From: Planctomycetia bacterium
GTDB taxonomy: Bacteria; Planctomycetota; Planctomycetia; Gemmatales; Gemmataceae
DNA: 36,584 nucleotides
Direction of reading: 5' to 3'
Assembly: GCA_005772955.1 (NCBI GenBank)
Contig: SXID01000225.1
Location: 1-36,584 of the forward strand
Shown piece by piece: positions 1-36,584 of this stretch (its first letter is position 1; the number at the start of each line of letters is the position of its first letter). The translations under genes and the position numbers were made by a program. The notes under the pieces were generated by a model. The model had not been told where the DNA came from, made no database searches, and worked only from the letters and a program-made list of their open reading frames with translations.

Positions 1-224
1 AGCGCAACATCAGCATTCGCGAGGCAGCCCTGGAGCGCATTGGCGCGGGTACGCTGCTGAACAAGCAGAGCGGCGCCAAGGTAACCGCGCCGAGGCCGGG
101 TCTTTCAACAATAATGAGAAACACGCAACGGTCCCCTTCATCCTCTTGTGTTGGATTGCGTGGCTGGCGTGACGGTGGTAAGGTATCCACATCCCCGGCC
201 CAATCCTCCCTGTCGCTGGCGGGT
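1..224. other. Leading spacer or unseen N-terminal extension
   Basis: No independent gene is recognised here. The kinase reading frame stays open from position 3 up to its chosen start at 225, so an upstream extension or the tail of an in-frame upstream gene cannot be excluded. The stretch lacks a recognisable domain. The ATG at 225 is preferred because the protein from that point has the N-terminus I know from Gemmata kinases. A short antisense open frame at 10-192 has nothing to support it. Confidence 0.4.
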
Positions 225-1712
225 ATGTCAGTTAACCTCGACGCCTCTGGAATCGGCCAACTTGCCCTTCGCCTCGGCCTTGTCGCCGCGGATGTGGTGA
301 GTGACTGTCTCGACGAACTGGGCGACAAGACAGCTCCGGCCACCGACATGGTGCGGCTCATGGAGCGCAAGCGTCACCTCACGCCCTGGCAGGGGCACAA
401 GCTCCTCAAGGGCGACCTCGACAGCTACTTCCTCGGCGGCTTCCGGCTGCTGTACAAGATCGCGTCGGGCAGTTTCGGCCGCGTCTATCGCGGAGACGAG
501 CCGCGCAGCGGGCAGGTCGTCGCGGTCAAGGTGCTCCGCGACAGGTGGACGATGGACAAGCAGAAGGTCGATCTGTTCCTGCGCGAAGGGAAACTCGGCC
601 TGACCATCCGGCACCCGAACATCGTGTCCGTCCTCGCGGTGAACAAGGACGCAAAGACCGGCCAGTACTTCATCGTGATGGAGTTCGTCGAGGGCGGGAA
701 CCTGCGCGACCTGCTCCAGGCGCGCAAGAAACTCAATGCCGATGAATCGCTTCGCATCATGGAAGAGTGCGCGCAGGGGTTGGCGTACTCCCACGCCCGC
801 GGTCTGACCCATCGCGACATCAAGCCCACGAACATCCTGATCGCGGTTTCGACCGGGCAGGCGAAACTCGTGGACTTCGGCCTCGCGGAGATCAGCAAGA
901 ACTCGTCCGTTCACCTTCAGAGGCAGGACGACAGGGACGAAGATGTGGCCGTGGACCGCACCGTCGATTACGCGGGTCTGGAGAAGGCCACCAACCAGAA
1001 GGCCGGCGACGTGCGCTCGGATATCTACTTCTTCGGCTGCGTCCTTTACGAGTGCCTGACCGGGCACCCGCTCATGCCGGCGACGAAGGACCGGCAGACG
1101 CGGATGCAAGCGCGCCGGTATCAGGATGTGGAAGACACGCTCGGTAAGAACGGCCCGACCCTGGGTGTCGCACCACCAGTGATGCGTCTGCTCGGGCGGA
1201 TGGTCGCTTTCGAGCCGACCGAGCGGTTCCAGACCCCGACGCAACTGCTCGAGGCGATCCAGGCGTGCCGCGTGGAACTGGCTGGCGGGGCCAGCCCGTC
1301 GCGGGCGCCCATCGGACCGAAGACGCTGTTCGTGGTCGAGCAGAACCAGAAACTCCAGGATGCATTCCGTGACAAGTTCAAGTCGCAGGGGTATCGCGTT
1401 CTACTCACCATCGACCCCGGTCAGGCCGTGAAGCGGTATCAGCAGCAGGCGTACCACGCGGTCATCATCGACGCGCGGACGGTGGGCCGCGAGGGAGTAG
1501 CCGCGTTCAACGACGTACTCCGCGCCGCCGACAACACGGGCATGGAGGTCGCCGCGGTCCTGATCCTGTCCGAGGAGCAGGCGGGCTGGAAGGCAGAGGC
1601 TCGCGAGCACGAACACGGGGCCGTCCTGATCGACCCTGGTGTGACCATGAAGCAGTTGTTCCGCACTCTCAACGAACTCGCGCCGCCTGATGACACGCCG
1701 GAAGAGGAGTGA
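225..1712 (+). CDS. Ser/Thr protein kinase with C-terminal degenerate receiver domain
   Basis: 495 aa from the ATG at 225. Residues 1-75 form a planctomycete N-terminal region (LTPWQGHKLLKGD followed by YFLGGF) that precedes the kinase domain. The Hanks-type kinase domain runs about 76-350: glycine loop GSFGRV (82-87), VAVK lysine K102, catalytic HRDIKPTN (D198), DFG (D217-G219). The usual APE motif is replaced by DYAGLEKA near 248, as in this Gemmata kinase family. Residues 366-485 look like a response-regulator receiver: strand TLFVVEQ, candidate phospho-acceptor D416 in VIIDAR, then LILS. The acidic pair of strand 1 is reduced to one Glu and the conserved Lys before Pro is an Asp (LIDPG), so phosphotransfer is doubtful. 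No membrane segment is seen, so it is probably cytosolic. Family call is firm; substrate unknown. Confidence 0.9.
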   Translation: MSVNLDASGIGQLALRLGLVAADVVSDCLDELGDKTAPATDMVRLMERKRHLTPWQGHKLLKGDLDSYFLGGFRLLYKIASGSFGRVYRGDEPRSGQVVAVKVLRDRWTMDKQKVDLFLREGKLGLTIRHPNIVSVLAVNKDAKTGQYFIVMEFVEGGNLRDLLQARKKLNADESLRIMEECAQGLAYSHARGLTHRDIKPTNILIAVSTGQAKLVDFGLAEISKNSSVHLQRQDDRDEDVAVDRTVDYAGLEKATNQKAGDVRSDIYFFGCVLYECLTGHPLMPATKDRQTRMQARRYQDVEDTLGKNGPTLGVAPPVMRLLGRMVAFEPTERFQTPTQLLEAIQACRVELAGGASPSRAPIGPKTLFVVEQNQKLQDAFRDKFKSQGYRVLLTIDPGQAVKRYQQQAYHAVIIDARTVGREGVAAFNDVLRAADNTGMEVAAVLILSEEQAGWKAEAREHEHGAVLIDPGVTMKQLFRTLNELAPPDDTPEEE

Positions 1713-1888
1713 GGGACAGAGGCCAGAAGACTCCGCCCCTTCGGGTCGAACGCTAAACGGCGCTCGTTCTTCTCTTCTGCTGTCTGTCCTTTGTCCCCTT
1801 GCTCCCCTCTCTTTCCCCTGTCGCGCACCTTCGTACACTGACCGAGCGAAGGAATCTCTCATCACCACGACGAGGCGGGCCTGCCCGC

Positions 1889-3190
1889 ATGTCGATCGTT
1901 CTGTCCCTTACCGGCCAACTCAACCTGGCGGAGCGCCTGTCGCGCACCGAAGCCCGCGACTGGCTGGCCCGCGCTGCCGTCTGGTTCGAGGGCGTCGGTG
2001 ACGCCGTACTCGACGCGCACGTCGTGCGCGACGGCGACGAGAAGCCAGTGCTGCTGGTCACGTTGCACCCTGCGTCCCCGGCCGCGGAGTTCCGGCTCGG
2101 CGCCAGCGGCAAACTCCGCGTCAATGCGACCACCAACCCCGCCGGCCCCGGTTACCACATTCATCTGTGCGAACTGTTTCGGCAGATGGTCGACGAGTTC
2201 GAGTTCGCGTGGATCGCGGACGACTGCGACGACCCCACCGGTTACTTCCGCACGAAGGATCGCGGCGCGTGCGAACGTGCCTTCCTCCGCTGGCTTACGG
2301 ATGCGTGCGCCACCAACCCCGCAAGTATCGGCCTCCCCGCGAACCACGGATTCACGTATCCGGCAGAGGTGTTCACGCCGCTCGGCCCACGGTCGCTCGC
2401 GTGGCGCGCCGAAGTCGCCACAGACCCGACGAAGGGGCGAGATTTCTTCGCGTGGTGGAACCCGGACCTGGACCCCGCTTTCTACCGCGGGCGGGCGCTG
2501 GTTCGTTTGTGGTGCGATTTCTTCTGGCGCCCGCCGCTGTCAGAGGCCGAGGGCGAACTCGCCGACCAGATCGCGAACGATCTTGCGAGCGCGTTCAAAC
2601 TTGACCCAGGCGCCGAGTTGCCGTGGGCCGAGTGGCTGGAGTTGCTCACCGCCATCGCGGGCGACGAGGACGGCTACTGCGTCACGCCGAACGACGAAGG
2701 TTTGAGTATCGAGTTGTGGAAGCACATGGGACCGGTCGCTGTGCCGGTGCCGGAAGGGAAGGGGCGAATCGGGTATCGCCGGTGCTCGGTGCGCGTGCCG
2801 CTCGATGGCGGTTGGTCGATCGACGTGCCCGGCGAACTGGCCCGCGAGCGGAACGACGACCGCACCTGGACCGCGTGGGATCAGACACGCACGGTCTGGT
2901 TTCACCCGTTACGGTTCACCAAGCCGGGTGGTGAGCCGCCGACCGCGATGGAGACAGCCGAGGTGGGACGCCGGAGCCTGCCCGACGGTGACCCACTCCC
3001 AGTCTTCGACCGAGACGGGCTGCGTGGCGAAGCCGTGTTCGGTTCGGTGGAAGAAGACGGCCGCACGCTCTGGCGGTTGAGCGGTGTCACCGGCGCGCCG
3101 GGCCAACTGGCCGTGTGCAACGTGTACATCGAGAACGAAGCGGACCGCGACTGGGCGGTGAGGACGTGGCATTCTCTGAAGCATTCGTAA
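1889..3190 (+). CDS. Hypothetical protein
   Basis: 433 aa from the ATG at 1889 (starts MSIVLSLTGQL). An in-frame start at 1799 would add 30 residues of low-quality sequence and is less likely. The protein is acidic and Trp-rich, with no signal peptide or membrane segment that I can see. Segments such as FFAWWNPDLDPAFYRG and CVTPNDEGLSIELWKHMG suggest a folded cytosolic protein. I do not recognise the family. It lies 176 bp downstream of the kinase on the same strand, so co-transcription is possible but not shown. Its stop is 26 bp from the stop of the convergent export lipoprotein. The ribosome-binding site is weak. Confidence 0.75.
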   Translation: MSIVLSLTGQLNLAERLSRTEARDWLARAAVWFEGVGDAVLDAHVVRDGDEKPVLLVTLHPASPAAEFRLGASGKLRVNATTNPAGPGYHIHLCELFRQMVDEFEFAWIADDCDDPTGYFRTKDRGACERAFLRWLTDACATNPASIGLPANHGFTYPAEVFTPLGPRSLAWRAEVATDPTKGRDFFAWWNPDLDPAFYRGRALVRLWCDFFWRPPLSEAEGELADQIANDLASAFKLDPGAELPWAEWLELLTAIAGDEDGYCVTPNDEGLSIELWKHMGPVAVPVPEGKGRIGYRRCSVRVPLDGGWSIDVPGELARERNDDRTWTAWDQTRTVWFHPLRFTKPGGEPPTAMETAEVGRRSLPDGDPLPVFDRDGLRGEAVFGSVEEDGRTLWRLSGVTGAPGQLAVCNVYIENEADRDWAVRTWHSLKHS

Positions 3191-3216
3191 GAGCCGTTTG
3201 TGGCTTCGCGCGGGCA

Positions 3217-3987
3217 TCATTCTCGCGGCTTCGAGAACGGCCACCAATCGTCGGGCAACAAGCCTGTCACGCGGCGGTACGCAGTGCCCAGCCAGTCCGG
3301 GAGCACGCGTGACAGGCTCGACTGTTTCGTCTCCCCCACATACACCTGATCGTCTTCCTGAAGGTACACGTTCGTGTGTGGGTCGCCGTCCACCAGTACC
3401 GCGGCCACGTTCACCCGAAACACCTGCGGCTTCGTCGCGGCGGCCACGTTGGGCCGCACCACATACACCTGATTCAGCTTTGAGCCGGGGGGTAACCCGC
3501 CGATGCGTTTCAAGAAGTCGAGGACCGGCTCCGGACCCTGGTAAGGCACGATCCGGGCGCGCCCGCGAATGGGTCCATAAACGACCACACGCGCACTGCG
3601 CGCGGCCGCGAGTGACACGGTCACGCGCTCGGGCGTGCAGCCCGTGCGCGCCGCGAGGTCGTCGCGAATCTCCGTGAGCGTACGCCCGTCGGCGCGTACG
3701 TCGTGGGGGGGGGCGAGCGGCAAGCGGCCGTCCACATCGACGACCGCGAACGCGTCCCAGTCGGGGTGATCGAGGAACGTCACTTCGAGTACGTCGGGAC
3801 AGCCGACCTGATAGGAGGCGGAAGGTGAGGGCCGTTCGGCCGCGAGTTTCGGGTCGGGTGGTGGGGGACACGTGCGGCGCAGGAACTGCGCGTCACCACA
3901 CCCCGCGGCGCCGAGCAGCGCGAGAACGAGTGCGCCGCTCGTTCGTAAGCGGCGACGCAAACCGGGGGTCGCGGTGCGAAATTCCAC
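3217..3987 (-). CDS. Polysaccharide export (Wza-type) lipoprotein
   Basis: 256 aa from a GTG at 3987. From there the protein reads as a basic n-region, a hydrophobic stretch (GALVLALLGAAGC) and a lipobox-like Cys at residue 30, so it is probably a lipoprotein. A longer ATG start at 4074 would bury this signal and overlap the upstream gene, so GTG is preferred. The body has the polysaccharide biosynthesis/export layout: YQVGCPDVLEVTFLDHP, then DVDGRLPLAP, TLTEIRDDLAA, and an SLBB-like part (VVVYGPIRGRARI, then PVLDFLKRIGGLPPGSKLNQVYVVR). It ends with a DDQVYVGETK segment. Family knowledge predicts an outer-envelope exopolysaccharide export role. It lies downstream of a HAD phosphatase and near a GT-C transferase, which fits an envelope-glycan theme, but no polymerase or tyrosine kinase is present here. 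Confidence 0.75.
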   Translation of the reverse strand: MEFRTATPGLRRRLRTSGALVLALLGAAGCGDAQFLRRTCPPPPDPKLAAERPSPSASYQVGCPDVLEVTFLDHPDWDAFAVVDVDGRLPLAPPHDVRADGRTLTEIRDDLAARTGCTPERVTVSLAAARSARVVVYGPIRGRARIVPYQGPEPVLDFLKRIGGLPPGSKLNQVYVVRPNVAAATKPQVFRVNVAAVLVDGDPHTNVYLQEDDQVYVGETKQSSLSRVLPDWLGTAYRRVTGLLPDDWWPFSKPRE

Positions 3988-4052
3988 ACATCCGTTATCG
4001 TCGGCAAGGTCTGCCCGGCTTGACGGGAAATCGAAGCACGCGATCGCGCTGT

Positions 4053-4880
4053 TTACCCATAGCTCCACAGCCACGCGAGCAGTTCGGGCGTGTGGTCGTA
4101 ATCGGCGATGATAAGATCCGCGCCAGCAGCGATGAGTGTTTCGCGCTTGCTCGCGTTCACGCCATGAACGCCCGCTTCGCTGCTCGCCACGCCCACCGCG
4201 ACGCCACCGGCACGCTTCACCTCTTGTGTTTCCACGACGCCGTCGCCGAAGCCGATTAGCTCGTCCCCGCGAATCGCGAGTTCGCGGATGGCGAACTCGA
4301 TTACGTCCCGCTTGCGGAAACTCGCATCGTTATCTTTCGGGGCGTACACGCGCCCGCCCACATACGGCGTCAGCTCCAGTAACTTGACCTCGCGCGAGAC
4401 GTGCGCGAGGTCGGTGCCGCTCGCGACGAACAGCGGAACGCCGCGATCCTGAAGGTTCCGCAGAATGCCGTGCGCGTTTGGCACGACCCACTCGTGCGGT
4501 TTCGCGCGTTGGGATTCGAGCGACTCCCACCGTTCGCGCACCACGCTCATCAGTCGGTCGAGGTACTGCTGAAGGTACGCGACCGGTTCCGCCGGTATGC
4601 CGCCGCGTGCGGTCACTTCTTGCGCGAACCGTTGCATCTGCCGCATCGTCGGGTGCCCGTTGAGCCTCATCACGAAGTCTTCGAGCATCGTGGCGCATTC
4701 CGCCTCCGGTTCCGCGATGAGACGCAGTTCGCGCAGGCGGTCGAGCATCAGAGTGACCATGATGCGGGGCCACCCCTCACGGATGAGCGAGAGCGTGCCG
4801 TCGAAATCGAACACTGCGACGCGAAACGGTCCGCGTCGCACCGTGGGGTTGATTAGCTCGACGGAAGGAGGGAGTTGCAT
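4053..4880 (-). CDS. HAD-superfamily hydrolase (phosphatase)
   Basis: 275 aa from the ATG at 4880. HAD motif I is VFDFDGTLS with nucleophile D25 and acid D27. Motif II is FVASGTD (S154). Residues near FRKRDVI (189-194) offer motif III basic residues, and motif IV is GFGDGVVE (around 211-216). About 110 residues between motifs I and II form a helical C1-type cap. The C-terminus has the usual GGVAVGVASSEAG loop. The family transfers phosphoryl groups from small metabolites via an aspartyl intermediate; the substrate cannot be read from the sequence. A much longer in-frame open region up to 5231 antisense to the glycosyltransferase is not expected to be coding. The gene is divergent from the GT-C gene (111 bp apart). 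Confidence 0.85.
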   Translation of the reverse strand: MQLPPSVELINPTVRRGPFRVAVFDFDGTLSLIREGWPRIMVTLMLDRLRELRLIAEPEAECATMLEDFVMRLNGHPTMRQMQRFAQEVTARGGIPAEPVAYLQQYLDRLMSVVRERWESLESQRAKPHEWVVPNAHGILRNLQDRGVPLFVASGTDLAHVSREVKLLELTPYVGGRVYAPKDNDASFRKRDVIEFAIRELAIRGDELIGFGDGVVETQEVKRAGGVAVGVASSEAGVHGVNASKRETLIAAGADLIIADYDHTPELLAWLWSYG

Positions 4881-4977
4881 TCGTACCCAATGTTTTGGCG
4901 TAGCCGACTCGAAGAGGAGCGCGAGCCCGTTGGGGTTGCTCAGTAGCCGCGGTTGCGGTATTCCCCGCATTCTACCC

Positions 4978-4984
4978 AAAGGAG
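4978..4984 (+). promoter_or_regulatory. Shine-Dalgarno site deciding the GT-C start
   Basis: AAAGGAG sits 7 bases before the ATG at 4992. It supports that codon over the in-frame ATG at 4953, which lacks such a site and would place a polar 13-residue extension before the first membrane helix. Confidence 0.7.
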
Positions 4985-4991
4985 TGCGATC

Positions 4992-6668
4992 ATGCGGGGG
5001 CGGTGGGTCGATGCGCTGTGGCTGCTCGTGGTGGGCGTCGCGTCGTCGGCGTGGTGTCTGACGGCAGCAGTGCAGTTCGGGGCCACGTTCGACGAACCGC
5101 TCTACGTGAAAGCTGGCCTCACGAGTTGGCGCACCGGCAGCAACAAGCTCATGATGCGCGCCGGCACCATGCCGCTCCCAGTCGATGTGCAGACGCTCCC
5201 GGTTTACCTCTGGGAACAACACCGCGGGCACGAGTTCGACCCGCTACTTGAGCTTCACACCGTTCTGCCTGTCTGCCGTGCGACGAACCTCGTCTTCTGG
5301 TGGCTTGCGCTTGTTTACTCGATGCGTTTGGGGCGCACGTTCGGTGGTGCGTGGGGGGGGCGGCTCGCGGTCGCGTTGGTCGCGTGCGACCCCAACTTCC
5401 TCGGACACGCGGCGCTTGCAACGACCGATACCGCGCTGCTCGCGTGCATGTTGGTACTCGTCTACCACACCTACCACTGCTACACGCCGGGTGCAGGCTG
5501 GAAGCGTCGCGTGCTGGTGCCCGGTTTGCTCTACGGATTGGCCCTCACCGCGAAGGCGTCGGCGATGGTGTTCGGCGCTCAGGCGCTGCTCGTGCTGGGG
5601 TTGTGGAACCTCGCGAAGGCTGGCGTGCTCACCCCGCCGCCCGAAACCTCGCTCTGGAAGAAAGCGGTCCACGTGTGGCACGCGACGTTCCAGTTCCGCA
5701 AGGACTTGGTCGTGATCGTCTACATCGGGTTCGTGTTCACGTTCGGCTACTGCGGGTGCGATTGGGGCACCGAGCCGACGTTCATCAAGTGGGCCGACAA
5801 ACTCCCCGAAGGCGACCTGAAGGAAATGATGGTGCCGGTCAGCCGCGAACTGAAGATCTTCACGAACGCTGGCGAGGCGCTGCTCCAACAGATCAAACAC
5901 AACATCCGCGGACACGGCACTTATTTGTTGGGAGCGTGGCACCCACGCGCCACGCCGACGTACTTTCCGCTCGCGCTCAGCATGAAGGTGCCGCTGCCCG
6001 CGATTGTGCTGTTACTTGCGGCGCTGGTTGCACACCCGCGGCGGTTGCTCATTCCTACCGCGGGCGTCGCGCTGATCCTGCTCGCGTTCACGCCCAATTG
6101 CCGTGTGCAGATCGGCATCAGGTTCGTGTTCGTGTTGATGGCGCTCGCGTACATCACCGTCGGCGCGGCGATCGCGCGTGGGTGGTCCGAACCGGGTGCG
6201 CGAGTCGTTCCGCGGTGGTTGGTCGGCGCGCTGCTGGCCGCGCTCGTGGGGACCGCCGCGTGGGTGTGGCCGCACGGCCTCAGCTACTTCAATCAGGCGT
6301 GGGGCGGGACGCCCGCCGGAAGCACATTGCTCCACGACTCGAACTACGACTGGGGGCAGGGACTGCCGGAACTGCGCGCGTGGAACACCGAGCACAACAA
6401 CAACGAACCGCTCGCGATCTGGTACTACGGCACCGACCCAGACGTGATGCACCCGCCGCTCGTGTGGACGCAGTTGAGCAAGTTGCCGCTGGAGTCCGAC
6501 GCCGACGTGCCACACCACTGCCCGACGAAGTACCTCGCGGTATCGGCCGCCATTCTCAGCAACAATCCCGCGCCGACGCCGCCGCACAAGGCGCGACTCG
6601 AATGGGTCCGGGCACGCACGCCGGTCGCGCGCACCACACACTTCTTCATCTACCAGGTGAGGGAGTGA
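4992..6668 (+). CDS. GT-C family membrane glycosyltransferase (PMT_2/ArnT-like)
   Basis: 558 aa, multi-pass membrane protein. The first helix (WLLVVGVASSAWCL) is followed by FGATFDEPLYVKAG, the acidic first-loop motif (D34/E35) that typifies polyprenyl-phosphate-dependent GT-C transferases. Further hydrophobic segments follow, for example FWWLALVYSM, LLACMLVLVYHTY, LVVIVYIGFVFTFGY, PAIVLLLAALVA and GVALILLAF. A C-terminal soluble part begins near SYFNQAWGGTPAGSTLLHDS and DWGQGLPEL, a pattern common in planctomycete members of the family. Family knowledge predicts transfer of a sugar from a lipid-phosphate donor outside the cytoplasmic membrane; the acceptor is unknown. The stop is two bases from the stop of the convergent gene. 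Confidence 0.8.
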   Translation: MRGRWVDALWLLVVGVASSAWCLTAAVQFGATFDEPLYVKAGLTSWRTGSNKLMMRAGTMPLPVDVQTLPVYLWEQHRGHEFDPLLELHTVLPVCRATNLVFWWLALVYSMRLGRTFGGAWGGRLAVALVACDPNFLGHAALATTDTALLACMLVLVYHTYHCYTPGAGWKRRVLVPGLLYGLALTAKASAMVFGAQALLVLGLWNLAKAGVLTPPPETSLWKKAVHVWHATFQFRKDLVVIVYIGFVFTFGYCGCDWGTEPTFIKWADKLPEGDLKEMMVPVSRELKIFTNAGEALLQQIKHNIRGHGTYLLGAWHPRATPTYFPLALSMKVPLPAIVLLLAALVAHPRRLLIPTAGVALILLAFTPNCRVQIGIRFVFVLMALAYITVGAAIARGWSEPGARVVPRWLVGALLAALVGTAAWVWPHGLSYFNQAWGGTPAGSTLLHDSNYDWGQGLPELRAWNTEHNNNEPLAIWYYGTDPDVMHPPLVWTQLSKLPLESDADVPHHCPTKYLAVSAAILSNNPAPTPPHKARLEWVRARTPVARTTHFFIYQVRE

Positions 6669-6670
6669 CG

Positions 6671-7849
6671 TTAGCGGGTCACGCGCACAAGTTCGACGCC
6701 GTGGTCCTCGACCTTGAACGTCACCGTCTTCGCGTCGGGTTTCAGAGCGACCCACTTCTTCGCGGCGCGGTCGAAGAACTCGACGCTCTTCACCTTCGCG
6801 TCGATGACTAGCTTCACCTCTTGCGTTTCGTACGGATTGTGGCACGCGAACACGAGTACGTCGCGCTTCAGATCGTCCGCGAACGCGCCAACTAGCACTT
6901 CGCCGGCGGTGATCTGGAACCAGTTCTCTTTCGGCACTTCCTTCAACCCACCGGGCACCGCGGCCGGGACCGCGTCGTTCTTCGCGGTCTTCGTGATGGT
7001 GGTCGAATACACCGCGCTCGGCACGCCGATCTTCATCAACTCGTCGCCAACTGCAGCGAACCGCTCGTTCACCTTCTTCAGGTCTTCACCGAGCGGGTCG
7101 AGCGCGAACGTCTTCTTGTCGGTGATGCCGCCTGCGTAGTGGTAGATGTACCCCTTCAGGCCGAATGGCACGCTGGTCGCGTAGGTGTACCCGACGCGGT
7201 TCGGGTTGCCTTTGCCCACGATGCCGCTCGTCGCGTCGTCGTACCGCAGGAACCCGATCTTCTTCGCCTGCGCGGTCGCCATTGCTTTATCGAGGTGCCC
7301 CCAGTGGCCGCCGCGTTTCCAGTGGAAGTCGTAGTAACCGAACACGTCCATCCCCTCGACGCGGTTCACGCGATTCATGTACGTGGTGCCGATGTACGCG
7401 AGATGGTTCGGATCCCATTCGTGAACGTTCTTCACGTCGCGCGTGCGCCCGGCGACGGTCGCGTCGGTGATGTTGTCGCTCCACAGGTGGTAGCCGTAAA
7501 CGGTGTCGTTGTCTTTGAGGCTCTCGCACAGCTTCTTCGCCACGTCGGGCGCCTTGTAGACGTGGTGCGCCGGCACGAGCAGGTCCACAAAGATCAGCAT
7601 CCCGTGCTTCTTGCAGATCTCCGCGCGCCACGGCTCGTACTGGCACAGGATGACGTTGAAGTGTGCCGATTTCGCGCTTTTCACGAGCGACTCGAACTGT
7701 TCCTTGTCGGTGGGCAGGTTGTCGCCTGCGTAGCCGTGGTTGTAGACGATGGCGAACTGCTTCGGCTGGCGCTTCGATTCAGGTTCAGCAGCGTGAAGTG
7801 GCGTGGCAACAACGACGAGCGCGAGGAATGCGCGAAGAAGGGCGGGCAT
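6671..7849 (-). CDS. Exported glycosidase-like protein (TIM-barrel suspected)
   Basis: 392 aa from the ATG at 7849, which has GGAGG about 8 bases upstream. The N-terminus MPALLRAFLALVVVATPLHAAE is a clear Sec signal peptide. The body has alternating strand/helix segments that suggest a TIM barrel: FAIVYNHGYAGDN, FNVILCQYEPWRAEICKKHG, MLIFVDLLVPAHH, VYGYHLWSDNI, LAYIGTTYMNRVNRVEGMD, VFGYYDFHWKRGG and IGFLRYDDAT. The last 120 residues look like a beta domain. Candidate catalytic acids cannot be assigned with confidence. The order of segments recalls glycoside-hydrolase-like proteins of planctomycetes, but the substrate is unknown. It lies 3' of a palindrome-filled spacer, so it is probably transcribed separately from the run 8173-11706. 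Confidence 0.7.
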   Translation of the reverse strand: MPALLRAFLALVVVATPLHAAEPESKRQPKQFAIVYNHGYAGDNLPTDKEQFESLVKSAKSAHFNVILCQYEPWRAEICKKHGMLIFVDLLVPAHHVYKAPDVAKKLCESLKDNDTVYGYHLWSDNITDATVAGRTRDVKNVHEWDPNHLAYIGTTYMNRVNRVEGMDVFGYYDFHWKRGGHWGHLDKAMATAQAKKIGFLRYDDATSGIVGKGNPNRVGYTYATSVPFGLKGYIYHYAGGITDKKTFALDPLGEDLKKVNERFAAVGDELMKIGVPSAVYSTTITKTAKNDAVPAAVPGGLKEVPKENWFQITAGEVLVGAFADDLKRDVLVFACHNPYETQEVKLVIDAKVKSVEFFDRAAKKWVALKPDAKTVTFKVEDHGVELVRVTR

Positions 7850-7930
7850 GAGCGGGCCTCCAAAAGCGGTGAGGTTCGCCATCGTACCGTGGAACGAATT
7901 GCCGCGATACCCAGCAGGTGTCTTTGACGA

Positions 7931-8044
7931 CGATTGCAAAGTAGTAGGCACACTCCGTGTGCCGGTCTTGGGTTTGTTGAAAATCGTGGCGATTTGCGCG
8001 CTCGCAGCGACGGCACACTCCGTGTGCCTACTACTTTGCAATCG
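7931..8044. repeat. Palindromic element A, first copy
   Basis: Arms of 34 nt at 7931-7964 and 8011-8044 enclose a 46-nt loop. The arms begin with cgattgcaaagtagtagg. Each arm contains its own small hairpin ggcacactccgtgtgcc, which reads in the same direction in both arms while the flanking part is inverted. A second copy of the family is at 16532-16634. It appears non-coding; translations of it give only short repeated peptides. Confidence 0.8.
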
Positions 8045-8049
8045 GCCTA

Positions 8050-8125
8050 GTGTCTTTGACGAGCCGGAAGCGTAAGCGACGGGCCGCGCTATCCGTCGCT
8101 TACGCTTCCGGCTCGTCAAAGACAC
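8050..8125. repeat. Palindromic element B, first copy
   Basis: Perfect 33-nt arms at 8050-8082 and 8093-8125 with a 10-nt loop. The core is gacgagccggaagcgtaagc and its complement. A shorter copy with the same core and a 10-nt loop is at 20442-20501. It would form a very stable RNA hairpin just downstream of the gene ending at 8173, so it may also act as a transcript 3' end, although no T-tract follows it on the minus strand. Confidence 0.85.
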
Positions 8126-8172
8126 CTGCTGGGTATTCAGGAATGCGCACGAGACCGATTTGCGTCTTCGGC

Positions 8173-9354
8173 CTACTTCGGGTTCAACGCGAGTGGTTGC
8201 CAGTGCGGCCACATCGCCCCGGAACCGGCCTTCAGATCGGTGAGCTGCTTCTCGGTGCGATCGGACAGGTTCATCACATAGACGTTGCGGACGCCGTCCC
8301 GCATCGAGCCATAGAGGAGCCGTTTCCCGTCCGGCGATGGTTGTGGGTGGTAGTGCAGCGAGCCGTCGGCCGACTTCGTGAGTTGCATTGGCTTCCCGTC
8401 GAGCGTCGTCTGGAACAGCTCCACGTTCTTGCCGACCTTCGCGGTGAAGTAGACCGACGCGCCGTCAACGGACCACGCGGGTACGTCGCTGCTGCCCCCG
8501 TGGAAGTCGAACACGTCGAGGAATTCGATTACGCCCCGGTATCCGCCGCGGTCGGCGAGTTTCTTCAGTCCGGTGCCGTCCGCCCGGACGATGTGCGGGT
8601 GGCAGTTGTAGTGCTCGCCGCTGACGAACAGCAACCACTTCCCGTCCGGTGACCACTTCGGGGCGAAGTCGAACGGGTTGCCTGTCTTGATGTGCTTCTT
8701 GTTTGCGCCGTCCGCACCGGACACGTAGATCTGGTAGTTCTCGTGGTAGCAGATGGACTTGCCGTCGGGCGAGGCGCTGTAGCCGTAGGTGAACCCGGCG
8801 CCCTTGCCCGATACGTCGCGCTTGTTCCGCCCGTCGAGATCCATGACGAACGGCTTCGACACGCCCTTGATGAGTGGCGTGAAGCCAAGCCCTTTTCCCT
8901 CGGGGAGGAAGAACAGCCCGCCGTTGTAGTGGCTGACGCGATCCGTCGCGGTCACGTTCACCACCTTGCCCGAAGTGAGGTCGAGCAGGCACGAGTCGAG
9001 TTTCCACTTGCCCTCGTCCATGCGGAACCGCTTGTTCTCCTCCTCCCACTTCGCGTTCTCCGGCGACTGCCAGCCCGCGCCGAGGATTGCGGTCTTGCCG
9101 TCGGGCGACCAACCGGCGAACTGCGTCCACGTGTCCGGTTCCTTCGCCAGTTCCTCGGCCACCAGTTGCCGACCGGTGCCATCGGCCTTCACGACCACGG
9201 CCCGCATCGTGCGGACGTTCGCGTGCCGTCCGCCGGGGAGGTTCGTGCGCAGTTCGGTGTACCCGACGAGCGGCACTGGGTCCGCCGCGGGCGCACTCGC
9301 GCAACTCACCAGCGCGAACGCAACACCGAGCCAGCGGAAAGCGATTCGTGTCAC
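8173..9354 (-). CDS. Exported PD40/WD40-like beta-propeller protein
   Basis: 393 aa from a GTG at 9354 with GGAG about 8 bases before it. There is a signal peptide (FRWLGVAFALVSCASAPAA). The body carries repeated propeller blades with the PD40/TolB signature: GWSPDGKTAILGAG, SASPDGKSICYHE, KWSPDGKWLLFVSG, AWSVDGASVYFTA and QPSPDGKRLLYGSM, each with a following xxADGTG or DLDGR turn. Family knowledge points to a protein- or ligand-binding scaffold outside the cytoplasm, with no catalytic site. It is separated by 13 bp from the upstream hydrolase gene and is probably the third gene of the run LRR - hydrolase - propeller. Confidence 0.85.
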   Translation of the reverse strand: MTRIAFRWLGVAFALVSCASAPAADPVPLVGYTELRTNLPGGRHANVRTMRAVVVKADGTGRQLVAEELAKEPDTWTQFAGWSPDGKTAILGAGWQSPENAKWEEENKRFRMDEGKWKLDSCLLDLTSGKVVNVTATDRVSHYNGGLFFLPEGKGLGFTPLIKGVSKPFVMDLDGRNKRDVSGKGAGFTYGYSASPDGKSICYHENYQIYVSGADGANKKHIKTGNPFDFAPKWSPDGKWLLFVSGEHYNCHPHIVRADGTGLKKLADRGGYRGVIEFLDVFDFHGGSSDVPAWSVDGASVYFTAKVGKNVELFQTTLDGKPMQLTKSADGSLHYHPQPSPDGKRLLYGSMRDGVRNVYVMNLSDRTEKQLTDLKAGSGAMWPHWQPLALNPK

Positions 9355-9367
9355 GACAGGATCTCCT

Positions 9368-10486
9368 TCACCGGGGGTTCTTCGTAACCGGCGTCACCCA
9401 GTTCACCTGCGTGACGAGTTGATTGAGCGACGCGAACGAGATGTGCGCGTTTGTCGCGAACCGCGGCGTGCTGTTCGCGGGGAAGGTCGCGAGGGTCGCG
9501 TCCCCGACCAGGAACACGTTGAAGTCCTTCGACAGGTTCTCGTACCCCGCCGTTGTCTTGCAGAAACACATGTCCGTGGCGTAGCCGGTCAGCAGAACGT
9601 GCCGCACGCCGTTCTTCTTCAGGAAGTCGCGGAGCGGGGCGTATCCCTCCGCGTCGTAGATCACCACATCGTTCGGATCGACAGTGACCGAGGTACTCAC
9701 CGGGATCGGCAACTTCCAGAATCCGTCGCCGTTGTAGCGCGGCCCGGCGTCGAGTCCGGGGAACTGCCGGAAGTAGTCGGCCACGGGCCGCCCGGCGCTC
9801 AGCGTGAGTTTCGTCGGCAGTGGTTCGCCCTTGTAGTTGGAGGCCGCGAGTGTCTTCCGCAGTTCCTTCTCGCCCGCCGCGCGTTCTTCCGCGGATGGCG
9901 TCTTCGCGAACGACCGGTACACCTTTGTGCGAACCGGATCGGCCGGACCGGGCAGGCTGTACATCACGAACGCGGCCTTTGGGCGCAACCGCTTCAGGAA
10001 CGGGTCGATCACCTCTTTCGTGTGTCGTGCGGCGAGCGAGTTCTTCTCCGGTGTGCAGAAGTCTGCCACGCCGTTCGGCTCCGGCGTCTTCCAGCCCCAC
10101 TCGTCGTCGATGGCCCACGGGTGAACCATGATGACGGCGGTGTCCTTCGCCCGCAGTCGGTTCGGCATTTCGATGATGCCGCGTGCGTTGTACGACCAGC
10201 GCCACGCGCGCACGTCGAAATCGCCGTCAAGGTCGTCCACGAGCCGCGCCGACTCGAACCGTTGTAATTCGACCACCGGTTCGACGAACTTCGGGAAGTC
10301 CGCAAGCAATGGCTTCGCGCCTTTGATCGGCGTGAGAGTGTTGTCGTAGACGCGCGGATCGGGCGCCTTCGGGGGCGTGTCCGGCGCCGACACGGGCGCG
10401 CCCGCTACGGGTTCCGCGGGCACTCGCGTGAGCACGAACACGGTCCCGGCACCGAGGACGAAACCCAGGACGAGCGAGCGATTCAT
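9368..10486 (-). CDS. Membrane-anchored isochorismatase-fold cysteine hydrolase
   Basis: 372 aa from the ATG at 10486. Residues 3-20 (RSLVLGFVLGAGTVFVLT) form a signal anchor, followed by a Pro/Ala-rich linker. The hydrolase domain starts near TAVIMVHPWAIDDEWGW (116-132), the usual position of the catalytic Asp strand. It ends with VRHVLLTGYATDMCFCKTTA (294-313), which carries the nucleophile-position Cys (C307 or C309) typical of isochorismatase-like amidohydrolases. A middle insertion of about 90 residues is longer than in compact family members. Family knowledge predicts hydrolysis of a small amide or vinyl ether; the exported location is unusual for the fold. A longer open frame extending antisense-wise to 11863 overlaps the LRR gene and is not taken as coding. 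Confidence 0.8.
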   Translation of the reverse strand: MNRSLVLGFVLGAGTVFVLTRVPAEPVAGAPVSAPDTPPKAPDPRVYDNTLTPIKGAKPLLADFPKFVEPVVELQRFESARLVDDLDGDFDVRAWRWSYNARGIIEMPNRLRAKDTAVIMVHPWAIDDEWGWKTPEPNGVADFCTPEKNSLAARHTKEVIDPFLKRLRPKAAFVMYSLPGPADPVRTKVYRSFAKTPSAEERAAGEKELRKTLAASNYKGEPLPTKLTLSAGRPVADYFRQFPGLDAGPRYNGDGFWKLPIPVSTSVTVDPNDVVIYDAEGYAPLRDFLKKNGVRHVLLTGYATDMCFCKTTAGYENLSKDFNVFLVGDATLATFPANSTPRFATNAHISFASLNQLVTQVNWVTPVTKNPR

Positions 10487-10509
10487 GGCGGATGCCTCTG
10501 TGATTCTGG

Positions 10510-11706
10510 TCACTTCGCGATCCGGCACTTCGGGAGCGCCGCCGCGAGTTCCTTCAGTGCCGCGTCGGTCACCTTCGTGCCGGTCAGCGTGAGCGCGAGC
10601 AGCCCCTTCAGGTTGGCGAGTTCCTTCAAACCGGTGTCCGTAACGCCGCAGTACGACAGGTCGAGGCTCGTGAGCTTCGTGAGCGTGGTGAGTTCTTTCA
10701 GGCCCGCGTCCGTGATGCCGGTGCCGTTGAAGAGTTGAAACAGCGCGAGGTTGGTGAACGCGGCCGCTTCCTTCAGCCCCGCGTCGGTGAACTTCGGGCA
10801 GTTCAGGTAGAGTTGCTTCAGACCCTTTGCGTTGGCGAGTTCCTTCAGACCCGTGCCAGTAATCTGTTTGCTCGCGATCCCGAACTGGGTCAGGTTCGTC
10901 AAGCCCGCGAGTTCCTTCAGTCCCGCGTCGGTCGTCCCGGCTTCGGTGTCGAGGCTCAGGACCGTGAGTTTCTTGAGAGTGCCGAGTTCCTTCAGCCCCG
11001 CGTCGGTCAGTTTCGTGGCGCGGATGAGCGTGAGTGACGTGAGCTTCGTCAAACTGGCGAGTTCCTTCAACCCCGCGTCGGTCAATCCCGGCCCGGCGGC
11101 GAGGCTGAGCGTCGTCAGGTCGCGCAGCCCGGCCAGCGCCTTCGCGCCCGCGTCGGTCACCTCGAACTTCGTGCCGGCCAGCGTGACACCGGTCAGTTTG
11201 GGGATCGTCGCGACCGCGCGCAGTTCCTCGTCCGTGAGCTTGCCGCCAGCCAAACTCAGTTGGTTCAGGTTCTTGTGAACCGCGAACTCTTTCAGCCCGG
11301 TCGCGGTCACAGCGGTCGCGTTGCCGAGTACGAGTTGCTTCAGGTTCGCGAGTGTCGCGAGTTCCTTCAGACCGGCGTCGGTCACACCCCTCGCGTCGAA
11401 CAGAACGAGTTGCACCAGCGTCTTCCGCTCCGCGATCTCCTTCGCGTTCGCGTCGGTGAACGGGCCGGACGCGGAGATCGCGAGCAGCGTCTTGAAGTTC
11501 GCGAGCGCGTTCAGTTCGGCGTTCCCGGTCTTCAGCGGGAGGATGACCCCCACGACCGGTTTGCCCGGTCGCGCGGGGTCGCGCACCGCCTTGCCACCGG
11601 CCGATTCGATGAGCTTCGCGGCATCGTCTTCGGCCTTGTCCGCGCGTGCGATGGACCCAAACGCGACCAGCGCGGCAACGAGAAACAGACGAACGACGTG
11701 TGACAT
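10510..11706 (-). CDS. Exported leucine-rich-repeat protein
   Basis: 398 aa with signal peptide MSHVVRLFLVAALVAFGSIARA. From about residue 80 to the end it consists of about a dozen repeats of roughly 24 residues with the consensus TDAGLKELA-LTKLTSL-L, i.e. the cysteine-containing/GALA-like LRR type without the cysteines. The repeats fold as a solenoid and usually bind proteins; no enzyme domain is fused. The regular codon usage of the repeats also leaves long open frames on the other strand, which I regard as shadows. It is the first gene of a three-gene run: 23 bp to the hydrolase, then 13 bp to the propeller gene. No good ribosome-binding site is seen before the ATG. Confidence 0.85.
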   Translation of the reverse strand: MSHVVRLFLVAALVAFGSIARADKAEDDAAKLIESAGGKAVRDPARPGKPVVGVILPLKTGNAELNALANFKTLLAISASGPFTDANAKEIAERKTLVQLVLFDARGVTDAGLKELATLANLKQLVLGNATAVTATGLKEFAVHKNLNQLSLAGGKLTDEELRAVATIPKLTGVTLAGTKFEVTDAGAKALAGLRDLTTLSLAAGPGLTDAGLKELASLTKLTSLTLIRATKLTDAGLKELGTLKKLTVLSLDTEAGTTDAGLKELAGLTNLTQFGIASKQITGTGLKELANAKGLKQLYLNCPKFTDAGLKEAAAFTNLALFQLFNGTGITDAGLKELTTLTKLTSLDLSYCGVTDTGLKELANLKGLLALTLTGTKVTDAALKELAAALPKCRIAK

Positions 11707-11937
11707 GGTCGTGGCCCAGAGGGGAAGTGGGGTGGGCCGTATTGTACGGAGGCGATTTGGAATGCGCAGAACCTCTCTTCCCCTCCCCTAAGAAGGGAGG
11801 GGGAGCCAGAAGCCGCTTGAGGCTTCGCGAGTGGTTCTTCGCGCGCGTCCCGCGAAGCCGCAAAGCCAGCGAGTGGTTGTCTTGCTCCCCCTCATTCTTA
11901 GCATTGGTATCTACACAAGTGATTTCGGAGTTATGCC
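11707..11937. other. Spacer with palindromic element upstream of the LRR gene
   Basis: No gene is recognised. Inverted arms 11788-11806 and 11884-11901 (ctaagaa...gggggagc and its near complement) bracket about 77 bp. A smaller hairpin, cccctccc/gggagggg at 11780-11802, overlaps the left arm. The G/C-tract composition resembles the palindrome inside the PP2C gene at 33741-33760. The promoter of the LRR gene should lie here but I cannot point to it. Confidence 0.55.
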
Positions 11938-12186
11938 TTACGCGTTGAGGATTGACACATTGTCCCAGGTTTGGAAGTTGTGGGTCCTGAGTGTCGCCAG
12001 ATTCTCTCGGTGCTTGGTCGGTAGGTCGGCCAGACAGCCGTCGATGGTACCCTGGAACCTTTTGAAGTCTTGATGGTGGCGGCTGTTGAGCACTTCCTTC
12101 TTCACGAACTTCCGCAGACGCTCGATCAGGTTCCGGTTCGGTGAGTACGAGGGCAGGAACAGCAACTCGATCCCCAGTACCTTATC
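11938..12186 (-). pseudogene. IS630-family transposase relic (C-terminal part)
   Basis: About 80 codons remain. They read LGIELLFLPSYSPNRNLIER, then KFVKKEVLNSRHHQDF and HRENLATLRTHNFQTWDN. The P-YSP-NLIER block is the last conserved block of the IS630/Tc1-like DDE transposase with the third acidic residue (the E of IER). A stop codon lies immediately upstream in frame (12187-12189) and the rest of the enzyme is absent, so this is a truncated remnant and cannot be active. Terminal inverted repeats were not identified. It is the only insertion-sequence material recognised in the window. Confidence 0.8.
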
Positions 12187-12567
12187 TCACCATCTTTCTC
12201 ATTTATCCGCGGGTTGTCCTCCCGAGTCTGGACACCTCCCCCGCGCGATCGGTGTTACCGTCACCGGGTATCGGCGACGGCGATGAGCGAGCCGGGCTAC
12301 CCAGCGGTCGAAGTTCCCCAGGTCGGGCCGAATTCGGCGCAACTCGCGTTGTGACTGACCTTCTCTTAAAGGGTGGCGAACGGTATCACATAAAAATCCA
12401 CCCGCTTTGCATCGAATCTGTGGCCTGGGCACTCGAACATTACATCAGGGAGTTAAGGCCGAACCTTCTGCCACAATTCCGCGTCCGTACGACGTGCAAC
12501 CGTCGCGGGCGCTCCTAGAATGGTGACAGAGGGGCGACCGCCACGCCCACACAACGGGAGCCATCAA
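12187..12567. other. Spacer upstream of the DUF2203 gene
   Basis: No intact gene is seen. The minus strand around 12260-12400 encodes a short stretch (REGQSQRELRR) reminiscent of a transposase helix-turn-helix, which could be the other end of the decayed IS630 copy, but this is weak. The part around 12380-12420 is more AT-rich than its surroundings. The ribosome-binding site GGGAG of the next gene lies at 12556-12560. Confidence 0.4.
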
Positions 12568-13059
12568 ATGAGCAACACGCCCAACCGCGCGAGCAACTCG
12601 GCGGGAAAGCCTCGCAAGAAAGAGGTCTCGCTTGACCTCACGACCGCGCGTCAGATGCTTCCGCTGGTGCGGAGCATCGTGACGGACGTCCTGAATGCCC
12701 GCCGGGCGATCAACTGCCTCGCGCCCGAACAAGATCGCCTCGACCGGCAGCGTCGGGAACTCGTCTGGCAGGAGCGCCAGCGGCGCTACCAGGTGATCGA
12801 CGAGATCGCAGCGGCTGAAAAAGCCTGGACCACGGCCGTCTCCGAACTGAACGGTCTGGGTGTCACGCTCGTGGACGACGAGTCCGGGGAGGTGGACTTT
12901 CCGACGAAGGTGAACGGTCGCACGGCCGCGTTCTCGTGGCTCTTGGGTGAAGACGCACTCCACCACTGGCACTACTCCGACGAGGAGTCCCGTCGCCCGA
13001 TCCCGGCCGACTGGGACAAGGCCGCGACCCGCTACCGTGGCGGTCAACCTTCAAATTAG
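12568..13059 (+). CDS. DUF2203 family protein
   Basis: 163 aa from the ATG at 12568, preceded by GGGAG; an upstream in-frame start at 12520 would add 16 residues without support. The N-terminus is polar. The core follows DUF2203: SLDLTTARQMLPLVRSIV, a charged helical stretch of about 60 residues that probably forms a coiled coil (PEQDRLDRQRRELVWQERQ), then NGLGVTLVDDESGEVDFP and the closing FSWLLGEDALHHWHY. The family is widespread in bacteria and of unknown biochemical function; it has no known catalytic residues. Its stop codon is followed almost at once by the palindrome at 13061-13144, which may end the transcript. Confidence 0.85.
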   Translation: MSNTPNRASNSAGKPRKKEVSLDLTTARQMLPLVRSIVTDVLNARRAINCLAPEQDRLDRQRRELVWQERQRRYQVIDEIAAAEKAWTTAVSELNGLGVTLVDDESGEVDFPTKVNGRTAAFSWLLGEDALHHWHYSDEESRRPIPADWDKAATRYRGGQPSN

Positions 13060-13060
13060 T

Positions 13061-13144
13061 CTCAGGTCCGCAAGTCCCAAGTCCCAAGTCGAAGACCTCA
13101 CCGGTGAGGTCGTCGACTTGGGACTTGGGACTTGCGGACCTGAG
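13061..13144. repeat. Long palindrome abutting the DUF2203 stop
   Basis: Arms 13061-13091 and 13114-13144 are perfect 31-nt inverted copies built from repeated aagtccc units. After a 2-nt mismatch the centre continues as an 18-nt perfect palindrome (13094-13111, gacctcaccggtgaggtc). The whole 84 bp is therefore almost one continuous hairpin. It begins 1 bp after the stop codon at 13059. It belongs to a different family from A and B. Confidence 0.85.
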
Positions 13145-13261
13145 GCTTTCCATGTAGCGATTACTCTGTCCGCACATCTTCGCCAGTTTCATGCAGGGCC
13201 GGTTGTTCTTCCCACGTCCACCGCGAAGAACAGGCATTTTGTATTTTTTACCTTCAGTCGT

Positions 13262-13290
13262 TTGCGTGCGACGCGCCCGTGCTCTATTAA
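13262..13290 (+). promoter_or_regulatory. Possible sigma-70-like promoter in the 13.1-13.6 kb spacer
   Basis: TTGCGT (13262-13267) and TATTAA (13285-13290) are 17 bp apart. Both hexamers match the bacterial consensus only in part. The support is mainly positional: a stem-loop starts at the predicted transcript start and a strong terminator lies 170-200 bp further on. Confidence 0.25.
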
Positions 13291-13295
13291 GTTGT

Positions 13296-13500
13296 TGTCC
13301 CCGAAATGCTGCCCACAACGGCAGAGCATCGGGGACAGCCGACACGCAGTTTTTGTGCGCATCGGTGGTTTGTAACTGTGGGCTTTTACCGTTCCGAGGG
13401 GGGAACGGTTTAGGCTGCCAGGCTGCCTAAGGGATGGACGGGACCCGTAAGTGTGCTTGGTACGCGGGGCGAGCTTCGGCTCGCCCCGCGTTATTTTCGT
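13296..13500 (+). ncRNA. Candidate structured RNA (unassigned)
   Basis: This segment has no open frame that looks like a gene, but it holds a chain of hairpins. They are tgtccccga.../...tcggggaca (13296-13337, enclosing ctgcc/ggcag), accgttcc/ggaacggt (13388-13409), taggc/gccta just after it, acggg/cccgt, and the terminator at 13463-13500. It does not match the landmark sequences of tmRNA, RNase P RNA or SRP RNA that I know. It could instead be an eroded repeat cluster. The call rests on the ordered hairpins between a weak promoter and a strong terminator. Confidence 0.25.
13463..13500 (+). terminator. Strong intrinsic terminator with TTCG loop
   Basis: The arms acgcggggcgagc (13463-13475) and gctcgccccgcgt (13480-13492) form a 13-bp GC-rich stem closed by the tetraloop ttcg and followed by tattttcg. 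It is about 400 bp after the DUF2203 stop and well before the SecA-like gene, so no known gene directly needs it. Confidence 0.7.
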
Positions 13501-13504
13501 ATCC

Positions 13505-13593
13505 AGGCGAGCGGGGGGGCTTACGTCCCTTGATGCTGGTACAGCGCCATTCGCTGTGCAAAGCATCAGGGGGCTTACGACCCCCGCTCGCCT
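13505..13593. repeat. Compound inverted/direct repeat upstream of the SecA-like gene
   Basis: The outer arms aggcgagcggggg (from 13505) and cccccgctcgcct (13581-13593) are inverted. The inner arms cttgatgct (13529-13537) and agcatcagg (13562-13570) are also inverted apart from one end base, and a small hairpin acagcg...cgctgt lies in the middle. The 10-mer ggggcttacg occurs directly at 13516 and at 13570. It ends about 30 bp before the ribosome-binding site of the next gene. Confidence 0.7.
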
Positions 13594-13622
13594 TTGGGTA
13601 AGATGGTGGAGCGAGGAACCGC

Positions 13623-13630
13623 AAGGAGGT
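13623..13630 (+). promoter_or_regulatory. Perfect Shine-Dalgarno of the SecA-like gene
   Basis: AAGGAGGT is fully complementary to the usual 16S rRNA 3' end and lies 4 bases before the ATG at 13635. It is one of the best ribosome-binding sites in the window and suggests efficient translation. Confidence 0.75.
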
Positions 13631-13634
13631 CAAA

Positions 13635-15635
13635 ATGAGTATCGTTGAAACGCCCGCACACACCGAACCCACGCGCAAGATCGAGAACGTACCCGGTCGG
13701 CTCGGGGGCTGGCCGGTGAACGCGGCCGTGTCGCGAGTCGGACTGCCGTGGAACCGCCGGCTGTCGCGGGCCGCGCTGCTGGTGCCGAAGGTGCGCCACT
13801 TCGAGAACCTCTACCTCGACGTACCCGACCTGAAACTGATCGAACTGAGCATGGCGCTGCGGGGCAAGGCCCGCGGCAAGTGGGATCTCGACAAGCTCTT
13901 ACCCGAGGCGTTCGGGCTCGTGTCTGTCGCAATCCAGCGGACGCTCGGTATCCGCCCCTTTGATGTGCAACTCGCCGCAGGCGCGGTCATGCACTTCGGC
14001 GGCTTGGTCGAACTCGCGACCGGCGAAGGCAAGACCGTCAGCGCGTCGTCGCCGGCGTTCCTCAACGCGCTCTCCGGCAAAGGCGTTCACGTCACCACGG
14101 TTAACGACTATCTCGCGAAGCGAGACGCCGAGTGGATCGGCCCCGTGTACCAGAAACTGGGTATGAGTGTCGGCGTGCTCCAACAGAAGATGGAAGAACC
14201 CGGCCGGATCGCCGCGTACAAGTCCGACATCACTTACGGCACCGCAGCCGAGTTCGGGTTCGACTTCCTCCGCGACCGGCTCAAACTGCGCGGTGGTCAG
14301 GCGACGGCGGCGCCGTTCTGGTCCGCGTGGACCGGTGGCGGGGGCCGCATGGACCCGCGCGTCCAACGCGGCTTGCACTACGCAATCGTCGATGAAGCCG
14401 ACAGCATCTTCGTGGACGAAGCGAAGACGCCGCTCATCATCGCAAACCCGACGCGCCCGGCCGAGCCGGAAGAACAGGTCGTCTTCAAGTGGGCCGACAA
14501 ACTCGCACGCGACATGAAACGCGACGAGCATTTCAACATGAACGCGAAGAAGGACAAGATCGAGTTGACCGACGCGGGTAAGCACCTCGTTCGATATTCC
14601 AACCCGCCGACGGGCGAGTTTGCGAAGGCGATGGACAAGCTCCTTGAAGCCGTCGAACGCGGACTACACGCGCACTACCGCTTCGCACGCGACCAGCACT
14701 ATATGGTGAACGGCGAAAACAAGATCGTCATCATCGACGAAGGCACCGGGCGGCCCATGCCGGACCGGCACTGGCGCGACGGTCTTCACCAGGCAGTCGA
14801 GGCGAAGGAGGAGGTGCAACTCAACATGCCGAGTTCGCACGCGGCACAGGTGACGTTCCAGAACTTTTACCGTCTGTACGAGAAGCTCGCGGGGATGTCC
14901 GGTACGCTTTTGCCGAACTTCTGGGAGATGCGGAAAGTGTACCGGCGGTGGACGAGTCGCGTGCCCACGAACAAGCCGAACCGCCGCAATGTGCTGCCGG
15001 ACTTGGTGTTCCCCACCGAGAACGCAAAGTTCGACGCGGTTGTGCGCAAGACGCAGGAGATGCTCGCGTCCGGGCGCCCAGTGCTGATCGGCACGCGCAC
15101 CGTCGAGGCGTCGAAGAAGATCAGCACGAAGTTGGTCGCCGTCGGCGTGCCGCACCGCGTGCTGAACGCGGAGCAGAACCAGGACGAGGCCGAGGTGGTC
15201 GCGGGGGCCGGTCAGCCGGGCACGGTGACGGTGGCGACGAACATGGCGGGGCGCGGCACCGACATCAAGTTAGGGCCGGGGGTCGCGAACAACGGCGGGC
15301 TTCACGTGATCGGCACCGAGCGTCACGAGGCCGAGCGAATCGACCGCCAGTTGATCGGCCGCGCGGGGCGGCAGGGCGACCCCGGCAGTTCGCAGTTCAT
15401 GCTCTCGCTGGAGGACCAGTTACTCGAAGGGCTGGGCCGCGCGAAGCAGGACGAGTTAGACGCCCTCGGCAAAGCCGGCGGCAGCCGCGACTGGGACGTG
15501 TTCGCACCGCTGTTCCGGTTGGCGCAGCGCCGTGTCGAAGCCCGGCACTACCGGCAGCGACTCGACCTGATGAACTACGACAAGCAACGCCAGGAGATGC
15601 TGCAAGACCTGGGCGCGGATCCGTACGTGGATTAA
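13635..15635 (+). CDS. Short SecA-like translocase ATPase (SecA paralogue)
   Basis: 666 aa, clearly shorter than housekeeping SecA (about 800-950 aa). DEAD motor NBD1: FDVQLAAGAVMH, Walker A ATGEGKT (128-134), VNDYLAKRDAEW (156-167), Walker B VDEADS (252-257). A preprotein-crosslinking region follows (about 265-400). NBD2: LAGMSGTL (418-425), GTRTVEASKKIS (486-497), NMAGRGTDIKLGPG (536-549), GRAGRQGDPGSSQF (575-588). The sequence stops shortly after AQRRVEARHYRQRLDL, at the start of the helical scaffold, so most of the scaffold, wing and zinc tail are missing. About 15 residues are inserted before the VQRG block. All ATPase motifs are intact. Family knowledge suggests a second SecA for special exports, or a motor of changed use; no partner gene is adjacent. 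Confidence 0.85.
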   Translation: MSIVETPAHTEPTRKIENVPGRLGGWPVNAAVSRVGLPWNRRLSRAALLVPKVRHFENLYLDVPDLKLIELSMALRGKARGKWDLDKLLPEAFGLVSVAIQRTLGIRPFDVQLAAGAVMHFGGLVELATGEGKTVSASSPAFLNALSGKGVHVTTVNDYLAKRDAEWIGPVYQKLGMSVGVLQQKMEEPGRIAAYKSDITYGTAAEFGFDFLRDRLKLRGGQATAAPFWSAWTGGGGRMDPRVQRGLHYAIVDEADSIFVDEAKTPLIIANPTRPAEPEEQVVFKWADKLARDMKRDEHFNMNAKKDKIELTDAGKHLVRYSNPPTGEFAKAMDKLLEAVERGLHAHYRFARDQHYMVNGENKIVIIDEGTGRPMPDRHWRDGLHQAVEAKEEVQLNMPSSHAAQVTFQNFYRLYEKLAGMSGTLLPNFWEMRKVYRRWTSRVPTNKPNRRNVLPDLVFPTENAKFDAVVRKTQEMLASGRPVLIGTRTVEASKKISTKLVAVGVPHRVLNAEQNQDEAEVVAGAGQPGTVTVATNMAGRGTDIKLGPGVANNGGLHVIGTERHEAERIDRQLIGRAGRQGDPGSSQFMLSLEDQLLEGLGRAKQDELDALGKAGGSRDWDVFAPLFRLAQRRVEARHYRQRLDLMNYDKQRQEMLQDLGADPYVD

Positions 15636-15685
15636 CGCAACCCGGACCCAGGCGTTGCGCTGGACGAACGCTTCGAGGGTGAAGA

Positions 15686-16468
15686 CTACTCGCCCTCCGC
15701 ATTCGGTTCGCTCTTCTTCATCTGTCCGGCAGTCCAGAGGAGTTGGCGCGCGACGCCGTGCAGAATCTTCACCTCCTGCGGGGTCGGCATTGCGCGACCG
15801 ATCAGTTGACGCAGCGCGTGCATCAGCGAATCGCCCTTCTCTCCGAACAGATAACCGACCGCCACGAGCGCCTCCCGCAGATGCTCGAACATCCGGTCCT
15901 GGTCCGCGAACGGGGCGACGGCACGCTCTGGAGTCTCCGGTTGACCACGCGCTTCGTTCACCGACTTCGACCACGCTTTCCGCAGTTCGTAACAGCAGAT
16001 CGCGACCGCTTGTGCCAGGTTCAGCGAACTGAATTCCGCGTTCACCGGGATGCTCACCAAGCCGTGGCAGCGGCCGATCTCCTCGTTGTTCAGCCCAGTC
16101 GGTTCCGGGCCGAAGACGATCGCAACCGGTCCCGCTTCGGCCGCCGCGAGCAGTTCCGGCATCTTCTCGGCCGCAGTGCCGATCGTGCCCGAACGAAACA
16201 CGCCGGCGGTGAGTGACGACGTCGCGAGGCTGAACACGCAGTCGGTCAGCGCCGCACCGAGGTCCGGCATGACGCGAGCCGCATCGAGAATGGACAGGCC
16301 ATCCCTCGCCATGCGGCGGGCGTCGAGATCGCCGGTCGAGGCGTGGGGGGCGACGAGGACGAGATCGGAGAGACCGAAGTTGCGCATCGCGCGCGCGGTC
16401 GCGCCAAGGTTCCCCGCGTAATGCGGGCGCACCAGGACGACACGACAGCGAGAAAGGAGATCCGTCAT
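15686..16468 (-). CDS. trmJ: tRNA (cytidine/uridine-2'-O-)-methyltransferase, TrmJ type
   Basis: 260 aa. SPOUT/TrmH-fold signatures are all present: VVLVRPHYAGNLGATARAMR (10-29), FGLSDLVLVAP, VFGPEPTGLNNEE (motif 2), and IPVNAEFSSLNLAQAV with AICCYELRKAW (motif 3, the SAM-binding trefoil knot). The order and the C-terminal helical extension fit TrmJ, which 2'-O-methylates position 32 of tRNA using S-adenosylmethionine. Other TrmH-like substrates cannot be excluded. The gene is cytosolic, stands alone and is convergent with the SecA-like gene; the 50-bp gap between the stops contains cgcaac...gttgcg, a weak hairpin that might serve as terminator. Confidence 0.85.
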   Translation of the reverse strand: MTDLLSRCRVVLVRPHYAGNLGATARAMRNFGLSDLVLVAPHASTGDLDARRMARDGLSILDAARVMPDLGAALTDCVFSLATSSLTAGVFRSGTIGTAAEKMPELLAAAEAGPVAIVFGPEPTGLNNEEIGRCHGLVSIPVNAEFSSLNLAQAVAICCYELRKAWSKSVNEARGQPETPERAVAPFADQDRMFEHLREALVAVGYLFGEKGDSLMHALRQLIGRAMPTPQEVKILHGVARQLLWTAGQMKKSEPNAEGE

Positions 16469-16531
16469 GCCGTGATTTTAGCGGCGTTCCGGTCGGGTCG
16501 CACCGGGCACCGTCACAATGCCGGGTCTTTT

Positions 16532-16634
16532 CAAAGTAGTAGGCACACTTCGTGTGCCGTAGCTTCGCAACTCAATAACGCGTTGCGGTTCTGACTCGTT
16601 CAGCCACGGCACACGGAGTGTGCCTACTACTTTG
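16532..16634. repeat. Palindromic element A, second copy
   Basis: Arms 16532-16560 and 16606-16634 match as inverted copies with one mismatch and enclose about 45 nt. They carry the same caaagtagtaggcacac core as the copy at 7931-8044. The internal small hairpin is in opposite orientation in the two arms here, so the whole arm is inverted, unlike the first copy. The element lies between the sigma-54 activator stop and the trmJ start. Confidence 0.8.
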
Positions 16635-16649
16635 CAAGGCTCGTTGAGC

Positions 16650-18623
16650 CTACATTTCGGTCGCGGTGATCGGCTTGGGCGCGCCAACCGGACCCGGGGT
16701 GTTCGTCAGTGCATGCCGGTCGATGCCCTTGTCCTTCAGCTTTTTCAACTTGGTGTGGAGTGTGTCACGGCTGAGGTTCAACAACTTGGCCGCGTGGCTC
16801 ACGTTACCGTTGGTCTGCTTTATCGCCCGGCAGATGGCCCATGTCTCAACCTCGTCCATATCCAGGCTCGGCGGCACGTCAGCGGGCGGGCCGCCGACGT
16901 TCACCGGCGCGAGTTTGGTCAGCCCAGTCAGCGGGATCGCGTCGGCGTCGATTGTGTCGCCCTCACTCATCACCGCGGCGCTCTCGATGGCCGCACGCAA
17001 CTGGCGCACGTTCCCCGGCCACTGGTACGCCCGGAGATTCCGCATCGCGGCCGTCGTGAGTTTGAAATTCCGGCGGCATTCGTTGGACACCTTCGCCAGG
17101 AAGAACGCGGCCAGTTCGGGCACGTCCTCCGGGTGCTCGCGCAGCGGCGGCACGCGAACCTGAATCACCTTCAACCGGAAGAGGAGATCTTGCCGGAACC
17201 GCCCGGCGTTCACGTCCTTGTCGAGGTCGCGATGCGTCGCGGCCACGATCCGCACATCGGTCTTGATGTCAGCCGTCCCACCCACCGGACGGAACGCCTT
17301 GCCCTCGATCACGCGAAGCAACTTCGCCTGACATTCGAGTGATAGTTCGCCCACTTCGTCGAGGAACAGCGTGCCTTCGTCGGCTTGTTGGAACAAACCG
17401 GGGCGGTCGCGGTCCGCACCACTGAAGGCGCCCTTCTTGTAGCCAAACAGTTCCGCTTCGAGCAGTGTCGGCGCGATGGCCGCGCAGTTGACAACGACCA
17501 GCGGACCTTCCGCGCGGCGACTGTTGCGATGCAGCGCCAGCGCGACGAGTTCCTTACCAGACCCGCTCTCGCCCTGAACCAGCACCGTGAACGGTTGCGG
17601 CGCGGCGCGGAGGATATGCTGGCGAAGGAGGATGACGGCGTTGCTGCCGCCGATGATGTCGTCGGCCGCGGGGATGTGAGTGCGCAGGCGCGAGTTTTCC
17701 GCTTCGAGGGTGCGCCGCGTGCGGAGGATCTCCAGCCCGTGTGCGAGGAACCCGGCGACGGCTTCGATGAATCGCACGTCGCGTTCGACGAACGCGCGCC
17801 CGGTGCGGTACACGTGCAACGTCGCGAACGGCTCGCCCGACGCCTTCAGCGGGATGCAGATCGCGTCCGCGAACGCCGACAACGAGTCGGTCGGCGGGTG
17901 GGATGCGCTCAGGTCCGGGAACAACCAGACTGTCTTGCCGTTCTTCTGGGCCTGGGCTGTGAGTCGGCGGCTGAGCGGGATGTCGATCGCCGCCGACTCG
18001 GGCATCACGATCTTCGGGCCGGGGTTTTCCGGGTCGAGACTGAGATAGCCCGCCAGTTTCGCCGCAGTCTGATTCAGGATCGCTCGCAGCGCGAAGCTGA
18101 TCAGGTCGTGCGGAGTCTTGGTTTCGACCGCGCCGGTCATGAACTTGCACAGCGCGGTGAGTTCGTCTACGCGCAGTTGCTTCGCCATCTGATCCGGTGG
18201 CGGATCGGTCGATACAAGCCGGTCGAGCGGAACCTCGTAAACTTTTGTGGCGTTGTGAGGGCTTTCCTGGCCTACGCGGTTGGGCATCGTGTCCGGCGTT
18301 TCCTTGACCGGCTGCGGCGGGGACTTTGGTTCGAGAACGAACTTCAACACCACCTCGCCAATCTTGACCCGCTGCCCGTTGCCGAGTTCGGTCGCGCCGT
18401 TGACCCGGTGCCCATCCACGCGGGTTCCGTTAAGCCCGAAGTCGCGAACGTGCCAGCACCCGTCTTCGAAGTAGATCTTGGCGTGCGTGCGGCTGGCCAA
18501 CTCGTCTCGCAACACGATGGTGTTGTCGCGGCTACGACCGAGCGTGACCGGCTGTCCAGTCGGAGACAGGTCGAAGGACGGCGGCACGCATTCGCCGCCT
18601 TCAAGTGTGAGTCGCGCGCGCAT
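16650..18623 (-). CDS. FHA-GAF-AAA+-HTH sigma-54-dependent activator
   Basis: 657 aa from the ATG at 18623, with GGAG about 9 bases upstream; a TTG five codons earlier is less likely. An N-terminal FHA domain (about 25-97) shows LGRSRDN, SRTHAKI and DFGLNGTRV. A linker (100-145) leads to a GAF-like sensor (about 150-300). The AAA+ motor has GESGSGKE Walker A (351-358), GAFSGA at 399-404 in place of the usual GAFTGA, Walker B LFLDEVGE (419-426) and WPGNVRQLRAA (535-545). The Fis-type HTH is near DEVETWAICRAIK, NGNVSHAAKLLNLSRDTLHT. It should remodel sigma-54 RNA polymerase and sense phosphothreonine partners through FHA, linking Ser/Thr kinases to transcription. GAFSGA variants are known to occur and need not abolish function. 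Its target genes are unknown. It is divergent from leuD with a 226-bp spacer. Confidence 0.9.
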   Translation of the reverse strand: MRARLTLEGGECVPPSFDLSPTGQPVTLGRSRDNTIVLRDELASRTHAKIYFEDGCWHVRDFGLNGTRVDGHRVNGATELGNGQRVKIGEVVLKFVLEPKSPPQPVKETPDTMPNRVGQESPHNATKVYEVPLDRLVSTDPPPDQMAKQLRVDELTALCKFMTGAVETKTPHDLISFALRAILNQTAAKLAGYLSLDPENPGPKIVMPESAAIDIPLSRRLTAQAQKNGKTVWLFPDLSASHPPTDSLSAFADAICIPLKASGEPFATLHVYRTGRAFVERDVRFIEAVAGFLAHGLEILRTRRTLEAENSRLRTHIPAADDIIGGSNAVILLRQHILRAAPQPFTVLVQGESGSGKELVALALHRNSRRAEGPLVVVNCAAIAPTLLEAELFGYKKGAFSGADRDRPGLFQQADEGTLFLDEVGELSLECQAKLLRVIEGKAFRPVGGTADIKTDVRIVAATHRDLDKDVNAGRFRQDLLFRLKVIQVRVPPLREHPEDVPELAAFFLAKVSNECRRNFKLTTAAMRNLRAYQWPGNVRQLRAAIESAAVMSEGDTIDADAIPLTGLTKLAPVNVGGPPADVPPSLDMDEVETWAICRAIKQTNGNVSHAAKLLNLSRDTLHTKLKKLKDKGIDRHALTNTPGPVGAPKPITATEM

Positions 18624-18849
18624 CGCGAAACGCTCCAACGGACGCCCTGCCGCACTGTGATGAGAGAGGGCAGAGACAACGACTACCAGAACAACCGTTC
18701 GCTACGGAAAACTTTAGCATGCATTTTGCGTTCCGGAAGCCCGGTCCTTTCGGGGCAGGCGCTAAACCGGCCCGGACGAGTACGAAGGGTGTTGTCTCTT
18801 GCCCTCGTTGCCCTAACTAAGAAGAGGTCGTGCCCCGGAGGGAGTTTTC

Positions 18850-19419
18850 ATGCAGACCCGGATTGAAGGCGTCGCTTACGTGCTGGGCGACAACATCGAC
18901 ACCGACCAGATCATCCCGGCCCAGTACCTGACGTACAATCCGTCGATCCCGGAGGAGTACAAGATGTTCGGGAAGTACGCCCTCAGCGGCGTGCCCGACA
19001 CCGGGGCCGGATTGCCGAAGGGTCACGTCCCGTTCCACACGCCCGGCGGGGATGAGTACACCTCACCGTACACGATTATCGTCGGTGGGAAGAACTTCGG
19101 GTGCGGCTCCAGTCGCGAACACGCCCCGATTGCGCTCGCCGCGGCCGGCATCGTTGCGGTGGTCGCGGAATTCTACGCACGCATCTTCTACCGGAACAGC
19201 ATCAACGGCGGATACCTGACCCCACTCGAAACGAAGGACCGGCTCATCGAACGGGTTTGCACGGGGGACAAACTCGTCATCGACATCACCGCGGGCACGC
19301 TGACAAACACCACGAGCGGCGAGACGTTCGCGCTGTTCCCGCTGGGCGAGGTCGCCCCGATTTTGGAGGCTGGCGGACTGTTCAGTTACGCGAAGAAGGT
19401 GGGAATGCTTAAGGAATAG
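18850..19419 (+). CDS. leuD: 3-isopropylmalate dehydratase small subunit
   Basis: 189 aa. It shows LGDNIDTDQIIPAQYLT near the N-terminus, the swivel-domain motif of the aconitase superfamily, and GGKNFGCGSSREHAPIAL in the middle, the substrate-binding loop, followed by AEFYARIFYRNSINGG. The small subunit pairs with LeuC, which holds the 4Fe-4S cluster, to isomerise 2- and 3-isopropylmalate in leucine synthesis. The NIDTDQIIP-YLTYNP type is also used by homoaconitase and methylmalate dehydratase small subunits, so the substrate is not certain. leuC is not in the window. The ribosome-binding site GGAGGGAG is just upstream. Confidence 0.85.
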   Translation: MQTRIEGVAYVLGDNIDTDQIIPAQYLTYNPSIPEEYKMFGKYALSGVPDTGAGLPKGHVPFHTPGGDEYTSPYTIIVGGKNFGCGSSREHAPIALAAAGIVAVVAEFYARIFYRNSINGGYLTPLETKDRLIERVCTGDKLVIDITAGTLTNTTSGETFALFPLGEVAPILEAGGLFSYAKKVGMLKE

Positions 19420-19474
19420 TGGCGATGTGTTGTTAGCCCCTCCGGGGCGAACAACAAAACACAAGCAACGGCCA

Positions 19475-20413
19475 TTACTTCAACGGCGCCTCGTACTTCG
19501 CCAGATCGATCGGCGTCGCGCCGGGGATGTTCGGGCGGGTGTAGTATCGGCGGAACTCTTCCTGCGTGAGCGGCTGGTTGATCTTCGCGTTCAGCAGTTC
19601 CAATTCCATCTCGAACTTCTGCTCCTCCCACCGCAGCAGCACTTTCGTCGGGTACTGCACCGCGAGCGGCAGGTTTGTCCGCGGATCGGTGGTGCCGGTC
19701 TGTACCGTCTTTGCCTCCTTGATCTCCGCGAAGCAGATCAGCTTCCCCTTCGTATCGCGGATGATGTGTTTCTTCACCTGCGGCTTGTTGCCGGTGGCCG
19801 CGTCGCCGTCGAACACGATCTCCTTGACTACGGACACGCCGTTGGGCGTGACCGCGGGCCACTTCAGGGTGTACGTGCGGGTCTTCTCGTCGGGGGGCAG
19901 CACGGTGTACTGGTTGTTTGGCGGGAAGTGGGCCATGCCGAACGCTTGCATCACCCATTCCGGCTCAAAGGGAATCCCGCCGGGGATCTTCGCCTTGCCC
20001 GCTTCAAAGTCGCTGTGCGACGCGTACACGAACATCGGGTCGTTCGTCGGTACCTTTGCGTACACCCAGAACTGCTGGTCGTTGGAGCCTAAGTCCACTT
20101 TCGCGGCCATTGCCGCATCGCCGACCATGCGGAAGTTGCGCGGCTGGCTCGCGACGAGCGTGCCGCGCAACGGCGGCATCGGGATGCTGCGCTCGCGAGC
20201 GGTGACGCGTACGTCGGCGTTGGTGATGGAGTGGAGCCGGTCGGCGCGGTCGTTGAGGTACGCCACGAGCGGGTCGGGCGCGACCTTCGGCAACTCGCCG
20301 TTGCCGGTTTTGTCTTTGTGCAGATTCTTGCCGATGCTGTGTTCTTTCATCCACTCGCACCCGAGGGCGGGGCACAGCACGGCGGCAACGAAGATCAGGC
20401 GGAGATGGTTCAT
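19475..20413 (-). CDS. LolA-like lipoprotein (outer-membrane lipoprotein-sorting type)
   Basis: 312 aa from the ATG at 20413. MNHLRLIFVAAVLCPALGCEW is a signal peptide with a lipobox, so the Cys near residue 19 is probably lipidated. An in-frame upstream start at 20521 would run through the palindrome at 20442-20501 and is rejected. The body suggests an open half-barrel of the LolA/LppX kind: LNDRADRLHSITNADVRV, LRGTLVASQPRNFRMVGD, VDLGSNDQQFWVYAK and, late, EEQKFEMELELLNAKINQPL. LolA-like proteins carry lipids or lipoproteins across the periplasm, but no direct residue match can be claimed. It is the last of three minus-strand genes, 98 bp after the preceding one. Confidence 0.65.
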   Translation of the reverse strand: MNHLRLIFVAAVLCPALGCEWMKEHSIGKNLHKDKTGNGELPKVAPDPLVAYLNDRADRLHSITNADVRVTARERSIPMPPLRGTLVASQPRNFRMVGDAAMAAKVDLGSNDQQFWVYAKVPTNDPMFVYASHSDFEAGKAKIPGGIPFEPEWVMQAFGMAHFPPNNQYTVLPPDEKTRTYTLKWPAVTPNGVSVVKEIVFDGDAATGNKPQVKKHIIRDTKGKLICFAEIKEAKTVQTGTTDPRTNLPLAVQYPTKVLLRWEEQKFEMELELLNAKINQPLTQEEFRRYYTRPNIPGATPIDLAKYEAPLK

Positions 20414-20441
20414 TGGGGCACCGTGTTGGACGATCAACTCA

Positions 20442-20501
20442 GACGAGCCGGAAGCGTGAGCGACGGATTTGCTTTGCCGTCGCTCACGCTTCCGGCTCGT
20501 C
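20442..20501. repeat. Palindromic element B, second copy
   Basis: Arms 20442-20466 and 20477-20501 are perfect 25-nt inverted copies with a 10-nt loop. They carry gacgagccggaagcgtgagc, one base different from the copy at 8050-8125. It sits in the 98-bp gap between two minus-strand genes, 10 bp after the stop of the upstream one. Confidence 0.85.
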
Positions 20502-20511
20502 AAATCAAGAA

Positions 20512-21006
20512 TCATTCCCATCCGAGTACACGAAACACTTCGGTCTGCACGGTCGCGACCTGTTCGTCATTCAGTCGCGGATCGACCACGTGGTGGATCG
20601 CGCCACCGCGCGCGTCCCGCACAATCAGCACGTCGCGCCCGTTCGCGTCGCGGGCCGCGTCCTCGAACTTGAACCGCTTGCGCCGCATCAGTAGCAGCGT
20701 CGCGACGTAGCGGAAGTTCAGCCCGTCCGGGTCGGCGGAATCCTTGAGCCGGTCGAAACAGTCGAGCAACAGGTCGTCGTTCACGACCGCTTTACGCGGC
20801 TTGACTCCCGCTGGGGGCACTTTCCCGGACCAGTACGCCACCGCGTTCGCCGGCGCGCCCGGCCACGCGTCCGCCGAAAAATCAGCGCGGACCAACTTGC
20901 CCGCGCTTTCCGCGAGCACTGCGAAGAACCGGTCACCCGGCTTCAATTCGCGCCCGGTCGCGGCACACAGCTGTGTTGGACCCTGAATGTCGTAGTCGGT
21001 CGCCAT
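20512..21006 (-). CDS. Conserved hypothetical protein (planctomycete type)
   Basis: 164 aa from the ATG at 21006; a GTG three codons earlier is an alternative. No signal peptide or membrane segment is seen. The opening YDIQGPTQLCAATGRELKPG contains one Cys and looks like a small structural domain with half of a zinc-ribbon character. Helices follow (DDLLLDCFDRLK, then LNFRYVATLLLMRRKRFKFED). The end ARGGAIHHVVDPRLNDEQV is followed by VQTEVFRVLGWE. I recall similar proteins beside LolA-like lipoproteins in Gemmata relatives, which fits the neighbour at 19475-20413, but the function is unknown. It starts 55 bp after the thioredoxin-fold gene and is probably co-transcribed with it. Confidence 0.7.
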   Translation of the reverse strand: MATDYDIQGPTQLCAATGRELKPGDRFFAVLAESAGKLVRADFSADAWPGAPANAVAYWSGKVPPAGVKPRKAVVNDDLLLDCFDRLKDSADPDGLNFRYVATLLLMRRKRFKFEDAARDANGRDVLIVRDARGGAIHHVVDPRLNDEQVATVQTEVFRVLGWE

Positions 21007-21060
21007 CGCTGTCACTCATTCAAGTCAAGCATCGTACCCCTCGCGCGCTTCGCGAGACAA

Positions 21061-22584
21061 TCACGGTCGCGGGGGAGTTGGCTCACTTCCTGGGCCGGGC
21101 GCGCGGATTGTTCCGGCCGCGCCGTTCGGGGAAGGTGGGGGCAGCAGACGCTCTAACTGCGACTTCACCGACGAGCCGGTTTCGGCACCCACGCCCGCGA
21201 ACGTCCACTTCACCACGCCCGCCCCATCCACCACCGCGAACCGCGGCACCGATTCGACGCCGTAAGCGGTGTCGGCTTGCGCGCCGTCGTAGACAGGAAC
21301 ACTCAGCTTCCGTCGGTCGCGGTCCTTCGTTCCGGCAGCGAGATCGCCACCCACCGCAAGCGGCACCACGGCGACACGTGCCCCGTGCTTCTCGTACAGC
21401 GCGTTCGCAATCGCAAGCGCGAGGTCCGTCGTTTCGCTGCCGGGCTTGAAGAACACCAGCAGCACCGGCTTGCCGCGATTCTCGGAGAGGCGGAAGGTGC
21501 CCGCGGTGAAGTCGGGGGCGCTCTGATTCGGTTCGGGCCATGCAGGGAGCTTCTTGGGGCTGGTGAGCGGCGGTGCGGTCACGGACTCGCCCCGGCGCGC
21601 GGCGTCGAGTTGTCGGCGCACCGCGAGCACCGCTTCGCGGTATGGGCTGGAGGCGTCGGACTGTTCGAGGTAGGCGCCGAGTTTCTGCGCACGCGTCTCG
21701 AAGAACTTCGTCCCGTGCTTCACCGCGTCTGCGAGGAACGGGGCGAGGTCCGCGCCAGCAGAAAAGGCGGTCTCCACGTCGCACCGGTAGCGGTCGAACG
21801 TGCGCCCGATCACGCACGTCTTTTCCTTCAGTTCGTATTTCACCTCGACCCACGCCGCGAGTTCGGTCGCTGCCCCGTCGCGGTGCTTGATCACGCGATG
21901 CACCTTGCGCGCGGTGCCGTCGAGCGCGGACACCCACACCGCGTCGGCGCGGTGCCACGCGGAGTGGCCGCCGATTGGCTTCGCCCAGTTTGGGTCCTGC
22001 TGGTTCGCCACCAGAAGCGAACAGCGCTCCGCGGTCACGAAGTCGGTGCCCTGCGCCTGCCACACTTCCGCCGGTCGGTTCGGGTCGGTACTTGCCACCG
22101 TCCACGGTCGCTCAGGTGCGGACCGCGGGACGCGGGGGGGAAACATACCGAACTCGAAGGGTGCGAAGGTGTCGAGCGGGATCGCAGGGAGCGTGCGCGC
22201 CGGCGTCTTCGCGTCGAGTGTGAGCGGCGGCGGGCCGAACGGGTGGAGGTGGTGCGCGCTGCCGTCGGCGTGAACTCGGAGCAGGTCGAGCCGCGCGCCT
22301 GGAGGCGCCTTTTCCGCTCCGCCGCCGGTGACCGCGCCGACCGCGCCGGCCACCGCGTCGTCCTTACGGCGGAGTAGCGTGAGCACGGCCACGTCCACCC
22401 ACGCGTCTTTCTTTTCGAGAACGAGGACGCGGATTTCGAGATTCTGCGAGCGGCGGAACCGCGTGCCGGGGCGCTCGACCGCTTCTTCCACCGTGCCGGT
22501 GAATGTCAACTCGTCACCCTTTGCCAAACCCGTGGGTTCAGCGGTGGGACAGAGCAGAGCGAGAGCGAGGAATCCGCCGGTCAC
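21061..22584 (-). CDS. Exported protein with thioredoxin-fold C-terminus lacking catalytic Cys
   Basis: 507 aa from a GTG at 22584, chosen because GAAGAGG precedes it and a signal peptide follows (TGGFLALALLCPTAEPTGLA); the open frame to 22839 otherwise runs through a repeat. Residues 20-350 hold a beta-rich region of unknown family (WTVASTDPNRPAEVW, WVEVKYELKEKTCVIGRTFD). From 353 on there is a redoxin/AhpC-TSA-like domain: SAPDFTAGTFRLSENRGKPV, VFFKPGSETTDLALAIANAL (376-395), VPVYDGAQADTAYGVESVPRF (cis-Pro at P447). The position of the CxxC or peroxidatic Cys is GSETT, so there is no redox-active cysteine. A binding or scaffold role is more likely than disulfide exchange. It is first of a three-gene minus-strand run. 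Confidence 0.75.
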   Translation of the reverse strand: MTGGFLALALLCPTAEPTGLAKGDELTFTGTVEEAVERPGTRFRRSQNLEIRVLVLEKKDAWVDVAVLTLLRRKDDAVAGAVGAVTGGGAEKAPPGARLDLLRVHADGSAHHLHPFGPPPLTLDAKTPARTLPAIPLDTFAPFEFGMFPPRVPRSAPERPWTVASTDPNRPAEVWQAQGTDFVTAERCSLLVANQQDPNWAKPIGGHSAWHRADAVWVSALDGTARKVHRVIKHRDGAATELAAWVEVKYELKEKTCVIGRTFDRYRCDVETAFSAGADLAPFLADAVKHGTKFFETRAQKLGAYLEQSDASSPYREAVLAVRRQLDAARRGESVTAPPLTSPKKLPAWPEPNQSAPDFTAGTFRLSENRGKPVLLVFFKPGSETTDLALAIANALYEKHGARVAVVPLAVGGDLAAGTKDRDRRKLSVPVYDGAQADTAYGVESVPRFAVVDGAGVVKWTFAGVGAETGSSVKSQLERLLPPPSPNGAAGTIRAPGPGSEPTPPRP

Positions 22585-22948
22585 GGGCACCTCTTCCAAG
22601 ATGAGGCGCGAGCCATTCAGGAGACGAACTATAGCAACGCGAGCGAACGATACAACGCCAACCCCCTTGCCCGACGCAACCAGCGCAGATACCGTCCCCT
22701 GTGGGAATGAAAGTGGTTTGAAACTGCGCCACGCGGCGAAGATTGTGGTCTTCAGCCCCTGGAAGGGGCGCGGGCGTGGAGCCAGGGGTGGAGCGCAACC
22801 CCTGGTGGCGCGTCGCAGACACCCCAGGTACGGTCGCACGTCGGTAGTCGGAGTTACGTTTCGCTAGCCAGGGGTTGCGATGCGCTCCGCCCCTGGCTAC
22901 ACGCCGTCGCCCTCTCCGAGGGCTACATAAGCCAACGAGAGGTCTGTC
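22585..22948. other. Divergent spacer with imperfect palindrome
   Basis: No gene is recognised in these 364 bp between divergent genes. The arms at 22780-22805 and 22868-22898 are inverted copies around ccaggggt...gagcgcaacccctgg; the left arm lacks five bases present in the right one. A small hairpin gcccct/aggggc lies near 22755-22770. The promoters of both flanking genes must be here but are not identifiable. Confidence 0.6.
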
Positions 22949-23788
22949 GTGACTCTGCTGCTCGTGTTCGTGCTGCTGGTGGTCGGACTGACCGCGATGT
23001 TCCTGGGCATCACGGTCGTGGCGCACGGTTACCTGTACCAGGATCCAGCCCCACGCCTGCCGATCCGTGCGCTGATCGGCGGGTTGCTCCTCGGCGGCTT
23101 CCTCACGCTCTGGGCTACCATCGACAAGAGCCGGCCCGGCCAGTACGACACGTTCTTCAACTTCGTCCCATACACCACGATCGAGTTCACCGAGTTCGAA
23201 GCGGTGCGGTGGCCGATCGGCGGCGACCGGCATTTCAAGAAGGACGCGAGCGGCAAGGACGTGGAGGTGATCGTCAAGTTCAAACGCGGGGTCGGCGGGA
23301 AAGGCGCGCCCTTCGTGGAGGAGGGGACCAACGAGGCGTTCAAGATGAACACCGGGGACTACATGACCGGTGCGATTCGGGTGAAGGGGCCGGACGACTC
23401 CGAACCGGTGCGCTACAAGGCGATGGTGAACGAGAACCCGCGGACCAAGGCGAAGGAATACGCCCCGGAGCGGCGGTTCGTCGAGGAGAAGGGCAGTCGG
23501 TACGTCGAGGCGGTGCAACCCGGCACGCTGTTCGTGCCCAGTACCGGCACGATCGTGGTCTCTCTGCTGCTAAACTTCGCGCTGCTATTGATGTGGCTGG
23601 TGGTCACGTGGCCGGTCCTGCGGTACGCGTTCATCCACGCGCTCGGACTCACCGCAGTCGGCGCTCTCGTCACCATGTTGGCCCTGATGCCACTGCTGTT
23701 CAAATTTAACCGCCCGACGCCGAAACCCGCGCCCGGAGCGCCCGCGGTCGCGCTGGTAGACCCGTTTGACCAGCCGCGGTCGTCCTAG
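22949..23788 (+). CDS. Membrane protein of unknown function
   Basis: 279 aa from a GTG at 22949 with GAGAGG upstream. Two N-terminal helices are visible (LLLVFVLLVVGLTAMFLGI and ALIGGLLLGGFLTLWATI). A soluble, presumably extracytoplasmic domain covers about residues 60-190 (FNFVPYTTIEFTEFEAVRWP, then RHFKKDASGKDVEVIVKFKR). Two C-terminal helices follow (IVVSLLLNFALLLMWLVV and FIHALGLTAVGALVTMLALM), then a Pro-rich tail. No known domain is recognised. The stop overlaps the stop of the convergent gene in a shared CTAG. Confidence 0.7.
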   Translation: MTLLLVFVLLVVGLTAMFLGITVVAHGYLYQDPAPRLPIRALIGGLLLGGFLTLWATIDKSRPGQYDTFFNFVPYTTIEFTEFEAVRWPIGGDRHFKKDASGKDVEVIVKFKRGVGGKGAPFVEEGTNEAFKMNTGDYMTGAIRVKGPDDSEPVRYKAMVNENPRTKAKEYAPERRFVEEKGSRYVEAVQPGTLFVPSTGTIVVSLLLNFALLLMWLVVTWPVLRYAFIHALGLTAVGALVTMLALMPLLFKFNRPTPKPAPGAPAVALVDPFDQPRSS

Positions 23789-24267
23789 TCGTTTTCCTCT
23801 TCGTCGTCCGGCGGGTTGGCGCGACGCCACGCGAGGTACTGCGCCCGACCCGCGAGCGCCAGGATCGCGGGGAGGATGCACGCCAGCGCAATCGCAGTGC
23901 AAACCCCGCCGATGATCATTCCCACCACGGCATCGACCTTCTGGGTGGCAACGACAAGCCCGACCGCGAGGTGAATGACACCGAGGATGATCGAAACGAC
24001 CGAGACGCTGACGACGTCCTTCGCCTTTCCGAAAACGATCCCCCGGCCGCACATGATCAGCCCGAAGCCGATCCCCATCGCTATCCAACCCAAATCCGGC
24101 ACGGGGTCGTCGCCCCCGTCGGCGACCGCGATGGAGAAGACGAAGTACGCGAGACCGCACAGCAGGATGAACGCGCCAAGTGCCATCCACGCGATCCCGG
24201 CCGCACGGGCGATGCCCGGCGGGGTGGGCGGAGGCGGTTCGTCGTTCCACTCGTCGTGGGTGTTCAT
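23785..24267 (-). CDS. Small four-helix membrane protein
   Basis: 160 aa from the ATG at 24267 (MNTHDEWNDEPPPP), preferred over an in-frame start at 24354 that overlaps the upstream region without support. The N-terminus is Pro-rich and polar. Four hydrophobic helices follow: AGIAWMALGAFILLCGLAYF, LGWIAMGIGFGLIMCGRGIV, VVSIILGVIHLAVGLVVA and VVGMIIGGVCTAIALACILP. It has an acidic C-terminal tail (DDEEEND). Unknown family; small membrane proteins of this layout are frequent in planctomycetes. The two neighbours on this strand begin 84 bp upstream. Confidence 0.65.
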   Translation of the reverse strand: MNTHDEWNDEPPPPTPPGIARAAGIAWMALGAFILLCGLAYFVFSIAVADGGDDPVPDLGWIAMGIGFGLIMCGRGIVFGKAKDVVSVSVVSIILGVIHLAVGLVVATQKVDAVVGMIIGGVCTAIALACILPAILALAGRAQYLAWRRANPPDDEEEND

Positions 24268-24350
24268 GCCGCTCTCGGTGCGGATCGGGGCGCGCAAGAG
24301 CGGTATCTTCAGCACACGCGGCGCGTGAAGCAACCCGATTCCGCGTGATG

Positions 24351-25907
24351 TCACTTACGCGACTTCAGCGCCGGGAGCGGCATTTTCACGCGGAGGTCGT
24401 CGCCGGGCGTTTCGTCGTCGTACCAGTTGCCGCCATCGTCCTTCCCGTTCACGCCCACGCTGTAGAACAAGTAACCCTTCTCGCCCGGCTTGTAGATCAG
24501 CGACTTGCCCGCGAAGAGGTCGTTGGGGACGGCGCTGAGGTACTTGGGCGCGAGATCCGAGAGCTTCGCGGAGTACCGCCCGTTGTCCTTGTGGTACGCC
24601 GCCAGCGCGAACGCGACGTGGAGGTTCCTCACAACCTGTTGGGCGCGGTCGGACGAGTCCTGCACCTTGCGGATTGCGGGCACGAGCAGCGCGATGAGAA
24701 CGTCGCCAATCTCCTTGCCAATCTGCTTGCCGATTTCTTTGTCGCCCGCGCCGTTCTTGATGAGTTTTTGAAGTTCAGCGAAGTCGCGGTTCTTCTTGAC
24801 CAGTTCTTTCAGGTCTTTCCCGATCGCGTCGAATTCCTTTTCGCGGGCGGCGCGGTCCGGGAGGCGCATCGCGGCGGCCATGCGGTCGTACTGCTTGTTG
24901 CCATTGCGCAGCGCCGGTTCCCAGTCGATCATGTCAAGCCCCCTCAGTTCCTCTTCTGTGGGCTTCTTGCCCGCGCCTTCGAACCCGCCACCGCGCCGAA
25001 TGAGTTGCAGCGAATCGAGGAACATGAACCGCTCACCGAGGGCGACCTTGTCGGCCATCGGCATCAGCGGCGGGAGGTCTTGCAGTTCCTTTAACCGGTC
25101 GAGCAACTGCCTGGACGTGAGGTCGGCGCGTTCCAGGTACGCGACCGTGGCGTTGTGCGCGACCTGGCCAACAGCGATGCCGACGAGCGACTCGATGAGC
25201 GTCGCGCCGTGGCTCAGGTGCCGGGAGAGTCGGTGAGCCGCGATCAGATCTTGCCACGCTTCTTGCTGTTTCCCTTCGCCCAGCCTCAGCATCGCGCGGC
25301 CGGTGAGGGCCACCACAACCTCGCGGCACTTCTGCACCGTGGGCAGCAGCACACCGATCAGGAAACTCGGCGCGTCCTTCTCGCGCATCGACACCAGTGG
25401 GTTGAAGTATGCGGGCCGCTTCGTGGCTTCGACCATCACCGCGAGCGGCTTCTCGTTGGCCTTGATCCACCCGGCGATATCCGGGAAGTCCTTCGCATTC
25501 CACGGCCGCTGCGTCGCGCGGCTCTGTTGGTCGGCGACCACGTCGAAGTTGCCCGGTTCGATCTTGAGCACGTCCTTCATGTATTTGCCGAGGCCGATGA
25601 AGTAGTCGCCGTCCTTCGGCGGTTCCGCGATGCCGAGTTGCTTGAAGAACTCCGGCGGCATCCCCTTTCCGCCTTCGGGGGTCGGGCCGAACGCCTTCCA
25701 GAGCAGGACGTTCGCGTTCTTCTCGGGCGTGATGCCCTTGCTGAGCCGCTCGTTGATCGCGGCCTCGAAGTCGATGTACCCGTTCTTGTCGATCGGGCCG
25801 GTGACATAGGTGGTTTCTTTGCCGACCGGGAGCTTCGGTGTAGGCTTCTCGTCCGCGGGCGTGACTCCGACGAGAAGCACGAGCGGAAGAATCGCGAGCG
25901 CCTTCAT
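24351..25907 (-). CDS. Exported planctomycete protein with pseudopilin-like C-terminus (paralogue 1)
   Basis: 518 aa with signal peptide MKALAILPLVLLVGVTPAD. The large N-terminal part (20-400) is helical and of unknown family. It has TTYVTGPIDKNGYIDFEAAI near the start and charged helices with a possible coiled coil around 350-400. The last 100 residues resemble the globular head of type II pseudopilins: FALAAYHKDNGRYSAKLSDL, then PKYLSAVPNDLFAGKSLIY and GYLFYSVGVNGKDDGG. There is no prepilin peptidase site, so it is not itself a pilin. The same architecture and much of the sequence recur in the gene 88 bp upstream, which indicates tandem duplication. Function unknown; extracytoplasmic. Confidence 0.75.
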   Translation of the reverse strand: MKALAILPLVLLVGVTPADEKPTPKLPVGKETTYVTGPIDKNGYIDFEAAINERLSKGITPEKNANVLLWKAFGPTPEGGKGMPPEFFKQLGIAEPPKDGDYFIGLGKYMKDVLKIEPGNFDVVADQQSRATQRPWNAKDFPDIAGWIKANEKPLAVMVEATKRPAYFNPLVSMREKDAPSFLIGVLLPTVQKCREVVVALTGRAMLRLGEGKQQEAWQDLIAAHRLSRHLSHGATLIESLVGIAVGQVAHNATVAYLERADLTSRQLLDRLKELQDLPPLMPMADKVALGERFMFLDSLQLIRRGGGFEGAGKKPTEEELRGLDMIDWEPALRNGNKQYDRMAAAMRLPDRAAREKEFDAIGKDLKELVKKNRDFAELQKLIKNGAGDKEIGKQIGKEIGDVLIALLVPAIRKVQDSSDRAQQVVRNLHVAFALAAYHKDNGRYSAKLSDLAPKYLSAVPNDLFAGKSLIYKPGEKGYLFYSVGVNGKDDGGNWYDDETPGDDLRVKMPLPALKSRK

Positions 25908-25930
25908 GGGGCACCTAGGGAGGGAGTTTT

Positions 25931-25989
25931 CTTCCGCCGCTTGCGGCCTAGCGTGCGCCGCGCCCGCTACGCCGCAAGTGGCGAGGAAG
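25931..25989. repeat. Imperfect hairpin between the tandem paralogues
   Basis: The arms cttccgccgcttgcggc (25931-25947) and gccgcaagtggcgaggaag (25971-25989) are inverted with a 2-nt bulge and one mismatch. The core ccgccgcttgcgg recurs in the hairpin at 30246-30265. It fills most of the 88-bp gap. Confidence 0.65.
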
Positions 25990-25995
25990 TCAGCC

Positions 25996-27564
25996 TTATT
26001 TCTTCTTCAGTTCCGGGAGCGGCATTTTCACGGGGAGGTCGTCGCCAGGCGTTTCGCTGCCGTAGGTGTTGCCGCCCTCGTCCTTGCCGTTCGCGCCGAC
26101 GCTGTAGAACAGGTAACCCTTCTCGTTGGGCTTGTAGATGAGCGGCTTGCCCGCGAAGACGTCGTTGGGGACGGTCGCGAGGTACTTGGGCGCGAGGTCC
26201 GCGAGCTTCGCGGGGTAACGCCCGTTGTCCTTGTGATACGCCGCCATTGCGAACGCGACTTGAAGGTTAGCGGCCACCTGTGCGCTCCGGTCGTGGGCTT
26301 GCTGGACCTTCTGGACGGCCGGGGAGAGGAGCCCTATCAGAAGATTGCCCAGCGCCTTGCCCATTGGTTTCCCCGCGTCCTTCTCCTTCATGAGTTTTGC
26401 GATCTTCTCCGGGTCCGCGAACTCTTTCTTGAACGTTTTGAGTTCCTCCTCGATCTTCTCATACTCCTTGAGGCGCGCGGCACGGTCTTTCAGCCGCATG
26501 GCGGCCGCGAGGCGGTCGTACCCCTTGTTCATCGTTTGCATCACCGTGGTCCAGTCCACCGTCTCGAACGCCTTCTTTTCATCGGGGATGGCGAATTCAC
26601 CCGGACCGATGAGAGCAGCCAGCCCGCCTGCGCCACCGACGCGGCGGATGCCCTGGAGCGCGTCGAGTCCCATCATCCGTTCGCACACGCCGATCTTGTC
26701 CGCCAGCGGCGCCACGGGCGGTAGCCCTTGCAAATCCTTCAGGCACGCAATCGCGCGCTTGGAGGTGAGGTCAGGGTGTTCCAGGTAGGCCAGCGTGGAG
26801 TTGGCGGCGATCTGGCCAATGGCGATGCCCACGAGCGCTTCGATCAGCGTGCCGCCGCGAGTGATGAGCCGGCCGAGCCGGTGGACCGCCATGAGGTCGG
26901 CCCACGCATCGTCGAGTTTCCCTTCTTTGAGGCGGAGCATTGCGCGGGCGGTAAACGTGGTCGCCAGTTCCCGGCACTTCTGCACGGTGGGTATCAGCGA
27001 GCCGATGAGATTGCTCGAATCGCCTTCCTTGCGGCGCGACACGAGCGGGTTGAAGTACTCCGGTCGCTTGGTCGCTTCCGTGACCAGCGCCAGCGGTTTC
27101 TCGTTGGCCTTCAGCCACTCGGCCATCGGCGGGCAATCCTTCGGCACCCACGGGCGCTGCATTACCCGACCCTGGACCTCGAAGAACGCTTCCAGACGCT
27201 CACCCGAGAGTCCGAGTTTGTCGTGAACGTAGGCGTACATGCTGATGAGGTAGTCGCCCTCGCGGGGCGGAACCGGGATATCGAGCCACTTGAAGTAGTC
27301 GAGCGGCATCCCGTCACCGCCTTCGGGCGCCGGGCCGAACGCCTGAACGAGCAGTGCGTTGGCATTGTTCTCCCGCGTGACTCCCTTACTGAGTTCGGCG
27401 TTGAGTGCGGCTTCGTAGTCGATGTAACCGTGCTTGTCGAGCGGGCCGGTCACGTAGGTCGTGTCCTTGCCCAGCGGGAGTTTCGGCGCCGGCGGTGGTT
27501 TGTCCTCTGCGATTGCAACGGCAGCGACGAGGAGTGCAATAGGGAGAAACGCGAATACTTTCAT
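25996..27564 (-). CDS. Exported planctomycete protein with pseudopilin-like C-terminus (paralogue 2)
   Basis: 522 aa from the ATG at 27564; longer in-frame starts to 27657 lack support. The signal peptide is MKVFAFLPIALLVAAVAIAE. Mature ends correspond to paralogue 1 almost word for word: TTYVTGPLDKHGYIDYEAAL at the start; FAMAAYHKDNGRYPAKLADL, PNDVFAGKPLIYKPNEKGY and ETPGDDLPVKMPLPELKKK at the end. The middle is more divergent, although TLIEALVGIAIGQIAANSTL versus TLIESLVGIAVGQVAHNATV is kept. Conservation is thus highest at both ends. It lies first in the pair; the 5' flank is divergent from the DUF1549 gene. Function unknown. Confidence 0.75.
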   Translation of the reverse strand: MKVFAFLPIALLVAAVAIAEDKPPPAPKLPLGKDTTYVTGPLDKHGYIDYEAALNAELSKGVTRENNANALLVQAFGPAPEGGDGMPLDYFKWLDIPVPPREGDYLISMYAYVHDKLGLSGERLEAFFEVQGRVMQRPWVPKDCPPMAEWLKANEKPLALVTEATKRPEYFNPLVSRRKEGDSSNLIGSLIPTVQKCRELATTFTARAMLRLKEGKLDDAWADLMAVHRLGRLITRGGTLIEALVGIAIGQIAANSTLAYLEHPDLTSKRAIACLKDLQGLPPVAPLADKIGVCERMMGLDALQGIRRVGGAGGLAALIGPGEFAIPDEKKAFETVDWTTVMQTMNKGYDRLAAAMRLKDRAARLKEYEKIEEELKTFKKEFADPEKIAKLMKEKDAGKPMGKALGNLLIGLLSPAVQKVQQAHDRSAQVAANLQVAFAMAAYHKDNGRYPAKLADLAPKYLATVPNDVFAGKPLIYKPNEKGYLFYSVGANGKDEGGNTYGSETPGDDLPVKMPLPELKKK

Positions 27565-27723
27565 CACGACACCAGGGTTACGAGGTGTATTTACCAGAAG
27601 GGTAGAGAATATGTACGACTCGTTGAGAGTAACGCCTTGTCCTTGACTCTGTTCCACGAATCCGCGACGATTTGAGTACCCGCCTCGTCGCCTCGCCGCT
27701 TCACCCGCTTACGGGTTCTCCCC

Positions 27724-30180
27724 ATGCGATCTCGCCTGCTAGTCGCTAGCTGCGTTCTGGGATTTTTCGCCGCGGAACTTCGCGCGGCTGAACGACCCGC
27801 CGGCGCGCCCAAAGAACTGGTGATTCACCCGAAGGAAATGAAGCTGGTCGGGCCGCGAGACGAGGTGCGTGTGATCGTGCTCGGCGTGTGGGCCGACGGC
27901 CGCAAATGGGATCTCACGCACACCGCCAAACTCACGAGCGAGAACCCGAAGATCGCGACCACCGATAAAAGTATGCTGCGACCCGTCGGTGACGGCAGCA
28001 CCACGCTCATCGTCGAAGCTTTCGGCACGAAAGCGACCGTGCCCGTCACCGTGGAGAAATCGACCGCTGACGTGCCGGTGAGTTTCACAAACGAAGTCGA
28101 ACCGATTCTCACGAAAGCCGGGTGCAACGCGGGGAGTTGTCACGGGTCGCAGCACGGTCGCGGCGGCTTCAAACTGTCGCTGTTCGGGTTCGACCCTGGC
28201 TTCGACTACTTGCAGATCGTACAGAGCAACGAGGGCCGCCGCATCGTACCGAGCGACCCGGAGCGGAGCGTTCTGCTTGCGAAGCCCGCGCTCGTGATGG
28301 AGCACGGCGGCGGCGAGAAACTGAAACACAACGGCCGCGACTACGTCACCATTCGCTCGTGGCTCGAAGACGGCGCACCCGCGCCACCCGCTCGCGCCGA
28401 ACCCACCGTGACCAAGCTCGGAGTGTTCCCCGTCAGCCGGCTCATGGTCCCCGGCGAGCAACAACAACTCTCCATCATCGCGACGTGGTCCGACGGGCGC
28501 CGCGAGGATGTCACTTCGACGGCGCAGTTCGACGCGCTCAACGACGCGGTCGCGGTCGTGACGCCAATGGGCCTGGTCACCGCGAAGGACGCGGGCGAAA
28601 CGCACGTGATGATCCGCTACGGCGGCGCTGCTGAAGTCGCGCAGGTCACGCTGCCGTTCGCGAAGTTGGACGAGTTCCCGGAGGTAGTTGCGAACAACTT
28701 CATCGACACGCGTCTCATCGCGAAGTGGAAGGACTTGGGGCTGACGCCGTCGTCGCTTTCCACCGACGATGAGTTCCTCCGCCGCTTGTACCTCGACGCG
28801 ATCGGCACGCTTCCCACACCGGCCGAAGTGCGGGCGTTCCTCGATGACAAGGATCCGAAGAAGCGTGAGAAGGTCATCGACAAGGTTCTGGAACGCGGCG
28901 AGTTCATCGACTGGTGGGCGCTGAAGTGGGGCGACCTGCTTCGCATCAACCGCAGGGCGCTTCAAGAGAAGGGCATGTGGAGCTTCCACAACTGGGTTCG
29001 CGCGCAGGTTCGCGACAACGTGCCAATGGACGCGTTCGTGCGAGACGTGATCACGGCGGAGGGCAGCACGTTTACGGACGGCCCCGCGAACTTCTTCCAG
29101 ATCGGTCGCGGGTTGGAGGAGTGGTCGGAAACGACGACGCAACTGTTCCTCGGCGTGCGCATCGGGTGCGCGAAGTGCCACCACCACCCGTTCGAGAAGT
29201 GGAGCCAGGACGACTACTACGGCATGGCCGCGTTCTTCGCACGCATCGGCACGAAGACCAGTCAGGAGTTCGGCATCTTCGGTCGCGAAACGGTCATCTT
29301 CATTCGCAACACCGGCGAGGCCAGTCACCCACGCAAGCGGGGCGTCGTGAAGCCGATGCCGCTCGATGGCGACACGAACGTGAGTTGGGACGACGAGTTC
29401 GACCGGCGGAAGCGGCTCGCGGACTGGCTGACTTCTTCCTCGAACAAGATGTTCGCCAGGAACATGGCGAACCGGTTCTGGGGCTACACGATGGGTCGCG
29501 GCCTGGTCGAACCGCTCGACGACATGCGAGCCACCAACCCCGCGAGCAACCCCGAACTTCTCGACGCACTTGCAGACGAGTTAGTCAAGAACAAGTTCGA
29601 CCTGAAACACCTGTTGAAGACGATCTTCAACAGCCGGGCGTACCAGCTTTCGCACGCGAGCACACCGGGCAACAAGCTCGACACCGCGAACGTCCACTTC
29701 ACACGTTACACCGTGAAGCGGTTGACCGCGGAGCAGATCGCGGACGGCGTGGACTTCGCCACCGGCACGCGCGAGAAGTACATCGGGTTGCCGCTCGGCA
29801 CGAAGGCGATTCAGCTTCCCGACAGCGAAGTGCGGTCGTATCTGCTGGACACGTTCGGGCGCCCGCCGCGTCAGGTGTTGTGCGAGTGCGAGCGCACCAC
29901 GAAGCCAAACATCGCGCAGGCGATGCACCTTCTGAACGGCGACTTCCTCAACACGAAGATCGCGGACAAGACCGGTCGCGTGGAGAAGCTCATCACCGAC
30001 AAGGTGCCGCTCGCGAAGGCGGTGGAGGAACTGTATCTCGCGGCGTGGGGTCGCCGCCCGTCGCCTGACGAGCAGAAGAAAGCGGAGGGCTGGGTGAACA
30101 GCGCCCCGAACCTACGCGACGGACTTCAGGACTTGCTCTGGGTGCTCATCAACAGCCGCGAGTTCCAGTTCAACAAGTGA
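27724..30180 (+). CDS. Exported Ig-like/cytochrome-c-like DUF1549-DUF1553 protein
   Basis: 818 aa. The signal peptide is within the first 22 residues (LLVASCVLGFFAAELRA). Ig-like (BIG2) domains cover about 30-112 and 225-310. Between them is a planctomycete cytochrome-c-like segment, NEVEPILTKAGCNAGSCHGS (123-142), with a C-x4-C-H spacing instead of C-x2-C-H. DUF1549 follows (about 322-530), with LTPSSLSTDDEFLRRLYLDA near its start and a second CAKCH motif (482-486) in GCAKCHHHPFEKWSQDDYYG. DUF1553 ends the protein (about 555-815; NRFWGYTMGRGLVEP, RLTAEQIADGVDFATG, INSREFQF). Such proteins are abundant in planctomycetes and are thought to act on polymers or in redox-linked surface processes; the reaction is unknown. 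The usual DUF1501 partner gene is absent downstream. Confidence 0.9.
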   Translation: MRSRLLVASCVLGFFAAELRAAERPAGAPKELVIHPKEMKLVGPRDEVRVIVLGVWADGRKWDLTHTAKLTSENPKIATTDKSMLRPVGDGSTTLIVEAFGTKATVPVTVEKSTADVPVSFTNEVEPILTKAGCNAGSCHGSQHGRGGFKLSLFGFDPGFDYLQIVQSNEGRRIVPSDPERSVLLAKPALVMEHGGGEKLKHNGRDYVTIRSWLEDGAPAPPARAEPTVTKLGVFPVSRLMVPGEQQQLSIIATWSDGRREDVTSTAQFDALNDAVAVVTPMGLVTAKDAGETHVMIRYGGAAEVAQVTLPFAKLDEFPEVVANNFIDTRLIAKWKDLGLTPSSLSTDDEFLRRLYLDAIGTLPTPAEVRAFLDDKDPKKREKVIDKVLERGEFIDWWALKWGDLLRINRRALQEKGMWSFHNWVRAQVRDNVPMDAFVRDVITAEGSTFTDGPANFFQIGRGLEEWSETTTQLFLGVRIGCAKCHHHPFEKWSQDDYYGMAAFFARIGTKTSQEFGIFGRETVIFIRNTGEASHPRKRGVVKPMPLDGDTNVSWDDEFDRRKRLADWLTSSSNKMFARNMANRFWGYTMGRGLVEPLDDMRATNPASNPELLDALADELVKNKFDLKHLLKTIFNSRAYQLSHASTPGNKLDTANVHFTRYTVKRLTAEQIADGVDFATGTREKYIGLPLGTKAIQLPDSEVRSYLLDTFGRPPRQVLCECERTTKPNIAQAMHLLNGDFLNTKIADKTGRVEKLITDKVPLAKAVEELYLAAWGRRPSPDEQKKAEGWVNSAPNLRDGLQDLLWVLINSREFQFNK

Positions 30181-30181
30181 G

Positions 30182-30223
30182 ACAGAAGAAGCCCGCCGAG
30201 TCACCCCGGCGGGCTTCTTCTGT
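30182..30223. terminator. Bidirectional intrinsic terminator
   Basis: Perfect 17-nt arms (acagaagaagcccgccg, 30182-30198, and its complement 30207-30223) surround an 8-nt loop. The outer part is purine-rich on one side and pyrimidine-rich on the other, and the site starts 2 bp after the stop at 30180. It is placed between convergent genes and so can end both transcripts. Confidence 0.75.
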
Positions 30224-30245
30224 CGGTCTCGCTGGCGTTGGATGT

Positions 30246-30265
30246 TTCCGCCGCTTGCGGCGGAA
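30246..30265. repeat. Short perfect palindrome before the minus-strand stop
   Basis: ttccgccgc/gcggcggaa, with two bases in between. It shares its core with the hairpin at 25931-25989, so this is a further small repeat family. It lies 4 bp from the stop of the gene ending at 30270 and may help to end that transcript. Confidence 0.6.
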
Positions 30266-30269
30266 GACC

Positions 30270-32603
30270 TCACTTCTCCTTCGTCATCGTGATGGGCTTG
30301 GCCCCGTCCTTCACTTCGCGGAAGTATTCGAGCCACAGCGCTTCGAGTTCGTTCCGTTCCTTACCCTGGATGTCTTTCGCGGCGTCGTAGCGCCGTTTCC
30401 GCTGCGCGGTTCCGTTGAACGCGATCGCGCCTTCCAGTTCAATCATCCGGTACAGGTCGCGGCGCACTAACTCGGCGTCGCCCTTCGCGTGGTTGTAGTA
30501 CGCGCTCAGGAACCACACGCCGGCTTCGCTCGGGTAGTGCAACAGGGCGCTGTCCAACCACGTCTTTGTTTTCTTCGCGTCGGTGCCGCTCAGGAGCTTC
30601 GCGCCGTAGGCCATGCTGAACCGGGCTGCCTGCGGGTCGGTGTCGGGAGGTCCGGTGACGCGAACAATCCGCACCTGCTTGTCGGCCGGGGCGCGGCGCT
30701 TGTACGTCGGGTGGTCGCGGAGCAACTTCGCGAGCAACATGGCCGGTTCGTTCTCCAACCGGCCCGCGACGTGCGCGTCGAAGATCAGGTTCACGTTCGC
30801 GTCGTACCGCGCAGACTCAATGCGGATCCCGTCGAACTCCGGGTACGCGGGCACGACACGCTTCACGCGGTCGAGTAGGTCGCTCAGCGGAACCACCTCG
30901 AGCACGGGCTTGTTCGGCGTGGGCGTGAAGTAATCCGCCCATTTCACGTCCGCCTTCAGTTCGTCGAATAGCTTCACCAACGCGTCGTTCTGAACGGCGG
31001 TGTCCACCACGCCGCGGAGCGTGAAGCGGTTCTCCGCGTCGAAGTACCCGCGCTCGATCAGCACGCCGTTCCACCGCTTCTGGTCGCCGGCCATCTCCTT
31101 CCGCAAGTGCGCCGTGAAGCCCGCGGAAAACGTGGTCGGGTCGGTCGCGGGTTCGGGCGTCTTCGCGGGCTGAATCGCCGCGCGGACGAACACCGGCGCG
31201 TCGGCGTCAGGCAAAGCCGAATCGCCCTTCGGCAGCTTCGGCGCGTCCGCGGGCAGGTACTTCGCGGCCAGTTCCTTGAACTTCAACTGCACCTTGTCGG
31301 AGTCGGCCTTCGTCACCGTCTTGACTTGCAACTTCAACCCGCCGTCGGCGGCGAAGTAGATGCGCGACAGACGCGCGTCGTCCATCGTGTTCGCGGCCCA
31401 CTCGCGGATTTCGCTGAGCAACTTGCCCGTGGGCACAACCTTCATCTGCTTGACGGAAACGCCGCCTTCCGCGAGCTTCTTGTACCGCGGCGAGTCAGCG
31501 TCGGCCTTGTCAACGAACTCCTTGACGACCGCCTGATACGTCGCGATCAATTCCTTCTCGGCCGCGGCGGTCAGGCCCGGCTGGAGGCCCGCGAACATCA
31601 GGCTCCCGTCCGCGGCGAACTCCGCACCGGGGTCGATACGGACGCCGTCGAGTGCGGGCTTCGCCGCGACCGTGGTCTGGAACTTCGCGGTCGGCTCCGG
31701 GAGGCCCGGCCCGAGTAGCGGGTCCGGGTACACCAGCACCTTCGGCACGCCGGCGAACAGTTCTGGCCACTGTTTGCGGCACGCTTCGGTAAGTGCTTCC
31801 TTATCGACCGGGTCGGTGCCGAGGCGCACGCCGGTGAGCGTGGCGCGGAAGGTGCTCCATCGGGCCACGAGGTCGGGGTTCTCCGCGTCGTAAGCCAGAT
31901 ACACGCGATCGACGCGGAGCCGGCGCGTTGACGCGTCGGGGGACGTGGCGAAGAGCTTCTGCACGTCCGCGGGCGAGAGCTTCCAATCGACGGGCTTTGT
32001 CTCGTCGGTGACGAGCGGCTTGTCGGCGACGACCTTCACGGCCGGGTGCTTGGCGAGGTGCGCGGTAATCGCGGACGCGAGCCACTTCGCGGTGTCCGCG
32101 TCCTTGCCGCGCGTGCCGGACAGGATCACGCCGCCGTTGGCCCCGAAGCGGCTCCCCGCGAACAGGAACCGGTCCGCGGCGGCGTCCTTCTCGCCGGCCG
32201 CGTTCGCGGCCACCTGGAGGACGACGTGCGGATGATCCTTCGGCTCGATCTTCTTCACGCCGGCCCACTCGAACTTGAGTTTGTCGTCCTTGAGGCGGTC
32301 GCGAAGGAGCTTGCTGGCTTCTTCCTGAACGGCGTCGAACGGGAGCGTGTCGCCCTCCTTCGCCGCGGGTCCGTCGAGGAACACGCCGGTCACTTTGACC
32401 TGCCCATCGACAGCCTCGAACTTGTCAATACGTAAGCGCTTCTGCGAGTCGGTTCCACCGGCGAAGCCCTTCTGGATTTCGCCGAGTTGCTTTTGCGCTT
32501 CGGCAGCAGATTTGGGTACGTCGTCTTGCGCGGGGGCGCGCGACGCGAGCGCGACGAGCGCGAGAAGGGCGAGCGTGCGGAATAGTGGTTGAAGCAGGGC
32601 CAT
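30270..32603 (-). CDS. Large exported repeat protein of unknown function
   Basis: 777 aa from the ATG at 32603, with GAGGAA upstream; a longer frame to 32723 overlaps the PP2C gene. The signal peptide is MALLQPLFRTLALLALVALA plus SRAPAQ. At least six segments share the pattern (L/I)R(I/V)..-YDA-L-L-G: LRIDKFEAVDGQVKVTGVFL, LRVDRVYLAYDAENPDL, VRIDPGAEFAADGSLMFAGL, LSRIYFAADGGLKLQV, VLIERGYFDAENRFTLRGV and IRIESARYDANVNLIFDAHV. Each is followed by a helix, recalling BON-type alpha/beta units. The last 150 residues look like TPR-type helices (KTWLDSALLHYPSEAGVWFL). Role unknown. It starts 16 bp after the phosphatase gene, so it is probably an exported output or partner of that module. Confidence 0.75.
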   Translation of the reverse strand: MALLQPLFRTLALLALVALASRAPAQDDVPKSAAEAQKQLGEIQKGFAGGTDSQKRLRIDKFEAVDGQVKVTGVFLDGPAAKEGDTLPFDAVQEEASKLLRDRLKDDKLKFEWAGVKKIEPKDHPHVVLQVAANAAGEKDAAADRFLFAGSRFGANGGVILSGTRGKDADTAKWLASAITAHLAKHPAVKVVADKPLVTDETKPVDWKLSPADVQKLFATSPDASTRRLRVDRVYLAYDAENPDLVARWSTFRATLTGVRLGTDPVDKEALTEACRKQWPELFAGVPKVLVYPDPLLGPGLPEPTAKFQTTVAAKPALDGVRIDPGAEFAADGSLMFAGLQPGLTAAAEKELIATYQAVVKEFVDKADADSPRYKKLAEGGVSVKQMKVVPTGKLLSEIREWAANTMDDARLSRIYFAADGGLKLQVKTVTKADSDKVQLKFKELAAKYLPADAPKLPKGDSALPDADAPVFVRAAIQPAKTPEPATDPTTFSAGFTAHLRKEMAGDQKRWNGVLIERGYFDAENRFTLRGVVDTAVQNDALVKLFDELKADVKWADYFTPTPNKPVLEVVPLSDLLDRVKRVVPAYPEFDGIRIESARYDANVNLIFDAHVAGRLENEPAMLLAKLLRDHPTYKRRAPADKQVRIVRVTGPPDTDPQAARFSMAYGAKLLSGTDAKKTKTWLDSALLHYPSEAGVWFLSAYYNHAKGDAELVRRDLYRMIELEGAIAFNGTAQRKRRYDAAKDIQGKERNELEALWLEYFREVKDGAKPITMTKEK

Positions 32604-32619
32604 GAGTTCCTCGCGGAGG

Positions 32620-34356
32620 TCAGACGCCTGGGTCCGTCGATTCCGGGAAACCGTCCCTGGTTGCCGGTGGTTCGTCCGGCGGTAATTCTTCCGGCTCCGG
32701 TGCCGGCGGGTCGTGGGGCACATCGATCATCAGGTCGCCGACATCGGCCGCGATGAAGGCGTCTTCCTTCTGGGGCGAACTGGGCGCGTCAACGCCCGGA
32801 AGCTGCGCGAGTTGAGTGAGCGATGCCTCCGGTTGCTGACGCTCCCAGTTCGCCTCGAACTCGCTCGCTTCTTCGCTCCCACCGCTGACTCGAAGAACGA
32901 CGAGCGTGCAGTCGTCGTTCACCATGTCGTTCGCGCTGCGGAGTATGTCCAACTCGGCGCGCCATTCGTCTTCCGTGATCACCTCAAACCGGCTCCACTC
33001 CAACTCGGGTCCGAGGGCGGCACTCTTGAACAGCCGCGCGGCGACCGCGTCGGTTGCAAGGATGAACCGGTCGCCGGGTTCGCACGTTCCGGCCGCGGCG
33101 ATCGCGACCGTGCGGAAGCCGGGGCTTGACCGAACCAGTAGCGGCGCGGAGCCGAACTGATCGGCTGCAACCACTGGGAACGTTGCGAGCAACCGCCCGC
33201 TGCGCACCCAGAAGAGGCTCGCGTCACCGACCGCACACGCGCGCCACGGACGCTTCCCGTTCGCGTCCGCGGGTCCGAGTTCCAATCCTAAAAGCGTTGC
33301 CGCCGCGCCTACCTGATTGACCTTCGCCTGTTTCGACCAGTTCAGCGTACTATAACTGATCGCGGCGCGCCACTCCGTTCGTAGGCCGTTTACCCATTTA
33401 TTCAGCGAAACCGGGTCACGCGTATCGGGTCGGTCGGACAGGAACCGCTGGCTCAACTGCTGCGCCCAGATGCTGCAGTAGATGCCGCTACTCGCGCCGT
33501 CGGCGATTGCCGCCGCGCCACCGGCCTCGTTCAGCGCGAAGGCATCTTCCCACTGTTCCGGCGTGTTGCCCATCTTCTGCGCCCACATCGAGCGAGCGGG
33601 GGCGAACCCCGCGTCCGCCTCCGTCCATGCGGTTCCGTCTTCCTGCGGCGCAATGCTGAAGATCGCGTCCCACGGGTCGCCGATGTCCCAGTCGTTGACG
33701 AACACGCGGCCGGGAAGACTGCCGGCCCCCCCCCAAAAATCCCCTCCCTGCAGGGAGGGGGGTGGCGGGGTAGGTTCCCCAAACACATAATGCAGCACGC
33801 GCGTCGGGCCGTGAGCGGTCGCGAGTAACGTGAGCGAGTTGGCAACGCGGCTGTACGCTTCGTCAAGCCCGTCGCTGCCGGTGCAATGGATAACGACCGG
33901 CGCGCGGCTTGAATAGCGCCCGGTGAGCCACACGGACACCATCTGGTAGACGCTCGCGAGCGCGTCGCCCGCGCACGGTTCGCCTTCGCACGTGGGGAGA
34001 ACGGCCCACTTGCGCGGTTGGCCCTCGGCGCCGCGCGCGACCGCAGGCATCTCCGCGACTTGCGCGAGCGGTACGAACCGCGCCATTGGGTCGCCATCGG
34101 GTAGCAGAGAGAGCAGTTGCGGCGTGCCGCCTTCGGAAGTGCGATACCCCAACACCGCCACGTCGACGGCGCCGACCGCGTACCCGCCCGCGACGGTGTT
34201 CACCAGTCCTTCGAGGAACTCGTCCGCGAGTTGCCGCGCCGCGACGAAGGCCGGAATGTCGCCGCGCGACGTGGGTACGTCCGCGGTCATCCCGGCCGAC
34301 AGGCGGAGCAGCAATACGAGGCAACCGGGCGGCGGCTCGGCGGGGGTCGGGTCCAT
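32620..34356 (-). CDS. PP2C-family phosphatase with degenerate vWA N-terminus
   Basis: 578 aa from the ATG at 34356, with GGGAG a few bases upstream; a GTG four codons earlier is possible. Residues 11-195 have vWA-like order (GCLVLLLRLSAGM, then VDVAVLGYR, APVVIHCTGSDGLDEAYSRV), but the DxSxS metal site is lost. Residues 195-215 are a Pro/Gly insertion encoded by a palindrome. Residues about 245-490 form a PP2C_2-type domain: AAIADGASS (D286), AVGDASLFWVR (D378), GDRFILATDAVAARL (D436) and NDDCTLVVLRV (D481/D482), the positions of the metal-binding Asp residues. The first PP2C Asp is less clear. The acidic Pro-rich tail has no fold. It should dephosphorylate Ser/Thr phosphoproteins in the cytosol, next to the vWA and FHA-like genes. 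Confidence 0.8.
   Translation of the reverse strand: MDPTPAEPPPGCLVLLLRLSAGMTADVPTSRGDIPAFVAARQLADEFLEGLVNTVAGGYAVGAVDVAVLGYRTSEGGTPQLLSLLPDGDPMARFVPLAQVAEMPAVARGAEGQPRKWAVLPTCEGEPCAGDALASVYQMVSVWLTGRYSSRAPVVIHCTGSDGLDEAYSRVANSLTLLATAHGPTRVLHYVFGEPTPPPPSLQGGDFWGGAGSLPGRVFVNDWDIGDPWDAIFSIAPQEDGTAWTEADAGFAPARSMWAQKMGNTPEQWEDAFALNEAGGAAAIADGASSGIYCSIWAQQLSQRFLSDRPDTRDPVSLNKWVNGLRTEWRAAISYSTLNWSKQAKVNQVGAAATLLGLELGPADANGKRPWRACAVGDASLFWVRSGRLLATFPVVAADQFGSAPLLVRSSPGFRTVAIAAAGTCEPGDRFILATDAVAARLFKSAALGPELEWSRFEVITEDEWRAELDILRSANDMVNDDCTLVVLRVSGGSEEASEFEANWERQQPEASLTQLAQLPGVDAPSSPQKEDAFIAADVGDLMIDVPHDPPAPEPEELPPDEPPATRDGFPESTDPGV
33726..33760. repeat. In-gene palindrome and nine-C tract inside the PP2C gene
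   Basis: A perfect 20-nt palindrome (33741-33760, centre CTGCAG) lies in the coding sequence next to a run of nine C (33726-33734; nine G in the coding direction). It encodes the Pro-rich PTPPPPSLQGGDFWGGAGS stretch that separates the vWA-like and PP2C domains. The composition resembles the repeat at 11780-11802. The reading frame is kept across it. Confidence 0.75.
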
Positions 34357-34374
34357 TCGGTCTCCCACGCGGTT

Positions 34375-34434
34375 CTTGTAGGACAGGCTTCCAGCCTGTC
34401 TTCGGTGGAGCAGGCTGGAAGCCTGTCCTACAAG
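34375..34434. repeat. Perfect palindrome filling the vWA-PP2C gap
   Basis: Arms 34375-34398 and 34411-34434 (cttgtaggacaggcttccag and its complement, 24 nt) enclose 12 nt. The element ends at the very base before the vWA stop codon (34435-34437), and its other end is about 18 bp before the PP2C start. The gap is therefore almost entirely repeat. It is a further family, unlike A or B. Confidence 0.85.
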
Positions 34435-35331
34435 TTACCGCAGGTGCGGCGGCAGCGTGGCCGCGGCGACCACCTGCGTGCCGACGTTTAGCAACTTCAG
34501 CAGGCTGACCGCGTCCGCGTTGAACGCCATCGCCTTGCACCCCAGCGGCGCCGAAATGCCCTTTACTTCCGCCATGTGCCGCAACTTGTCCGGCAGCGGG
34601 CTGGACATGCCGAACAAGTCGCGGGCGTATTCGTCGGGCAGTAGCCCTTCCGTTGGCGGCAGGAACACCGGTTGCGCGTCGCGGCCCGACAGGTGGCAGT
34701 TGAACAGCAGCACTGCGCCGTCGGCGGTCGTGAGGGCTTTGAGATCTTCCGCGAACGGCACCGGCATTCCGTCGGTGGACTCGCCGTCGGTCAGATTGAT
34801 GACCATCGGCGGGAAGCTGTTCGGGTGTGCCTCGATCCACGCCTGGAGCACCTGCTTGCAGTAACCCAACGCTGTACACATCGGCGTGCCGAACATCTCG
34901 GTCGGGGGCGGCGAGCGGAACCACACCGGGAACGCGATCTGCACTTCCACTTCACTGAGACCGCCGGCGCCGTCGTCCACGAACTCCTTCTTGCGGCGCT
35001 GCTCGATTTCCAGCGGGTTGTCGTACAGTTCGCTGATGCTAACGAGGTCGCGCCCGGCGAGGCTCAACTGGAACAGCGGGCGGACGATGGCGCTACCGTT
35101 GGAGTCGGTGGTGTACCCGATCAGTCCCACGTCGAAGTAGTTGCGCGGCTTCTCTTCGCCCTTCTCGCAACTCGTGATGAGTTCCTGGAAGAACCGGTTG
35201 ATGGCGGTGGACACGGTGTCCATCTTCGCGCGCTGTGTGCCCGCGATGCCGTCCAACATGGAGTTGGAAAGGTCCACCAGGAACACGATACAGCCGGGGT
35301 TCGAGCGGTCGATCTGCATGTCGTAGGGCAT
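34435..35331 (-). CDS. von Willebrand factor A domain protein (TerY-like)
   Basis: 298 aa from the ATG at 35331, with GAGGAAA about 8 bases upstream. The vWA MIDAS site is complete: VFLVDLSNSM (D20, S22, S24), GTPM (T149) and NLTDGEST (D182). The strand/helix order is standard. There is no signal peptide, so it is cytosolic. The sequence is close in style to the TerY-type vWA proteins (opening IDRSNPGCIVFLVDLSNSML, then VGLIGYTTD). The last 100 residues (LLFNCHLSGRDAQPVFLPP, then ALGCKAMAFNADAVSLLKLL) form the family's C-terminal extension. vWA proteins of this group form metal-dependent complexes with kinases and PP2C phosphatases, and the next gene codes for such a phosphatase. Confidence 0.85.
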   Translation of the reverse strand: MPYDMQIDRSNPGCIVFLVDLSNSMLDGIAGTQRAKMDTVSTAINRFFQELITSCEKGEEKPRNYFDVGLIGYTTDSNGSAIVRPLFQLSLAGRDLVSISELYDNPLEIEQRRKKEFVDDGAGGLSEVEVQIAFPVWFRSPPPTEMFGTPMCTALGYCKQVLQAWIEAHPNSFPPMVINLTDGESTDGMPVPFAEDLKALTTADGAVLLFNCHLSGRDAQPVFLPPTEGLLPDEYARDLFGMSSPLPDKLRHMAEVKGISAPLGCKAMAFNADAVSLLKLLNVGTQVVAAATLPPHLR

Positions 35332-35385
35332 TGCGAAATTTCCTCAGGTGTCGATCAGGGAAAGGGGTGTTTCAGTATCGCCTTG

Positions 35386-35494
35386 TAGGGTGGGTCAAGG
35401 CTTTGCGCAGGCCCACCAGCGCTGAGCTACAGCCGTAACGTTGATCGTTCTGGTGTCGCCGTGGTGGCCCTGCGCAAAGCCTTGACCCACCCTA
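35386..35494. repeat. Long inverted repeat between FHA-like and vWA genes
   Basis: Arms tagggtgggtcaaggctttg... (35386-35410) and their complement (35470-35494) are 25-nt perfect inverted copies. The match continues with gaps into gcccacca/tggtggcc. The loop is about 59 nt. It sits in the 170-bp spacer of an otherwise tight gene run, 7 bp from the stop of the upstream gene. Confidence 0.8.
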
Positions 35495-35501
35495 TAAGAA
35501 G

Positions 35502-36584
35502 TCAAAACGTCTTGTCGCACACCATGCAATATCGCGCACCGGGGCGACCGGGCGACTTCCGACCGCAGGTCGGGCACGCGTCCGGGTCGCCGGCCTTCGG
35601 CGCGCTCGCGGGCGCGGGCGGCTTCGCGACGGTCGGCACGGGCGGCTTCGCGGGGGCTGGCGGTGCCGCGGGCTTTGGCGGCGCGGGAACCGGTGAAGCC
35701 GCTTGCGGCGTCGCGACGGTCGGCACGGGCGGCTGCGCGGGTGCAGCCGGGCGCGGGCCATCGTCGAAGTCGAGAATCGATGCCGCCGCACGACGCGGGG
35801 GCGGAGGCGGCGACATCGGCATCGGCAAACCGTCGTCGTAATCGTCCTGCGCCGTGGTTTTCGCGGGCACTGGTGCCACAGTCGCTTGCGGCTTCGCGAG
35901 AACGGGCGGTGCCGGTGGTCGCGAAGCCGCAGGCGGTGGCGCGACGGGCGCCGCGGTGCCGCTCGTACGCACCACCACGGTCACGTTGCCCGCGGTTCGC
36001 GTGTCGCCGTTGAGCGAGGTCTCTTCGCGCCTCGTCGGGACGTCCTCGCAGAACACCTTGCCGTCGCGAATCCAGTACTTGAGCGCGACATCGGCCGCGC
36101 CGCGCGCCCACACGGTGCAGGACCGCGAGTCGCCGCCGACCTTCACCGGTTCCGGGCCGAGGTTCACGGTAATAACCTCGCGCTCGCTGAACCGCACTTC
36201 GAGCCACGCGCGCCGGAACGCCGCTTCGACCACCGCGACCATCAACCCAATGCAGAAGCCGAGCAGCGCGGCCCCGCCGAATCGCCCGATCCAGTCCTTC
36301 ACTTCCGACATCATGAGAAACGCGAGCGCACCAAGAAGCCCCCCGCCCAATCCCGCGAGCGCGGCCTTCTTGCCGTCGAGGTTTGGGATGAAGAAGCTCA
36401 CGCCACCACCGAGCAGCGCGCCGAGTAGAACCCATCCGATTAGGAAGCCGAGTTTCGCCGCGCCGAGCGAGAGCAACACAAAGAACAGCGACTGCCCGAT
36501 GCTACCGGACACGAACCCAGCCGCGGACGCACCGAGGATCACAAGCGCCAGCGGCACGCGGCCCGACGCGAACAGCGGTTTGCC
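35502..36584 (-). CDS. Membrane protein with FHA-like and zinc-ribbon parts (partial)
   Basis: The N-terminus is outside the window: the frame continues without a start or stop to base 36584 (codons before the GTG at 36557 read GKPLFASGR). About four hydrophobic segments are seen (ALVILGASAAGFVSGSIGQ, LFFVLLSLGAAKLGFLIGWV, LAGLGGGLLGALAFLMM and LLGFCIGLMVAVVEAAF). A beta-rich FHA-like segment follows (EVITVNLGPEPVKVGGDSRS, then VALKYWIRDGKVFCEDV); the canonical Ser/His of FHA are not obvious, so phosphopeptide binding is doubtful. After a long Pro/Ala linker of about 120 residues comes a terminal zinc ribbon: CPTCG, 12 residues, CMVCDKTF. It is the first visible gene of a run with vWA and PP2C and may link that module to the membrane. 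Confidence 0.7.
   Translation of the reverse strand, partial: GKPLFASGRVPLALVILGASAAGFVSGSIGQSLFFVLLSLGAAKLGFLIGWVLLGALLGGGVSFFIPNLDGKKAALAGLGGGLLGALAFLMMSEVKDWIGRFGGAALLGFCIGLMVAVVEAAFRRAWLEVRFSEREVITVNLGPEPVKVGGDSRSCTVWARGAADVALKYWIRDGKVFCEDVPTRREETSLNGDTRTAGNVTVVVRTSGTAAPVAPPPAASRPPAPPVLAKPQATVAPVPAKTTAQDDYDDGLPMPMSPPPPPRRAAASILDFDDGPRPAAPAQPPVPTVATPQAASPVPAPPKPAAPPAPAKPPVPTVAKPPAPASAPKAGDPDACPTCGRKSPGRPGARYCMVCDKTF

What the first reader, a model, noticed from the sequence alone, without database searches (positions are those of the whole stretch)
32620..36584. vWA + PP2C + FHA-like/zinc-ribbon membrane module resembling a TerY-P signalling set
Seen: co-directional genes for a membrane FHA-like/zinc-ribbon protein, a vWA protein with a complete MIDAS site, and a PP2C phosphatase with its own degenerate vWA domain, followed 16 bp later by a large exported repeat protein. 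Known: vWA-PP2C-kinase triads are described in Ter-linked stress systems. Inference: this is a planctomycete variant with an added membrane anchor and exported partner, and a kinase may lie just beyond the window edge. The double vWA (one active, one dead) suggests a heterodimer.
Basis: partly seen in the sequence, partly recalled or inferred. Interest (0 to 1): 0.8.

Follow-up and report, generated by a model that had tools for sequence, protein, structure and literature searches.

The report
Membrane-anchored TerY-P switch in GTPase operon
In a group of planctomycete bacteria, a kinase, a phosphatase and a metal-binding adaptor are encoded with a GTPase switch and membrane proteins in one long gene cluster, apparently a membrane-bound version of a switch known from stress and virus defence.

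Summary
The four minus-strand genes are the 3' part of a conserved operon that the contig edge cuts. The window is a whole contig; its right end and the end of contig C85 of the same genome encode parts of one FHA-membrane gene, with about 0.8 kb missing between them (adjacency inferred). Order: DO-GTPase2, kinase, GAP1, X, FHA-membrane protein, TerY vWA, degenerate-vWA/PP2C, exported repeat protein. PADLOC models name the trio TerY, PP2C and STK_OB. The order recurs in other planctomycetes and the three triad trees split alike. The 'FHA-like' segment fails sequence profiles but is predicted to have an FHA fold without phosphothreonine-binding residues. Candidatus Marithrix has a four-gene version (vWA, PP2C, kinase, vWA/TM/FHA) without GAP1 nearby.

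Kaur et al. 2020 describe a kinase/PP2C/vWA theme in GAP1-N2/DO-GTPase systems, restricted to actinobacteria; this is a planctomycete variant with a vWA-PP2C fusion, FHA hub and exported partner. Against an obligate unit: three genomes have the operon split, and in Gemmata IIL30 no GAP1 was found. Output, heterodimer and defence role are untested. Ter linkage is not supported (no TerD).

The parts
35502..36584 (-). FHA-membrane protein, C-terminal 360 codons (5' part inferred on contig C85): multi-TM region, FHA-fold domain, Pro-rich linker, zinc ribbon
   Evidence: ORF open at contig edge; C85 end encodes residues 1-51 of the G043 ortholog, 65% identity; the window begins at ortholog residue 339
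35940..36227 (-). degenerate FHA-fold domain
   Evidence: AF2 pLDDT 87.2; nearly all of the 50 Foldseek PDB rows shown are FHA or FHA-type domains; VIA Z up to 11.7; pThr motif residues missing
35505..35576 (-). C-terminal Cys4 zinc-ribbon motif CPTC..CMVC
   Evidence: read in the translation; also at the end of most complete relatives printed (not L127 or L135)
34435..35331 (-). TerY-type vWA protein, 298 aa, complete MIDAS
   Evidence: PADLOC TerY 253.6 bits; DxSxS/T/D in 13 of 13; Pfam VWA only 19.8-20.1 bits, below cut-off
32620..34356 (-). degenerate vWA fused to PP2C phosphatase, 578 aa
   Evidence: Pfam PP2C_2 24.2 bits, cut-off 24; PADLOC PP2C 84.1 bits; alignment of 12
32887..33576 (-). 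PP2C catalytic domain
   Evidence: PADLOC match to residues 265-494 of the 582-aa ORF; acidic residues invariant in 12 of 12
30270..32603 (-). exported repeat protein: about seven alpha-beta-beta-alpha-beta units and a helical C-terminus
   Evidence: AF2 pLDDT 79.4 (unit count is my reading); weak Foldseek hits, best E 0.045, to T3SS periplasmic ring proteins among others; C-terminus TPR-like, Z 8.8

Best explanation
The genes are the distal part of a planctomycete GAP1-N2/DO-GTPase2 operon that carries a TerY-P triad (MIDAS vWA, PP2C, kinase) anchored at the membrane. Shown by sequence or structure prediction: the parts, their conserved order in relatives, conserved metal-site residues in the PP2C, an intact MIDAS in the standalone vWA, a degenerate vWA fused to the PP2C, and an FHA fold without pThr-binding residues in the membrane protein. 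Inferred working model: extracytoplasmic Ig-like and vWA domains of the membrane proteins sense a surface or envelope event; the signal crosses the TM bundle to the cytosolic FHA-fold/zinc-ribbon hub; DO-GTPase2 with GAP1 is the switch; the kinase phosphorylates members of the complex; the PP2C, docked through its dead vWA on the metal-bound TerY vWA or on the hub, resets it. The TerY vWA is the central adaptor, in keeping with its being the slowest-evolving part. The output may be a counter-invader membrane response or envelope remodelling.
For: Identity: PADLOC TerY, PP2C and STK_OB; DO-GTPase2 35.6 bits (cut-off 27) and GAP1-M 25.6 bits (cut-off 24). Adjacency: the C85 end and the window end encode two parts of one gene; the genome has four TM-FHA copies, and the other three, two on C85 and one on C26, have starts of their own. 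Order: FHA-membrane gene followed by vWA in 14 of 15 testable genomes, vWA by vWA-PP2C in 15 of 15, PP2C by the repeat gene in 13 of 15. Trees of vWA, PP2C and kinase each separate the operon type from the family's other triads, SH-aLRT 100, 97 and 100 (quick method). Among 61 family genomes all 6 with the operon-type vWA have a strong GAP1, against 1 of the other 55. GAP1-N2/TerY-vWA fusions occur in two genomes. The vWA has the highest identity to the window's of all parts compared in 14 of 14 genomes or loci where it could be compared.
Against: The operon is split in G043, G355 and Gemmata IIL30/G354. In IIL30 a search with the own-genome GAP1 found none, although vWA, PP2C and kinase persist. 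Of GAP1-N2 loci elsewhere in the phylum, 0 of 20 stretches examined carry the triad. 16 of the 38 named loci hold a membrane-vWA or TM-FHA gene with no triad gene recognised in the stretch. In G016 and G056 other genes lie between DO-GTPase and kinase; X was not detected in G033. The GAP1-N2 domain scores near its cut-off (21.3-25.6 bits; 24 required). Pfam scans of the operon proteins named no FNIII and no effector domain. No experiment bears on the mechanism.
Confidence: 0.6

Rival explanations
1. A stand-alone TerY-P antiphage system; the GTPase genes are neighbours only.
For: PADLOC hits to TerY, PP2C and STK_OB models; other vWA-PP2C-kinase triads occur in the same family; IIL30 keeps vWA, PP2C and kinase with no GAP1 found.
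Against: Operon-type vWA and GAP1 co-occur in 6 of 6 family genomes; contiguity across genera; GAP1-TerY fusions, though the G043 fusion's vWA groups with the other triads, not the operon type.
Confidence: 0.2
2. An envelope-assembly or membrane-remodelling machine of ordinary physiology rather than defence: FHA hub at the inner membrane, exported ring-like repeat protein, and a secretin.
For: Weak Foldseek hits of the repeat protein to T3SS periplasmic rings; FHA-fold hits include five T3SS cytosolic-domain rows; a secretin gene (PF00263, 76.1 bits for the own copy) lies directly upstream of a membrane-vWA gene in L009, L112 and L117. Makarova and Koonin 2010 predicted membrane remodelling for FtsZ-like operons with vWA, GTPase and kinase genes (passages).
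Against: The ring hits have E of 0.045 or worse, unrelated folds score about as well, and PrgH has Z 6.7; the secretin was seen next to three loci only; no FtsZ-like protein was recognised in the operon proteins scanned; patchy presence (operon-type vWA in 6 of 61 family genomes).
Confidence: 0.2

Closest known systems
GAP1-N2/DO-GTPase systems with kinase, PP2C and standalone vWA (third theme of Kaur et al. 2020, PMC7159879; passages and section 29 read)
   Same: DO-GTPase2, GAP1-N2/M, kinase, PP2C and standalone vWA in one locus; membrane components
   Different: That theme was reported as restricted to actinobacteria; here it is planctomycete, the PP2C is fused to a degenerate vWA, the membrane protein carries an FHA fold and zinc ribbon, and an exported repeat protein and protein X are added
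TerY-P triad (described in PMC11090510 and PMC7699616, passages read; Gao et al. 2020 and Anantharaman et al. 2012 not seen)
   Same: TerY vWA with MIDAS, PP2C, Ser/Thr kinase
   Different: The STK_OB model matches only the kinase half of the 976-aa protein; no TerD in the genome; embedded in a GTPase operon
[quoted passage not shown]
   Same: One MIDAS-complete and one MIDAS-deficient TerY-like vWA in one operon
   Different: There the second vWA lacks the threonine and is encoded in the operon as a vWA of its own; here it lacks the DxSxS aspartate and is fused to PP2C. I did not search for CoCoNuT genes
FHA-type cytosolic domains of T3SS YscD/MxiG/PscD
   Same: FHA fold in a membrane protein; lack of the canonical pThr site in these is recalled, not from a call
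   Different: The window domain scores better against canonical FHA domains; type III secretion genes were not searched for

Membership tests
TerY-P triad | TerY-like vWA with complete MIDAS | tested here: met
   PADLOC 253.6 bits over 1-286; D20/S22/S24/T149/D182 in 13 of 13
TerY-P triad | PP2C phosphatase with metal-site residues | tested here: met
   PADLOC 84.1 bits, Pfam PP2C_2 24.2 bits against 24; acidic residues in 12 of 12
TerY-P triad | Ser/Thr kinase in the same locus | tested here: met
   STK_OB 170.9 bits; Pfam Pkinase only 13.4 bits, below cut-off; same locus in 10 of 12 relatives whose stretch reaches it, by contig-end inference in the own genome
TerY-P triad | kinase C-terminal OB fold or zinc ribbon | tested here: inconclusive
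   STK_OB matched at 2-288 of 562 only; no zinc ribbon listed by Pfam
TerY-P triad | antiphage activity | not testable with these tools
   no experiment
Ter-linked system | TerD-family gene in the genome | tested here: not met
   PF02342: 0 matches in the own genome; the control rings in 2 of 14 genomes
GAP1-N2/DO-GTPase system | DO-GTPase2 | tested here: met
   35.6 bits against 27
GAP1-N2/DO-GTPase system | GAP1-N2 and GAP1-M domains | tested here: met
   GAP1-M 24.9-25.6 bits against 24; GAP1-N2 borderline: 21.9 and 21.3 by protein scan, 25.6 by genome search, cut-off 24
GAP1-N2/DO-GTPase system | FNIII-repeat protein | tested here: inconclusive
   Ig-like regions by eye, but no Pfam fn3 hit
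FHA domain | FHA fold | tested here: met
   AF2 pLDDT 87.2, Foldseek 6 hits with E up to 0.001, VIA Z 11.7, rmsd 1.9, 86 aligned
FHA domain | sequence-profile similarity | tested here: not met
   hhalign probability 4.5%, 27 columns, against 13 own-genome FHA domains; no Pfam hit
phosphothreonine-binding FHA | GR and SxxH motif residues (motif recalled) | tested here: not met
   GR in 0 of 28; SxxH pattern in 1 of 28, off register by my reading; both in 13 of 13 own-genome FHA domains
T3SS-like basal body | ring-building periplasmic repeats and secretin | tested here: inconclusive
   weak hits only; secretin beside a membrane-vWA gene in three loci

The most novel reading that the evidence does not exclude
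The TM/degenerate-FHA protein is the fourth subunit of a general membrane-anchored kinase/PP2C/vWA switch, found in minimal form in Candidatus Marithrix and in planctomycete L131. In Gemmataceae and kin this tetrad was merged with a GAP1/DO-GTPase switch, an exported ring-like repeat protein and in places a secretin, giving a trans-envelope signalling machine.
Probability: 0.2. Interest if true: 0.8.

Novelty: new variant of a known kind. Interest (0 to 1): 0.55.

Why it matters
It extends the kinase/PP2C/vWA theme of GAP1-N2 systems, reported as restricted to actinobacteria, to planctomycetes. It suggests that the 'uncharacterized beta-strand-rich domain' which Kaur et al. note in membrane proteins of such systems may be a degenerate FHA (untested), and it gives a compact four-gene version in which a membrane link of TerY-P-like switches can be tested. 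The search for GAP1/DO-GTPase names listed three papers; in the passages I read of two of them I saw predictions only.

Tried and rejected
Sequence-only FHA assignment: rejected, then rescued by structure. A Ter-operon setting: rejected for TerD. Reading the exported repeat protein as a BON or ring-building-motif protein: left open, because the hits are weak. Looking for the tetrad across the class of Marithrix: 73 of 274 genomes matched, but apart from Marithrix's own protein the listed matches end by residue 210 of 476, in the vWA region, so they show no TM-FHA relatives. PADLOC gave no hit for the FHA-membrane protein, X, GAP1, the DO-GTPase or the repeat protein. NCBIfam gave no useful name. 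My gene caller missed vWA genes in L101 and L133 (found), so I repeated the maps of 16 named loci and the 20 phylum stretches with all ORFs of 80 aa or more. A first FHA alignment held only 3 rows because a pattern was too narrow; repeated with 11. Of 17 own-genome FHA matches I took 14 and dropped L087, whose strand my script misread, leaving 13. L137, a distant protein with only part of the TM-FHA region, was not counted in the order counts; no vWA was seen after it.

Literature: GAP1/DO-GTPase names (1 and 3 papers); TerY-P with planctomycet (0 papers); broader terms (73, 9 and 8 papers, of which I saw listings and the passages named). These cover only the held open-licence PMC library, so they do not show that nothing is in print.
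Full report
OBSERVATION. The window is the whole contig C213 of a 5.9-Mb, 278-contig genome, so the finding is cut by the contig edge. All four genes are there, on the minus strand: a membrane protein open at 36584, a 298-aa vWA protein, a vWA-PP2C protein (start at 34356 by comparison with relatives) and an exported repeat protein whose ATG at 32603 lies 16 nt after the PP2C stop.

WHAT LIES BEYOND THE EDGE. A DNA search of the own genome found a related region on contig C85 (locus L009). It encodes a secretin-like protein (PF00263, 76.1 bits), two membrane proteins with vWA, TM, FHA-like and zinc-ribbon parts, a DO-GTPase2 (35.6 bits), a kinase and a GAP1 protein. The last 190 bases of C85 encode the start of the FHA-membrane protein (65% identity over residues 1-51 of the ortholog in G043), after GAP1 and a 503-aa protein X. 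The window begins at residue 339 of the same ortholog. The missing stretch is therefore about 0.8 kb, if the ortholog's length holds. The genome has four TM-FHA copies; those on C26 and C85 have starts, and only the window's copy does not.

CONSERVATION. I compared neighbourhoods in unnamed family genomes and in 38 named loci from one scan of genome contigs (by title planctomycetes such as Gemmata, Gemmataceae, Isosphaera and Singulisphaera, except two Candidatus Marithrix and one Fimbriimonadales). L108, L111 and L126 have the contig lengths and places of G016, G056 and G028 and were counted once. The FHA-membrane gene of the window's type is followed by the vWA gene in 14 of 15 genomes where the record continues (own, G043, G016, G056, G033, G028, L101, L104, L105, L107, L110, L113, L129, L133 yes; L103 no). 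In L102, L106 and L109 the record ends. In L129 the vWA is cut by the record end. The operon-type vWA is followed by vWA-PP2C in 15 of 15, and that by the repeat gene in 13 of 15 (not in G033 or L104). A kinase lies upstream in the same locus in 10 of 12 genomes whose stretch reaches that far, own genome not counted (in L133 only its C-terminal part is on the record); G043 and L104 have it elsewhere. The order is not rigid: in G016 and G056 other genes lie between DO-GTPase and kinase, X was not detected in G033 and only weakly in L107, and the membrane-vWA genes lie after the repeat gene in several relatives (L101, L107, L113-L116) but before the DO-GTPase in the own genome.

SPLITS AND LONE COPIES. 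G043 has DO-GTPase, kinase and GAP1 some 600 kb from X, FHA, vWA, PP2C and repeat gene. G355 (source of L103) has the break between the FHA gene and the vWA. Gemmata IIL30 (G354, source of L104) has FHA-membrane (in two ORFs), vWA and PP2C in one place and the kinase elsewhere; no GAP1 was found. So the window's genes can persist apart from the GTPase core. Of the 38 named loci, 16 (L112, L117-L125, L127, L128, L130, L132, L134, L137) hold a membrane-vWA or TM-FHA gene with no triad gene recognised in the stretch.

TRIAD IDENTITY. PADLOC models give TerY 253.6 bits, PP2C 84.1 and, for the C85 kinase, STK_OB 170.9. The MIDAS of the standalone vWA is invariant in 13 of 13. The PP2C acidic residues are invariant in 12 of 12, and its N-terminal vWA has no DxSxS aspartate in the same 12. 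The kinase shows VALK, HGDLxxxN and DYD motifs in its sequence (motif meaning recalled). Trees of vWA (31 rows), PP2C (25) and kinase (25) each split the operon type from other triads of the family, SH-aLRT 100, 97 and 100 (quick method, no bootstrap). In the PP2C tree a very long branch (L058) sits next to the operon group and the tool warns about it. The vWA is the best-conserved part: own against G043 95%, the other seven parts 48-73%; it ranks first in 14 of 14 rows where it was compared.

LINK TO GAP1. In 61 family genomes the operon-type vWA (60% identity or more) occurs in 6, all with a strong GAP1; of the other 55 one (G011) has a strong GAP1 (Fisher p 1.3e-7, relatedness not corrected; weak GAP1 matches in G053, G050 and G020 not counted). 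GAP1-N2/M fused to a TerY-like vWA occurs in G043 (GAP1-N2 49.5 bits) and, by my own models, in G355; the G043 fusion's vWA groups with the other triads, not the operon type. In the phylum, 22 of 294 genomes have GAP1-N2 and 4 of 294 have the TM-FHA part, three of them weakly (22-35 bits). I fetched 20 stretches from 19 of the 21 non-own GAP1-N2 genomes (three are 5-8 kb): none has a triad hit, although the same models find a triad on a Calothrix plasmid. Of two of these loci I scanned 8 proteins with Pfam: both have GYF domains, one also a trypsin and a MotA/ExbB protein, in line with the planctomycete GYF systems of Kaur et al..

FHA. By sequence the segment fails: no Pfam hit and hhalign probability 4.5% over 27 columns against 13 FHA domains of the same genome. 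Two proteins of similar TM plan are true FHA proteins by Pfam: one in G028 with the same linker and zinc ribbon (38.9 bits) and one in L138 (54.3 bits). The AF2 model (pLDDT 87.2) has FHA domains as its leading PDB matches (6 with E at or under 0.001; of 50 rows shown, five are T3SS cytosolic domains and nearly all the rest FHA proteins by title or as I recall their content; best Z 11.7). GR is in 0 of 28 and SxxH in 1 of 28 aligned segments, against 13 of 13 for both in own-genome FHA domains; an NG pair is in 10 of 28, but not at the motif place by my reading. So it has an FHA fold without the usual pThr site.

REPEAT PROTEIN. AF2 (pLDDT 79.4; 11 sequences, row one beginning one codon before the ATG) gives about seven alpha-beta-beta-alpha-beta units and a helical C-terminus. 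PDB hits are weak: none at or under 0.001; T3SS ring proteins E 0.045-0.048, NusA 0.054, DolP 0.14; the C-terminus resembles TPR, Z 8.8, and TPR_9 matches 2 of 11 members (best E 0.0016). This is suggestive only.

MINIMAL FORM. In Candidatus Marithrix (gammaproteobacteria) the order is vWA (32.5 bits), PP2C (129.1), kinase (47.6), vWA/TM/FHA-like protein (L135). The second Marithrix record shows PP2C, kinase and the membrane protein, and ends before the place of a vWA (L136). In planctomycete L131 a PIN-kinase protein (kinase 24.8 bits, below cut-off), vWA, PP2C (127.1) and vWA/TM/FHA-like protein stand in a row. In L138 the FHA TM protein is followed by a kinase with a double zinc ribbon. None of my GAP1 or DO-GTPase models hit in L131 or L135. 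So a link of a TM-FHA protein with kinase, PP2C and vWA is seen outside the GAP1 setting, in few genomes: in the class of Marithrix no further TM-FHA relative was listed in 274 genomes.

COMPARISON AND VERDICT. Kaur et al. 2020 (PMC7159879; passages and section 29 read) describe kinase, PP2C and standalone vWA in 10% of GAP1-N2 neighbourhoods, restricted to actinobacteria. The present operon is a planctomycete variant with added parts. TerY-P and the precedent of a MIDAS-deficient second vWA are in PMC11090510 (passages); TerY-P as an antiphage system is in PMC7699616 (one passage). I rate it a new variant of a known kind. My confidence that these genes form one GAP1/TerY-P operon is about 0.9 and in the working mechanism about 0.45; the single figure lies between them.

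Noticed in passing
window 35382-35498 and 34375-34434: Two intergenic palindromes between operon genes (37-bp arms 95% complementary; 24-bp perfect arms), both with further copies in the genome; the first folds as RNA at -83 kcal/mol, z -10.2.
   Followed up: partly
window 16653-18638: FHA + GAF + sigma-54 activator + HTH_8 regulator, a true FHA protein elsewhere in the window.
   Followed up: no
L009:1749-5942, L112:4208-8386, L117:4180-8382: Secretin-type gene directly upstream of a membrane-vWA gene in three loci.
   Followed up: partly
L059:8893-10947 and L202:2572-4638: GAP1-N2 fused to a TerY-like vWA in two genomes; in L202 kinase, PP2C and vWA genes lie nearby.
   Followed up: partly
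L131:1-1860: PIN domain with a weak kinase match in one protein at the head of a vWA/PP2C/FHA-membrane set.
   Followed up: no
L115:3-119: A fragment identical to the last 39 residues of the window's vWA lies just before an intact vWA gene; possible partial duplication or assembly effect.
   Followed up: no
window 27724-30180: Planctomycete PSCyt2/PSD1 (DUF1549/DUF1553) protein on the opposite strand beside the operon end.
   Followed up: no
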